Part shown: piece by piece, positions 1-64,000 of the stretch
Layout of the letters: each line of letters starts with the position of its first letter
Position numbering within the stretch: the stretch's first letter is position 1
Assembly: GCA_021787565.1 (NCBI GenBank)
Contig: JAJYLT010000005.1
Coordinates: 55,020-119,019 of the forward strand
Reading direction: 5' to 3'
Source: Acidobacteriota bacterium
GTDB taxonomy: Bacteria; Acidobacteriota; UBA4820; DSQY01
Length of the DNA stretch: 64,000 nucleotides
Position numbers and translations under genes: made by a program
Notes under the pieces: model-generated
The model's database searches: none
Told to the model about the DNA's origin: nothing
What the model saw: only the letters and a program-made list of their open reading frames with translations

Positions 1-10
1 CCCTTTCAGT

Positions 11-1357
11 ATGGCGAAGGTCCTGATCGTCGATGACGAGGCGGCCATTCGGGAAACCCTCCGGGGCGTCCTTGAGCGGCAGGGCTACGCCGTCGTGGAG
101 GCGGCCAGCGCGCGGGCGGGCATCGCGGCGCTGGATGCGGAGGCGCCGGTGGACGTGGCCCTGGTGGACCTGCGGCTTCCCGACCTCGACGGCACGGCGG
201 TCCTGGATGCCTCTCTCGAACGGGGGCTCACCACGCCCGTGATCATGATCTCGGGCCACGGCTCCATCCCGGCCGCCGTGGACGCCGTGCGGAGGGGAGC
301 CTACGACTTTCTCGAAAAGCCTCTGGACCGCGAACGGCTCCTCATCGTGCTGCGCAACGCCACGCGCCAGTCGGCCCTGGAGCGCCGGGCCTCGGAGGAG
401 AGCGAGTCGGGGTTCCTGACCGCCTCCCCCCTGATGAAGGCCGTCCTCTCGGAGGCACAGCGGGCCGCGCCGTCCTACGCACCCATCCTCATCACCGGCG
501 AGACGGGATCGGGCAAGGAGGTGCTCGCGCGCTGGATCCACCGGCAGAGCCCATGGTCCACCGGACCCTTCGTGGCGCTCAACTGCGCCGCCCTGCCCGA
601 GAACCTCGCCGAATCGGAGCTCTTCGGCCACGCCCGTGGGGCCTTCACGGGCGCGGAGACGACGCGGAAGGGCAAGTTCCTCACCGCCGACGGGGGCACC
701 CTCTTCCTGGATGAAATCGGCGACCTCCCCCTCCCGGTGCAGGCCAAGCTGTTGCGGGTGCTGGAGGAGGGCGTCGTGGAGCCGGTGGGCTCGGACCGGC
801 CCGTCAAGGTGCGGGTCCGGGTCTTGGCGGCCACGCACCGGGATCTCAAGGCCAAGGCCAGGGAGGGAAGCTTCCGGGAGGACCTCCTCTTCCGCGTGTC
901 GGGATTTCCCCTGCACGTCCCGCCGCTGAGGGAGCGGCCGGAGGACATCCAGCTCCTGACCCGCCGCTTTCTGGCCGAGGCGCGAGTCCGGCAGGCGTGG
1001 CCCAACGGCGAACCCACGCCGGCCTTCCTCCGGGTGGTGGCCCGCCACGCCTGGCCGGGCAACGTCCGGGAGCTCCGGTGGGCCGTGGAAAGGGCCGTGC
1101 TGTTGGCCGGTCCCGCCATGCCGGGCCCGGAGCACCTTCCGCCCGAAGTGCGGTTCGGCCAGGGCGAGGCGCCCTCCGGATCCCTCGTGGAGGCGCGGCA
1201 GTTTGCGGAGGCCCAGGCCATCCGCCAGGCCCTGGAACAGGCCCGGGGCAACGTCGCCGCCGCGGCCCGGCTCCTCACCCTCAGCCGCTCCCGCCTCTAC
1301 GAGCGCCTGGGCGAGCTGGCGATCGACCCCGCTCCCTACCGCCGGCGCAAAGGGTGA
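11..1357 (+). CDS. NtrC-family sigma-54-dependent response regulator
   Basis: N-terminal receiver (VLIVDDE, DLRLPDLDG, KP), AAA+ with GETGSGKE and intact GAFTGA, C-terminal Fis-type HTH. Confidence 0.93.
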   Translation: MAKVLIVDDEAAIRETLRGVLERQGYAVVEAASARAGIAALDAEAPVDVALVDLRLPDLDGTAVLDASLERGLTTPVIMISGHGSIPAAVDAVRRGAYDFLEKPLDRERLLIVLRNATRQSALERRASEESESGFLTASPLMKAVLSEAQRAAPSYAPILITGETGSGKEVLARWIHRQSPWSTGPFVALNCAALPENLAESELFGHARGAFTGAETTRKGKFLTADGGTLFLDEIGDLPLPVQAKLLRVLEEGVVEPVGSDRPVKVRVRVLAATHRDLKAKAREGSFREDLLFRVSGFPLHVPPLRERPEDIQLLTRRFLAEARVRQAWPNGEPTPAFLRVVARHAWPGNVRELRWAVERAVLLAGPAMPGPEHLPPEVRFGQGEAPSGSLVEARQFAEAQAIRQALEQARGNVAAAARLLTLSRSRLYERLGELAIDPAPYRRRKG

Positions 1358-1783
1358 CGGGAAATTCGGAAAGAAGGGATCACCACAGAGAGAGGCGCAG
1401 AGGGGTTGGAATTGGGAAAAATTCACCACAAAGACACCAAAACACGAAGGGATTAGGTGAAAGTGCGAAGGCGGAAAAATAAGATTCACCGCAGAGACGC
1501 CGAGGACGCGGAGGAATTTTCGGATTTGGGATTGGGGATTTGGGATTTGAAAACCAAGGCCTCGGCCCCTCCACCCTCCTTCCCATTGTGGGAGCCGTCG
1601 CCTGACGGCGACGGGATCGCGATCAGGCGATCGCTCCCACATCTATCATCCATCATCCATCCGGCGGGATTTGGGATTTGGGAAAAGACCCTTCCTCGGC
1701 CCCTCCACCCTCCACCCTCCCCTGCGTCTAGCGCCTCTCCTCACTTCCCACTGTCCCAAGCCCCCGTGCTATCCTAAGGTCCC

Positions 1784-2590
1784 ATGGATGCGACCCTGGC
1801 CACCGGCGTGAAGCTCGAGAAGATGCTCCTGAACCGCGCGGGCAGGGCCATCGCGGATTTCGACCTCATCCGAGAGGGAGACCGCGTGGCCGTGGCCCTC
1901 TCGGGCGGGAAGGACTCCTTCAGCCTGCTCAGGCTCCTCTTCCTGCTCCAGCGCCGCTCTCCGGTCTCCTTCGAGATGACGGGACTCACCATCCACAACG
2001 GCTCCGACCTGTTTCAGGCGGACCTCCTGGAGGAGTACTGCCACCGCGAGGGCATCCCCCTTCACGTGGAGAGGACCTCCCTCGCGGCCGTCGTAGAGGA
2101 GAAGCGGCGGCCCGGTTCCCCCTACTGCTCCCTCTGCTCGCGCCTCAGGCGGGGAGCCCTCTACGGCGCGGCGCGGGCCCTGGGCTGCAACAAGCTCGCC
2201 CTGGGGCACCACTTGGACGATGCCGCCGAGACGCTCCTCATGAACCTCTTCTTCGAGGGGAGCCTGAAGGCGATGCCCCCCAAGCTGCTCGCGGAGAACG
2301 GCAGGATCACGCTGATCCGTCCGCTGTTGTACGCCCCCGAGGCCCTGCTCGCCGACTACGCGCGTGAGCAGGGATTCCCCGTCATCGACTGCGGATGCTG
2401 GCTCTGCGGGGAGCAGGAGCAGGAGAGGGCGCGGATGAAGGTCCTCATCGCCCAGGTGTCCGGGCGCTACCCGAAAGTTCGAAGCTCCATCCTGTCGGCC
2501 CTTACGAGGCTGGAGCCCCGCTTTCTCATGGACCGTCGCCGGCATGATTTCGAGGAGGAGGAGGCCCCCCGTGGAACCCCTGAAGGCTGA
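1784..2590 (+). CDS. ttcA: TtcA-like tRNA 2-thiocytidine biosynthesis PP-loop ATPase
   Basis: SGGKDS PP-loop, CSLCSRLRRG and CGCWLCG cysteine motifs, GHHLDDAAET. Confidence 0.8.
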   Translation: MDATLATGVKLEKMLLNRAGRAIADFDLIREGDRVAVALSGGKDSFSLLRLLFLLQRRSPVSFEMTGLTIHNGSDLFQADLLEEYCHREGIPLHVERTSLAAVVEEKRRPGSPYCSLCSRLRRGALYGAARALGCNKLALGHHLDDAAETLLMNLFFEGSLKAMPPKLLAENGRITLIRPLLYAPEALLADYAREQGFPVIDCGCWLCGEQEQERARMKVLIAQVSGRYPKVRSSILSALTRLEPRFLMDRRRHDFEEEEAPRGTPEG

Positions 2591-3074
2591 AGACCTGCGG
2601 GAGCTCGCGCGGCGCATCAGCCAGTACCGGCTCTTCTTCTCGATTTACGTCGCCTCGGCGGCCCTCTACGCGGCCAGCGCGGCGGCCCTGACCGCGCAGA
2701 CCACGCCCTCCCCCTACCCGCTCGCCGACGGCTCCCTCGCGTTCGGCCTCTTCGCCCTGCTCGTCGTCTTCCTCGGCCGCTGGGCCGCCTTCCGCCCCTC
2801 GGCCCTGCGCCGCCTCCAGTTGAACTCGATGCAGAAGATGGTCCGCTACACCTTTTTCACCTGGATCTTCCTGCTGGCGATGGGCGAGAGCCTGGGCATG
2901 ACGGCGGTCACGGCCGCGTCCCTGGGCTCTGGCTCGACCTGGAAGATGCTCCTGCTGTGCCTCTGGCAGGTGCTGGCCGGACTGGTGCTCACGCCGGAGC
3001 GGGCGCACTGGGACCGCGTGCTCTCTCTCTGGCAGCAAACCTTTTCCCCCCCGACCGATAGGAGGATCGCATGA
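2544..3074 (+). CDS. hypothetical membrane protein
   Basis: ORF with several hydrophobic segments, overlaps the ttcA-like 3' end; start uncertain. Confidence 0.6.
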   Translation: MISRRRRPPVEPLKAEDLRELARRISQYRLFFSIYVASAALYAASAAALTAQTTPSPYPLADGSLAFGLFALLVVFLGRWAAFRPSALRRLQLNSMQKMVRYTFFTWIFLLAMGESLGMTAVTAASLGSGSTWKMLLLCLWQVLAGLVLTPERAHWDRVLSLWQQTFSPPTDRRIA

Positions 3075-3517
3075 GCCGTTCCCTGCTGCGCACCGCCCTC
3101 GTCGCCGCGGCGCTGTGCCTCTCGCTTCCCTTCAGCGCCGAGTTCTCGTGCAACCGCTACGACTTCGCGCTGAACCGGTTCATCCGCCTGGACACGAAGG
3201 CGGGGGACCTGGCGATCCAGGACGTTCAGTTCCAGTTCCCCTCGTACATCGGCCCCAAGAAGCTCGACATCGAGGGCCGAAACGAGGCCACGGTGGACGT
3301 CAAGAATTACGGCACCGTGCCCCTCAGGGTTCACGTGGCCATCGCCCTCTTCGACGCCAGCGGCAACCTGGTGGGGTGCGGCACGACGGGGAGCAAGCTC
3401 GGGTACACGCGGGCCGGCGAGGGCGAATCCTTCTACGTCGCCTTCAACTACGTGCATTCCAAGCTGATGAGCGCGAAGTACTTCTACCTGACCGTGGAGA
3501 CCGAACCCGCCAAGTAG
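3071..3517 (+). CDS. hypothetical secreted protein
   Basis: Signal-peptide-like N-terminus, ATGA overlap with the upstream ORF. Confidence 0.6.
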   Translation: MSRSLLRTALVAAALCLSLPFSAEFSCNRYDFALNRFIRLDTKAGDLAIQDVQFQFPSYIGPKKLDIEGRNEATVDVKNYGTVPLRVHVAIALFDASGNLVGCGTTGSKLGYTRAGEGESFYVAFNYVHSKLMSAKYFYLTVETEPAK

Positions 3518-3567
3518 CGGAGAGAGAGAAGTCGGAAAAGAAAAATCCACCACTCAGCTCGGCCCGG

Positions 3568-4368
3568 TCACCGCTTCACGCCGCAGAGGGTCTGCGCCCC
3601 GTCCCGCGCCACGCGCAGGTGGACTCCCTCCTCGCGGAACTGAGGCAGGAAGCGGATCTCCACCCCCTCCTCCCTCACCACCCTGTTCAGGTGGAAGTGA
3701 CCCAGCACGGCCGATTTCACCCCTTCGGCCTTGAGGCGGCGGGCCCAGACCGAGAGCTCCTGCCTCGGGAAATAGGTCTTGTAGGTCGCGTTGGTGCCCG
3801 CCAGCCGGCCTTCCAAGTGACGGGCCAGCCGGAGCTGCCGTTCGGCCGGCAGGAGTTGGAAGAGCCTCCTCACGGATCGCGCCCTGGAAAACTCCCTCCA
3901 TCGGAGGTAGTTGGCATCCGAGGTGTTGATCAGGTCGCCGTGTTCGAAGCGGATGCGGGCGGGCCCATCCGTCACGAGGTCCCAGTGGTCGCACACCCGG
4001 ATGGGGCTCCACCGGGCCAGCTCCTTCATGAAGTAGTCGCGGTTCCCCGCCAGGTAGATGACCTTGCGCCCGTTCCCGGCGAGGCGCGAGAGGGCCGCGA
4101 GGACGGTTTCCTGTTCCGGGGTTTGGGCTCCGGGGAGGCCGATCCAGACCTGGAAGAGATCGCCGAGAAGGACCAGGTGGGGAGCGTCGGCCCTCTCGAA
4201 ATCCTGAAGCCAGGCGAGGAATACGGAAAGGACGGGGTCGCCGATCGAAAGGTGGGGGTCCGCCGCGCACCAAGCCAGGTCGTCCACGCCGCTCCTCCGC
4301 CTCACGACGCACGGGCCGCGCCGACGGCCCCGCGTGGGGAGCCTATCACGCGGGTGGGGGCCGCACAA
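3568..4368 (-). CDS. LpxH-like metallophosphoesterase (UDP-2,3-diacylglucosamine hydrolase family)
   Basis: ADPHL, GDLFQVW, GNRDYF, EHGD, GHFH motifs; true start probably internal. Confidence 0.75.
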   Translation of the reverse strand: MCGPHPRDRLPTRGRRRGPCVVRRRSGVDDLAWCAADPHLSIGDPVLSVFLAWLQDFERADAPHLVLLGDLFQVWIGLPGAQTPEQETVLAALSRLAGNGRKVIYLAGNRDYFMKELARWSPIRVCDHWDLVTDGPARIRFEHGDLINTSDANYLRWREFSRARSVRRLFQLLPAERQLRLARHLEGRLAGTNATYKTYFPRQELSVWARRLKAEGVKSAVLGHFHLNRVVREEGVEIRFLPQFREEGVHLRVARDGAQTLCGVKR

Positions 4369-4564
4369 GGTTGCTTGCGGCCCGCCGGACGTTCATATTA
4401 TTCATCAGGCGATGGTAGCGCTGACAGGGTTGCGGCGCCGATCAGCGCGACCGGGGCTGGGGCAATAATGGCGCGATCATGTCGAGGGTGTTGGAGGGAC
4501 GGCCCCCCCTTGAGCCTCACGATGGGTGGCGCCGGATAAGTCATGGTCATCAAGGAGGAAGAAA

Positions 4565-4981
4565 ATGGATTTGACCCTTGCCAGCCAGGAGCGTTGCGAG
4601 GTGATGGATATCACCGCCAACGTCCAGCGGGCCTGCCGTCAGTGGGGCGGAAGCGGGGCGGTGCTGGTCTACTGCCCCCACACGACCGGCGGCGTGACCC
4701 TCAACGAGAAATTCGATCCGACGGTCCGCCAGGACCTCCTGCACTGGATGGAGCGGCTGGTCCCCGCGGGAGCGGTCTACGCCCACGCGGAAGGGAACGC
4801 CGACGCCCACATCAAGGCGAGCCTTACTGGAAGCCAGGTCCTGATCCCCGTGCGCCAGGGGAATCTGCTCCTGGGCCGTTGGCAGGGGCTTTTTTTCCTG
4901 GAATTCGACGGGCCAAGGCACCGCACGCTCTGGCTCAGCTTCCTGGCAACCGCGCCGCAAGAGGCGGCGAGCGGGAAGTAG
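4565..4981 (+). CDS. YjbQ/UPF0047 family protein
   Basis: CPHTTGGVTLNE, HAEGNADAHIKASLTG, GRWQGLFFLEFDGPR signature; ATG after GGAGGAAG. Confidence 0.9.
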   Translation: MDLTLASQERCEVMDITANVQRACRQWGGSGAVLVYCPHTTGGVTLNEKFDPTVRQDLLHWMERLVPAGAVYAHAEGNADAHIKASLTGSQVLIPVRQGNLLLGRWQGLFFLEFDGPRHRTLWLSFLATAPQEAASGK

Positions 4982-5200
4982 CGGCCGGTGGAAACCGGCC
5001 GTTCCCGGCCGCCCAGCGGGCGGCCGGCTGGATGATGATGGATGAGGGAACGATCGCCTGATCGCGGCCCAGTCGCCGTCAGGCGACGGTTCCCACGCGC
5101 GTGGTTGTGGGAGCGGTTGCCCAATCGCGGCGGGCCTTCGTTGTTTTTTTCAATTCGCCATTCGCAATTCGTCATTCGTCCCTCATCGGCCCCTTCGCCG

Positions 5201-5920
5201 TCAGTCGTTGACGGTCACGAAGCCCGTGACGCCGTCGGTCTGGATTCGGCGCTGGAGGGCCTCGGCGGCCTCCTCGCTGGACAGGTGGCCCACGCGGACC
5301 CGGTAGAAGTCCCGGAACCGGATCACGTACGCATCGCCGTAACGGTTGGCCATCAGGTCCCTGTAACGCAGCGCGTTCCGCTCGTTCTGGAAGGCTCCCA
5401 CCTGGACGGTGAAGGAGGCGTCGAGCAGGGAGGCGCTGCTGCCGGGACCGCCCACGAGGGTCTCGCCGGTCGTGGGGGCGGACTTGGGCCGCTCGGTGGC
5501 GCGGTCCAACACCTGGATGCGAACGTGGGCCAGCCCCTCGTTGGCAAATCCCAGGGCCTTGGCCGCGCCGTAGGAGCAGTCCAGCCCCCGGCCCTTCACG
5601 AAAGGGCCTCTGTCGTTGATCGTGAGCACGGCCTGGCGGCCGTTGTCCAGATTGGTGACCCTCACGATGGTCCCCAGCGGCAGGGTGCGATGCGCCGCGG
5701 TGAGGCCGTACATGTTGAAGATCTCGCCGCTGGCCGTGGGCTTGCCGTTGAAGTCCTTCCCGTACCAGGAGGAGACCACCTCCTGCTCCCGGTCCCGGGC
5801 GGAGAGGTGGGGGACGCCGGCCCGGCGCCGGTGGTGGACGCAGCCGCTCAGGAACACCAGCGCCACGAGCCCAAACCCTGCCAGCAACCGCCTGCGGCCC
5901 CTCTTGCCGTCAGCGCTCAT
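5201..5920 (-). CDS. rlpA: RlpA-like septal ring lytic transglycosylase with SPOR domain
   Basis: SSWYGKDFNGKPTASGE, NDRGPFVKGR, C-terminal SPOR-like VQVGAFQNERNA. Confidence 0.9.
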   Translation of the reverse strand: MSADGKRGRRRLLAGFGLVALVFLSGCVHHRRRAGVPHLSARDREQEVVSSWYGKDFNGKPTASGEIFNMYGLTAAHRTLPLGTIVRVTNLDNGRQAVLTINDRGPFVKGRGLDCSYGAAKALGFANEGLAHVRIQVLDRATERPKSAPTTGETLVGGPGSSASLLDASFTVQVGAFQNERNALRYRDLMANRYGDAYVIRFRDFYRVRVGHLSSEEAAEALQRRIQTDGVTGFVTVND

Positions 5921-6158
5921 CGGGAAACGCCCTCCGCAGGGCGGAGCCCCGCCGGATGAACCAGAGGAACAGCAGAAAGGCCATGAGGCCGAGCAGGCCC
6001 CCGAGGGCGATGATCAGCAGCGCCCTGACCGCCGTTTCGCGCTGCCCCTCCGCCCCGCCGAACCAGGACCTCAGGGCCTCCAGGGCTGGGAAGCCCTCGA
6101 AAAGCATGTAGAGGGAGGACAGGAGGGCCTTGAGAATCCGGACCAGCCAGTCGAGCAC
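5910..6158 (-). CDS. small hypothetical membrane protein
   Basis: Short ORF with one strong TM segment, overlaps rlpA start. Confidence 0.45.
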   Translation of the reverse strand: MLDWLVRILKALLSSLYMLFEGFPALEALRSWFGGAEGQRETAVRALLIIALGGLLGLMAFLLFLWFIRRGSALRRAFPDER

Positions 6159-6224
6159 CCTCGTCCTCCCGCCCTGACACCCGAGACCCTGCCCCGAACG
6201 GAGGAGCGGTCCTCCCGTCAGGGC

Positions 6225-6980
6225 TCAGGGCTTGAAAGGGTTCTGCAGGTCCATGAGCTGTCGCTGCACCTTCACCCCCGGCGGGATATCCACCTTGAAG
6301 GCATCGGGAGGCAGCGCCGGGTTCAGATCCCAGTCCGAAAAGTCGAAGCGGATGCGGTCTCCCCCCGACTCCACCACGTCGAACCCCCTCAGGGTGCCCG
6401 TGCGGGCGTCCACGTCGAAGTGCAGGGCGGCGATTTTCCGCTTCAGCCTGAACTTGCGGGGAACGAGGATCAGGTGGACGATATCGCCCTCCTGGCCCGA
6501 CCAGATCACCGTGAAGGACTCCTTCAGCTCGGCCAGCGGCTGTCCGACGCCCAGGTAGTGGATGATCTTACTCTGGTGTCCCCGGATGTTCTGGACGATG
6601 ACCCGCCTCTGGCCTGGCTCATAGACCAGGAGGCTCCCATCCTTGATGAGGAAGTAGAGGGGCGAAGGGGAGGTGTACCGGTAGAGGGCCGTGTCGGGCT
6701 TCTTCAGCGTCAGCTCGCCCTTGAGCACCTGGGGCTTGGCGAGCATCTGGAAGTTGTTGGTCTGCACGAATTTCACGCGCAGGGTCTGGATCCCCTTCTG
6801 GAGCGCGTCCATCTTCTGCAAAAGGGCCACCAACCGAGGATCGTCCGGCTTCGGAGGTTCCTTGGCCCGCGTGGATAAGAGCGGGAGCGCCAGAAGGAAG
6901 AGGACGACGAAGAGTGGGAGGAGGAGGGCCCTCCCGCCCGGCCCGCCAGCGAAGAGGTTGGAGCGCCGTTCCCTAACCAT
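6225..6980 (-). CDS. LolA-like outer-membrane lipoprotein carrier
   Basis: [11 protein letters not shown]...[42 protein letters not shown]. Confidence 0.8.
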
Positions 6981-8532
6981 GCCGGAAGTGCCTCGTGCCC
7001 GTGAAGACCATGGCCAGCTTGAGCCTGTCGGCGGCCTCGATGACCTCCGGATCCCGGATGCTTCCGCCAGGCTGGATCACGGCCGTGACGCCGGCTTCGG
7101 CCAGCTCCTCGACGCCATCCGGAAAGGGGAAGAAGGCGTCGGAGGCGGCCGAGCAGCCCCTCGTGTCGCGGTAGGCCTTCATCCGGGCGATCTTCACCGA
7201 ATCCACCCGGCTCATCTGGCCGGCGCCCACGCCCACGGTCCCCTCCGCGTCTCCGATGACGATGGCGTTGCTCTTCACGTGCTTGCAGACCTTCCAGGCC
7301 AGATCCAGGGCGGTGGTTTCAGATTCCGTGGGAGCCCGCTTCGTGACCACCTTGCGCTCCTCGGGCAGGCCCGGCAGGTCCTGGGTCTGCACCAGCAGCC
7401 CGCCCGCGACGCGCTTGAAGTCCCAACCCGGAAAGGGGTCCTGGTCCTTCAGCTCGATGACGCGGAGGTTCTTTTTCCGAGAGAGCACCTCCAGGGCCTT
7501 GCGCTCAAAGGAGGGGGCCACCACGATCTCCAGGAAGATCTCCGACAGGGCGAGGGCCGCCTCTCCGTCGCAGGGGACGTTGAAGGCGACGATGCCGCCG
7601 AAGGCCGAGAGGGAATCGGTCTGGAGGGCCCGGCGGAAGGCCGCCAGGGGCGTGGCCCCGAGGGCGGCCCCGCAGGGGTTGGTGTGCTTGATGACGGCGC
7701 AGGAGGGGCGCGGCAGCTCGCAGGCCAGGGCCCACGCCCCGTGCAGGTCCAGGAGGTTGTTGAAGGAGAGCTCCTTCCCCTGGTACTGCTTCAGGGCCCC
7801 GAGGAAGCGGTCCCCCTCGCGGTAGAAGGCCGCCTCCTGCTGCGGGTTCTCGCCGTAGCGGAGGCTCTGGGCCTTGTGCACGAAGAGGGGCAGGAAATCG
7901 GGGAAGGTCCCCCCATTGCGGACCAGCTCTCCCCCCTCCATGCGGATCGTGGAGAGGTGCCGGGCGATGGCCCCGTCGTACTGCGCCGTCCGCTGGAAGG
8001 CCTTGGCGGAGAGCCTCAGCCTCGTCTCGGCGGTGACGCCCCCCTCGCGCTCGATCTCTTCCATGAGGGGGCCGTAGTCCGACGGGTCCACGACGACGGC
8101 CACGGATTCGAAGTTCTTCGCCGCCGAGCGAACCATGGAGGGGCCGCCGATGTCGATGTTTTCGATGGCCTCGGCGATGCTCGCCCCGGGAGAGGCCACC
8201 ACCCTCTCGAAGGGGTAGAGGTTGACGACCACGAGGTCGATGGGCGCCCCGCCCAGCCGCTCCAGGTCCTTCAGGTGCTCCTCCGTCCGCCTCGCCAGGA
8301 TGCCGCCGTGCACGCGGGGATGCAGGGTCTTGACCCGCCCTTCCATGACCTCCGGGGAGCCCGTATAGGAGGCCACGTCCGTCACGGGCAGACCGGCCTC
8401 CCTCAGGAGCTTGGCCGTCCCGCCGGTGGAGAGCACCTCCACCCCACGCCCGGTGAGGAAGCGGACGAACCCTTCCAGGTTCTCCTTGCGCGAAACCGAA
8501 ATCAGAGCCCTCTGGATGGCCACCGTCTTCAT
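6973..8532 (-). CDS. purH: bifunctional AICAR formyltransferase / IMP cyclohydrolase
   Basis: Full-length Pur[34 protein letters not shown]...KHTNPCGAA...[16 protein letters not shown]. Confidence 0.96.
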
Positions 8533-8601
8533 CGTTCTTCTCCGCTCTCAGGGGCCGGGGACGGGCGCCGCCGGCGTTCCCGGCGTGGTGAAAGCCGCTC
8601 C

Positions 8602-9450
8602 TCAGGAGGCGCGCTTCTCCCCGGGATGATAGAAGGGGGTCGCCGCCACGTCGCCCCCCATGGACTTCCACATATAAAACCAGCTCTTGGCCGCGTCGGA
8701 AGCGGCGTGCGAGAGGACCACCTCGGCCACGCCGAAGGCGTTGGAACGGTCATCGAAGGTATCCGAGGAGACCCGCTTGCCGTGCGGGAAATAGCAGAAG
8801 AGCACCGCCTTCTCATAGCGCGGCATGCTCTCCAGCCTTTGGATCAGGTAGGACCGGAGGTCGCCCTTCAGAGGCGGGCTGTCGTACCCGTCGAAGGCGA
8901 CCACCATGAGGGGCAGCTTGCGCTCCATGTAGGCGAGGTAGTCCGCCCGCACTTGCGCGGCCCTCGGATCCTGACCCGCCCTGAGAGGATCGTTGAGCAG
9001 GTAAATGAGCCCGGCGGTCATCCCCATGTGGTAGGCCACCTGCTGGAACGGTTCCGTCGTCTGAAGAAGGGTGGGGACGAGGTCGAATTCCCGCACCGCC
9101 GCATCGAGGACGTCCACCGTGGGCTTGGGAGCATAGCCCGTCAGGGCGTCGGACACGCCGCGGTCCAGGTCGGTCCGATAGGCCAGCAGGGCATTTCGGA
9201 GCGCCACCGGCGCCAGCCGCAGGGTCAGGTCCGTCATCCGCTTCGTGGTGGCGGGGCCGTAGGTCGCGGCGCTTTGGGCCGCGGCGGGGCTTTGTGCGGT
9301 GGCGGCGGAAAGAGAAAGCGCCGGTACGGACAACAGCAGCCCGGCGAGGAAGGGGAAGAGACAGGGAAACAGGAAAACAGAGAAACAGGGAAAGAACCGG
9401 GGGACCGGGGGGCTGGGGAACCGAGGGGTCGCTCTCATGGGTTGCTTCAT
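8602..9450 (-). CDS. hypothetical secreted protein
   Basis: 282-aa C-terminal part of a longer ORF; ATG at 9450 gives MKQPMRATPRF... with hydrophobic signal-like segment. Confidence 0.65.
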   Translation of the reverse strand: MKQPMRATPRFPSPPVPRFFPCFSVFLFPCLFPFLAGLLLSVPALSLSAATAQSPAAAQSAATYGPATTKRMTDLTLRLAPVALRNALLAYRTDLDRGVSDALTGYAPKPTVDVLDAAVREFDLVPTLLQTTEPFQQVAYHMGMTAGLIYLLNDPLRAGQDPRAAQVRADYLAYMERKLPLMVVAFDGYDSPPLKGDLRSYLIQRLESMPRYEKAVLFCYFPHGKRVSSDTFDDRSNAFGVAEVVLSHAASDAAKSWFYMWKSMGGDVAATPFYHPGEKRAS

Positions 9451-9509
9451 GGTCTCATCTCCGGCGCGGCTGCCCCGTCTCTCCTCCCTGTCTCGCTGTC
9501 TCTCTGTCT

Positions 9510-10928
<1,419 letters not shown>

Positions 10929-11136
10929 GGTCGTACCTCCTCTGGTGGAAGCGGGCGAAGCGCTGGTCCTGTCCGGAGCTACCCCCTGGGATCCCCATGA
11001 AAAGGGGCTTCGCCTTTGCCCGGCAAGGCTTGCATGGGTTCCGCACCCGCGTCAGCCTCGTAGTATAGCCGTGCGCCGGGAGGAGGGTCAACTTGGTGAG
11101 GGATCCCCAATTCCGCAATAGCGGCTCAACGCCTGC

Positions 11137-11228
11137 GTAGGAGCGGCGCCTCGCCGCGATCCGGGGGAACCCGCTGAGACGATGCGGTGCCCGCGTACGG
11201 CCCATCGCGCCGGGGGCGGCGCTCCTAC
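11137..11228. repeat. REP-like palindromic element with GTAGGAGC...GCTCCTAC ends
   Basis: GTAGGAGCGGCGCC at 11137 and inverted GGCGGCGCTCCTAC ending 11228. Confidence 0.7.
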
Positions 11229-11319
11229 GCGCCAAATTCCATCGCGGGTCTTGGGTCCCTTGCCTCTATTGCCAGGGCTTCCCCACCTATCCTATGATGA
11301 GTCCAAATTGGAGGCAGGG

Positions 11320-13176
11320 TTGGCCGAGTATCTGATCCAGTGCTGGAATTGTTTGGGTGAATACGACGCCCTCTCGGCGGTGTGGTGCTCCTGCAACCCC
11401 AACCGCCCGACGAAGGTCTGCCCCTTCTGCCTCCAGTGTTTCTGCTCGGCCCCGGAGGCCTATCACGACAAGTTCTGGGCCGGGGCCCCCGAGGCCATGA
11501 TCAAGGACCGCGAGATGCTGGCCAAGGCGAGGGGGCCTCTCGGCGAAGCGCTCGTGCGATCCCAGGTCATCACCAGTGATCAGCTCCTCCAGGCCCTCAA
11601 GCGCCAGAAAGTGACGGGAGGAAGGCTGGGCGAACTCCTGGTGGAGCTCGGCTACGTGACTTCCGAGACGCTAGGCGGCTTCCTCTCCCGCCAGCGGAGC
11701 TTCCAGCACGCCTCGCTCCGAGACATCCCGCTCGATCCCATGCTGGTGGCCTCCATCGGCGTGGAGGCCTGCCTCCAGAGGATGGTCGTGCCGGTCAGCC
11801 GCGAAACCATGGCGGGCAAAGACCTGATGGCCCTGGCCATGGTGGACCCGGCGGACGGAGGGGCCATCGAGTTCATTCAGAACATGACCGGGTGCCAGAT
11901 CCTGCCCATGCACACCACCCGCGAGGAGCTGGAAGAGGCCCTGCGGCCGTTTCTCCCGGCTCCGCCTCCGCCCGCGGAAGACCCCGCCCCGCAGGACAAG
12001 ACCATCACCCCGTCCGGCGTCGAGATGGCCACCGATGTCCTGCGCAAGGCCCTCGCGCGCGGGGCTTCGGACCTGTACCTGGAGCCCAAGGAGGAGATGG
12101 TGGCCGTGAGCCTCCGCATCGACGGCACGCTCTACCGGGCCAAGCCGGTCGCGCGCCACCTCCAGGAGTCGCTCACGTTCGAGATGAAGAAGCTGCTGAG
12201 GCTGGACACGGCGATCCGCGACAGGCCCCAGGAGGGCCGGGTGGTGATGCGCTCGGGGGAACACCGCTTCGATGTCATCGCCCATTGCCTGCCAACCCGG
12301 TTCGGCGAGAGCCTCTCCCTCAAGATCATCAACCGAGACACCTTCCTGAAGAGCTACGAGCAGCTCGGGCTACCCTCCGAAGATCAGTTGGCCCTGAGGG
12401 CCGCGCTGAGCGCACAGCGGGGGCTGATCCTCGTTTCCGCCCCCCTCTTCCACGGCTGCACCACAACCCTGTACGCCATCCTGAACGACCTGGGGTTGGA
12501 CGGCCACCGCAAGATCATGAGCATCGAGACCCAGAGCGTCTGCCCGGTGCCGAACGTGTCCCAGGTCTCCCTTGGCGCCGACCGGGACGAGGAGGCGGCG
12601 CTCACCACCCTCAAGGCCCTGGGGAACATCCAGCCCGACGTCTGCATCCTGGCGGACCTTCTCCTGAATTCGCCCGTGATGGCGACCCAGATGCTCAAGC
12701 TGGTCTCGAAGATGCTCGTGGTCGCCACGGTTGAGGCGGTCAGTTCGGTACAGGCCCTCCTGAAGGTCCGCGATGCCGGCGTCCCCTCCTCGGAGCTGGC
12801 GGAGCACCTGCTGCTCGTTCTGAACCAGAGGCTGGTGCGCCGGATCTGCCCCCACTGTCGCCAGGCCACGGGGCTCTCCGATCGCGCCCTGCGCCTCATG
12901 GGCCTCTCGGAGTCCGAGATCGCCGGGCTGACCAGCATCTCCCAGGGCGAGGGCTGCCAGGAGTGCTCCGGCATCGGTTACAAGGGCCGCATCTCCCTCT
13001 TCGAGACCCTCAGCCCCTCGCCCGGCTTCCGACGGGCGCTGGCCCGGGAGGCCACCGAGAAGGGCCTCGAACGAGAGGCGGCGAAGGCTGGCATGACGTC
13101 CATGCGGTCAAGAGCTCTGCAGTCCATCCAAGAGGGGCTCACCACCCTCGAAGAGTTCCAGAAGGAACACTTCTGA
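11320..13176 (+). CDS. degenerate PilB/GspE-like secretion-ATPase paralogue (predicted ATPase-dead)
   Basis: MshEN-like N-domain and PilB-like C-domain aligned to the 24829 PilB; Walker A replaced by SAPLFHGCTTTLY; TTG start after GGAGG; extra N-terminal CxxC cluster. Confidence 0.8.
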   Translation: MAEYLIQCWNCLGEYDALSAVWCSCNPNRPTKVCPFCLQCFCSAPEAYHDKFWAGAPEAMIKDREMLAKARGPLGEALVRSQVITSDQLLQALKRQKVTGGRLGELLVELGYVTSETLGGFLSRQRSFQHASLRDIPLDPMLVASIGVEACLQRMVVPVSRETMAGKDLMALAMVDPADGGAIEFIQNMTGCQILPMHTTREELEEALRPFLPAPPPPAEDPAPQDKTITPSGVEMATDVLRKALARGASDLYLEPKEEMVAVSLRIDGTLYRAKPVARHLQESLTFEMKKLLRLDTAIRDRPQEGRVVMRSGEHRFDVIAHCLPTRFGESLSLKIINRDTFLKSYEQLGLPSEDQLALRAALSAQRGLILVSAPLFHGCTTTLYAILNDLGLDGHRKIMSIETQSVCPVPNVSQVSLGADRDEEAALTTLKALGNIQPDVCILADLLLNSPVMATQMLKLVSKMLVVATVEAVSSVQALLKVRDAGVPSSELAEHLLLVLNQRLVRRICPHCRQATGLSDRALRLMGLSESEIAGLTSISQGEGCQECSGIGYKGRISLFETLSPSPGFRRALAREATEKGLEREAAKAGMTSMRSRALQSIQEGLTTLEEFQKEHF

Positions 13177-13224
13177 GAGGGTAGGCGGAAGGCAAGGATT
13201 CACCACCAAGACACCAAGACACGT

Positions 13225-13252
13225 ATCATCCATCATCCATCATCCATCATCC
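13225..13252. repeat. heptad array ATCATCC x4
   Basis: Four exact 7-bp units. Confidence 0.9.
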
Positions 13253-13307
13253 TCCTGTCCCCTCTCCCCCGTCCCCTGCTACAATACGCCCGGGGAGGTC
13301 CCTCTCG

Positions 13308-14015
13308 ATGGCCTTGCTCCTCTTCGACATCGACGGCACGCTGTTGAGACCCCTGGGCATCGGCCGAAGGGCCTTCGAGCGGGCCCTTCGGCGCCTCCAC
13401 GGGTCCGTGCCCTCCGAGCGCTTCGGCTACGACGGCCTGCTCGATCCCCAGATCGCCCGCCAAACGTTGGCTCAGCTCGGCATTCCGCCGGAGAGGGCGG
13501 CCGTGGAATCCCTGCTGGAGGTCTACATCGAGGAACTCGCGCGCGAACCAGCCCCGCCCCGGCGGGAAGCTCTCTGCCCCGGCATCCCGGAGGTTCTCCA
13601 AGAGGCGCGGCAGCGGGGGCACCATCTCGGCCTCCTGACGGGGAACGTCCGGGCCGGGGCAGGGATCAAGATCGGGCTCCTGGGTCTTCTCGACTTCTTC
13701 AGGACGGCGCCGGAGGTCCCCCTCCTGGGTGCCTTCGGAGAAGACGCCCTGGAGCGGGCCTCGCTCGTTCCCGTCGCCCTGGCGCGGTGCACGGCGGCCT
13801 TCGGCTCCGGCTTCGAGCCGGCCCGCACATGGATCGTGGGTGACTCCCGCCGGGACGTGGCCGCCGCCAAGGCCGCGGGGATTCGTTGCGCGGCCGTGGC
13901 CACGGGCTTCACCTCCCTCGGCGAACTGAGATCTCTCGGCCCCGAACTCGCCCTGCCGGACCTCTCCGATCCGGCGCCGCTCCTGGACGGCGTGGAGGGG
14001 AGGGCCGCCGCATGA
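13308..14015 (+). CDS. HAD-family hydrolase (phosphoglycolate phosphatase-like)
   Basis: LLFDIDGTLL, GLLTGN, IVGDSRRDVAAAKAAG. Confidence 0.88.
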   Translation: MALLLFDIDGTLLRPLGIGRRAFERALRRLHGSVPSERFGYDGLLDPQIARQTLAQLGIPPERAAVESLLEVYIEELAREPAPPRREALCPGIPEVLQEARQRGHHLGLLTGNVRAGAGIKIGLLGLLDFFRTAPEVPLLGAFGEDALERASLVPVALARCTAAFGSGFEPARTWIVGDSRRDVAAAKAAGIRCAAVATGFTSLGELRSLGPELALPDLSDPAPLLDGVEGRAAA

Positions 14016-15448
14016 GCGTCCATCCCCCGCGCATGGACGTGCTCCTGGACTCGGGCGAGGCCCGGAGGCTGGAAGCCGAATTCGGCCGTGCCAGCCTCAA
14101 GGCCGCCCTCCGCGATGCCATGGCCGAGGCCACCCGCCGCTGGCGCCAGGGGGGCGAGGCGCCCGCCCAGGCGGAGCTTCTGATTTCGGCGGATCGCCTG
14201 CTGCGCGCACGCTTCGATCCCCCCCTGCGCCGAGTCATCAACGCCACGGGGGTGGTGCTCCATACCAACCTCGGAAGGGCACCCCTCCCGAGCCGCGCCC
14301 TTCGGCGGGCCTCGGAGCTGCTGGCCGGTTACGTGGACCTGGAGACGGACCTCTCGGCCCACGGCCGCGGCCACCGCGACGCCCGGCTCGAATCGGCCAT
14401 TCAAGACCTGCTTCAGACCGACAGGGGAGTGGTGGCGGTGAACAACAACGCGGCCGCCGTCCTGCTCATGCTCAATACCCTGTCGGCCGGGCGGGAGACG
14501 CTCGTCAGCCGGGGGGAGCTCGTGGAGATCGGCGGCGGCTTCCGCATCCCGGAGGTCATGGCGGCCTCGGGTGCGCGGCTGCGGGAAGTGGGGACCACCA
14601 ACCGCACGCGCATCGCCGATTTTCGCTCGGCCATCGGTCCGGCCTCGGCCCTGCTCCTAAACGTCCACCCTTCCAACTTCCGCATCCTGGGCTTCACCGA
14701 GCGCGCCTCTCTCGAAGAGCTGGTCAGCCTGGGGCGGGAGGTGCACCTCCCCGTGGGCTGCGACCTCGGCTCGGGGCTGTTGGCCCCCGCTGGGGAGCTG
14801 GGCCTTCCGGACGAGCCCACGGTGCGGGAGGCCCTGGCCAGCGGGGCGGACGCCATCTGCTTCAGCACCGACAAGCTTTTCGGGGCCTGCCAGGGAGGGC
14901 TCCTGCTCGTGGAGCCCTCGCGCCTCAAGGCCTTCCGCACGAACCCCCTGCTGCGGGCACTCCGGGTGGACAAGGTCACCTACCTGCTCATGGGAGCGGC
15001 GGTGGAGGCTTACCGAAAGGGCCGCTGGCGGGAGCTTCCGGCCCTGGGACTCCTGGCCACCCCCAGGGGCGTTCTCCTCAGACGGGCCGGCCGGCTCAAG
15101 GCCGCCCTCGACCACCTCGCCCCGGATCGATTCGAGTCGTGTGTCGTGGAGGCCGAGGGCAGGGCGGGCGGAGGGACCGCCCCGCTCGACCCGCTCCCCT
15201 CCCCGGCACTCGCCCTGAAGCCCTCGCGGGGCAAGGCCCATGATCTCGAGGCCTACCTGCGCGCGGGCGGGGAACCGCCGGTCGTGGGCGTGCTCGCGGA
15301 GGGCACCCTTCTGTTGCACGTGCGGACCCTGCTGCCGGGGGACATCCCCGCGCTGCTGGGCCGCCTTGCGCGCTTTCAGGGGTCCGCTCGGGAGAGCGGC
15401 CCCACATCCCAGACACCCAAGTCGGCGACCCACCTCTTGCCGACGTAG
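14012..15448 (+). CDS. selA: L-seryl-tRNA(Sec) selenium transferase
   Basis: RVINATGVVLHTNLGRAPL, NNNAAAVLLML, SRGELVEIGGGFRIPEVMAASGARLREVGTTNRT, FSTDKLFGACQGGLL; ATGA overlap with HAD gene. Confidence 0.93.
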   Translation: MSVHPPRMDVLLDSGEARRLEAEFGRASLKAALRDAMAEATRRWRQGGEAPAQAELLISADRLLRARFDPPLRRVINATGVVLHTNLGRAPLPSRALRRASELLAGYVDLETDLSAHGRGHRDARLESAIQDLLQTDRGVVAVNNNAAAVLLMLNTLSAGRETLVSRGELVEIGGGFRIPEVMAASGARLREVGTTNRTRIADFRSAIGPASALLLNVHPSNFRILGFTERASLEELVSLGREVHLPVGCDLGSGLLAPAGELGLPDEPTVREALASGADAICFSTDKLFGACQGGLLLVEPSRLKAFRTNPLLRALRVDKVTYLLMGAAVEAYRKGRWRELPALGLLATPRGVLLRRAGRLKAALDHLAPDRFESCVVEAEGRAGGGTAPLDPLPSPALALKPSRGKAHDLEAYLRAGGEPPVVGVLAEGTLLLHVRTLLPGDIPALLGRLARFQGSARESGPTSQTPKSATHLLPT

Positions 15449-15463
15449 CCGGGGGGATCGATC

Positions 15464-15988
15464 ATGAAGAGAATCCTACGTCCGCTCGCCGCGCTTCTCT
15501 CGCTCCTGCTCCTTTTCGCCGCCTGCGCCGAACGCGGTTCCCGGGGTCCGGGGGCCGCGGCCGGGCCGTCCGCCGAAGCCCCCGTGGTGCAGACCGGAGG
15601 CGGGCTCTACCCCACGGGGGAGCGCCTGGCCCGCTACCTCCGCTACAAGTACCCGGCCTACGAGAACGGTCGCTGGGCCGTAGGCTGGAATTCCAGGATT
15701 TCCTGGATGGCCATGATGGGCAGGGGCGTGGAGGAACATTGGCCCTCCTCCATCACCCTGGCTGGCCTGGGCGCCGAGGCCGCCACCAGCGAGCAGGCCT
15801 ACGACCAGCTCGATCCGAGCAGTTTCGCGGGGCTCATCTGGCTGGAGCCGATGGTCACTCCCAAGGGACTCCTGGAAGCCGTGAGGGTGACCTTCCGCCC
15901 CATAGGGGGCCTCCCCTACGTGCAGACCATCATCGCCTGCGAACCGGGCCTGTCGATCATCCCCCAGGCCGCTCCCGAAGGGCGGTAG
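15464..15988 (+). CDS. hypothetical lipoprotein
   Basis: Lipobox-like LLFAAC after hydrophobic N-terminus. Confidence 0.6.
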   Translation: MKRILRPLAALLSLLLLFAACAERGSRGPGAAAGPSAEAPVVQTGGGLYPTGERLARYLRYKYPAYENGRWAVGWNSRISWMAMMGRGVEEHWPSSITLAGLGAEAATSEQAYDQLDPSSFAGLIWLEPMVTPKGLLEAVRVTFRPIGGLPYVQTIIACEPGLSIIPQAAPEGR

Positions 15989-16060
15989 GAGGACTTCGGA
16001 TTGGGGATTGCGAATGGCGAATGGCGAATTGAAACAAACACCGCAAGGATGCGAGTGCCC

Positions 16061-16130
16061 ATGGGAGCGCTCTCCATAGAAAGATCGCCGGGGCTGGCAC
16101 GGCGCATCGGCCTCTGGAGAGGCCTCTTAC
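16061..16130. repeat. two-hairpin REP/BIME-like element (GCGCTCTCC / GGCCTCTGGAGAGGCC family)
   Basis: Same architecture as 29029-29097, 33054-33124, 59578-59647. Confidence 0.7.
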
Positions 16131-16502
16131 AGACCTTCATCGTCCCGGCGCCCACCGGCGGCGCCCTGTCGCCATTGGGCAATCGCTCCCACAACCAAGC
16201 GCCGTACGTCGTGGAGCCGTGGCCCGCCGGAGGGCGGGCCGCCAATGGTCAAACGCGCCCTCATCCCTCATCTCTCATCCATATCTCTCATCCATCATCC
16301 ACGGTGGGGCATTTCCCTCTTTCGAGCCCCAACGGGTCAGTGATAGGCTTTCGCTTGCGGCGGAGGTATTATAGTGAGCCCTGGTTGTCGCGGGGCCTTG
16401 AAAACCAGGACAAAGGGGAAATGGGTGAGCCACCACGATGTGCAATCGTGCTCCCAGCACGGCCCGTCACGGGTTTCGATCCAGGGCCTCTTTTCCAGGC
16501 GA

Positions 16503-17204
16503 GTGACCATCGTCGCGGGCCATTTCGGGAGCGGCAAGACGGAGATCACGCTGAACGCCGCCGTGCGGCTGGCCCGCGAAGGCCAGGCGGTCTCCCTCGT
16601 GGACCTGGACGTGGTCAAGCCCTACTTCCGCTCCCGGTCGGCCCGGGAGCTCCTGCGCCTCTCCGGCGTCGAGCTCGTGGCGCCCATGGGCGAGTACTAC
16701 TCCTCCGACCTGCCCATCATCCTCCCCCAGATCCGCCAGCGCCTCCTGGACAGGACTCGCAGGGTGTTCATGGATGCGGGCGGGGACGACACCGGGGCCC
16801 GGGTGGTCGGCTCCCTCACCGACGTCATTCCGCCCGCCGAGAGCGAATTCCTCCTGGTCCTGAACTTCCGAAGGCCCTTCACCCTCGACGTGGACTCGGC
16901 CGTGACCATGGCCCGGGAGATCGAGGCGACGGGGCGGATGCGCCTGACGGGCCTGCTCTCCAACACCCACCTCATGGGCGAGACCACGGGGGAGGTGGTC
17001 CGGGAGGGCTTTCGGCTGGCCGCCGAGACGGCCCGGCGCCTCGGCCTGCCCCTGTTGGCCGTGGCCGTCGAGGAAGGACGGGATCTGGGGCTCTCCGCCG
17101 AGGAGTTCCCCTGCCCGATCCTGCCCATCACACGAATCGTCAAGCCCCCCTTCGAGGCGGACCGCGAGCAGCGCACCGTGGGCCCCCTCTTCGTGGTGGG
17201 CTGA
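16503..17204 (+). CDS. MinD/CobQ-like P-loop ATPase preceding an OFOR operon
   Basis: VTIVAGHFGSGKTE deviant Walker A, VDLDVVKPYFRSR, MDAGGDDTGARV; GTG start inferred. Confidence 0.75.
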   Translation: MTIVAGHFGSGKTEITLNAAVRLAREGQAVSLVDLDVVKPYFRSRSARELLRLSGVELVAPMGEYYSSDLPIILPQIRQRLLDRTRRVFMDAGGDDTGARVVGSLTDVIPPAESEFLLVLNFRRPFTLDVDSAVTMAREIEATGRMRLTGLLSNTHLMGETTGEVVREGFRLAAETARRLGLPLLAVAVEEGRDLGLSAEEFPCPILPITRIVKPPFEADREQRTVGPLFVVG

Positions 17205-17218
17205 GAAAGGAGCCGCTA

Positions 17219-17452
17219 GTGCCGCAGATCGTCATCAACCGCGAACTCTGCAAGGGCTGCGAGTTGTGCGTGCGCGCCTGCCCGCAGAAGATCCTGGGCA
17301 TGGCCAAGGAGATCAACTCCAAGGGCTACTTCTTTGCTCGGGTAGAAGAGCAGAAGCGGTGCATAGGGTGCCGGCTCTGCTGCATCACCTGCCCCGACGT
17401 GGCCATCCAGATGCGCGTCCACGGGACCATGGTTCACTACTTTGCCTATTGA
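17219..17452 (+). CDS. 2x[4Fe-4S] ferredoxin, delta subunit of 2-oxoacid:ferredoxin oxidoreductase
   Basis: CKGCELCVRACPQKI and CIGCRLCCITCPDVAI; GTG start. Confidence 0.85.
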   Translation: MPQIVINRELCKGCELCVRACPQKILGMAKEINSKGYFFARVEEQKRCIGCRLCCITCPDVAIQMRVHGTMVHYFAY

Positions 17453-17599
17453 AGGCTGAGGGCGACTGGAGCAAGACGGCCGACGGCGAGCCGCTTCGAG
17501 ATTCCGAGATGAGGAGATGAGGAGATGCGGAAAGGAAACGGCGGGAGGTGCTGCGGGTCTTTCCTCTCCCTTGTCCCCCGTTCCCTCTCGCGCTTCACG

Positions 17600-17627
17600 C
17601 TCCTCACTCCTCACTTCCCACTCCTCA
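17600..17627. repeat. heptad array CTCCTCA/CTTCCCA
   Basis: CTCCTCA CTCCTCA CTTCCCA CTCCTCA; identical 28-mer at 33234-33261. Confidence 0.85.
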
Positions 17628-17646
17628 CTTTCCCAGAGGGTCCCCC

Positions 17647-18735
17647 ATGGCTAAGAAATTGATGAAGGGCAGCGAGGCCATCGGCGAGGCGGCCATCCAG
17701 GCCGGCTGCAAGCTCTTCTTCGGCTACCCCATCACGCCGCAGAACGAGATCCCCGAATACATGTCCCACCGCCTGCCGCAGATCGGCGGGACCTTCGTCC
17801 AGGCGGAGAGCGAGGTGGCGGCCTCGAACATGATCTACGGCGCCGCCGGCTCGGGGGAGCGCGTCTTCACCTCCTCCTCCTCTCCGGGCATCTCGCTCAT
17901 GCAGGAGGGGATCTCCTACATCGCCGGCTCGGAGCTGCCGGTGGTTCTGGTCAACATCATGCGCGCCGGCCCCGGCCTGGGCGGAATCCTGCCCAGCCAA
18001 GCGGACTACTTCCAGGCCACCAAGGGAGGAGGCCACGGCGACTACCGCCTCCTCGTGCTTGCGCCGTGGTCCGTGCAGGAGGCGGCGGACCTCATCCAGG
18101 ACGCCTTCGACCTGGCCGACTTCTACCGGAACCCCGTGATGATCCTGGGCGACGGCCTCATCGGCCAGATGATGGAACCCGTGGAGTTTCATCCCGACCG
18201 AAAGCCCTGCAAAGAGCTCAAGCCCAAGGAGTGGGCGGCCACCGGCTGCAAGGGGGACCGGCCCACCAACATCATCAACTCCCTCTTCCTGGACCCGGCC
18301 GCCCTCGAGCGGCACAACCACAAGCTCCAGGCCAAGTACGAGGCCATGGCGCGGGACGAGATCCGGTGCGCCGAGTACGGCACCGAGGAGCCCTACGACG
18401 TCCTGATCGTGGCCTACGGCACCGTGGCCAGGGTCTGCGTCACGGCCCTGGAGGACCTCAAGGAGGCGGGCATCCGCGCCGCCATGGTCCGGCCCATCAC
18501 CCTCTTCCCCTTCCCCTACGCCCAGGTCCGGGCCGCCTCCGAAAAAGCCAAGGCGGTCCTGGTGGTGGAGCTCTCCTGCGGCCAGATGGTGGAGGATGTT
18601 CGCCTGGCTGTGGAGGGGACCCGTCCGGTTCACTTCTACGGCCGCCAGGGCGGCATGCTCGTGACCCCCGAGGAGGTGGTGGACGAGATCCGGCGCCTCC
18701 TCACGGTGCCCCAACTGGAGGCCGACCATGCTTGA
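17647..18735 (+). CDS. 2-oxoacid:ferredoxin oxidoreductase alpha subunit (VorB/KorA type)
   Basis: GNEAIGEAAIQAG-like start, FGYPITPQNEIPEYM, QAESEVAASNMIYGAAGSGERVFTSSSSPGISLMQEG. Confidence 0.92.
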   Translation: MAKKLMKGSEAIGEAAIQAGCKLFFGYPITPQNEIPEYMSHRLPQIGGTFVQAESEVAASNMIYGAAGSGERVFTSSSSPGISLMQEGISYIAGSELPVVLVNIMRAGPGLGGILPSQADYFQATKGGGHGDYRLLVLAPWSVQEAADLIQDAFDLADFYRNPVMILGDGLIGQMMEPVEFHPDRKPCKELKPKEWAATGCKGDRPTNIINSLFLDPAALERHNHKLQAKYEAMARDEIRCAEYGTEEPYDVLIVAYGTVARVCVTALEDLKEAGIRAAMVRPITLFPFPYAQVRAASEKAKAVLVVELSCGQMVEDVRLAVEGTRPVHFYGRQGGMLVTPEEVVDEIRRLLTVPQLEADHA

Positions 18736-19507
18736 GACCGTCTTCTGCCGGACACCGGCCCTCGCCGACGTCACCACCCACTACTGCCCCGGGTGCACCC
18801 ACGGCGTCATCCATCGGCTCGTGGCCGAGGTCGTGGACGAGCTGGGGCTGAGGGAGCGCACCATCGGCATCGCCCCCGTGGGCTGCTCGGTTCTCGCCTA
18901 CAACTACTTCACCACGGACTTCCAGGAGGCCTCCCACGGCCGGGCACCGGCCGTGGCCACGGGGGTCAAGCGGGCGCGGCCCGACCTCATCGTCTTCTCC
19001 TACCAGGGGGACGGCGACCTGGCCTCCATCGGCATGGGAGAGATCGTCCACTGCGCCAACCGGGGCGAGAAGATCACGGTGATCTTCGTGAACAACGCCA
19101 TCTACGGCATGACGGGAGGCCAGATGGCCCCCACCACCATGCCGGGCCAGATCGCCACGACGTGCCCACTCGGGCGCGACGTGGAGCTTGCCGGCTACCC
19201 CATCCGCGTGGCCGAGCTGCTCTCCACCCTGAGAACCCCGGCCTTCATCGCCCGCGCCTCCGTCCACACGCCCCTCTATACGGTCAAGGCCAAGGAGATG
19301 ATCCGGCGCGCCTTCCGCCATCAGGCGGACAACCGCTGCTTCTCCCTCGTGGAGGTCCTCTCCACCTGCCCCACCAACTGGGGCCTGCCACCGGCCGAGG
19401 CCACGTCGTGGCTGGAGGAGAACATGCTCCCCTACTACCCGCTCGGGATCTTCAAGGAGCCGGGCGGCGAGGACCGGGCGCCCAGCCCTCTGGGAGAGAA
19501 AAGATGA
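18728..19507 (+). CDS. 2-oxoacid:ferredoxin oxidoreductase beta (TPP-binding) subunit
   Basis: CPGCTHGVIHRL, YQGDGDLASIGMGEI, NNAIYGMTGGQMAPTT. Confidence 0.93.
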   Translation: MLETVFCRTPALADVTTHYCPGCTHGVIHRLVAEVVDELGLRERTIGIAPVGCSVLAYNYFTTDFQEASHGRAPAVATGVKRARPDLIVFSYQGDGDLASIGMGEIVHCANRGEKITVIFVNNAIYGMTGGQMAPTTMPGQIATTCPLGRDVELAGYPIRVAELLSTLRTPAFIARASVHTPLYTVKAKEMIRRAFRHQADNRCFSLVEVLSTCPTNWGLPPAEATSWLEENMLPYYPLGIFKEPGGEDRAPSPLGEKR

Positions 19508-19591
19508 CTCACCGCGCCTGGTCTGGATGGTCGAGCCCCTTCCCTCTGTGCCTCTGCGTCTCCGTGGTTTTCCCTGTATTGGAGAAGCGCC

Positions 19592-20152
19592 ATGCAGAAT
19601 GACGTGATCATGGCGGGGTTCGGCGGCCAGGGCGTCCTGCTCATCGGCAAGATGCTCGCCTACGCCGGGATGCACGCCGGCAAGGAGGTCTCCTGGATGC
19701 CCTCCTACGGCCCCGAGATGCGGGGCGGGACGGCCAACTGCACCGTGGTCATCTCGGACCGCCCCGTGGGCTCGCCCGTCATCCAGTGCCCCAGGGCCGT
19801 GCTGGCCATGAACCTGCCCTCGCTGGACAAGTTCGAGTCCGCCCTCAAGCCCGGCGGCCTTCTGCTGGTCAACACCTCCCTCATCAACCGCGAGCCCAAG
19901 CGGAGCGACGTGCGCGTGGTAAAGGTTCCCGCCAACGACATCGCCAACGAGCTGAAGAACCCCAAGGGGGCCAACATGGTGGCCCTGGGCGCCTACCTGG
20001 GCGCCACGGAGGCGGTGCCCCTGGAGGAGATGGAGAAGCTCATCCGGGAAACCTTCGCCAGCAAGCCCGCCGTCGTGGAATCCAACATCCAGGCCCTGCG
20101 CCGCGGCTACGAGCTGGGCCGCGCCCAGAGCCAGGGGGAGGACCTTCCATGA
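19592..20152 (+). CDS. 2-oxoacid:ferredoxin oxidoreductase gamma subunit
   Basis: AGFGGQGVLLIGKMLAYAG, WMPSYGPEMRGGTANC. Confidence 0.93.
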   Translation: MQNDVIMAGFGGQGVLLIGKMLAYAGMHAGKEVSWMPSYGPEMRGGTANCTVVISDRPVGSPVIQCPRAVLAMNLPSLDKFESALKPGGLLLVNTSLINREPKRSDVRVVKVPANDIANELKNPKGANMVALGAYLGATEAVPLEEMEKLIRETFASKPAVVESNIQALRRGYELGRAQSQGEDLP

Positions 20153-20634
20153 TCGAACAGAGCTGCGCCCCGATGCCCCCCCTGGAGGAGATCCTGGAGC
20201 GCTACCCTCGGGAGGAGGCCTCCCTCATCCAGGTCCTCCAGGACGTGCACCGGGCTTATAATTACCTGCCCTGCGACGTGCTGGCCAAGGTGAGCGAAAG
20301 CCTCGGAGTGCCCCTCGCCAAGGTTTTCTCGGTCTCCACCTTCTACAAGGCCTTCTCCCTGACGCCCCAGGGAAAGGTCATCATCAGGGTCTGCACCGGG
20401 ACCGCCTGCCACATCCGCGGGGCCACCCAGCTCATCGACGAGGCTCGGCGGCTTCTGGAGATCGCCCCCGGTGAGACCACCCCGGACATGGGCTTCACCC
20501 TCAAGACGGTGAACTGCGTCGGGGCCTGCGCCATGGCCCCGGTCCTCATCGTGGGGGAGAAGGTCCACGGCAACACCAAGCCGGCCAAAGTCGCCAAGGC
20601 TCTCGGCGTGGAGGAGAGACACCATGCGCATTGA
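20149..20634 (+). CDS. NuoE/HydC-like [2Fe-2S] thioredoxin-fold subunit
   Basis: CTGTACHIRGA and CVGACAMAPV 2Fe-2S motifs; ATG at 20149. Confidence 0.9.
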   Translation: MIEQSCAPMPPLEEILERYPREEASLIQVLQDVHRAYNYLPCDVLAKVSESLGVPLAKVFSVSTFYKAFSLTPQGKVIIRVCTGTACHIRGATQLIDEARRLLEIAPGETTPDMGFTLKTVNCVGACAMAPVLIVGEKVHGNTKPAKVAKALGVEERHHAH

Positions 20635-22528
20635 CAGCAGGGAGCGCTTCGATGCCGCGGTGAGCGAGGCCCTCGCCGGCCGAGAGGGGCACAAGACCGA
20701 GATCCTGGTCTGCTGCGGCACGGGCTGCCTGGCCAACGGGAGCCAGAAGGTGGCCGAGGCCTTCGCGCAGGAGGTGGAGAAGCGGGGCCTCGAGGCCGGC
20801 GTCGGCCTCTTCACCAAGAAGACGGGCTGCCACGGCTTCTGCGAGAAGGGGCCGCTGGTGGTCCTCCAGCCCTCGGGCGTCCTCTACACCAAGGTGGAGC
20901 CCCGGCACGTCCCGGACATCCTCGACAAGACGGTGGCGAAGGGAGAGTTGATCCCCCGCCTGCTCTACAAGGATCCCACAACGAAGAAGCCCGTGGAGCG
21001 CTACGCCGAGGTCCCCTTCTACAAGAACCAGACCCGCATCGCCATGCGGAACATCGGCAAGATCGACCCCGCGGACCTGGGCGACGCCCTGGCCCACGGC
21101 GCATACGCAGGCCTGGCCAAGGCCCTCTTCGGGATGACCCCCGAGCAGGTGATCGCGGAGGTGGAGAGTTCGGGCCTGCGCGGCCGGGGGGGAGCCGGTT
21201 TCGTCACGGCCCGTAAATGGAAGGCCGCCCGCAAGGCCCAGGGAGAGAGGAAGTTCCTCCTGTGCAACGGGGACGAGGGCGACCCCGGCGCCTTCAAGGA
21301 CCGCTCCATCATGGAGGGCGATCCCCACTCGGTGCTCGAGGGCATGGTGATCGGCGCCTACGCCGTCAGCGCCCACGAGGGCTACATCTACGTCCGCGAC
21401 GAGTACCCGCTGGCCGTGGTCCACCTCACGCTGGCCATGGAACAGGCCCGCCAGGCCGGCCTCCTGGGCCGCGACATCCTGGGAACCGGATTCGACTTCG
21501 ACATCTGCGTCTCGCGGGGAGGAGGGGCCTTCGTCTGCGGCGAGTCCTCGGCCCTCATGCGCTCCCTCGAAGGCAAGACGGGCGAGCCGCGCCAGAAGTA
21601 CGTCCACGCCACGGAGCGGGGCCTCTTCGACTGCCCGACGGTCCTCAACAACGTGGAGACCTGGGCCGACGTGGGCGCCATCATCCAGAACGGGGGCGCC
21701 TGGTTCGCCGCCATGGGCACGGAGCGGTCCAAGGGGACCAAGGCCTTCTCCCTGGTGGGCAAGGTGAAGAACACCGGGCTCATCGAGCTGCCCATGGGCA
21801 CCACGCTCCGCCACATCATCTACGACATCGGCGGGGGCATCCTGGGCGACCGGCCCTTCAAGGCCGTCCAGACGGGAGGTCCCTCGGGCGGCTGCCTGCC
21901 CGAATCGCACCTGGACGATCCGGTGGACTACGAGAAGCTCACCGAAGCCGGCTCCATGATGGGCTCCGGCGGCATGATCGTCATGGACGACCGAACCTGC
22001 ATGGTGGACGTGGCCCGTTACTTCCTCCGCTTCCTCGTGGAGGAGTCCTGCGGCAAGTGCGTGCCCTGCCGGGAGGGGCTCAAGCAGATGCTCGCGATCT
22101 ACGACGACCTCGTGGCCGGGCGCGGCAGGCCCGGAGACATCGAACGCATCGAGCGTCTCAGCGCGGGCATGCAGCTCGGCAGCCTGTGCGAGTTGGGCAA
22201 GAGCGCCCCCAACCCCGTGCTCTCCACGCTGCGGTATTTCCGGGAGGAGTACCTGGCCCACATCGAGCAGAAGGCTTGTCCCGCCGGCATCTGCAGGGAC
22301 CTCACGGCCTACGAGATCGTGGAGAGCTGCGAGGGCTGCGGCGTCTGCCTCAAGGCCTGCCCCGCCGAGGCCATCGCGGGGGAGAAGAAGGCCCTCCACG
22401 TGATCCACCAGGGCAAGTGCATCTCCTGCGGGGCCTGCTATGAGGTCTGCCCCACCGACGCCATCCGCTTCTTCCCCAAGGCCGAGCTGGCCCCGGCGGC
22501 AGCCGCGAGCCGCGGAGGTGCCTCATGA
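20624..22528 (+). CDS. NuoF/HydB/HndC-like FMN- and NADH-binding subunit with C-terminal 2x[4Fe-4S]
   Basis: GRGGAGFVTARKW, CNGDEGDPGAFKDR, ESCGKCVPCREG, CEGCGVCLKACP, CISCGACYEVCP. Confidence 0.93.
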   Translation: MRIDSRERFDAAVSEALAGREGHKTEILVCCGTGCLANGSQKVAEAFAQEVEKRGLEAGVGLFTKKTGCHGFCEKGPLVVLQPSGVLYTKVEPRHVPDILDKTVAKGELIPRLLYKDPTTKKPVERYAEVPFYKNQTRIAMRNIGKIDPADLGDALAHGAYAGLAKALFGMTPEQVIAEVESSGLRGRGGAGFVTARKWKAARKAQGERKFLLCNGDEGDPGAFKDRSIMEGDPHSVLEGMVIGAYAVSAHEGYIYVRDEYPLAVVHLTLAMEQARQAGLLGRDILGTGFDFDICVSRGGGAFVCGESSALMRSLEGKTGEPRQKYVHATERGLFDCPTVLNNVETWADVGAIIQNGGAWFAAMGTERSKGTKAFSLVGKVKNTGLIELPMGTTLRHIIYDIGGGILGDRPFKAVQTGGPSGGCLPESHLDDPVDYEKLTEAGSMMGSGGMIVMDDRTCMVDVARYFLRFLVEESCGKCVPCREGLKQMLAIYDDLVAGRGRPGDIERIERLSAGMQLGSLCELGKSAPNPVLSTLRYFREEYLAHIEQKACPAGICRDLTAYEIVESCEGCGVCLKACPAEAIAGEKKALHVIHQGKCISCGACYEVCPTDAIRFFPKAELAPAAAASRGGAS

Positions 22529-23340
22529 TCACCCTGACCGTCAACGGAAAGACCGTCCGCGCCCGGGAGGGCTCGCCCCTGCTGGAGGCCGTCCGCGCCG
22601 CCGGCGCCTTGATCCCCACCCTCTGCCAGCACGAGGCCCTGGAGCCTTGGGGGGGCTGCCGGCTCTGCCTGGTGGACGTGACCCGCCCCGAGTGGAACGG
22701 CTGGGCCAAGATGGTGGTCTCCTGCCTGTATCCCGCGGAGGAGGGGCTCATCGTCCAGACCCACACGGAGCGGGTGGTGGAGACGCGCAAGGTGGTGCTG
22801 GACCTGCTCCTCGCCCGCTGCCCCGAGACGCCGCTCATCCAGAGGCTGGCCCGCGAGCACGGCATCGAAAAGACCTCCTACCTGCCCAACCCCGAGCCCA
22901 CGGACTGCATCCTCTGCGGCCTCTGCACCCGCGTCTGCGACCACATCGGCGTCTTCGCCATCAGCTCCGTGAACCGAGGGGCCGGCCGGGAGATCGCCCC
23001 CCCCTTCCACGAGGCCCCGCCCGATTGCATCGGCTGCCTGGCGTGCGCCGAGGTCTGCCCCACCTCCTGCATCCCCTACGAGACCTCAGACGCCCGCAGG
23101 ACCATCTGGAACAAGGCCTTCGAGATGGTGCGGTGCCCGAGGTGCGGCAAGGCCCACATCACGAAGGCCCAGGCCGACTTCTACGCGGGCCGGAACGGCG
23201 TCCCGCAAAGCTACTTCGAGACCTGCGACGCCTGCAAGCGCCAGGAGATGGCCCACACCTTCAGCAAGCTCTCGGCGGGCGCTGGAGGGACAGAGATGGA
23301 AACAGGGAAACAGGGAAACAGGGAAACAGGGAGGCCTTAG
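22525..23340 (+). CDS. short NuoG/HydA-N-terminal-like Fe-S protein (2Fe-2S plus two 4Fe-4S, no catalytic domain)
   Basis: CRLCLVDV 2Fe-2S motif, CILCGLCTRVCD, CIGCLACAEVCP, zinc-ribbon-like CPRCGKA...CDACK; no H-cluster or molybdopterin domain. Confidence 0.85.
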   Translation: MITLTVNGKTVRAREGSPLLEAVRAAGALIPTLCQHEALEPWGGCRLCLVDVTRPEWNGWAKMVVSCLYPAEEGLIVQTHTERVVETRKVVLDLLLARCPETPLIQRLAREHGIEKTSYLPNPEPTDCILCGLCTRVCDHIGVFAISSVNRGAGREIAPPFHEAPPDCIGCLACAEVCPTSCIPYETSDARRTIWNKAFEMVRCPRCGKAHITKAQADFYAGRNGVPQSYFETCDACKRQEMAHTFSKLSAGAGGTEMETGKQGNRETGRP

Positions 23341-23383
23341 CCCCCTCGGGGAGGCCCGGCCCACGGAGGCTCCGTTGCATTCG

Positions 23384-23497
23384 CTTCTCACTTCTCACTT
23401 CTCACTTCTTACTTCTCACTTCTCACTTCTTACTTCTCACTTCTCACTTCTTACTTCTTACTTCTCACTTCTTACTTCTTGCTCCTCACTCCTCACT
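23384..23497. repeat. heptad array CTTCTCA/CTTCTTA, about 16 units
   Basis: 7-bp period over ~114 bp. Confidence 0.95.
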
Positions 23498-23523
23498 GTC
23501 CTCATCCCGGCCCGGAGGCCACG

Positions 23524-23991
23524 ATGACGAAGATCTACCGCGTCACCATCGAGCGATGCATCGCCTGCGGCAAGTGCGAGCTGGCCTGCGCCTTCGCGCA
23601 CGGCAGCGAGGGCAAGCCCAGCAAGACCCGCATCAACATCTTCCGGCGCGGCCCCGAGCTGGGCACGCCCGTGGTCTGTTTCCAGTGCGACGACGCCGCC
23701 TGCGCCTCCATCTGCCCCACCCAGGCCCTCGTGCGCAACGAGGCGACCGGCGCCATCGAGATGATCCGGGAGCGGTGCATTGGCTGTCGCCTGTGCGTCG
23801 CCGCCTGCCCCTTCGGCAACATGCTCTGGGACGAGGCCTACCACTGCGTGCAGAAGTGCGACCTCTGCGGGGGAGACCCCAAGTGCGTCCCCTTCTGCCC
23901 GACGCATGCCCTGGAGTACGTGCCGGCCGACGAGGCCGCCGCCAAACCCGAACCGCTGGTTTGGGAGGAGGCGGTGAGGGCCGGAAGGTAG
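23524..23991 (+). CDS. 4Fe-4S ferredoxin-type electron transfer subunit (HycB/CooF-like)
   Basis: CIACGKCELACAFAH, CFQCDDAACASICP, CIGCRLCVAACPFG, CDLCGGDPKCVPFCP. Confidence 0.88.
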   Translation: MTKIYRVTIERCIACGKCELACAFAHGSEGKPSKTRINIFRRGPELGTPVVCFQCDDAACASICPTQALVRNEATGAIEMIRERCIGCRLCVAACPFGNMLWDEAYHCVQKCDLCGGDPKCVPFCPTHALEYVPADEAAAKPEPLVWEEAVRAGR

Positions 23992-24102
23992 AGGGAACCG
24001 AGATGAGGTGATGAGGGGATGAGGTGATGAGGAAACCGCCGCGGCACCACGATCTTCCTTTCATCCATCATCTATCATCCATCATCCACCAAGGAGCCGG
24101 GC

Positions 24103-24615
24103 ATGACCGACCCTAACGACCAGATCCGTGAGATCCTCAAGAAAGCCTACCAGATCGAGGTGGACGGCTACACCTTTTACTCCCTGGCCGCCGACAAGTC
24201 CGCCAAGCCGGCCGTCCAGGAGCTCTTCGAAAAGCTCGCCAAGGACGAGAGTGAGCACAAGACCTACCTGCGCGAGGTGATGGGGCGTTACGAGGCCGAG
24301 GGGGCCGGAGCCTTCGTGGTGGACCGGCGGGATCCCCAGGTCAAGGCCTTCACCGACGCCATCTTCACCCAGAAGTTCAAGGAGCAGGCCCACGGTGCGG
24401 CCTTCGAGCTGGGCGCCCTCTCCGTGGGCATGCAGCTCGAGACCAACGCCATCGCCCACTTCTCCGCCGCGGCCGAGGCGGCCTCCGAGCGCGAGGTCCA
24501 GGAGTTCTACCGGTTCCTCGCCCAGTGGGAACGGGGCCACTTCGAGGCCCTCCAGGCCCTCCACGCCCTCGTCCGGGCCGACTTCTGGGAGCAGGGGGGC
24601 TTCGCACCCTTCTGA
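24103..24615 (+). CDS. ferritin-like / rubrerythrin-family diiron protein
   Basis: EVDGYTFY, KDESEHKTYL, ER..EFYRFLAQWERGHFEAL Ex2H-type spacing. Confidence 0.75.
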   Translation: MTDPNDQIREILKKAYQIEVDGYTFYSLAADKSAKPAVQELFEKLAKDESEHKTYLREVMGRYEAEGAGAFVVDRRDPQVKAFTDAIFTQKFKEQAHGAAFELGALSVGMQLETNAIAHFSAAAEAASEREVQEFYRFLAQWERGHFEALQALHALVRADFWEQGGFAPF

Positions 24616-24652
24616 CGCGAGACGCGAGAGGTTAGATGCGAGACGGCTTCCT

Positions 24653-24732
24653 TCACCTAGTCACCTAGTCACCTAGTTACCTAGTCACCTAGTCACCTAG
24701 TCACCTAGTTACCTAGTCCCCTAGTTACCTAG
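24653..24732. repeat. octad array T(C/T)ACCTAG x10
   Basis: Ten 8-bp units, two variant classes. Confidence 0.95.
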
Positions 24733-24828
24733 TCCCCTCCCGCCCCCTCCCTGAGTTGACAGCCCCTTTCTTCGGCTTTTATAATGGATTAGTTTTGATT
24801 TTTCTCTTGGGGAGGCCGGGAGCCTGCC

Positions 24829-26544
24829 ATGTCGGAACGCTTAGGGGAAATGCTCATCAAGGCGGGGCTGATCTCGCAGAAGCAGCTCCAGGAGGCCCTC
24901 CAGCTCCAGAAGACCAACGGGGGGAAGCTGGGCTATAACCTGGTCCGCCTGAACTACGTCAAGGAAGAGGACATCACCTCCCTCCTCTCGGAGCAGTACG
25001 GGGTCCCCGCCATCCACCTGGAGCACTTCGAGATCGACGAGTCCATTCTGAAGCACATCCCTTCGGACGTGGCGCAGAAGTACCTCGTCATCCCCATCGA
25101 GCGGACCGGGGCCACGCTCACGGTGGCCATGGCCGATCCCAGCAACGTCTTCGCCCTGGACGACATCCGCTTCATCACCGGCTACCAGGTGGAACCCGTG
25201 GTGGCCGCGGAGGCCTCCATCCGGGAGGCCATCGGGCGCTACTACGGCTCCACCCACGAGCTCCAGCTCAAGGAGATCATGGACGAGATCGCCAAGGGGG
25301 AGGTGGCCGACCTCGAGGTGGAGGACGAGGAGGGCGAGATCTCCGCGGAAGACCTCGAACAGGCCAGCCAGGATGCCCCCGTCGTCAAGCTCTGCAACCT
25401 GATCCTGACGGATGCGGTCCGGAAGGGAGCCAGCGACATCCACGTGGAGCCCTACGAGAAGGACTTCCGGGTCCGCTTCCGCATCGACGGCGTTCTCTAC
25501 GAGCAGCTCCGGCCGCCCATGAAGCTGAGGGAGGCCATCGCCTCCCGCCTGAAGATCCTGGCCAAGCTGGACATCGCCGAGAAGCGCCTGCCCCAGGACG
25601 GGCGCATCAAGATGCGGATGAAGCTGGACAACAAGACGAAGGAGATCGACTACCGCGTCTCCACGGTCCCCTGCCTTCACGGCGAGAAGATCGTCATGCG
25701 GCTGCTGGACAAGGAGGGCCTGAAGCTCGACCTGACCAAGCTCGGCTTTGAGGAACAGAGCATGGAGAAGTTCGAGCGGGCCATCATGAGGCCCTACGGG
25801 ATGGTGCTGGTCACCGGGCCCACCGGCTCGGGCAAGACCAACACCCTCTACTCGGCGGTGGGCCAGCTCAACAAGCCCGAGACCAACATCATGACCGCCG
25901 AGGACCCGGTGGAGTTCAACATCGAGGGCTGCAACCAGGTCCAGATGAAGGAGGCCATCGGCCTCAACTTCGCCTCGGCCCTCAGGGCCTTCCTGAGGCA
26001 GGATCCCAACATCATCCTGGTGGGCGAGATCCGCGACTTCGAGACGGCCGAGATCGCCGTCAAGGCGGCCCTCACGGGCCACCTCGTGCTCTCCACGCTG
26101 CACACCAACGACGCCCCCTCCACCATCAGCCGCCTCATGAACATGGGCATCGAGCCCTTCCTCGTGGCCACCTCCGTCCACCTCATCCAGGCCCAGCGGC
26201 TCGTCCGCCGGATCTGCAAGGAGTGCAAGGAGGAGTTCAAGCTGCCACGCAAGGCCCTGCAGGACCTGGGCTACGCCGACGAGGAGGTGGACACGGTGAA
26301 GGTCTACAAGGGCCGGGGGTGTCCCACCTGCAACAACAGCGGCTACAAGGGCCGCGTCGCGCTCATGGAGGTCATGGAGATGAGCGAGCAGCTCAGGGAG
26401 ATGGTCCTCATGGGCGCCAACGCGGTGGAACTCAAACGGCAGGCCCTGCAGGAGGGGATGATCACCCTCCGGCGCTCGGGCCTGGTGAAGATCAGCAACG
26501 GCGTCACCACCATCGAGGAAGTGGTCCGAGAAACCGTCAGTTGA
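24829..26544 (+). CDS. pilB: type IV pilus assembly ATPase PilB
   Basis: MshEN domain, GPTGSGKTNTLY, EDPVEFNIEGCNQVQ, GEIRD, LHTND, CxxC...CxxC. Confidence 0.95.
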   Translation: MSERLGEMLIKAGLISQKQLQEALQLQKTNGGKLGYNLVRLNYVKEEDITSLLSEQYGVPAIHLEHFEIDESILKHIPSDVAQKYLVIPIERTGATLTVAMADPSNVFALDDIRFITGYQVEPVVAAEASIREAIGRYYGSTHELQLKEIMDEIAKGEVADLEVEDEEGEISAEDLEQASQDAPVVKLCNLILTDAVRKGASDIHVEPYEKDFRVRFRIDGVLYEQLRPPMKLREAIASRLKILAKLDIAEKRLPQDGRIKMRMKLDNKTKEIDYRVSTVPCLHGEKIVMRLLDKEGLKLDLTKLGFEEQSMEKFERAIMRPYGMVLVTGPTGSGKTNTLYSAVGQLNKPETNIMTAEDPVEFNIEGCNQVQMKEAIGLNFASALRAFLRQDPNIILVGEIRDFETAEIAVKAALTGHLVLSTLHTNDAPSTISRLMNMGIEPFLVATSVHLIQAQRLVRRICKECKEEFKLPRKALQDLGYADEEVDTVKVYKGRGCPTCNNSGYKGRVALMEVMEMSEQLREMVLMGANAVELKRQALQEGMITLRRSGLVKISNGVTTIEEVVRETVS

Positions 26545-26563
26545 CCCGTTCACGGAGGGCCCC

Positions 26564-27715
26564 ATGACCGTCACGATCCATCAGTTGCTAAAATTCTTGG
26601 TGGACCACGGGGGCTCCGACCTTCACATCACGGTCAATTCCCCGCCCCAGATCCGGATCCACGGCAAGCTCACGCCCATCGAGGGGACCAAGCCCCTCAC
26701 GGCGGCCGAGACCAAGCAGCTCTGCTACAGCATCCTGACCGACCAGCAGAAGCACAAATTCGAGGAGAACCTCGAACTGGACCTCTCCTTCGGCATCAAA
26801 GGGCTCTCCCGCTTCCGGGGAAACATCTTCAGCCAGCGCGGCGCGGTGGCGGGGGCCTTCCGCACCATCCCCTACGAGATAAGGGGGTTCCAGGAACTGG
26901 GGCTACCGACGATTGTGGAGAAGCTCTGCGAAAAGCCCAGGGGACTCATCCTCGTGACCGGGCCCACGGGCTCGGGAAAGTCCACCACGCTGGCGGCCAT
27001 GATCGACAAAATCAACCGCGAGCGGAGCGACCACATCATCACCATCGAGGACCCGGTCGAGTACCTCCACCCCCACAAGTCCTGCGTAGTGAACCAGCGT
27101 GAGATCGGCTCCGACACCTACTCCTTCAAGAATGCGCTCAAGAGCATCCTGCGCCAGGACCCGGACGTGGTCCTCATCGGCGAGATGCGCGACCTGGAGA
27201 CCATCGAGGCGGCCCTCAGGATCGCCGAGACGGGCCACCTCACCTTCGCCACCCTCCACACCAACTCCTCGGTGGAGACCGTCAACAGGATCATCGACGT
27301 CTTCCCCAGCCACCAGCAGTCCCAGGTCAGGACCCAGCTCTCCTTCGTGCTCCAGGGAATCCTCTGCCAGTCCCTCCTGCCCACGCGGGACGGAAAGGGA
27401 CGCTGCCTCACGGTGGAGATCATGGTGCCGAACGCCGCCATCCGGAACCTGATTCGCGAGGACAAGGTGCACCAGCTCTATTCGGTCATGCAGACGGGCC
27501 AGTCGGGCCACGGCATGCAGACCTTCAACCAGTCCCTCGCCGACCTGTACCTCAAGGGGAGAATCGACCTGGAGACGGCCATGGCCCGGTCCTCCATGCC
27601 GGACGAGCTCCAGGAGCTCATCAACCGCAACATCACCTTGGGACAACGGCGCATGACCGCGCCCCCGCCGACCTCCGCCCCCACCCGGGGGCCCATGCCG
27701 GTGCGCAAGCCCTGA
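26564..27715 (+). CDS. pilT: type IV pilus retraction ATPase PilT
   Basis: GPTGSGKSTTLAAMID, EDPVEYLHPHKSCVVNQREIG, GEMRD, LHTNS. Confidence 0.96.
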   Translation: MTVTIHQLLKFLVDHGGSDLHITVNSPPQIRIHGKLTPIEGTKPLTAAETKQLCYSILTDQQKHKFEENLELDLSFGIKGLSRFRGNIFSQRGAVAGAFRTIPYEIRGFQELGLPTIVEKLCEKPRGLILVTGPTGSGKSTTLAAMIDKINRERSDHIITIEDPVEYLHPHKSCVVNQREIGSDTYSFKNALKSILRQDPDVVLIGEMRDLETIEAALRIAETGHLTFATLHTNSSVETVNRIIDVFPSHQQSQVRTQLSFVLQGILCQSLLPTRDGKGRCLTVEIMVPNAAIRNLIREDKVHQLYSVMQTGQSGHGMQTFNQSLADLYLKGRIDLETAMARSSMPDELQELINRNITLGQRRMTAPPPTSAPTRGPMPVRKP

Positions 27716-27741
27716 AGGCTTAGAACAGGGAGGGAGGAACC

Positions 27742-28944
27742 ATGCCCCAGTTCGAGTGGAAAGGCCGCAGGCGAAGCGGAGAGACGATAGAGGGCGCCAT
27801 GGCCGCCGACAACAAGGACGCCGTCATCGCGGCCCTCCGACGCCAGCAGATCGTCGCCACGAGGGTCAAGGAGAAGGGCAAGGAGCTCGCCCTCCCGAAA
27901 TTCGGCGGCGGCGTGAAAACGAAGGAGCTGGCCATCTTCACCCGCCAGTTCTCCGTCATGATCGACGCGGGCCTCCCCGTCGTGCAGTGCCTGGAGATCC
28001 TGGGTTCCCAGCAGTCCAATAGGGCCTTCCAGCGCGTGCTCTTCGAGATCCGCGAGGACGTGGAGGCGGGCTCCAGCCTCCACGAGGCCTTCAAGAAGCA
28101 TCCCAAGGTCTTCAACGACCTCTACTGCAACCTGGTGGCGGCCGGGGAGGCGGGCGGCATCCTGGACACGATCCTCCAGCGCCTCTCGATCTACATCGAG
28201 AAGGCCGTCAAGCTGCGCGCCGCGATCAAGTCCGCCATGATCTACCCCGTGGTGGTCGTCACGGTGGCCGTCCTGGTCGTGATGGTCATCATGTGGAAGG
28301 TGGTCCCCACCTTCGCCAACCTGTTCGAAGGCCTGGGCGCACGGCTCCCCCTGCCCACCCGGATCGTCATCGCCATCAGCAATTTCCTGGGGCGCTGGGC
28401 CTGGCTGGTCATCCTCCTGGTCATCGCGGTGGCGGTCACCATCCGCCTCTACTACAAGACGCCCGGGGGCCGGTACACCATCGACAAGATCCTGCTCAAG
28501 GTGCCGGTCTTCGGCATCGTCCTGAAGAAGATCGCCGTGGCCCGCTTCTGCCGGACCCTAGCGACGCTCGTCTCCTCCGGCGTGCCCATCCTGGAGGGGC
28601 TGGACATCACCGCCCGCACCTCCGGCAACGCCATCGTGGAAGAGGCCATCATGAAGACGCGAAAGGCGGTGGAGGAGGGCAAGACCCTCACCCAGCCCCT
28701 GGAGGAATCCAAGATATTTCCCGGCATGGTGACCCAGATGATCAACGTGGGCGAGTCCACCGGCGCCCTCGACGCCATGCTCGGCAAGATCGCCGACTTC
28801 TACGAGGACGAGGTGGACGAGGCCGTGGGCAACCTCATGTCCATGCTGGAGCCCGTCATCATCGTCTTTCTGGGCGTCACCATCGGCGGCATCGTCATCG
28901 CCATGTACATGCCCATGTTCTCCCTCATCCAGCAGATCCAGTAA
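27742..28944 (+). CDS. pilC: type IV pilus inner-membrane platform protein PilC
   Basis: FTRQFSVMIDAGLPVVQCLEIL, GEAGGILDTIL, FCRTLATLVSSGVPILEGL, IFPGMVTQMINVGESTGALD. Confidence 0.96.
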   Translation: MPQFEWKGRRRSGETIEGAMAADNKDAVIAALRRQQIVATRVKEKGKELALPKFGGGVKTKELAIFTRQFSVMIDAGLPVVQCLEILGSQQSNRAFQRVLFEIREDVEAGSSLHEAFKKHPKVFNDLYCNLVAAGEAGGILDTILQRLSIYIEKAVKLRAAIKSAMIYPVVVVTVAVLVVMVIMWKVVPTFANLFEGLGARLPLPTRIVIAISNFLGRWAWLVILLVIAVAVTIRLYYKTPGGRYTIDKILLKVPVFGIVLKKIAVARFCRTLATLVSSGVPILEGLDITARTSGNAIVEEAIMKTRKAVEEGKTLTQPLEESKIFPGMVTQMINVGESTGALDAMLGKIADFYEDEVDEAVGNLMSMLEPVIIVFLGVTIGGIVIAMYMPMFSLIQQIQ

Positions 28945-29028
28945 AGATGAGATAGAGGCAGAGAACCAGGGAAACAGAGAGACAGGGAGGGAAAAAGGGG
29001 GGCGAGACGGGAGACGCGGGCGGGGCCG

Positions 29029-29097
29029 CAAGAGGCCTCTCCAGCGGCTGACTGGCCGTCTCCTTTCCATCTGTCGCGCTCTGAAGAGCGCTCCCAC
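29029..29097. repeat. two-hairpin REP/BIME-like element
   Basis: GAGGCCTCTCCAGCGGC...TCGCGCTCTGAAGAGCGCTCCCAC, same family as 33054-33124. Confidence 0.65.
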
Positions 29098-29148
29098 GCG
29101 CCCTCGCATCCCAATCGTGCTTTTCCAATTCGCAATTCGCCGTGCCTT

Positions 29149-29739
29149 CATGGCTGTCCAAGACAATTTCAACTCGCGCTTGTGCGGTTTGCCTTCCGGA
29201 GCGAAGCGGAGGAAGGCGCGTCCCGGCGCGTCGCGCGGGGGCGCTCCCCAAGGAGGGGCTCGGCCGCCCCTCCTCGGCGCTCCCCTGGCGTACGCCAGGG
29301 AAACTGCTCTTCCCTGCCCTTGCGGGGGTGGCCCTCTGAGCGGGGAAACCTCCCCGTTTCCCCGCACCTCTTCGACTGGCGCCGTCCCTTCGCTTTTCGC
29401 TGCAAGCGAAAAGCGGCGTCCCGGCGCCGATGGGCCTCATGCAAGGAAGATGAGGCGGCCGCACCGCAAGCGTACTCCCCGTACGCTGAGGATGCGGACG
29501 CCGAAGGCTGACGAAGCAGGAGGTCCGTCGCCGCCGGCGCACCCGTGGAGGGTGGGGGGACGGTTCGTACCAGGAAAGGCTGGGGCTGGCGCCCGAAGGG
29601 CGGCTGAGGGCCTGCGGACGGAGCGCGGCCACGCTCGCATGGACGCGCCCGGACCAGGCCCCCAGCGCCGCGCCAAAGGCGCGGCCAAGGCCCGGCCGTG
29701 GTTCGGAGCCGACAAGGCGGTCTATTTTGGACAGGCATA
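29149..29739. mobile_element. non-autonomous transposable element copy A (TIR, 9-bp TSD)
   Basis: Left ATGGCTGTCCAAGAC / right rc ATGCCTGTCCAAAAT; 9-bp duplication CCGTGCCTT at 29140-29148 and 29740-29748; internal hairpins; second copy at 41669. Confidence 0.85.
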
Positions 29740-29840
29740 CCGTGCCTTGGTGTCTTGGTGGTGGATCGTTTTTCCCATCCCAGATCCGCCATTCTTCTTC
29801 CCCCTTTCTCCTCCCCGCGCTATCATTCTCTCCATGACGA

Positions 29841-31490
29841 TTGCCGGGAATGCCTAAGGCCATGGAAGCCCTCGAGACGAGCGCCGTCCGGCTGATGGTC
29901 TACCGGATGGTGATCATCCTCACCTTCTTCCTCAGCGCGCTGGGGATCCAGGCCTTCCTGGGAGCCGAGGCCTACCTCAGGCCCTTCTACTACATCATCG
30001 CCTTCGTCCTTGCCCAGAATCTCCTCTACACCGTTATCTATCTCTCCGCCCGCTCGCTCAGGGATCGGCCCTTCTTCATCATCGTCCAGCTCTTCGGGGA
30101 CGTCCTGACGGTGACCCTGCTGGCCCTGTTCACGGGCGGCATCCAGAGCATCTTCACCTTCCTCTACCACCTGCTCATCGTGGTGGCGGGGTACCTCCTG
30201 CGCAAGCGCGGGGCCTTCACCATGGCGGTGATCAATGCCCTCGTGTATGGGCTTCTCTGCGTCGCCCTCTTCTACAACTGGATCGACCCCGAGAAATTGG
30301 GCGGAAGCTTCCCCTACGACCGGCCCACCGCCGAGTCGGCCCTCTATTCGCTCCTGGCCAATTACGTCGGCTTCTTCCTCATCGCAGCACTCATCACCAT
30401 CATGTCGGGGCGCCTCGAATCCACCCGCAAGGCGCTGGGAGCCATGCAGAGGGATTTCACCAGCCTCCAGAGCCTGAACGAGCAGATCCTCTCCTCGCTC
30501 ACCTGGGGGGTGGTAACCACCGACGCCAAGGGCCGCGTCACCTATTCCAACCCCGCGGCCATGCGTCTTCTGGGCGAGACCCTGCCCGCGGGATGGGACT
30601 TCGACCCCCACCTCGAGGCCCTGGGCCATCGCGGCCGCTGTGCCCTGGACCCGGAGGCTCCCGAGGGACGGGAGCTGGAGCTGGCCGTGGCGGGCGGAGA
30701 GCGCCACCTCTCCATCGTCACCGCCCCCCTCCGCTCCGGTCAGTCCGCCCTGGGCTACCTGGCGCTCATCCGCGACCAGACGGAGGTGGTGAAGCTGAGG
30801 GAACAGCTGGCGCTGAAAGACCGGCTCATGGCGACGGGGGCAATGGCCGCGGACATCGCCCACGAGATCAAGAACCCCCTGGGCAGCATCTTCGGCGCCG
30901 CACAGATGCTCAAGAGGCAGGCACCCGATGAGAGCAGCGAGCACGCCCTGCTGGCCATCATCCAGGAGGAGAGCCGCCGCCTCACCGAGATCCTCAACAA
31001 CTTCCTCCGCTACGTGAAACCCCCGCAGATCCGGAGGCAGCAGCTCGACCTGACGGCCCTGGCCGGAGAGGTCGTGACCCTCTTCCGGAACGATTCGGCG
31101 AACCCTTCGGGGCTGATCGTGCAGCTGGCCCTCCCGGGCGATCCGGTGGAGGTCTCGGCCGATGCGGACCGGGTCCGCCAGGCCCTCTGGAACCTGCTCA
31201 CCAACGCCAGGAAGGCGGTGAAGGCGGAGGGGGTCATCCGCGTTTCCTTAACGCGCTCCAGCCTAGACGCTATACTGGAGGTGGAGGACAACGGCGAGGG
31301 CATGAGGAATTCGCAGATTCCCAACTACTTCCAGCCGTTCCGCCACGGCTTCGCGCAGGGTTCGGGCCTGGGCCTCTCGGTGGTCTACCAGATCATGGAG
31401 GAGCACCGCGGCCGCGTCGAGATCGAATCGGCCCTGGGAAGGGGCACGCGCTGCCGGCTCCTCTTCCCTCTGGAGGCGGCCCATGAGTGA
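29841..31490 (+). CDS. pilS: PilS-type sensor histidine kinase
   Basis: Six-TM-like N-terminus, PAS, AADIAHEIKNPLGSI, GSGLGLSVV; paired with PilR-like regulator. Confidence 0.88.
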   Translation: MPGMPKAMEALETSAVRLMVYRMVIILTFFLSALGIQAFLGAEAYLRPFYYIIAFVLAQNLLYTVIYLSARSLRDRPFFIIVQLFGDVLTVTLLALFTGGIQSIFTFLYHLLIVVAGYLLRKRGAFTMAVINALVYGLLCVALFYNWIDPEKLGGSFPYDRPTAESALYSLLANYVGFFLIAALITIMSGRLESTRKALGAMQRDFTSLQSLNEQILSSLTWGVVTTDAKGRVTYSNPAAMRLLGETLPAGWDFDPHLEALGHRGRCALDPEAPEGRELELAVAGGERHLSIVTAPLRSGQSALGYLALIRDQTEVVKLREQLALKDRLMATGAMAADIAHEIKNPLGSIFGAAQMLKRQAPDESSEHALLAIIQEESRRLTEILNNFLRYVKPPQIRRQQLDLTALAGEVVTLFRNDSANPSGLIVQLALPGDPVEVSADADRVRQALWNLLTNARKAVKAEGVIRVSLTRSSLDAILEVEDNGEGMRNSQIPNYFQPFRHGFAQGSGLGLSVVYQIMEEHRGRVEIESALGRGTRCRLLFPLEAAHE

Positions 31491-32862
31491 CCGCGTTCTG
31501 GTCGTGGACGACGAGACCTCCATGCGGCGCATGCTGGAGATCCTCTTCCGGGACGAGGGGTACGAGGTCCAGACCGCGGAGAGCGCCGAGCGGGCCATGG
31601 CGGCCCTCGGCTCGACGCCTTTCGACGTCGTGATCTCGGACATCCGCATGCCGGGGCTCTCGGGCATGGACCTCCTGCGCCGACTCAAGACCGACGATTC
31701 CCAGGCCGAAGTGATCCTCATGACCGCCTACGCGAGCACCGATTCGGCCATCGAAGCCCTGAAGCTGGGCGCCTTCGATTACGTCACCAAGCCCTTCCAG
31801 GTGGAGGAGCTGGTCAACATCGTCCGGCACGCCATCGAGAAGAAGACGCTCAGGGAGGAGAACGTCCTCCTCAAGGTCCAGTTGGCCCACCAGGAGCGCT
31901 TCGGAGAGATCGTCGGCCAGAGCCGGCCCATGCAGGAGATCTACGCCCTGATCGAGCGCATCGCCCCCACGGCGAGCACCGTCCTGGTCCAGGGCGAGAG
32001 CGGCACCGGCAAGGAGCTCATCGCCAGGACCATCCACCAGCGCTCGCCCCGCGGCAAGCGCCCCTTCGTCGCCGTCAACTGCGGAGGGCTCACCGAAACC
32101 CTCCTGGAGAGCGAGCTCTTCGGCCACGTCAAAGGGGCCTTCACCGGGGCCCACGCCACCAAGAAGGGCTTCTTCGACCTGGCCGATGGGGGAACGATCT
32201 TCCTGGATGAAATCGGCGAGATGTCTCCCGCCATGCAGGTCAAGCTGCTGCGCGCCTTGCAGGAGCGCCGCATCCGCCCCGTGGGCGGCGACGGCGAGCA
32301 CCCCGTGGACGCACGAGTCGTCGCGGCCACCAACGAGGACCTCCAGCGGATGATCCAGGAGAAGAGGTTCCGGGAGGATCTCTACTACCGCATCAAGGTC
32401 CACTCCATCGCGGTGCCGCCGCTCCGCAACCGCCGCGAGGACATCCCCCTGCTGGCCAGGAGCTTCATGGAGAAACACGCCAGGCTCATGGGCCGCTCCC
32501 TCCCGACCCTGTCGGCGGAGGCGCTCAAGGCCCTCGAAAGCTACCTCTGGCCGGGCAACGTACGGGAGCTCGAAAACGTGGTGGAACGGGCCATGGCTCT
32601 CGCCGAAGGGCGCATCGAGACGCGCCACCTGCCGGAGGAGGTGGTGGGCTTCCGCGTGACCCAGGCCCCGGGGGAGATCCAGATCCCCGAGAGCGGCTTC
32701 GACCTCACCGAGGTGGTGGAACAGACCCGGGCGCGCTACCTCCAGAAGGCCCTGGAGCTGGAGGGGGGCGTCATGGTCAGGGCGGCCCAGCGGTTGGGAA
32801 TCACCTTCCGCTCCATGCGCTACTTCGTCAAGAAGTACCGCCTGAACGCGAAGGAAGGCTGA
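31483..32862 (+). CDS. pilR: PilR-type sigma-54 response regulator
   Basis: Receiver, GESGTGKE, GAFTGA, C-terminal Fis HTH. Confidence 0.9.
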   Translation: MSDRVLVVDDETSMRRMLEILFRDEGYEVQTAESAERAMAALGSTPFDVVISDIRMPGLSGMDLLRRLKTDDSQAEVILMTAYASTDSAIEALKLGAFDYVTKPFQVEELVNIVRHAIEKKTLREENVLLKVQLAHQERFGEIVGQSRPMQEIYALIERIAPTASTVLVQGESGTGKELIARTIHQRSPRGKRPFVAVNCGGLTETLLESELFGHVKGAFTGAHATKKGFFDLADGGTIFLDEIGEMSPAMQVKLLRALQERRIRPVGGDGEHPVDARVVAATNEDLQRMIQEKRFREDLYYRIKVHSIAVPPLRNRREDIPLLARSFMEKHARLMGRSLPTLSAEALKALESYLWPGNVRELENVVERAMALAEGRIETRHLPEEVVGFRVTQAPGEIQIPESGFDLTEVVEQTRARYLQKALELEGGVMVRAAQRLGITFRSMRYFVKKYRLNAKEG

Positions 32863-33053
32863 GGGAAAATTGCGAATGGCGAATCAGGGAGAAACCACAG
32901 AGGCACAGAGACACAGAGCGATTTGAGAGAAAAGTCGGAATGCTGAAAGAAAGGTTCACCGCGGAGACGCGGAGGGCGCAGAGGAATCCGGGGGGGAGGA
33001 TCGCGCGTTTCGCCTCTTGTTTCTCCCGTCTTGCGCCTCCCGCCTCGCCCCCC

Positions 33054-33124
33054 GTAGGAGCGCTCTCCAGAGCGCGATGGGATGGTGCGAGCACGGCGAA
33101 TCGGCCTCTGGAGAGGCCTCCTAC
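33054..33124. repeat. 71-bp two-hairpin REP/BIME-like element
   Basis: GTAGGAGCGCTCTCCAGAGCGC...GGCCTCTGGAGAGGCCTCCTAC. Confidence 0.8.
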
Positions 33125-33233
33125 ACGAAGATCTCCGCCAGCCGCCACATTTCACGTTTCTTCTTTCCCCGGCTCTCCGGCTCTCCAGCCCCATCTCTTC
33201 CCTGTCTCCTTTTTCCCGTCTCGCGTTTCGCCA

Positions 33234-33261
33234 CTCCTCACTCCTCACTTCCCACTCCTCA
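33234..33261. repeat. heptad array identical to 17600-17627
   Basis: CTCCTCA CTCCTCA CTTCCCA CTCCTCA. Confidence 0.85.
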
Positions 33262-33281
33262 CCCTCCATAAGGCCTTCTGA

Positions 33282-34271
33282 ATGACCGACGCCGCCGGTC
33301 CCGCCCGCCCCGAACTGAGCCTCCTGGTCCCCCTCTACAACGAGGAGGAGAACCTGGAACCCCTGCTGGACCGCATCCAGGAGGAGATGGCCCGCTTGGG
33401 GCGGAGCTACGAGGTCGTGCTCGTGGACGACGGCTCCGGCGACGGCACGGTGGCGGGGCTCAAGAGGGCCGTCGCCCAACGCCCCCACCTCCGCGTCGTC
33501 CTCCTCCGGCGCAATTCCGGCCAGACCGCCGCCCTCGCGGCGGCCATCGAGCACTCCCGGGGGGCCGTTCTCGTCCCGCTGGACGGCGACCTCCAGAACG
33601 ATCCCGCCGACATCCCCAAGCTGGTTTCGAAGCTGGACGAAGGCTTCGACGTGGCCAGCGGCTGGCGCCGCCACCGCCGGGACCCCTTCTTCACGCGCAT
33701 TCTCCCCTCGAAGATCGCCAACGGGCTCATCTCCCTCATCTCTGGGGTCAAGCTGCACGACTACGGCTGCACCCTCAAGGCCTACCGGCGCGAGGTCCTG
33801 GCTCCGGTGGTGCTGCTGGGAGAGATGCACCGCTTCATCCCCATTCTGGCCACGTGGCAGGGGGCCCGCGTGGCCGAGGTGGAGGTGACCCATCATCCGC
33901 GCGTGGCGGGCAAGAGCAAGTACGGCCTGGGGCGCACGCTCAAGGTCGTCCTCGACCTCCTGACCATCAAGTTCATGGGCTCCTTCCTCACCAAGCCCAT
34001 CTACGCCTTCGGAGGAGCGGGCGTGGGGCTCTGGCTCCTCTCCGCCCTGCTGGCCGCCTACACGCTCTGGCAGAAGCTGGCCTACGGCGTCTGGGTCCAC
34101 AACAACCCCCTGCTCCTCGTGGGCATCTTCATCGCACTCGTGGGAATGCAGCTCATCATGATGGGCCTTCTGGGCGAGCTCCTCATCCGCATCTACTTCG
34201 CCAGCTCCGGAACCACTCCCTACGTGATTCGCGAAGTGCTGGAGTCAGAGAGGATGGGAACCGCTCCGTGA
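33282..34271 (+). CDS. GT2 glycosyltransferase (DPM1/ArnC-like) with two C-terminal TMs
   Basis: LSLLVPLYNEEENLEPLL, VDDGSGDGT, DGDLQNDPADIPKL. Confidence 0.92.
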   Translation: MTDAAGPARPELSLLVPLYNEEENLEPLLDRIQEEMARLGRSYEVVLVDDGSGDGTVAGLKRAVAQRPHLRVVLLRRNSGQTAALAAAIEHSRGAVLVPLDGDLQNDPADIPKLVSKLDEGFDVASGWRRHRRDPFFTRILPSKIANGLISLISGVKLHDYGCTLKAYRREVLAPVVLLGEMHRFIPILATWQGARVAEVEVTHHPRVAGKSKYGLGRTLKVVLDLLTIKFMGSFLTKPIYAFGGAGVGLWLLSALLAAYTLWQKLAYGVWVHNNPLLLVGIFIALVGMQLIMMGLLGELLIRIYFASSGTTPYVIREVLESERMGTAP

Positions 34272-34325
34272 ACCCATCACCCATCGGACAGAAGCCTCTC
34301 ATTCAAGAAGAATCATGGCCCGCCG

Positions 34326-34453
34326 GTGGGGCGGGCGCCCTCGCCCGCCACTCTCCCCCTCCGCCGAGCCGTGGGGCGGGCGCCCCCGCCCGCCACTCTC
34401 CCGCTCCGCCAAACCGTGGGGCGGGCGCCCTCGCCCGCCACTCTCCCGCTCCG
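34326..34453. repeat. three tandem 45-bp units with GGGCGGGCGCCCTCGCCCGCC palindrome
   Basis: GTGGGGCGGGCGCC(C/T)... begins at 34326, 34371 and 34416. Confidence 0.92.
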
Positions 34454-34521
34454 ACCGGCGCGGCAAGCGGGCAATATCCAATGAAGAGGCCTCCTTACCG
34501 AGGCGAAGCTTTACTCTCCCC

Positions 34522-35232
34522 ATGGAACGGCTAACGACCTATCGTCGCCGCCTACCGCATATTCATGTGAGTGGGGCCTGCTACTCCCTCACCTTCCGCT
34601 TATCGAGCCGGCAAGCCCCTCCGATGTCCCCCGAAGAGTGCCAAGCCCTGGTCTCTCATATCCACAAGATGGGCCCGGGCAAGGTTGAAGCCTTCGTCGT
34701 TATGCCTGACCACGTGCATCTTCTCTATTCCACCACAAGGGATGAGCATCTGATCAAGACCTTACAATCACTCAAGGGTGCCTCTTCCCATACCCTTGCC
34801 AGACGCTTCGGCCGTCAGTCCCCCATTTGGCAGGATGAAACCTATGATCACATCATCCGCAATGAGCGGGAATTCAACGAAGCTTGGCGCTACATAGAGG
34901 GTAATCCGGTTCGAAAGGGCCTCGTTGCCTGCATCACCGATTATCCTTGGTCCAGCGCGTGGAAGGGGGAAGGGTTCGCGGCCGGGGGCGGCCGCGCCAC
35001 AGCCGAGGGCCGCAGCGCCACGGGCGAGGGCGGCCGCGCCACAGAAGACAATCATGATCAACCCGTGGGGCGGGCGCCCTCGCCCGCCGCTCCTCAAGGT
35101 CCATCAGACTCGCAACCTCTCGATGGTTTCGCGGCCGGGGGCGGCCGCGCCACAGCCGAGGGCGGCCGCGCCACAGCCGAGGGCAGCAGCTCCACAGCCG
35201 GGGGCCGCAGCGCCACGGGCGAAGGGAAATAG
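34522..35232 (+). CDS. REP-associated tyrosine transposase (RAYT, Y1_Tnp)
   Basis: HUH motif MPDHVHLL, catalytic region FNEAWRYIEGNPVRKGL, WxDETYDHIIRNE; repeat-encoded C-terminal tail. Confidence 0.9.
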   Translation: MERLTTYRRRLPHIHVSGACYSLTFRLSSRQAPPMSPEECQALVSHIHKMGPGKVEAFVVMPDHVHLLYSTTRDEHLIKTLQSLKGASSHTLARRFGRQSPIWQDETYDHIIRNEREFNEAWRYIEGNPVRKGLVACITDYPWSSAWKGEGFAAGGGRATAEGRSATGEGGRATEDNHDQPVGRAPSPAAPQGPSDSQPLDGFAAGGGRATAEGGRATAEGSSSTAGGRSATGEGK

Positions 35233-35235
35233 GCC

Positions 35236-37086
35236 ATGTGCGGCATAGCGGGCTTCGCGCTGAACCGGCCGGCTGATCGCGAGGCGCTCGTGGCCATGAC
35301 GGCGAGCCTCGTGCACCGGGGCCCCGACGGGGAGGGCTTCTTCGTGGAAGAGGGCGTGGGGCTGGGCCACCGGCGGCTGGCCATCCTGGACCTGGCGGGC
35401 GGGGCCCAGCCCATGGCCAACGAGTCGGGCTCGGTGGTCGTGGTCTTCAACGGCGAGATCTACAACTTCCAGTCCCTGCGCGCTGAGCTTCAGGCCAAGG
35501 GACACCGCTTCGCCACGCGGTCGGACACGGAGGTGCTCGTGCACCTCTACGAGGAGGAGGGCGAGGCCTTCCTTCCCAGGCTGAACGGCATCTTCGCCTT
35601 CGCCCTTTACGACCGAGAGCGCCGGAGCCTCCTGCTGGCGAGGGACCCGCTGGGGGTGAAGCCGCTCTACTACGCCGAGGTGCCGGGAGGGCTCCTGTTC
35701 GGCTCCGAGCTCAAGGCCTTGCGCGCCCATCCCGATTTCCCGACCGACCTGGACCTGGGCGCTCTGAAGGCCTACCTGACCTGCGAATACGTCCCCGCCC
35801 CCCTCTCCATCTACCGTTCGGCCAGAAAGCTCCTGCCCGGCCACGCTCTGCTGGCGGGGCCGGAGGGAATCCGGCTGCGGCCCTACTGGCACTGGGCCAT
35901 TCCCCAAACGCCGGGATTCTCCAGGGATGAGGCCGAGGAGAGGCTGCGGGACGAGGTGCGGCGCAGCGTCAAGGGGCAGCTCATCTCCGACGTGCCCCTG
36001 GGGGTGTTCCTGAGCGGCGGCGTGGATTCCAGCATCGTCGCGGCCTGCATGGTGGAGGCGGGGGGCCGCGTGGAGAGCTTCTCCATCGGCTTCGAGGACC
36101 CCTCCTTCGACGAGAGCGCCTACGCCCGGACGGCGGCACGGCACCTGGGCTGCGTGCACTACGAGCACCTCTTCAGCGAAGGTGAACTGCTGGCCGAGGT
36201 CCCGCGCGTGCTCGGCCTCTTGGACGAACCCTTCGCCGACCCCTCGCTCTTTCCCACCGCCCTGCTCTCCCGCTTCGCCCGGCAGCGCGTGACCGTGGCC
36301 CTGGGCGGGGACGGTGGCGACGAGCTGTTCGCGGGATACCCGACCTACTGGGTGCACCACCGCTTCGGCCTCTACCGGTCCCTGCCGGGCTGGGCGCGAC
36401 GCGCCGGGCTGGCCGCCGCGGACCGCCTCCTGCCCATCTCCCAAGCGAACCTCACCCTGCCCTACAAGCTCCGCAAGTTCAGGGACGGGGCCGAGTATCC
36501 GATGCCGCTGCGGCACCACCTCTGGCTCGGCTCGTGGACGCCGGAGCGGCTTGCCCGGCTCATCCCCGACGGCGGAGCCGCGCTTCTTCCCGAGGAGTGG
36601 ATTCCCCCGTCGCCGAAGGGCGATCCCGTCACCTCGGCCCAGTGGCTGGACCTCCACACCTACCTGCTGGAGGACATCCTCGCCAAGGTGGACAGGGCCA
36701 GCATGATGGCCTCCCTGGAAGCCCGCGTGCCTCTGCTCGATCCGGAGGTCGTCCGCCTCGCCTTCTCCATGCCCTGGGACTGGAAGCTCCACGGGCGCGC
36801 GGGCAAGGCGGTCTTCAAGGAGGCCTTCGCCGGCCGCTTCCCGAAGGGCTTCCTCGACCGCCCTAAAAAGGGCTTCGGCATCCCCATCGCCCGCTGGCTC
36901 ACGGGCCCCCTGCGGCCCATGGCCGAGGAACTGCTCTCCGACGAGGTGCTGGGCCGGGTCCCCTTCCTCAAACCGGACGAACCCCGCCGCCTCTGGCGCG
37001 AGCACCTCGCCCGCAAGGCCGACCACCGCAAACCCCTCTGGACTCTGCTGTGCTTTCTCGACTGGTGGCGGAGGGAGAACGGATAG
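35236..37086 (+). CDS. asnB: glutamine-hydrolysing asparagine synthase
   Basis: MCGIAGF, HRGPDGEG, SGGVDSSIVAA, KVDRASMMASLEARVPLLD. Confidence 0.95.
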   Translation: MCGIAGFALNRPADREALVAMTASLVHRGPDGEGFFVEEGVGLGHRRLAILDLAGGAQPMANESGSVVVVFNGEIYNFQSLRAELQAKGHRFATRSDTEVLVHLYEEEGEAFLPRLNGIFAFALYDRERRSLLLARDPLGVKPLYYAEVPGGLLFGSELKALRAHPDFPTDLDLGALKAYLTCEYVPAPLSIYRSARKLLPGHALLAGPEGIRLRPYWHWAIPQTPGFSRDEAEERLRDEVRRSVKGQLISDVPLGVFLSGGVDSSIVAACMVEAGGRVESFSIGFEDPSFDESAYARTAARHLGCVHYEHLFSEGELLAEVPRVLGLLDEPFADPSLFPTALLSRFARQRVTVALGGDGGDELFAGYPTYWVHHRFGLYRSLPGWARRAGLAAADRLLPISQANLTLPYKLRKFRDGAEYPMPLRHHLWLGSWTPERLARLIPDGGAALLPEEWIPPSPKGDPVTSAQWLDLHTYLLEDILAKVDRASMMASLEARVPLLDPEVVRLAFSMPWDWKLHGRAGKAVFKEAFAGRFPKGFLDRPKKGFGIPIARWLTGPLRPMAEELLSDEVLGRVPFLKPDEPRRLWREHLARKADHRKPLWTLLCFLDWWRRENG

Positions 37087-37508
37087 GATGGTGTACCGAA
37101 TGAGTGGCGAAGAGCGAGTAGTCAGATTCTGTGGGGCGGGCGCCCTCGCCCGCCGGTAAAATGGCGGACGCGCGCGCTCCGGCCTGCGGCCGAGTCTTCC
37201 GCTCCGAGGAGCGCTTCCTGGAACTGGCGCCGACGCCGCAGCCTCGCTCACTGGGGAGACGGCCAGGCGGTCCGGACACTCCTGGAGCGTCCATTGGGTC
37301 GGGGATGGGCACCCCCCTCCCACAGACATCATTCTTCCTCTCACAGAACCCGCCCCTTCTGTGGGAGGCGAAGCCCTTCGCCGACTACCGAGGCGGGTGT
37401 GAGGCGCAAGACGTGAGTAGCGAAGAGCGGGACGCAAGAGCACGAACGGTGAAGGCGACTTCCCCCTTCACCATTCGAAATCCGAAATTCGAACTCCGAA
37501 ATCCCTTC

Positions 37509-39218
37509 GTGTCTTCGTGTCTTGGTGGTGAATCTTCACTCCCCCGTTGGCCCGAGCTCCTGCTCGTGGTCCTCGTGGCGGCCGCCGCCTTCTTCGCCGC
37601 CTTCAAGTCCGTCCAGGATCCCGACACCTTCTGGCACCTGGCCATCGGGAGGGAGATCTGGCAGACCCATCACCTCGTGCGCACGGAAACCTTCTCCTTC
37701 ACCGCCAAGGGCGCCCCCTGGACCGACGAGGAGTGGCTCTTCCACCTCCTCTGCTACCCCCTGTGGTTGTTGGGCGGGGCCGCTCTGGCCAAGGGACTCA
37801 CGGCCGCCTGCGCCGCGCTCGGCGTCCTCGGGGCCTACCGCTGCGTGCGTCAGACGGGAGGCAGCGCCCCCGGCCTGGCGATCTTTGTCCTGCCCCTTCT
37901 GGCCGTTTACGGCGAGCGCTTCCGCTACCGCCCCGAGATCCTGTCGCTGGTGCTGATGGTGGTCCTCCTGGAGATCCTCCTGAAATCCGAGGCCTCGCCC
38001 CCGGGCCTTCGCCGAGCCCTGCCCTGGCTGCTCGCGCTCTTCGTGCTCTGGGTGCAGATCCACGGCGCCTGGGCCTACGGGCTGGTGCTGACGGGGGCCT
38101 TCCTGGCCGGGGGGCTCATGGATCGGTGGAGGGAGGGCCAGCTCGCGTTCAAGGAGACCCTTCAAAGCGCGGGCATCCTCCTGGCCTGCTGGGCGGTCAC
38201 CCTGATCAACCCCTTCGGCTGGCGCTTGACGTTTTTCCCCGTCAAGCACGCGCTGGACCTGTTGAACCATAGGGCTTACGTCCCCATCGCCGAGTGGGTC
38301 AGGACGCCCCTGACCGGCGTCTATGGGCTCTTCGCGGCCATGGCCGCCGCCACCCTGTTGGCCCAGCTCTTCGTGAAGCCGCGGCGCTGGTCCGCCGTCC
38401 TCGTGGTCGCCAGCCAGGTGGCGCTGGGCCTCTACTGGGTCCGCTACGCGGCCTACGCCGTGATCACCCTGGCCCCTTTCGCCGCCCGGTCGCTGCAGCC
38501 GCTGCTCAACCGACGCAAGATTCAAGCGGGCGCTTACGCCCTCGCGCTCCCGCTGGCCGCCTGGGTGGCCGGCTGGCAGGCGCTGCACCCGCCGCTCTAC
38601 CCGCCCATGGCTGAGCGCTACCCCGTCCAGGAGGCGGCCTTCCTGAAGCACGTGGACTTCGTGGGGAACCTCTACCACGAATTCCGCGTGGGCGGCTATC
38701 TGGAGTGGACCCTCGACCACCAGGCCAAGGTCTTCTTCGACGGGCGCTTCGGCCCCTTCAACGAGCCCGGTGTGGCCTACTACCAAGCCCACCGCTCCAT
38801 TCCCGCCTTCGAGGCCTTCCTGGCCCGCTACCCTTTCGACGCGGCCCTCTATTCCTACAAGGCATTCACCTTCAAAGGCCCAGCCGGCACGCCGCCCCGA
38901 GGCCCCTCCGCCGTGCTCTTCCCCCCGGAATCGTGGGTGATGGTGGACTTCGGCCCCTACGGCATGGTGCTCGCCAAGCGCGAACCGGCCAACCAGGCCC
39001 TCATCCAGAAGTACGGCTATCCGCTACTCCGCCTGGACGACCTGCCCTACCTCCTCTGGAGCGCCGAGCGAGGGACCATCCCGGCGAAGGCCCTCGCCGC
39101 TGAATTGGAGCGCGCCCTGAGCGCAAGCCCGCCCCCGATGATTCACAAGATCCTGGAGGCCGCGCTCGCCCGCCTGCACGCCAAGCCGGAGGGAGCTCAG
39201 CCCCCGCCAGGCAAGTGA
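37509..39218 (+). CDS. polytopic membrane protein (glycan/mannosyltransferase-like)
   Basis: Multiple TMs, DPDTFWHLAIGREIW; start uncertain (GTG 37509 lies in an octad repeat). Confidence 0.65.
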   Translation: MSSCLGGESSLPRWPELLLVVLVAAAAFFAAFKSVQDPDTFWHLAIGREIWQTHHLVRTETFSFTAKGAPWTDEEWLFHLLCYPLWLLGGAALAKGLTAACAALGVLGAYRCVRQTGGSAPGLAIFVLPLLAVYGERFRYRPEILSLVLMVVLLEILLKSEASPPGLRRALPWLLALFVLWVQIHGAWAYGLVLTGAFLAGGLMDRWREGQLAFKETLQSAGILLACWAVTLINPFGWRLTFFPVKHALDLLNHRAYVPIAEWVRTPLTGVYGLFAAMAAATLLAQLFVKPRRWSAVLVVASQVALGLYWVRYAAYAVITLAPFAARSLQPLLNRRKIQAGAYALALPLAAWVAGWQALHPPLYPPMAERYPVQEAAFLKHVDFVGNLYHEFRVGGYLEWTLDHQAKVFFDGRFGPFNEPGVAYYQAHRSIPAFEAFLARYPFDAALYSYKAFTFKGPAGTPPRGPSAVLFPPESWVMVDFGPYGMVLAKREPANQALIQKYGYPLLRLDDLPYLLWSAERGTIPAKALAAELERALSASPPPMIHKILEAALARLHAKPEGAQPPPGK

Positions 39219-41548
39219 GCGGAGGAACCGCGCCGCCGAAGTCCGCCCAGGGCGCCTCCAATGATGAGCAGCGTGGTCAGGAGCGAAACGGCTCCAGGAA
39301 TGTAGACGTGCCACGGCCGGTAGACGAACCGGACCTCGTGCCTCCCCGCCGGCACGAGCACGCCTCGGAAACAGCCGTTGACCCGGTAGATGGGGACGCG
39401 GCGGCCATCCACCGTGGCCCGCCAGCCCGGGTACCAGGAATCTCTCAGAACCAGCAGCGCCTCGCGCGGAGCCTTCGCGGCAACGGTCACCTCCTCCGCC
39501 CCGTCGCGGAGGAATGTCAGACGACCTCCCGCCACCGGACCCTCGGGCCATCTGCTTGGCGCGGGCTGTCCCATCGTCTCCACAACCGCCACGCCGTCAA
39601 TTCCTTTGCCCAAATTCCAAAGCTGCTCCCCGATGGGACGGCCGGGGACGAAGGGAGCCGTTTTGTATGCGAAGAAGAGCCTTCCTTCCGCTCCCGGCAG
39701 CGAATACGCCGCGCTTCCTGAAGCCATTGCCTCAGGAGGGCCGAGCCCGGCATTCTCGCCTTCGGGCGCCAGCAGGAGGGACGCGCCGGTCTGCCGCAGC
39801 AGCAAGGTGGCGGGGGTTCGAAAGGCGATGAGGGTTGGTGGTGCAGGCGGCGTGAAAAAGAGCTGAAAATACTGTCCCAGGAAGAAGACGGCGTTCAAGT
39901 CGGCACAGCGGACATCGTAGGCCGAGCCCTCGTTCGGCGGAATGACGAACCCCCGACTGACGGGTGAGACCGTCCGGTCGTGGGGATGCTGCCGCCTGAT
40001 CCACGCCATCAGGCCTCCCCTTTTAAAGCTCATCGTGTTCCAATCCAGGTGGTTCAGCGAGAGAGGGAAGGCCGAAGGCAGCGCGACCAGCAAGCCGAGC
40101 AGCAAAATCCCCAGCACGCCGGGTTTTCTAAGCGTAGCGAGAAGAAGGGCCATCAGGCCCGATCCCAGCAGCACCATGGCCAGCACGGGGAAGCGGCTTT
40201 GTTGCGAGAGGGGCAGAGGCAACACTCCGATGAGCAGAGCGTCGCACGCGAAGGCCAGGATGCCCACCGATGCGGCAATCCACCGGGCCTTCCGCTGACC
40301 CGCGAGTACGGCCTCCAGACCTGCCGGGGCCAGGAAAGCAGTGCACGTCCAGAGGAGTCCCTTGAAGTAGACGAGCGGCACGGCGAAGAGGTGGGCCTGG
40401 AGAAACCGCTGGACAGTGTATCCCGCCCATGGCAGGGGGAGGATGAGAAACAGCACCACTGCCAAGGCGACCATCCAGAAAACGAGGCGCCTCTTTCTCG
40501 CGATCAGGGCCGCACCCACGAGGCCCAGAACAGCAGGGGCAACGAAAAGGTCCGAAGCCAGAGTGAAGAGACCCTGCCACGAATAGGGCACGACGACGCT
40601 GACGGCGAGTTTTTTGTACGAAAACCCATACCCATAGAGCCGTATCAGGGGCGCCCAGTGGATGGAGAGAGCAAGGGCGGAAAGCAGGCCCACTACTCCC
40701 AAGACTCCGATGCGACGCAACCATCCTTTTCGACCTTCTCCTTCGGAGTCACCGAGCACCAGGAAGTGGGCCGACGCCACGAGAGTGGCCACCATGCACG
40801 GTTCCGGCTCTCCCACGTTGCCCATGATGACGAAGGGCAAGGCGGCCAGCGCCACGCTCTTCAGGTTCCCCCACCTGGCCTGGTGGAGGCCAAGCAATGC
40901 CCAGGGCAGCAGGAAGAAGGCGAAGGGATCCAGGATGGTGAGCCGGTCCAGCACCCACGGATTGACCACAAAAAGCGCCGCCCCCAGAGTGGCCACCGGG
41001 CTGGCAAACCCCTCCCGTCGCAACCAGAGAAAGGCTCCTAAGGCCCCCAGGGGAAGGCCCAAAAGCAGCGTCAGGCAGTAGGTCCAGTACGTGGGGAACA
41101 GATAGAAGAGCCACCGCAGAGGATTGAAGGGACGATATTGCCCGCTGTCGAAGGTCGGATAACCGCAGCCGGCATAGGGATCCCAAAGAGGCAGGGTGCC
41201 CTTACGAAGGCTCTGGGCGGTGAAGTAATCCCCTGAGAAGAAGCCCGAAAGGTGCCCGAAATCCATGTCGGACACCCACGGGATGACCCGCTTTCTCGCA
41301 AAGAAGGCCTCGTCCACCTTAAGCGGCACGCCGTTGTTTCGAGCGTCTGCCCATCCCCAGTTGGGATAACGTGCAAACGGCAAGAAATTCTGGCCGGCGA
41401 AGAGGGGCAGGAAGGCTATCGCGATGAGAAGCCCGAGGACCACGACCGCGCCCATCGTCTCACGGCGCTTTGCGGGGAGCTCCGCCCAGCGCCCGCGCCA
41501 CGGACGCCATCTGACCCCGAGAAACGACCGCTCCTCGTTACTACCCAT
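39197..41548 (-). CDS. YfhO-family polytopic membrane protein
   Basis: Multiple TMs and C-terminal DSWYPGWRATVDGRRVPIYRVNGCFRGVLVPAGRHEVRFVYRP. Confidence 0.85.
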   Translation of the reverse strand: MGSNEERSFLGVRWRPWRGRWAELPAKRRETMGAVVVLGLLIAIAFLPLFAGQNFLPFARYPNWGWADARNNGVPLKVDEAFFARKRVIPWVSDMDFGHLSGFFSGDYFTAQSLRKGTLPLWDPYAGCGYPTFDSGQYRPFNPLRWLFYLFPTYWTYCLTLLLGLPLGALGAFLWLRREGFASPVATLGAALFVVNPWVLDRLTILDPFAFFLLPWALLGLHQARWGNLKSVALAALPFVIMGNVGEPEPCMVATLVASAHFLVLGDSEGEGRKGWLRRIGVLGVVGLLSALALSIHWAPLIRLYGYGFSYKKLAVSVVVPYSWQGLFTLASDLFVAPAVLGLVGAALIARKRRLVFWMVALAVVLFLILPLPWAGYTVQRFLQAHLFAVPLVYFKGLLWTCTAFLAPAGLEAVLAGQRKARWIAASVGILAFACDALLIGVLPLPLSQQSRFPVLAMVLLGSGLMALLLATLRKPGVLGILLLGLLVALPSAFPLSLNHLDWNTMSFKRGGLMAWIRRQHPHDRTVSPVSRGFVIPPNEGSAYDVRCADLNAVFFLGQYFQLFFTPPAPPTLIAFRTPATLLLRQTGASLLLAPEGENAGLGPPEAMASGSAAYSLPGAEGRLFFAYKTAPFVPGRPIGEQLWNLGKGIDGVAVVETMGQPAPSRWPEGPVAGGRLTFLRDGAEEVTVAAKAPREALLVLRDSWYPGWRATVDGRRVPIYRVNGCFRGVLVPAGRHEVRFVYRPWHVYIPGAVSLLTTLLIIGGALGGLRRRGSSAHLPGGG

Positions 41549-41668
41549 GCTCCTCGCCGCCTGTCGCGCGGTGGCGTGCGTCTATACGGTCTCGCAAAGC
41601 GAGGGGCTCAGACGGGATGTGCAGGCCATTCTGCGCAGCCACCACCGCGGTTGTTCATCATCTTTCAT

Positions 41669-42424
41669 CATGGCTGTCCAAAACAATTTCAGCTCGCACT
41701 CGTGCGGTTTGCCTTTCGGAGCGAAGCGGAGGAAGGCGCGGCCCGGCGCGTCGCACGGGTGCGCTCCCCCGTTTCCCCGCACCTCTTCGACTGGTGCCGT
41801 CCCTTCGCTTTTCGCTGCAAGCGAAAAGCGGCGTCCCGGCGCCGATGGGCCCAGGGGTCCGGCCCCCCGGGGATCTCTGGCGCGACGGTCGCGCCCTGGG
41901 ATGGGCCGCGAGGCGCGGCGAGGAAGGAAGGGTAGACCCCTTTGGACGAGCCGGAACGAAGCGGACCGCCCAGGGCGCGGCGTCCCTCCGGGTTGCCGCC
42001 GGGCCGGGCATCTTCTTTGTCGGCCCTCGTCGGCGTGCCGCCCTGCACGCCTTCCTCGGGCCTTCGCGAATCTGCTCCGGCCCGGCGGGCAACGCGCCGA
42101 GAGCCCCCGGGGGGCCTGACCCCCGGCGAGGAAGCCGAGGCGGCCGCACCGCAAGCGTACTCCCCGTACGCTGAGGATGCGGACGCCGAAGGCTGACGAA
42201 GCAGGAGGTCCGTCGCCGCCGGCGCACCCGTGGAGGGTGGGAGGAGGGTCCACCCCAGACGAGGCCTGGCCTGGCGCCCGAAGGGCGGCTGAGGGACTGC
42301 GGACGGAGCGCGGCCACGCTCGCGTGGACGCGCCCGGACCAGGCCCCCAGCGCCGCTCCAACGGCGCGGCCAAGGCCCGGTCGGGGTTCGGAGCCGGCAA
42401 GGCGGTCCGTTTTGGACGGGCATG
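41669..42424. mobile_element. non-autonomous transposable element copy B (TIR, 9-bp TSD, nested insert)
   Basis: ATGGCTGTCCAAAAC left / rc ATGCCCGTCCAAAAC right; direct repeat ATCTTTCAT at 41660-41668 and 42425-42433; shares core with copy A. Confidence 0.85.
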
Positions 42425-42439
42425 ATCTTTCATCCACCA

Positions 42440-44050
42440 TCACTTTTCCTCGTGGTACTCCTGTTCGGTGTTGACCGCCCAGAGGTTCTCCTTGGAGGTG
42501 ATCCCGGCCAGAATGTTGTCCACGGCGGTCATGGCGCAGAGCATGGAATGGTCCTGGTTGTTGTACTTGTGCATGCCGTTGCGGCCGATGGGGTAGAGGT
42601 TCCCGATCCCATCCAGGAAGTTGCGGACGACATCGAACCGGTCGTAGGTGCCGAAGTAGGCGGGGTAGGTCTTGGGCTGGCGGACGACCACCCTGTCCAG
42701 CACCTCCCCGGGCTCGATCACGCCGATGGCGGCCAGTTCCCTCACCGCCAGCTCCCCGATGGCCTCGTCCGCCATGCCCCAGAAGTCGTCCCCCTCGTTG
42801 CAGAAGTACTCCACGCCCATCCAGACGGTGGAGGGATCGGCCACCAGGTAGGGGCTCCAGTTGTTGAAGAGCTGAAGGCGGCCGATCTTCACGTCGGGCT
42901 CCTGGATGTAGATCCAGTTGTCGGGGATAATGCCGTTCACCGTGGGAATCCGGCTCTCGTTGCGGATCTTCAGCTTGCGCAGCAGCACGCCCACGGTGAC
43001 AAAGTCGCGGTAGACCAGGCCCGCCGCCACCTCGGCCGCTTCCGCCGGCACGGTGCCCCCCATGGCCGCCACCAGGTCCTTGATGGCCATGGTGGAGTAG
43101 AAGAGGTCACCTGACAGCTCGTGCCGCTCCCCCGTGACCACATCCTCCGTGATGACCGCCTCGATCCGTCCGGGCGTCCACCGGACACCGACCACCTTCT
43201 GGTTCAGGCGAACCTCGCCGCCCGCGGCCGTCACCTGCGCGGCCACCGTCTCCCACATCTGCCCCGGCCCGAGCTTGGGGTAGAGGAAGCGCTCGATAAG
43301 GCTCGTCTCCGTACCCTTCTGGGCGATGCCGCCGCGGCTTCGGAACGGCTTGGCCAGCGCGTGGAGGCCGGCGCTCCACACCGAGAGCCCCTTGACCCGC
43401 TGGGCGCCCCACTCGGGCTTGATGACCGAGCACGGCACGCCCCATACCTTCTCGGTGTAATCGCGAAAGAAGGTGTTGTAGAGCTCCCGGCCGAAGCGGT
43501 TGACGAAGAAGTCCTCGAGGGAGCGTTCCTCGCGTATGGGGAAGAGCGAGGCCCGCAGGTAGCTGAAGCCGATGCGAACCAGCCGGACGGGGCCGAGCTT
43601 GCGCAGAGTGTCCAAGCTGAGGGTGATGGGATAGCTGAAGAAGCGGCGGAGGAAGAGGATCCGCGACAGGCGCTGGCGCACCAGCATGACGAGGTTCTCG
43701 CGTTCGGGGTCGGGGGCGGGCCGCGAGGCCGCCTCGCCCCGGAGCGCGCGCGTCCTGGCCTCCTTCGCCAGGGGGATCTCCCGGCCCAGAAGCCGATCGT
43801 CACGCGAGGGCGCCCCCTGCATGGGCAGCACGTTCTGCCACCACTCCATCACCCGGTCCGACTTCGAGAAGAAGCGGTGGCCGCCGATGTCCATCCGGTT
43901 GCCCTTGTGGACCACCGTCCGCGCGATGCCGCCGATCTCTCCCGTGGCCTCAAGGACGATGGGCCGGACGTCGGTGCGGTCCAGCAGCTCCCACGCCGCC
44001 GTCAGCCCCGCCGGCCCCGCACCGATGATGATCGCCACCTTATCGGCCAT
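42440..44050 (-). CDS. NAD(P)/FAD-dependent oxidoreductase (UDP-galactopyranose mutase/protoporphyrinogen-oxidase-like)
   Basis: [42 protein letters not shown]. Confidence 0.88.
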
Positions 44051-46004
44051 CTGTCGCTCCAGCCACCGGTGCCCCCTCCGCTTGACCCGGCTTCATAAAC
44101 TGAAACCAGAAATCCGGGGGGTAGGCCAGCGGCGTCCAGGGGTAAGGAACTTGGAACATCTTGTCTTCTTTCGCCGGGACGAGAAGAAACATCATGGGCT
44201 TCATCCCTTTGTACTCCACTGCCAAACGCTGACCGGCTCTCAAGTCCAATAGGTCTACGTTCCCAGGGGGAACGCTCACCCCATCTACCCTTATGAGGAG
44301 CTCGGCAGTATTCGTTGCTGCAGCAAGAGACGGGATGTTCAACTCGACATTCTTGAAGAGATTGGCGTGAAAACGCAAATTCACCATTTCAGCAAAAGCA
44401 AACCCAAACGGCTTATCCAGCCAGACGGCAACCCGATCGGGGGATACGAGGATGGGCCGGTAAGAGTCGGTTCGGAGGATCGTCCATCCAATGGAAGGAC
44501 CTTGGGGCATAAAGACAGCGTTTGGCGCCGGTATCCAAAGGCACGTTTCCAAAGGCAGATAATTTCGGACAATAAACTCTGTCAACTCTGGAGGGCTAAC
44601 CATCAAATAGGACATTAGGTGGCTGTCCATGATGACGGCCGCAGGACGGGCCTCTACCAATCCCTTTACAGTTAGAGGAGGATATCCACCTTTTTCAGTT
44701 AGGACCTTGGCGATACTCGTCAGAAACCAGAAATAGTAAGCAGGCTGCCTCCGATAGGCATAGCCATCCCCTTCCAACACACGCTCTCCCCGGTGAGTCA
44801 CGCGATCTACCGTCCGAATGAGATGCTCCTGATGGGCTAGCATATCGGCATTGAAGCCCCATGGTATGCGCTGATTGGCCATGTACGTCAGACCTATGAG
44901 CAACAGGGAACCATAGAGTGGAATCCACCGAACAAACGCGGGGCGGCGCTTTATGGACCAAGATAGGGCATAGCCGCAGAGAGGTGCGAGAAGCAGAAAG
45001 AGGGTGATCTCTTGGTAGAGATTCGTGGTCGATAAAGCGCCCAGAATTACAGCCGCCCCCACCGCCAACATGGCTACTCGAAAGCTGGCCCCATCCCGAG
45101 GGCGAATGAAGAGAGTTACGATAAGGCCCGCACACGCTCCCGCTAAGATAAGCGGAATCGCAAAATCCCGCCGCGTCACCGGATAAACGAACAAATGGAA
45201 CCAGAATGACGGCCTGTCGAGAGAATGGAAGTGTGACTCATAAATCCAATTGTCTACAACGCTCTGCCTGATCATTGGCCCGATAGCATTCAGCGACCAT
45301 GCCGTCAACAGAACGATGCCAACAACCATCAGCCCTCCAGCTAGAGCCCATACGTACTTTCTGCGCGCCGCGAAGCCCCCCTCCTCTCCCCAAAGAAGAT
45401 AAACGAGCACAGTGATGCCGACCAATGGAATAATCCGCTGGTCACAAAAGCCGCTTAGGGCCAGGCTCACACCAGCCAGAGCGGTAAAGAGGCGGCTTCG
45501 TGCACTACCCGATGACCGTTCGAGGAGCAGTATCGCCAAGAGGTAGAAGAAGTTCATGGGGCTATCAACACGATACTCGGTAAAGCCGGCTCCAAATACT
45601 GTTGAGCCTAGCAAGGCTGTCACCACGAGCACCTGAATCGTGGAAGTCAATCCGATGCGTTTCATCAGGGCAGCCATTAGCAAAAGAGTCCCCACCACCA
45701 GTAGCAAGTTCAAAGATCGAAGCGCCAATATACCCTTGAATCCCAAATGGGTGAACGGGGCAAAAAGAATCCACTGGAGCGGCAGATGGTGCTCCCAAAA
45801 ATCGCGGTACGGCACCCTGCCTTCCCCCACCCATAGCGTAGCGCGGTGGAATTCCAGTTCATCCACGTTCATGGGAAACATGAGTACCCGCATAACGACA
45901 TAGGAACAAGAGAGCAAGAGCGCAGCCCACGGCAGGTAAACGATGAGGGAGTTTCGCTCCGTGCTGGTTCCGAATCTAGTTGAATTCGGCATGCCTTGCC
46001 CCAC
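44040..46004 (-). CDS. polytopic membrane glycosyltransferase-like protein
   Basis: GT39/PMT-like start [34 protein letters not shown], many TMs. Confidence 0.7.
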
Positions 46005-46236
46005 AAGGATTCGAGAATCAAGCCTTATCCGCCTGGAGAAACATCATAGGGCGGCTCTCCGCCGGAGCGATCTCACCAAAGCAGTATCGCAACTGGACTG
46101 CCCCGCATGAGCGACCCTAAAGTAAGCGGCGTTGGAGCTTACAACCCTTTACGCCTGCGGAAGATCATGGCAATCTAACCTTGCGGCCATCCCTGCCTGA
46201 CAATGCTTCCGATTACCATAACCGCCAGGCCGTATC

Positions 46237-47934
46237 TCACTCCTTCTTTGGATCGGCTGTTCCTGATTCTATCGTTGGCGCCCTCCTTACGACGAGCAGC
46301 CCCACGCACCGAGCCAGGGGCTTGTAGTTATGACTGATCCAGATCACCACGGGGTCTCTGGGTTGGTAATGCCCGTCGAGCAGGATCCAATCCGGCGGCT
46401 TGGTCGCCAGTTGAGCCAGGAGGTTGTGCACCATCGCGGGATCGTACTGGCTTATATCGAAGTTATCATAGGGCATGGCACTGACCCTATGCAGAGCAAA
46501 TGAGTAGAAGGAGCAATACTGGTAATAAAAGATGCTCTGGCCAGGCTTCAGAAAACGTTGGTTGAACTGTTTAAGCAGTTCCCAGGATGGTTTATTGGGG
46601 GTCTCCTCGGTCGTGAGACTTCCAGCGGGAAAATGAAAGGAGGTCCTTGGAGCGAGGTATGGATGAGGCAATGTGCCGAAGAGGAGCGTAAAGGTCAGGG
46701 GCAGCGCTAACCCGGCACCCATGAGCCAGGCTGCCGCCTTAGGTCGAATGTTCCGAAGACGCTCCCATTCCCAAAGGATCAAGAGGAGCGGACCGGGAAA
46801 GGCAAAGAGCAACACCAGCGAGCAGGGCTTGTGCAAAGCCATGAGCACCAGGGTGCCCGCCAGAGAAAGCAGAACGAGCCATTGCCATCGCTCCGCGGCC
46901 GACAGCGGCCGGTATCGCAGCAGCCTCATGAGAACCAGCGCTCCCGCCACGGGAAAGCTAATAAAGACCAAGGCCAAGCCTATACCCCACCCCAAATCAC
47001 CAGTGGCGAACCCAATGTCGCCCGAACTCCACACCATAGGGAACCGCTTTAAGTGCTGCAACCAGCCGTAGCCCCATTCCACGCGATTGCCTGGGTTGGC
47101 GTGATAAAGCCTTATGGGCAGCCAAAGGATTTGATCTAGGATGCGCGAAGCGGGAACCTTCGCTAGCAGATAGACCACCAGCGGGCCTACCACCACGAGC
47201 CCCCCGGCCACGAAAAGTCCGATTTTCTTCCACCGCCGTTCCCCACCCGAGAGCAGCAATAACAGGATGCTGAGGAGCACCCAGTAGCCACCTTCGTCCT
47301 GCAGCATGAGCCCACCGGCCCCAGCCAAGGCGCCCGAGGCGAACAGCAAGCCCTGCCTCTCCCCCCGCTCGGAGAAGGCGAGGCACGACGCCGACAAGAA
47401 AATCGCAGCGTTGACCATCCAGTGATGGCTCACGATGGGCCAACTCACAAACCCTAAGGCCACTTGCGAGAGGAACAGCAACGCCAGCGAGGCCCGCGAA
47501 AGCTTGAGGGCCCGCCCCATGAGTGCGAGCCCCAGGACTAAGAATGCATTGATCACACAAGCCAGAGAGCGCGCCGCCACCAGCGTGGTGCCGAACAGAT
47601 GCAGCCACCCCGCGATGAGGTATAGGGACCCGGGCGCTACAAAGAAAAAGAAGTCGCGGTAAGGCACCTGGCCGTGCAGGATGCGCAACGCACCTGCCAG
47701 GAGCATCCCCTCGTCCCCCGAGCTGAATTCCAGAAAGGTCAGGTGCAAATACTGCAAAGGCCCTAGCAAAGCCAAAATGAACAGCAGCCAGAGGAGCACA
47801 GCTTTCGCTCTCTCACCGAGCCCTTTCGTCCCCGTCCCTACCACTGCCTCGCTCATCAAAACAGGTTCCCCTTTCTCACCGCAAAGTTGCGGACGATGCA
47901 AACAACCTTTGCCATCCGCTGCAAAAAGGGGCAA
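46237..47934 (-). CDS. polytopic membrane glycosyltransferase-like protein, paralogue 1
   Basis: FSSGDEGMLLAGALRILHGQVPYRDFFFFVAPG, many TMs. Confidence 0.75.
   Translation of the reverse strand: MPLFAADGKGCLHRPQLCGEKGEPVLMSEAVVGTGTKGLGERAKAVLLWLLFILALLGPLQYLHLTFLEFSSGDEGMLLAGALRILHGQVPYRDFFFFVAPGSLYLIAGWLHLFGTTLVAARSLACVINAFLVLGLALMGRALKLSRASLALLFLSQVALGFVSWPIVSHHWMVNAAIFLSASCLAFSERGERQGLLFASGALAGAGGLMLQDEGGYWVLLSILLLLLSGGERRWKKIGLFVAGGLVVVGPLVVYLLAKVPASRILDQILWLPIRLYHANPGNRVEWGYGWLQHLKRFPMVWSSGDIGFATGDLGWGIGLALVFISFPVAGALVLMRLLRYRPLSAAERWQWLVLLSLAGTLVLMALHKPCSLVLLFAFPGPLLLILWEWERLRNIRPKAAAWLMGAGLALPLTFTLLFGTLPHPYLAPRTSFHFPAGSLTTEETPNKPSWELLKQFNQRFLKPGQSIFYYQYCSFYSFALHRVSAMPYDNFDISQYDPAMVHNLLAQLATKPPDWILLDGHYQPRDPVVIWISHNYKPLARCVGLLVVRRAPTIESGTADPKKE
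47135..47747. repeat. 613-bp near-identical tract, copy 1
   Basis: One mismatch seen versus 48912-49524 (offset 1777). Confidence 0.93.
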
Positions 47935-48013
47935 TGGAATTCCGCCACATTGGCATCGCCCACACCGAACCCATCGGTCGGAAATCGATGCTGGCCGATG
48001 GACCCGCCACTTC

Positions 48014-49633
48014 TTACTTCCTCTTCAAACCAGAGCCATCCGCGCCGACCCACGGCGTTTTCCTCCAGATCATTAGACCAGTACACCTTGCCAGAGGCTT
48101 GTAGTGCAGGGCCACCCAAGCTGCCACCGGGTCGCCGGAGCCGTAACGTCCGTCGAGTAGAACCCAGTCCGGCGGATTCGCCTCCAATTCGCCCAATAAA
48201 TCGTGAACCATTGCGGGGGCGAAGCGGCCTATGTCGAAGTTATCATAGCGCGTGGGGCTGACAACTCCTAGGGTAAAGGAGTAGAAGGAGCAGTAGTCAT
48301 AACAGAAGACGCTCTGCCCCCGCTGCAAGAATCGCTTCTGAAACTGGTACAGCAACTCCCATGACGGCTTGCTTAGCGCTACTTCAGTGGTGATCCTCCC
48401 CGTGGGGAAGTCGAAAGAATTCCTCGGGGCAAGGTAGGGATAGGGTAGAGAGACGGCCGTGGCGGTGAAGGCCAGCGGCAGCGCCAACCCCACTCCCGCA
48501 AGCCTGGGGGGCCATCGAGGCTCTCGTTTCCTGGTCCGTTCCCATTCCCAGAGAACCAACAGGAACGCACCGGGAAAGGCAAAGAGCAAGCTCATGATGC
48601 TGGGCCTGTGCAGGGCCATGAGCAACACAGTCCCGGTCATACAGATCAGGACCAGCCAGGGCCATCGGTCCTCTCGCGAGAGCCTCTGCCAGACCGTGAT
48701 CCTTCCTATCAGAAGGGCCGCGGCAAGGGGAAAGACCAAAAAGACCGCCGCCATTCCGATACCTTGACCCAGGTCGTTCGTAAAGGTCCAGGCATCCCCC
48801 GTTCTCCATACCGCCGGCAACCGCTCAAAGCTCGAGAGCCAGCCCTGCCCCCAAGCCACTCGGTTACGCGGGTTGTCGTGGTAGAGCCGCAAGGGTGCCC
48901 AGAGGATGTCCTCTAGGATGCGCGAAGCGGGAACCTTCGCTAGTAGATAGACCACCAGCGGGCCTACCACCACGAGCCCCCCGGCCACGAAAAGTCCGAT
49001 TTTCTTCCACCGCCGTTCCCCACCCGAGAGCAGCAATAACAGGATGCTGAGGAGCACCCAGTAGCCACCTTCGTCCTGCAGCATGAGCCCACCGGCCCCA
49101 GCCAAGGCGCCCGAGGCGAACAGCAAGCCCTGCCTCTCCCCCCGCTCGGAGAAGGCGAGGCACGACGCCGACAAGAAAATCGCAGCGTTGACCATCCAGT
49201 GATGGCTCACGATGGGCCAACTCACAAACCCTAAGGCCACTTGCGAGAGGAACAGCAACGCCAGCGAGGCCCGCGAAAGCTTGAGGGCCCGCCCCATGAG
49301 TGCGAGCCCCAGGACTAAGAATGCATTGATCACACAAGCCAGAGAGCGCGCCGCCACCAGCGTGGTGCCGAACAGATGCAGCCACCCCGCGATGAGGTAT
49401 AGGGACCCGGGCGCTACAAAGAAAAAGAAGTCGCGGTAAGGCACCTGGCCGTGCAGGATGCGCAACGCACCTGCCAGGAGCATCCCCTCGTCCCCCGAGC
49501 TGAATTCCAGAAAGGTCAGGTGCAGGTATTGCAGCGGCTGCACGAGAGCGAGGACGAAAAGCACCCAGAAGACAACGGCGCCCGCCCTTCCCATGAACCG
49601 AGACCCCCGCTGGGGTACTGCTTCCGTGGTCAT
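48014..49633 (-). CDS. polytopic membrane glycosyltransferase-like protein, paralogue 2
   Basis: Paralogue of 46237..47934. Confidence 0.75.
   Translation of the reverse strand: MTTEAVPQRGSRFMGRAGAVVFWVLFVLALVQPLQYLHLTFLEFSSGDEGMLLAGALRILHGQVPYRDFFFFVAPGSLYLIAGWLHLFGTTLVAARSLACVINAFLVLGLALMGRALKLSRASLALLFLSQVALGFVSWPIVSHHWMVNAAIFLSASCLAFSERGERQGLLFASGALAGAGGLMLQDEGGYWVLLSILLLLLSGGERRWKKIGLFVAGGLVVVGPLVVYLLAKVPASRILEDILWAPLRLYHDNPRNRVAWGQGWLSSFERLPAVWRTGDAWTFTNDLGQGIGMAAVFLVFPLAAALLIGRITVWQRLSREDRWPWLVLICMTGTVLLMALHRPSIMSLLFAFPGAFLLVLWEWERTRKREPRWPPRLAGVGLALPLAFTATAVSLPYPYLAPRNSFDFPTGRITTEVALSKPSWELLYQFQKRFLQRGQSVFCYDYCSFYSFTLGVVSPTRYDNFDIGRFAPAMVHDLLGELEANPPDWVLLDGRYGSGDPVAAWVALHYKPLARCTGLMIWRKTPWVGADGSGLKRK
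48912..49524. repeat. 613-bp near-identical tract, copy 2
   Basis: See 47135-47747. Confidence 0.93.
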
Positions 49634-49722
49634 CCAAACAACTCCACCTTCCTCGCGATGGTCATCCAGACGAAGGCAATCACCATGGACACAGCCTTGC
49701 AGCTAGTGCAATACATGTTTCC

Positions 49723-50463
49723 TCAAGGACATGGAGGTTCCCTTCTCCTGTATCGATTACACATCCTATTCAACAGGACTCTGAGTGTGTCCAACAGAGT
49801 TATCGGATAGGCTAACACGCCAACCCGACTATTGGGGTCGTGGCGCCAGGTAACAGGCACCTCAATTATCTTGAACCCCCGGGCGCGCGCAATCGCCAAC
49901 ACCTCGATATCGAATCCCCATCCAAATATGGTCAGACGCGGAAATATCTCGTTGACCGCCCTGGCCGTAAACGCCTTAAAGCCTCTCTGCGTATCCCAGA
50001 TTCCGGGTACTGCTAAGAGCTGAATCCACAAATTTCCCATTTTACCCATAACAATACGCCACAAGGGTTCAGCCGCATCCAGCATCATGACCGATCCAGG
50101 TACGCCCAAGGAGCCTATTACAATATCATAACCCTCCTTGAACCACTTCCTCATTCCCTGAAAATGGTCAATTGATGTGGCGTTGTCTGCATCCATAAAT
50201 AGACATATCTCTCCTTTTGCTGCCATCATTCCGGCTTGAACTGCGTATCCTTTCCCTCGTCTTCTCTCTTCCAAGAGCCGCAACGAGGCAATTTCGCCCA
50301 TGAGGCCATATACCATGGGAACGGTTTCATCCTCTGAGGCATTATCTACGACAATGATCTCAGATCCAAAGTCTTGGCTAGCCAACCAAGTAGCAACAGC
50401 ACGCAAAGTTGGACCTATCCGCTTGGCCTCATTATAGGCAGGAATTACTATGGACATGAACAT
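49723..50463 (-). CDS. GT2 glycosyltransferase (dolichyl-phosphate glucosyltransferase-like)
   Basis: MSIVIPAYNEAKRIGPTL, VVDNASEDET, MDADNATSIDHF, FGWGFDIEVL. Confidence 0.88.
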   Translation of the reverse strand: MFMSIVIPAYNEAKRIGPTLRAVATWLASQDFGSEIIVVDNASEDETVPMVYGLMGEIASLRLLEERRRGKGYAVQAGMMAAKGEICLFMDADNATSIDHFQGMRKWFKEGYDIVIGSLGVPGSVMMLDAAEPLWRIVMGKMGNLWIQLLAVPGIWDTQRGFKAFTARAVNEIFPRLTIFGWGFDIEVLAIARARGFKIIEVPVTWRHDPNSRVGVLAYPITLLDTLRVLLNRMCNRYRRREPPCP

Positions 50464-50804
50464 ACTGTGGCCCACTGATTTCCAAAATAATGCTGCAACT
50501 GGATGGCGGCCTGCGCAAAACACGTAATGTGAGCGGGCTCCTGTAAAGATTCAGGATGAGGTCCCCCATTAGGCTTGATTACCGTGGCATCAGTCGGCAA
50601 CGGCGGGGGCTTGAAGCGAGGCGGGCCTTCCGAGAGGCTCTCCAACTTACTTAGGCTCCGATCCAAGCACGGATAGGGCACGTCCTTGCAGTCCTGCCAC
50701 GGCCGAGGGGCATTCGCGTCCGATAGGGCGGCCTGCTTGCTGGTTCCGCTCAGCTCAAGATGGACCTCTTCGCCCAGGATCGAGCCCAACCCGCCCGCGG
50801 TCAT
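50448..50804 (-). CDS. hypothetical ORF, possibly a remnant
   Basis: 118-aa ORF overlapping both neighbours; no recognisable domain. Confidence 0.3.
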   Translation of the reverse strand: MTAGGLGSILGEEVHLELSGTSKQAALSDANAPRPWQDCKDVPYPCLDRSLSKLESLSEGPPRFKPPPLPTDATVIKPNGGPHPESLQEPAHITCFAQAAIQLQHYFGNQWATVCSCP

Positions 50805-51661
50805 CGGAACAAGCTCACCTTGCGTGCGATGAAGTTCCAGACAAACACGACAGCGGTGGTCACGAGCTTAGAGTAGAGGTAGTACAGGCCAGCCACGCTC
50901 GTGAGGAACCACATGCAGAGGTCATTGAGGCCCAGCCCCAAGATCCCCACGAGCGCAAAGATGCCGAATTCAACAAGCCGACTGCTGATCGCTCGCCTAC
51001 TGAATACCCACAGGATGCTGAAGGTGTAGTTAATCCCCAGCCCCACCAAGAAGGCCAGAGTGGTCGAAGTCAAGTAATAGAGGCCACCGTAATGGGTGAG
51101 GGCGTAGAGGAGCCCAAAATCCACCACGAAGGCCACTGCGCCCACCACGGCGTATCGGAAGAACTGCACCCCCATGTTCTCGGTCGGGCCCGCGAACAGA
51201 CCCTCAAGGATTCCTTTCATTTCCTCGACGGCCTGCCTTATGTCTGAGTTCAAGGCCCCCTCAGACTCACGGAAGACGAAGCGCCGCATGAGAAGGAAGG
51301 AGATCATTGCCATGGGCAGCGTCGCCACCGCCGCCGTAATAAGGACGTGCACTCCCAACTCTCTAAAGAGTTTCAATACTCCCACGTTGACCATATACAT
51401 GAAGCCATAGACCCCGAAGAAACGCACAATCAACCGGTTGTCGTCACTCTTGAAGACGATAGTCCCCGTCGTCTTGAAATTGAAAAGAATGCCCAGAATG
51501 GTACCGATTAAAGCGGCCAGGGCGTAGTGCAGACCCAGCAGAATGAAGAGGGCAAAGACTGAGTAGCCGAAGAGGGTATTGAGCCCACCCACGAAAAGAA
51601 AGCGAATGAACGACACGGCCCAGAGCCTTTGAATCGGTGCGGGCAGGGCCAGGCGCATCAC
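50801..51661 (-). CDS. double-GtrA-domain membrane protein
   Basis: Two GtrA-like halves: FIRFLFVGGLNTLFGYSVF and FFRYAVVGAVAFVVDFGLLY. Confidence 0.85.
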   Translation of the reverse strand: MMRLALPAPIQRLWAVSFIRFLFVGGLNTLFGYSVFALFILLGLHYALAALIGTILGILFNFKTTGTIVFKSDDNRLIVRFFGVYGFMYMVNVGVLKLFRELGVHVLITAAVATLPMAMISFLLMRRFVFRESEGALNSDIRQAVEEMKGILEGLFAGPTENMGVQFFRYAVVGAVAFVVDFGLLYALTHYGGLYYLTSTTLAFLVGLGINYTFSILWVFSRRAISSRLVEFGIFALVGILGLGLNDLCMWFLTSVAGLYYLYSKLVTTAVVFVWNFIARKVSLFR

Positions 51662-52782
51662 GGCTTCGGGGCAGGCGCGTGCTTTGCCTGCTCCTCCACC
51701 CCTTCTCCATTGCCATCCTCGGGAGAAGGGCCTTCGGGTGCCCGTTCGCCGGCAGCCGACCCTTGAGCTGGAGCCTCATTTCTGGAAGGTGATTCAAAGT
51801 TGATGCGCTCCTTCTCGATGACCAGCGGCCGCTTGCGAACGTGAGTGTAGATGAACCCGATGTACTCGCCCAGGATGCCCGTGAAGAAGAGCTGAACCGA
51901 GCCCAGGAAGAAGACCGCGATGAGCAGCGGCGCGATACCCAGCGTGAACTGCTTCCAGAATAAGAGCTTGTAAACAAGATACCCCATTCCTACCAGGAAG
52001 CTCAACCCCGACATCGCGAAGCCCAGCATCGTCGCGAGCCGCAGTGGAACTTTGCTGTGGCTTGTGATCCCCAGCATGGCCACATCGTAGAGGCGGTAGA
52101 AGTTGTAGGACGAGAAACCACGCTTCCGCGCCGGTTGATGAAAGGGCACGATCGCGTGCTCGAAACCGGCCTCCATCACCAGCCCCCGAAAATAGGGATA
52201 GGGGTCGTCCATCCTGCGAAGCGCGTCAACGACGGCTCTATCGTAGAGGCCAAATCCGTAGTAGTTTTCGATGAGTGGGATTTCCGACAAGCGATTGATG
52301 AGGGCATAGTACAGTCGTCGGATGGAGTACATCACCTTGGACTCGCCCGCGCTGCTCTTCACCGCCAGCACCACCTTAAAACCCTCCTCCCACTTCTTGA
52401 TGAACTCGGGGATCAACTCTGGCGGATCCTGCAGGTCCGCGGCCATCGTAATAACCGCATCTCCCTTACACTGGAGGAATCCGTAAAATCCGGACCGGGT
52501 CACTCCGAAGTTGCGGCTGTTCAAAATGACCTTCACATGATTATCCTCTGCCGCAAGCTCCCGCAGAATGTCCTGCGTTCCGTCTGTCGATGCGTTATCT
52601 ATGAAGACATGCTCATACGAGTACTTGCGCAAGCCCTCACACTCGTTGCGAATCCGGGCATGAAGTTCACTGATGTTGCCTTTCTCATTAAAGCAATGCG
52701 TAATAATGCTGACTATCGCCACGGCATCACCTTCATTTTCGCTGAAACACAACCAACGGCGCGTATCCATGAATTTGGTCAT
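51658..52782 (-). CDS. GT2 glycosyltransferase (GtrB-like) with two TMs
   Basis: VSIITHCFNEKGNISEL, IDNASTDGT, AADLQDPPELIP; start may be internal. Confidence 0.9.
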   Translation of the reverse strand: MTKFMDTRRWLCFSENEGDAVAIVSIITHCFNEKGNISELHARIRNECEGLRKYSYEHVFIDNASTDGTQDILRELAAEDNHVKVILNSRNFGVTRSGFYGFLQCKGDAVITMAADLQDPPELIPEFIKKWEEGFKVVLAVKSSAGESKVMYSIRRLYYALINRLSEIPLIENYYGFGLYDRAVVDALRRMDDPYPYFRGLVMEAGFEHAIVPFHQPARKRGFSSYNFYRLYDVAMLGITSHSKVPLRLATMLGFAMSGLSFLVGMGYLVYKLLFWKQFTLGIAPLLIAVFFLGSVQLFFTGILGEYIGFIYTHVRKRPLVIEKERINFESPSRNEAPAQGSAAGERAPEGPSPEDGNGEGVEEQAKHAPAPKP

Positions 52783-54583
52783 AATGTGCCACTAGATCAC
52801 GAAGCATTCCTCTCGGCAAAAACGTGTAATCGGCGTGCCACATCTCCCCATTCTTCGTCTCCTGAGAATACCTCTTCAGGATTACCGCATAGAACTTGTC
52901 TTGTATCCAATTGTTAAGCCACTTGTCTTCATCTCTTGCGTCGAAGGCCACCCCCGGTTGCCACCACGGCGGAATATTTTGCGGAGATCTGATGCGGTAA
53001 GCAGCATAACCCCAGACCATCCTTGGGCCAAGGTACGGGATGTCGTGCGGATGGTCTTTAACCCACCGACCCAGTGCGTCGTTATATTCCATCAGCTCGG
53101 CACTCGCTCTCATACCTTTAAAGAAACCCGCGCTGACCCGCTCCGTAGGGATGCGATACTCAAAGAAATTTCCTATCGCACGAACCCTTTCTCTCAAAGC
53201 CCCACTGATAACGCAGAACACCAGTACGAGTACGGCAAGTCCCACAATCCAGGACCCCAGGAGTCGTCCGGTGTTTCTTCCATGGTAAGTAAGCCCATGC
53301 GTTCCTTTCGCTCCTTCAATCGGTTCAACTGACACTAAGCCCAACGCCGCCTCTTCTCCATCGCCTGGGTTGGCCGCCATAGTGGTCCGTGCTTGGCGCA
53401 TTGCTATCCACACTCCTGCGGCCATGAGTAAAGGGAGATCTACGACCTTCAACTCGCCATTCGCAATCAGGCCGAACATGCTCCCTACTGCAGCACTGTA
53501 TGTCACCATTAGATCCGCTTGCTTACCAACACAGTTGAATGTTCGAATGAACAAGAAAGGCACCGATGCCGCCACAATCAGAAATAAGGAAAACACCTTT
53601 TCATCAATCGTCGTGTCTTGAAGAAATTGATGAAAAGTGAAGGCTCTTCCTGAAACGGACAGATACGAGCCCATCAACTGCGGGACGGAGACTCCCCAAA
53701 GCCCCAAGCCTCCTGCAAATATCACAAAAGCGATCATGGAGAAAGCTATGACCCGCCAGCGATGAGGGTGGGAGGTAATCAGCGCCAAGGTGGTTCCAGC
53801 AATGAGGGGTCCAGCGACATTGGGTTTCATAGAGGCAATCAGCACCAGCGAAATCACATAGGAGAGCGCTTCTGGTTGGCCCATGGGACGCAACCAAAAG
53901 CAAAGAGCAGACAAAAAGAATAGGACAGCCGCCATAGAGGTTGCTGTGTTGTACCACCAATAAGCTACGACGATATTGATGGCCGCTTGCCAGCTAGCGC
54001 TAAATAGTAGGGCGAAGTCGCGTCGCAATCCTAACCGTACCAGAAGCAAATATGTCCATATAAATGTGAGGACTGAGAACAATACATCCCAGCCGACTAT
54101 GGCGCTCCAATTGACCCCAAAGAGCCGAAAAGCCCAGAATGCCCCCAGCACGAAACCAACGGGAAAGAGGCAGGAATAATCAACATAGGGCTTCTGCCCC
54201 TGTATCATCCTCCAAGCCACCTCAATCATAATGCCATGATCCATTCCTCCAAATTGCACTCGTCCAAATTGCCATATTGCTAGGGCAATCAAAATGCTCG
54301 CGAGGCCAATGACCCCTCCATCATAGAGGGCTGAGTTCCAATTAACTCTTGAAAAACCTAGCTCGTAAGCGACTCGAAAGACACCTACACCTACCATGAG
54401 GGCTACGAGAAAGCCGGCGACGAAAGCAAATCTGAAGTTGATCTGGCTGAAGCCGCCCATGGACCACGCAATACTTCCGCAAACAATAGCCATCAGTACT
54501 ACACATAAAGAAAGAGAGACAAGCCAGTAGGTGTGAAACGATTCCTTAACCCCGCTTAAGAGGCCCGACAAAATAACGCCCAT
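52733..54583 (-). CDS. polytopic membrane protein (glycosyltransferase-like)
   Basis: Many TMs; MDHGIMIEVAWRMIQGQKPYVDYSCLFPVGFVLGAFWAF GT39-like segment. Confidence 0.65.
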   Translation of the reverse strand: MGVILSGLLSGVKESFHTYWLVSLSLCVVLMAIVCGSIAWSMGGFSQINFRFAFVAGFLVALMVGVGVFRVAYELGFSRVNWNSALYDGGVIGLASILIALAIWQFGRVQFGGMDHGIMIEVAWRMIQGQKPYVDYSCLFPVGFVLGAFWAFRLFGVNWSAIVGWDVLFSVLTFIWTYLLLVRLGLRRDFALLFSASWQAAINIVVAYWWYNTATSMAAVLFFLSALCFWLRPMGQPEALSYVISLVLIASMKPNVAGPLIAGTTLALITSHPHRWRVIAFSMIAFVIFAGGLGLWGVSVPQLMGSYLSVSGRAFTFHQFLQDTTIDEKVFSLFLIVAASVPFLFIRTFNCVGKQADLMVTYSAAVGSMFGLIANGELKVVDLPLLMAAGVWIAMRQARTTMAANPGDGEEAALGLVSVEPIEGAKGTHGLTYHGRNTGRLLGSWIVGLAVLVLVFCVISGALRERVRAIGNFFEYRIPTERVSAGFFKGMRASAELMEYNDALGRWVKDHPHDIPYLGPRMVWGYAAYRIRSPQNIPPWWQPGVAFDARDEDKWLNNWIQDKFYAVILKRYSQETKNGEMWHADYTFLPRGMLRDLVAHYDQIHGYAPLVVFQRK

Positions 54584-54848
54584 TCTAGGCTCTCACGTTA
54601 GAATCAGCTTCTGTGTCGCCACCCATTAACATCTGCGCACCATATGGCCGAGGAAACCCAACGGCAGTTATGCGTGGCCTGGTATCTTGGTGGAAGCCAT
54701 TTTGTAGTAGTCGTCAAAAGTTGGCATTTCGACCTTTTGCTCCTCGAGAAAGAGATGCAAGAAGACACCACCGCAATAATTGTCAGCGCGGTATCTCGGT
54801 TCCTTGCTACGGTCTTGTGGCCCATTGAAGAGATTCAGCACATTCAAG

Positions 54849-55940
54849 TTAGAGCCCGCGATCATAGATCTGCTTCCTCATGCGCTCATTATAGGTGTAA
54901 GGCGTATCCACCATGTCGATCATCAGCGGTGCGTCCTTTCCGCACGGGAGAATCATCTTGTGGCCGAATCGCCCGAGCATCAGTTCTCGACAGGAGATCT
55001 GCCCCTTCTGGAGGGGGATTGCGAGATAGATGTCCTCTTCGGTGAGGATCTGGCCTGCTGGAAGATCCCTCCGCGCGTAGACTCCCCGGACGTACGAGTC
55101 CAGGTAGTCACGCTCGCGGGCCAGCGGCATCCTGCGATCCTCGATGGCCGTGCCGCACATCTCTTTTGCCCGGTGGTAGGCCTTGAACCAGGTGTCGACC
55201 TGCTCCGGCAGTGACGAGTAGGCGGCTACCGGGGCACCGTCCATCTCGATGTCAATGTGCCGCTCGAAGAGGCGCACCCCCTTGGCGTAGGCCATCATGA
55301 TTGAGGCAGTCCAGTCATTGTGCTCGTGGCTGGATAGCCCGATGGGATGGCGGGGGTAGCGCCGTTGGAGAAAGTCGATCTGGTTGAGCTCCAGTTCGTG
55401 ATCTTCGGTGGGATAAGCGGCCACGCAGTGGTTGAGGGCCACCGGGATGTTGCGGTTTTCGAAGAAGGTCACCATGTCGTCCGTGTCCTTCAGGGATAAG
55501 CCACCCAGGGAGACGATCACGGGTTTCTTGGTTTTTGCAATCTTTTCCAGAAGCAACCAGTCGTTGCTGTCCGCGCTGGCCACCTTAATGATGGGCATCT
55601 CGAACTCGACGCACCAGTCGACGGATCGCTCGTCGAAGGGGGTGGCCATGGGGATGCAGTTGCTCTTGCGGATTGTCTCCACCATGAGGGCGTAGTCCTC
55701 TCGGCTCAGCCGCGTCTCGGTGATCCGCCGAATATAACGGATGTCCATTCGGTCCTTGAAGTCCTTGTGGACGAATCCATCCAGGTCCCGGAACTGCAGT
55801 TTGATGGCGGCCCGGACGTTATTGAAACGCACCACTCGTGAATGCTCGCGGATGATCTCCAGCCCCCGTTCGAGGCTGCCCAGGTGGTTGTTGGTCATCT
55901 CTAGGACGAACAGGTCTTCAAAAATGTCGCGACTAATCAT
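54849..55940 (-). CDS. NeuB-family (sialic acid synthase-like) enzyme with C-terminal SAF domain
   Basis: [55 protein letters not shown]-like [18 protein letters not shown]. Confidence 0.88.
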
Positions 55941-57016
55941 CGTGGACCTCCCTCAGGGCGCACAGCGAACTCCACGTAGCTAAGGATCTCATCCTCCAGC
56001 CGCTGGTCCAAGTCCGTGGGAACGATGCGCAGGTCCCCGGGCTTCCACATGAGGATGAGCTGAACCTTTCCATCGCGAACCTTCTTGTCTCGCTTCAGTC
56101 TTGCGAAGATGTCCGCGGGATCGGGCCGAACCGCGACCCTGGTGAGGAAGTCTTTCGCCAGGAAGCGGTGCACCTTCTCGAAGCACTCCTTCTCCAGCCC
56201 CCCTCTGTTTGACGAAATGTAGTTGGCCAGGTCCACGCCCCACGCTACAGCTATGCCGTGCGGCACCGCGTAATCTGTGGCCCCTTCCAAGGCGTGGCCG
56301 AAGGTGTGTCCGAAATTGAGAATCTTTCGCAGGCCCAGCTCGTATTCGTCCTGCTCAATGATTCCCCGCTTAACCTTCAGGCAGCGCAGGAGGAGGTCTC
56401 CCGCATGGGTTCCCCGGAAGCCTTGCTTCGAAACGACCCGCACGAGGCTCTCGAATGCCTCCTCGCCCTTGGTGAGCATGAGCTTGAGAATCTCACCGTA
56501 GCCCGACAAAATGTCCAGGTCCGACAACGTGGGGAGGAAATCGGTCGTCAGCACCACGCGGGACGGTGCGTGGAAGGCTCCCACCTGGTTCTTGAAGCCG
56601 CGAAAGTTGATGGCGCACTTGGCGCCGATGCAGCTGTCGGTCATCGCGAGAAGCGTGGATGGCAGGAAGACCCAAGGTATGCCACGGTAATAAACGTGGG
56701 CTGCGAAGGAGGCGATGTCCTGAATGATTCCGCCGCCGATGGCAATCAAGGTCGTTCGCTTGGTGCTGTTCGTATCCTGGAGAAAGGCGAGGACCCGCTG
56801 GACCCCCTCGAAGCTTTTCTCGCTCTCCAGCGCCGGGAGAGAGATGTGGGGATGAATTGCGAAGAGCGGGGCCAGCGCGATTCCGTAGAGTTCCGCCACC
56901 CGCTCATCCACAACGATCACCGAAGGTGCTCCGAGCAGCGATCCTACGGCGTCCTCTAGGGGATCGCCCAGGTCCACCGAGTAGGCTCCCTGGCCCGACT
57001 GCACTTCCAAACGCAT
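55937..57016 (-). CDS. 3-dehydroquinate synthase-like sugar-phosphate cyclase (AroB family, divergent)
   Basis: [69 protein letters not shown] at 57016. Confidence 0.85.
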
Positions 57017-57024
57017 GGCGTCTC

Positions 57025-57693
57025 CTACTGGATGACGAAGCCCCCGTCTACGGTGAAAGTCTGGCCGGTGGCGTAGGTGTTCATCTCCGACCCGAGGAAG
57101 AAGACCATCTCGGCAATCTCCTCCGGGGCGGCTATACGGCCCAGCGGGACCTGACCGCAGAGGGCTTCGATCTGTTCGGGGCTGTTGTTCTGCCGGGTCA
57201 GCTCCGTGTCCACGAAACCCGGGCACACGGCGTTCACGAGCACCTTCCCGTGGGCGAGTTCCAAAGCGGCGGCCATCGTCAGCCCGTTAAGGCCTGCCTT
57301 GGAGGCCGTATAGCCCGCTCGGCCCGTACGGGCGACCAAGCTGTAACAGGAGCTGATGTTGACGATGCGGCCCCACCCCCGATTGGCCATCCGAGGCCCC
57401 AGGCGCTGGATGAGGAGAAACGCGGCCGTGAGGTTGATGGCCTGCATTCGCTGCCACTCTTCAAGGGTCAGGTCCTGGAGGGTCCGAACGTGGTTCTCCG
57501 CGGCGTTGTTCACCAACGCGTCGACCGGCAGGTCGCCCAGCCGATCGAGGTAGCCGCGGATGGACGGGGGTGACGCCAGGTCCACCTCTGCCCGCGCTGG
57601 CGCGAGCACCTCGTAGCCCGCTTGTTCATAACGCTGCAGGATTGCGAGGCCGATCCCTCTGGAAGCACCGGTCACCAGCACCCGTCTGGCCAT
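57025..57693 (-). CDS. short-chain dehydrogenase/reductase
   Basis: VLVTGASRGIGLAI, NNAAENH, YTASKAGLNGLT. Confidence 0.92.
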   Translation of the reverse strand: MARRVLVTGASRGIGLAILQRYEQAGYEVLAPARAEVDLASPPSIRGYLDRLGDLPVDALVNNAAENHVRTLQDLTLEEWQRMQAINLTAAFLLIQRLGPRMANRGWGRIVNISSCYSLVARTGRAGYTASKAGLNGLTMAAALELAHGKVLVNAVCPGFVDTELTRQNNSPEQIEALCGQVPLGRIAAPEEIAEMVFFLGSEMNTYATGQTFTVDGGFVIQ

Positions 57694-57698
57694 GGCGC

Positions 57699-59510
57699 CT
57701 ACTCCTCCACCAATGGTATGAGCATATTCTCACGGAGCTCCTCGCGGCTGAGGAAGGGCGAGGGGTCCTCCAGCGGCGACGACACCAGCCGGCCGTCGTT
57801 CATCTGCCGAGACGTCAGCTTGGGTTCAAACTCCTGGTCAGGGTCCAGCAGCACCTCGCAGACGAAAGGGCCCTGCTCGTCCAGTGCTCTCTGCAGACCC
57901 GCCTCAAATCTCTCGCCCCCGAGGGTGTCCGCCGGCAGGCCATAGGCCCGGGCCACCTGGACGAAGTCGGGAAAGCCCACCCCGCTCGAAGGGCTCTCCC
58001 CTATCAGCGCCCCAAAGAACCCCCGCTGCGTAATCCGCATGGAGAGGTAGCCGCCGTTGTTCAAGACGAAAAGCTTGACGGGAAGCCCAAGGCTGGACAG
58101 CGTCTGCAACTCCTGAATGTTCATCTGGAGGCTCCCGTCCCCGGCGAGGCAGACCACGCGCTTGCCGCCGCTGGCCACGGCGGCACCGAGGGCGGCCGGC
58201 AGGTCGTACCCCATGGAGGCGCTGCCGGAGTTGCAGAAGATCCGCTGCCCCCGCTGTACGCGAGCCGCCTGGAAGGTGACCACGCAGGCCGACCCGTTGC
58301 CACAGACTACCACGTCGTCGGGGCCGAGGAGGCTGAAGAGGGTCTCGACAAAGTGGTAGGGGTTGATGCGGTCCCCTTTGAGCATTCGGTGGCGGGGCAA
58401 GACGACCGGATACCGTCTCGTCCGCTCTTTGCACCACGCGAGCCATCGGGAATGTTGCTCTGGTGGATTCCATCCTTTCGAGAGTTGCCGTTCCATCTCT
58501 TCCAGAAAGACTTTCAGGTTGGCATGCACGGGCAGGTCGGGCCTTACCGTGGGCTTTCTCAGCTCGGCTTCGTCCGCGTCAACCTGGATCTTGAACGCGG
58601 CCCGGGCAAAGGAGGACCAATTGTAACTGACCTGTCGGATGTTGAGTCGGCTTCCGAGCACTACCACCACGTCGGCGTTCTGGACGGTAAAATTGCCGGC
58701 CCGGTCCCCCACCGTCCCTGGGCGGCCACAGAAAAGGGGGGCATCCGAATCCAGGACATCAATGGCCGTCCACGTCGTTGCGACCGGGACTTGAAGACAC
58801 CTAGCCACGCGTTCGAACACATCGAGGGCACCCGCGAGACGAATGCCGGTACCGACCATCAGGACGGGACGCCGGGCCTCCCTGATACGCTCGATCACCT
58901 GCGAACAGAGAGCTGCAAGGCCCCCCCCTTCGCCCGGCATCGCGAGCGGTGCCGGGGCGAAGCCCTTGAGAGTCGCCGCATCGACCTGCGCCGACTGGAT
59001 ATCGACGGGAATATCGATCCAGCAAGGGCCCTGGCGGCCGGTCTGGCACAGGTGCCAGGCCTTTTCCATCTGATAGCGGATCTCCTCGGGCGTGCGCACC
59101 AGGGCCGCATACTTGGTGATGCCCTTCACCATGGAGAGGATGTCCGCCTCCTGGTCGCCGAGCTGGCGCAGGCCCGGCACATCGTGGAAGGCCATGCAGG
59201 TTTCTCGCTTCACCTGCCCGGAGATGACGAGCATGGGGATGGAGTCGGTCCACGCCCCGAAGACGCCGTTGAGGGCATTGATGCCGCCCGGCCCCGTGGT
59301 GACGCTCACGACGCCGGGAGTGCCCGTGATCCTGGCATAGCCCTCCGCCGCCATGGCGCAGGCCTGTTCGTGGTGCTGGCAGATGGGGGTGATACGCGTC
59401 TCCTTGCGCAACGAATCGTTGAGGTGCATGGCACCCCCGCCCGTCACCAGGAAGACGTGGCGAACACCGCGATCGGCGAGGAAGGTGAAGACGTAGTCGG
59501 AGAGCTTCAT
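57699..59510 (-). CDS. TPP-dependent acetolactate-synthase-like enzyme
   Basis: VFLVTGGGAMHLND, HHEQACAMAAEGYAR, TTGPGGINALNGVFGAW, GDGSLQMNIQELQT; ATG at 59510. Confidence 0.9.
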   Translation of the reverse strand: MKLSDYVFTFLADRGVRHVFLVTGGGAMHLNDSLRKETRITPICQHHEQACAMAAEGYARITGTPGVVSVTTGPGGINALNGVFGAWTDSIPMLVISGQVKRETCMAFHDVPGLRQLGDQEADILSMVKGITKYAALVRTPEEIRYQMEKAWHLCQTGRQGPCWIDIPVDIQSAQVDAATLKGFAPAPLAMPGEGGGLAALCSQVIERIREARRPVLMVGTGIRLAGALDVFERVARCLQVPVATTWTAIDVLDSDAPLFCGRPGTVGDRAGNFTVQNADVVVVLGSRLNIRQVSYNWSSFARAAFKIQVDADEAELRKPTVRPDLPVHANLKVFLEEMERQLSKGWNPPEQHSRWLAWCKERTRRYPVVLPRHRMLKGDRINPYHFVETLFSLLGPDDVVVCGNGSACVVTFQAARVQRGQRIFCNSGSASMGYDLPAALGAAVASGGKRVVCLAGDGSLQMNIQELQTLSSLGLPVKLFVLNNGGYLSMRITQRGFFGALIGESPSSGVGFPDFVQVARAYGLPADTLGGERFEAGLQRALDEQGPFVCEVLLDPDQEFEPKLTSRQMNDGRLVSSPLEDPSPFLSREELRENMLIPLVEE

Positions 59511-59577
59511 GGGAGCCTCTGAAGAACCAGCGAGGCGCGAGATGCGAGACGCGGCGCGGGAGGCGCAGAGCCTTCTT

Positions 59578-59647
59578 GTAGGAGGCCTCTCCAGAGGCCG
59601 ATCGGCCGTTCCAGCACCAAATGTCGCGCTCTGGAGAGCGCTCCTAC
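59578..59647. repeat. 70-bp two-hairpin REP/BIME-like element, opposite orientation to 33054
   Basis: GTAGGAGGCCTCTCCAGAGGCC...GCGCTCTGGAGAGCGCTCCTAC. Confidence 0.85.
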
Positions 59648-59695
59648 ATGGAAGGGTGGGGTGGGAGCGAAACGCGGGACGCGAACAAGGGAGGG

Positions 59696-59730
59696 GCTTT
59701 CCGCTTTCCGCTTTCCGCTTTCCGCTTTCC
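59696..59730. repeat. heptad array GCTTTCC x5
   Basis: Five exact 7-bp units. Confidence 0.93.
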
Positions 59731-59751
59731 GTATTACGCTGTTTGTTCATA

Positions 59752-60630
59752 CTATTTGTCCACCAGAAGGAGCTCCCACCGGAGAAGATGGCGGTGCTCC
59801 GCGTACCAATCGTAAAGGGAGCGGACGGCGTACTCCAAAGGCGTGAAGGGGAAGCCCGGCACCTCCGCCTTGAGCCGGTGATTGTCGCCGCTGTACTCCA
59901 CGCCTAGGCCGGGTTGAGCGATGCGGATGGGGAGGTCTTTCCCGGAGATCCGCACGATCATTTCGGCCAGCGTCTTCAGCTCCAGCGCGTGATCGGGCGT
60001 GATGTTGTAGGCCTTGTGCAGCGGGTTATTCAAGAGGAAGTGGCGCACTACCTTCACCAGGTCGTCCACGAAGCTGTAGTCGAAGCGCCGGTTCTGCCGG
60101 AGCGTGACGGGCAGGTCGAAGAGGGTCTTGCAGATGGCGTTGGAGATGAAGCGGATCTCCCAGTCCTCGTACTTGCCGAAGACGCCGAAGGGACGAAGCT
60201 CCACCACGTTGTCGAGCCGCTCGGCGTATCGCGCGCAAAGGTACTTGGAATAGCCGCTCTCGTCCACGGGTACGTGGGTATCGAAATAATTCTCCGCCAT
60301 CTTGGGCCGGTAGTGGCGCTGATCGTACACCAAGCCCGAAGTGAGCAGAATCAGCCGTCCGAACAGATCTTTCCGGCCGGTGAGATTGAAGAACATGCGG
60401 GTGTTCGCGTCCAAGAGCCCCGTGGGGTCTTTCGCGTTTCGGTGGCCGGGCTTCGTCGCGCAGTGGACGACAGCATCCACCGGATTTAAGCCCAGAAAAG
60501 ACGCCACGGCCTCCTCGTCGAGAAGATCCAGCTCGGCATGGCTGGGTGCAAGGACATCGAATTCCTGTCCGAGCTGTTCCACCAAGTTGCGGCCGATAAA
60601 TCCGCTGCCACCCGTGACCCAGACTCTCAC
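59752..60630 (-). CDS. NAD-dependent epimerase/dehydratase (RmlD-like reductase)
   Basis: [29 protein letters not shown]. Confidence 0.88.
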
Positions 60631-61964
60631 CCGATCGGCCTCCCTTCACGGGGCCCTCGGGCAAACTCCCGAAGACTCTCCGCCATAAAATCCAGCATGG
60701 CCGCCGTGAGCCCCGGGTAGACGCCGAGCCAGAAGACCTGGTTCATGACGAAGTCGGAGTTCTTGAGGTCACCGACGGCGCGCTGGGGGACGCCCAGGTA
60801 GGCGGGCTGGCGGGTGAGGTTGCCGCCAAAGAGGAGGCGGGTGGCGATCTTGCGCTTGTTCAGAAAGTCCAGCACCGCGGCCCGGTCGAAGGGGGCGTCG
60901 GGACGGACGGCGAGGGGGAAGCCGAACCAGCTCGGGTCGCTGCCCTCCGTCGCTTCGGGCAGGACGAAGAGGTGGCCGAGGTCTTGAATGCCCTCGTAAA
61001 GCCTCTTGAAATGCCGTTTGCGGGCCTCGATGAAGCCGGGCAGCTTGTCGAGCTGGGCCAGGCCGATGGCGGCCTGCAAGTCCGTGGCCTTGAGGTTGTA
61101 GCCCACATGCGAGTAAACGTACTTGTGGTCGTACCCTTGGGGCAGCTCGCCGAGCTGCCAGCCGAAGCGCTTGCCGCAGGTGTTCTCCTTGCCGGGCAGG
61201 CACCAGCAGTCCCGCCCCCAGTCGCGGAAGGACTCGACCAGCTTCTTGAGCAGCGGGTCGTCCGTGAGGATGCACCCGCCCTCTCCCATGGTCATGTGGT
61301 GGGCGGGGTAGAAGCTCACGGTCGCCAGGTCGCCGAAGGTGCCGACGTTCTTGCCGCGGTAGGTAGAGCCGACGGCGTCGCAGCAGTCCTCGATGAGCCA
61401 GAGGCCGCGGGCCTTCGCGAAGGCCGTCACGGCGTCGAGGTCGAAGGGGTTGCCCAGGGTGTGGGCCAGCATGAGGGCTTTGGTTTTCGGCGAGAGGGCC
61501 GCTTCGAGCTGACTCGCGTCCACGTTGTAAGTGGGGAGCGTCACGTCCACGAAAACCGGTACAAGGCCGTTTTGGAGGATCGGGTTCACGGTGGTGGGGA
61601 AGCCCGCCGCCACGGTGATCACCTCGTCGCCGGGTCTCAGCCTGCGCTCGCCGAGTTTGGGCGAGGTGAGGGCCGACAGGGCGAGCAGGTTCGCGGAGGA
61701 GCCCGAGTTCACGAGCAGCGCGTGGCGCCGGCTCATAAACACCGCGAAGCGGCTCTCGAACCGCGTGGCGTACGGTCCGGCCGTAAGCCAGAAGTCGAGC
61801 GCCGACTCCACCAGGAGGACCAGCTCCTCCGCGTTGAAGACCCGTCCGGCATAGGGCACCGGTGACGTTCCCGGAACGAATTCCTTCGGAGGAAAGGCCG
61901 CGGCATGGTAGCGGCGTACCTGTTCCAGAATGGCCGCGCGGAGGTCCTCAGCTTCCCTGTTCAT
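60627..61964 (-). CDS. rfbH: DegT/RfbH-type CDP-6-deoxy-hexulose-3-dehydrase
   Basis: [60 protein letters not shown] (His at the PLP-lysine position, as in E1/RfbH). Confidence 0.9.
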
Positions 61965-62934
61965 CCGTGAAGAACCTCCGGTACCAAGCGATGGTCTCGC
62001 CCAGTGCGCCATCGAGCGAGAAGAGGGGCGACCAGCCCAGCTCGCGCCTGGCCCTGCCGGCGTCCAGGCACTGGGCGGGGATCTCGTGGGAGGCCTCGTT
62101 GAGGACCACGGGCTCCAGCTCGGAGCCCATGAGCCGGCGGATCTTCCCCACCATGTCCAGGACGGTGAGCCGGTTCTCGTTCGAGAAGTTGAAGGCCCTT
62201 CCCCTCAGCCCGGCATCGGCGTCCAGCCTCTCGGCCAGGAGCATGTAGGCGGCCGCGCCGTCCTCGATGTAGAAGTAGTCGCGGATGAAGGAGCCGTCGG
62301 AGCGGATCACGGGCCTCTCGCCCCGGAGGAGGGAGCGGATGGTGCCCGGCACGATCCGGTTCCAGTTCAGGTCCCCGCCGCCGAAGAAGTTGCCGCATCG
62401 CGTGATGGACACGGGCAGACCGTAGGTTTCGGCGTACATCCGGGCGATGAGGTCGGCGCAGGACTTGGACACGTCGTAGGGATGGCGGCCCTGGAGCGGC
62501 GTCTCCTCATCGTAAGGCGTCCCGCCGTGGTCGCCGTAGGCTTTGTCGGAGGAGGCCGTCACGATCGCCTTCACTGACGGACTGCGGCGGCAGGCCTCCA
62601 GCATGGCCCAGGTGCCCTGGATGTTCGATTCTAGCGTGCTCACGGGATTGCGGTTGGCGATGGTTACGATGGTTTGGGCGGCCAGGTGAAAGGCCGTCGT
62701 CACCTCGTACTCGCCGAGGGTCCTCTCCAGCAGGGCCCGGTCACGCACGTCTCCGCGCACGACGCGGACGCGCTCCAGCAAGCCCGCCCGCACCAGCTCG
62801 CTCTGGGGAACCCAGTCCCGGACGAGGCAGACGAGGGTGGCGCGCTCGCCGAGTAAGCGCCTCACGAGGGCCCCACCCAGGAGCCCCGTGGCACCAGTCA
62901 CGAGCACGGGCCGATCCTGCCAGAAGGCGCTCAT
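61948..62934 (-). CDS. rfbG: CDP-glucose 4,6-dehydratase-like SDR
   Basis: [54 protein letters not shown]. Confidence 0.88.
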
Positions 62935-63704
62935 GCGGTCTCCCTGGCCCAGGGGGCCCGCCCGCTCTCCCAGAGGGAGTCGAGATAGCGCACGTCGCGG
63001 AGGGTGTCCATGCACTGCCAGAAACCCTCGTGGTGGTAGGCCGAAAGCTGGCCGTCCCCGGCCAGCCGCTCCAGCGGCTCCTTCTCCCAGAGGGTCTGGT
63101 CCCCGTCGATATAGGCCAGGGCCCCCGGCTCCAGGACGAAAAATCCCCCGTTGATCCACCCCTCGCCGGTCTGCGGCTTTTCCGCGAAGTGCGAGACCAG
63201 ATCGCCGTCGAAGCCCAGCGCGCCGAAGCGCCCCGGCGGCCTGACCGCGGTGATGGTGGCCAGCTTGCCGTGGCGCCGGTGAAACGCCACGAGCTTCCCC
63301 ACGTCCACGTCGGCCACGCCGTCGCCGTAGGTCATCAGGAAGGTGCCATCGGAGACCCATGGGGCCAGGCGCTTGAGGCGGCCGCCGGTCTGAGTATCGG
63401 TGCCGGTGTCCACCAGGTGCACGAGCCAGTCCTCGCGGTCCCCGTCGTGAACCTGTACCTCGCCCTTGCCCAGATCCACCGTGAGGCTGCTCTGGAGGTT
63501 GTAGTAGTTCAGGAAATAGTGCTTGATCGCCTCGCCCTTGTACCCCAGGGCCACCACGAATTCCTTGAACCCGTGCCGGGCATAGCACCCCATGACGTGC
63601 CACAGCATGGGGCGGCCACCGATCTCCACCATGGGCTTGGGCTTCAGGGTGGTCTCCTCCTGGAGCCGCGTCCCCAATCCACCCGCGAGGATGATGGTCT
63701 TCAT
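62931..63704 (-). CDS. rfbF: glucose-1-phosphate cytidylyltransferase
   Basis: [38 protein letters not shown]. Confidence 0.94.
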
Positions 63705-64000
63705 GGCCCGGCATGCCTCCCTTCCGCCCGGCCAGTTTTGCACCCGCCCGTGGGGGAGTCAAGAAGAACCGGAGATCGCGAGTCGCGAATTGGAAGGCGG
63801 TGCATCAAGGCCTTCGAAGAAAGCCTGCAGCGGCCGGCTCCCGCCGGCCGAACCACCCGAAGGACTTCCACCGGCCGATAGGGGTAGGAAGAACCGGCTG
63901 AGCCGGTTCCCCCTCCCTCCGAACCGGACTGGCGGATCTCCCGCATCCGGCTCTCCAGTCGGTGGAGTCCGCATCGGGACTGGCCGATGGCCGCTCGGGC

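Follow-up and report, generated by a model that had tools for sequence, protein, structure and literature searches.

A probable IS4Sa-type miniature element in an Acidobacteriota genome and the structured RNA that it has in common with elements bounded by unrelated ends

What is the 591-bp non-coding block that lies between a predicted type IV pilus inner-membrane protein gene and a sensor kinase gene (ORF list, translations read) in this Acidobacteriota genome, and what does it carry? The window, by which we mean the whole stretch of 64,000 nucleotides that was analysed, had earlier been interpreted from its letters, and that sequence-only reading described the block (here copy A) as a non-autonomous element with imperfect inverted ends and a perfect 9-bp target duplication, accompanied by a second copy (copy B) with the same ends and a different duplication. 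Direct reading bears this out: copy A starts with CATGGCTGTCCAAGACAATTTC and terminates in GTCTATTTTGGACAGGCATA, CCGTGCCTT stands on both sides of it, and copy B lies between two occurrences of ATCTTTCAT (Table 1). The first C belongs to the element proper, since copy A reads CATGGCTGTCC...GGACAGGCATA and copy B CATGGCTGTCC...GGACGGGCATG. Matches to the left end occur in the window at copies A and B only, with 0 expected by chance, and it is true of both copies, as had been claimed, that no transposase ORF is encoded.

Table 1. Positions in the window of copies A and B, their parts and the transposase remnant
Feature	Position	Strand	Basis
Copy A, 591-bp non-autonomous element	29149..29739	+	direct reading and family alignment
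Copy A target duplication CCGTGCCTT, left	29140..29148		sequence; family statistics
Copy A target duplication CCGTGCCTT, right	29740..29748		sequence
Copy A left terminal repeat CATGGCTGTCCAAGACAATTTC	29149..29170	+	end matches
Copy A right terminal repeat, inverted, reverse complement TATGCCTGTCCAAAATAGACC	29719..29739	+	end matches
Structured RNA core of copy A	29410..29548	+	model R1, 145 bits
Copy B, 756-bp element, same family as copy A	41669..42424	+	direct reading and alignment
Copy B target duplication ATCTTTCAT, left	41660..41668		sequence
Copy B target duplication ATCTTTCAT, right	42425..42433		sequence
Copy B RNA core, 5' arm	41825..41851	+	model match and reading
276-bp insert splitting the RNA stem of copy B, ends GGGGTCCGGCCCCCCGGGG / CCCCGGGGGGCCTGACCCC-like	41852..42127		reading
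Copy B RNA core, remainder	42128..42233	+	R1, 88 bits over 42095-42233
IS4/DUF4372-type transposase remnant	50577..50804	-	39% identity over 74 aa, E 5.8e-7
TIR-like CACTGATTTCCAAAATAATG beside the transposase remnant	50473..50492	+	end match

Searching the element's own genome (G000; 77 contigs, 3.47 Mb, 98% complete), a check that the sequence-only reading had proposed, turned up 72 matching pieces from about 38 places (copies or fragments), with imperfect family ends CATGGCTGTCCAAAA/CATGCCTGTCCAAAAT. Among the 25 copies with definable ends, the 9-bp duplication is perfect in 8 and agrees at 7 or more of its 9 positions in 17, and when these copies are aligned by their ends the flanks have an identity of 0.738 at exactly 9 bp vs 0.23-0.39 at 7, 8, 10 and 11 bp. 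Duplications of at least 8/9, a count that allows a little slack at the right end, are found at 14 copies, compared with a mean of 0.23 and a maximum of 3 for shuffled flank pairs. These statistics are strong evidence for insertion. The copies are mosaic, a left end (positions 1-81 or 1-101) being joined, with or without a middle segment, to a right part (268-590), and they range from 128 to 835 bp with a commonest length of about 392 bp; the shortest (C62:10228, 128 bp) lacks the RNA described below. In being short, multicopy and free of coding sequence, and in having TIRs and a target duplication, the family has the properties of MITEs, with the longest copies, copy B among them, being long for that class. 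We also note that several copies sit in ATCCATCAT-type spacer repeats of this genome (e.g., C2:120205 and C49:59221), which may therefore be preferred targets. The extra middle module of copy A (29225-29400, element positions about 82-267) has parts that also stand alone elsewhere in the genome (e.g., C29:82308 and C36:51070), and to its region belongs the best of the sub-threshold Rfam matches, a weak one to BjrC80 (24.2 bits against a cut-off of 80) that lies outside the RNA core.

Empty sites in relatives had been suggested as a further check, and here the outcome was divided. Copy A is absent at the orthologous positions: the spacer in G001 has other sequence there and holds merely a fragment of a different copy, and those in G002, G004 and G005, at about 77-181 bp, are too short for the element. 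However, no exact empty site was found in the orthologous spacers of these four relatives, in which the spacer is not colinear.

The enzyme that would move such an element is indicated by an intact 1387-bp insertion sequence (L106) in a genome of the same taxonomic family (G007), which has ends CACACCTGTCCAAGA and CACTGCTGTCCAAGATAATC and a perfect 9-bp duplication, GGTCCAAGT. Its single ORF encodes a protein of 403 aa (P0001) with PF01609 (2.2e-26) and PF14294, in which D127 and D193 are present, as is the YREK motif, with YKERWQIELFFKAIK at 289. The IS4Sa subgroup of the IS4 family is defined by ends CA------T, duplications of 8-10 bp and a length of 1150-1750 bp (PMC2266710), and L106 belongs there by its ends (CACACCTGT/CACTGCTGT), 9-bp duplication, length, DDE residues and YREK motif. 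Copies A and B share the end consensus (CATGGCTGT) and the duplication length of 9 bp, with the right end of copy A starting TA, not CA; they differ from the related full-length insertion sequence in having no transposase and an interior that is mostly unrelated to it, a transposase query giving no match in either copy. Only the elements of G010 retain a C-terminal piece of the transposase between similar ends, which is what internal deletion should leave. In the element's own genome four PF01609 loci were considered as partners and rejected, the ends of none of them matching, and the window has a transposase remnant with a TIR-like sequence beside it (Table 1). Neither G000 nor G001 yielded an intact transposase that matches, so the mobilising enzyme in this genome is inferred from L106, a single copy in a relative of another genus whose ends are 16/20 and 12/20 identical. 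Thus the earlier proposal of a non-autonomous DDE-type element with a full-length partner is supported, and a matching type of partner, IS4-family and IS4Sa-like, exists in a relative. As a transposon copy A is a further member of the already known IS4-type elements, and cut-and-paste movement by an IS4Sa-type DDE transposase, which would act in trans on the ends of copy A and make the 9-bp target duplication, is well supported.

Sequences in relatives that bear other ends match the right part of copy A, within which lies a structured core that the sequence-only reading had not remarked on. An alignment of 37 cores (A1), whose structure was fixed before pairs were counted, folds into one long rod with internal loops, ~140 nt in length. 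Paired cells make up 92.6% of the total vs 82.3% with shuffled partners, a control that leaves relatedness in place, and 31-41% with slid partners; under the same comparison both sides have changed in 25 of 39 pairs (13.1 when shuffled) and in 136 cells (36.7 when shuffled). Compensatory examples are CCGCA/TGCGG, which becomes CCACA/TGTGG, and AGGT/ACCT, which becomes AGGC/GCCT and then AAAC/GTTT. The structure also has a strand: G-U cells number 112 vs 11 A-C cells, with the proviso that folds chosen by RNAalifold allow G-U and so lean towards such pairs, the consensus fold is -45.0 kcal/mol on the + strand vs -24.7 on the other, and the + strand folds more stably in 37 of 37 single sequences. 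This polarity argues against arm copying or a DNA cruciform as the source of the pattern, since either should show none. The internal loops of the core are AAGGA / GACNAAG and CCGGA / GAGGA.

A covariance model of the core (R1) finds matches in 42 of 396 genomes and 28 of 210 genera of the phylum (24 of 338 when counted among good-quality genomes), with a score of 73.6 bits on contig C13 of G273, and the carrier genomes often hold several copies. Beyond the phylum, a scan of GTDB genomes with an apical-hairpin pattern gave at least 111 stretches, and among the matches listed are, by their record labels, Deltaproteobacteria, Nitrospirae, Synergistaceae, Clostridia, Spirochaetes, Armatimonadetes, Myxococcota and others. 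Most of the pattern stretches tested were confirmed by R1 at E below 1e-3. Where a match covers the hairpin alone it scores about 19-24 bits, whereas the best from other phyla reach 40-57 bits, so the rest of the structure contributes to them. Whole-genome searches of single members of other phyla, picked from the pattern positives, gave 46 copies in a Clostridium MAG (1.8 Mb), 31 in a member of Synergistaceae, 29 and 17 in two Deltaproteobacteria (1.7 Mb for the former) and 7 in a member of Spirochaetia. When 20 copies from the Clostridium genome and 20 from one deltaproteobacterial genome are folded de novo, both sets show the same architecture as A1, with G-U vs A-C counts of 61 vs 3 and 47 vs 11 and the + strand the better in both. 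R1 misses divergent members, as the pattern-positive genomes G396 and G401 have no match to it at E 0.001. In a subfamily of the Clostridium MAG (G399; L359, L360, L361, L365 and L367) the CCGGA/GAGGA loop is replaced by the largely paired AAATTTAGAGG / TTGATTAAATTT. One deltaproteobacterial copy had no match in plasmid and phage collections; three viral contigs of IMG/VR (L344, L345 and L346) match the apical hairpin pattern.

The ends around this core vary. Three acidobacterial genomes (G273, G257 and G115) have an element of ~205 bp that is filled by the RNA and bounded by the near-perfect ends TTAACCCGGATTATTCATGAAG; its copies are up to 99% identical. G273 also has an IS1380-family (PF13701) element (L347) with ends CTAACCATATTATTCACGAAA / TTTCGTGAATAATGCAGATTA, compared with TAACCCGGATTATTCATGAAG in the MITE; with 5-7 mismatches in 21 the two are alike, not identical, and the short element agrees with an IS1380-type MITE. 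The carrier in G003 has ends TAGGGCTGTT...AACAGCCCTA, near-identical copies in a deltaproteobacterial MAG are bounded by CTAGCCTGCATTTCTCACCAGATC, and in G398, a deltaproteobacterial genome, the one core stands between at least five distinct sets of arms. In the other direction, G010 has short IS4Sa-type elements that lack the RNA, as C62:10228 also does, so the RNA is not required for the movement of every such element. RNA and ends thus assort independently. The repeated pairing of this RNA with ends from unrelated transposons makes it a portable module rather than the by-product of a single palindrome.

Taken as a whole, copy A is likely a MITE-like IS4Sa-type element that is moved in trans and carries this portable + strand RNA. 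It is quite unlikely, in our judgment, that it is an ordinary MITE in which the inverted repeats once extended inwards and have decayed into the internal imperfect palindrome, and the paired changes arose by arm-to-arm copying (cruciform, template switching) instead of by selection on an RNA. Many members do come close to being long imperfect palindromes whose arms run into the TIRs, as such an origin would have it, but arm copying is strand-neutral and so at odds with the G-U excess of all three alignments and the uniformly better + strand folds; furthermore, unpaired loop letters are kept between genera and the same core stands between unrelated arms.

What the RNA does is a matter of more tentative proposals. 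With copy A as a transposed carrier, its passenger would be a ~140-nt rod-shaped RNA read from the + strand, the element presumably being transcribed from its own or read-through promoters. The RNA could then act in trans, its two internal loops binding some host protein or RNP that is widely conserved, and this predicted binding would help carriers to persist. The conserved internal loops, and a strand-specific RNA common to several phyla, point in this direction, and we offer it as a guess that is somewhat more doubtful than not. A direct role in transposition, as an RNA cofactor, appears unlikely. Copies show no bias of orientation with respect to neighbouring genes (7/6/6/5 among 24 copies with genes called on both sides, from approximate gene calls), which speaks against a cis-regulatory role, and such a role was set aside on this ground. 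The same lack of bias weighs on the idea that the RNA works in cis, terminating transcription or stabilising mRNA, and thereby softens insertion into operons; the rod is very stable and the copies examined are all intergenic, as this would predict, but a simple hairpin needs no internal loops conserved across phyla, and we regard the idea as rather improbable.

The RNA resembles HEARO/omega-RNAs in being mobile, multicopy, structured and conserved, and might on that account be a guide or cofactor, in the style of omega-RNA or bridge RNA, for a nuclease or transposase whose gene lies elsewhere. The sequence-only reading had named HEARO and Rfam as a check, and no Rfam family, HEARO included, matches the element or the RNA at its gathering score, with chance-level matches only below it; HEARO/omega-RNA and every other Rfam RNA are thereby rejected as its identity. 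A partner gene was seen neither within the elements examined nor next to the RNA, the core is internal and away from the element boundary, and the RNA is common to elements of different transposase families, so that a guide function strikes us as very improbable. That the structure is recognised as DNA, in single-stranded or cruciform form, by IHF/HU or by a transposase such as a REP-type Y1 enzyme, of which hairpin DNA is a known substrate and one candidate ORF (Y1_Tnp, PF01797) lies in the window at 34315-35229, is the least probable reading, given that strand-polar G-U wobble favours RNA, that TIRs with 9-bp or other duplications are typical of DDE enzymes, and that the REP-typical GTAG foot is missing from the copies of this genome.

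The portable RNA also sets copy A apart from known repeats. Bacterial MITEs (QMITE2, Chunjie, MITEAba12 and others) are likewise short, gene-less and multicopy, with TIRs, duplications and a predicted stable transcript fold, but here a conserved internal RNA is common to unrelated ends across phyla. HEARO/omega-RNA elements and IStrons are also mobile DNA elements that carry a structured RNA; the present element differs in having no covariance-model relationship to them (Rfam) and no ORF seen in it. ERIC, Correia, BOX and REP/BIME repeats are similarly intergenic, structured and multicopy, yet each is restricted to a narrow bacterial group, whereas the present core spans phyla and swaps ends. 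Multicopy repeats of Geobacter were considered as a prior description, and the classes described in the main text of that source do not fit. A search of open-licence papers for MITEs with a common RNA core returned nothing relevant, and as far as could be tested, within Rfam and the open-licence literature compared, the RNA is undescribed; we know of no described MITE or RNA in which one RNA is common to unrelated miniature elements across phyla. It may be, with a probability that we place slightly below even, an ancient undescribed class of structured RNA that is carried about by miniature transposons, exchanges one unrelated transposase system for another, is now dispersed over many bacterial phyla and acts in trans on a universally conserved cellular partner. 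Were this so, bacteria would have their own counterpart of RNA-carrying SINEs, one that relies on DNA transposases to move. MITEs are usually regarded as dead leftovers of insertion sequences; if the RNA is kept by selection within them, in elements that different transposases move and from Acidobacteriota to Clostridia, many bacterial intergenic repeats would carry functional RNA. With a covariance model now to hand, the question posed is which protein or RNP is the partner of the RNA, and whether element or host benefits.

Three smaller features of the window deserve mention. The RNA structure of copy B is split by the 276-bp insert (Table 1), and copy B may thus be inactive. The insert has GC-rich inverted ends, GGGGTCCGGCCCCCCGGGG / CCCCGGGGGGCCTGACCCC; inserts like it occur at C49:16551, L161 and L162, and other copies, those of G004 included, have a similar insert at roughly this position in the RNA stem. 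It may represent a mobile or structured module nested in the element. The Y1_Tnp ORF mentioned above is of the IS200-like, REP-associated type (E 8.9e-9) and has short stretches of repeated peptide at its two ends. Finally, a Group II intron match (RF00029, 52 bits) lies on the minus strand at the window edge (63878-63955).
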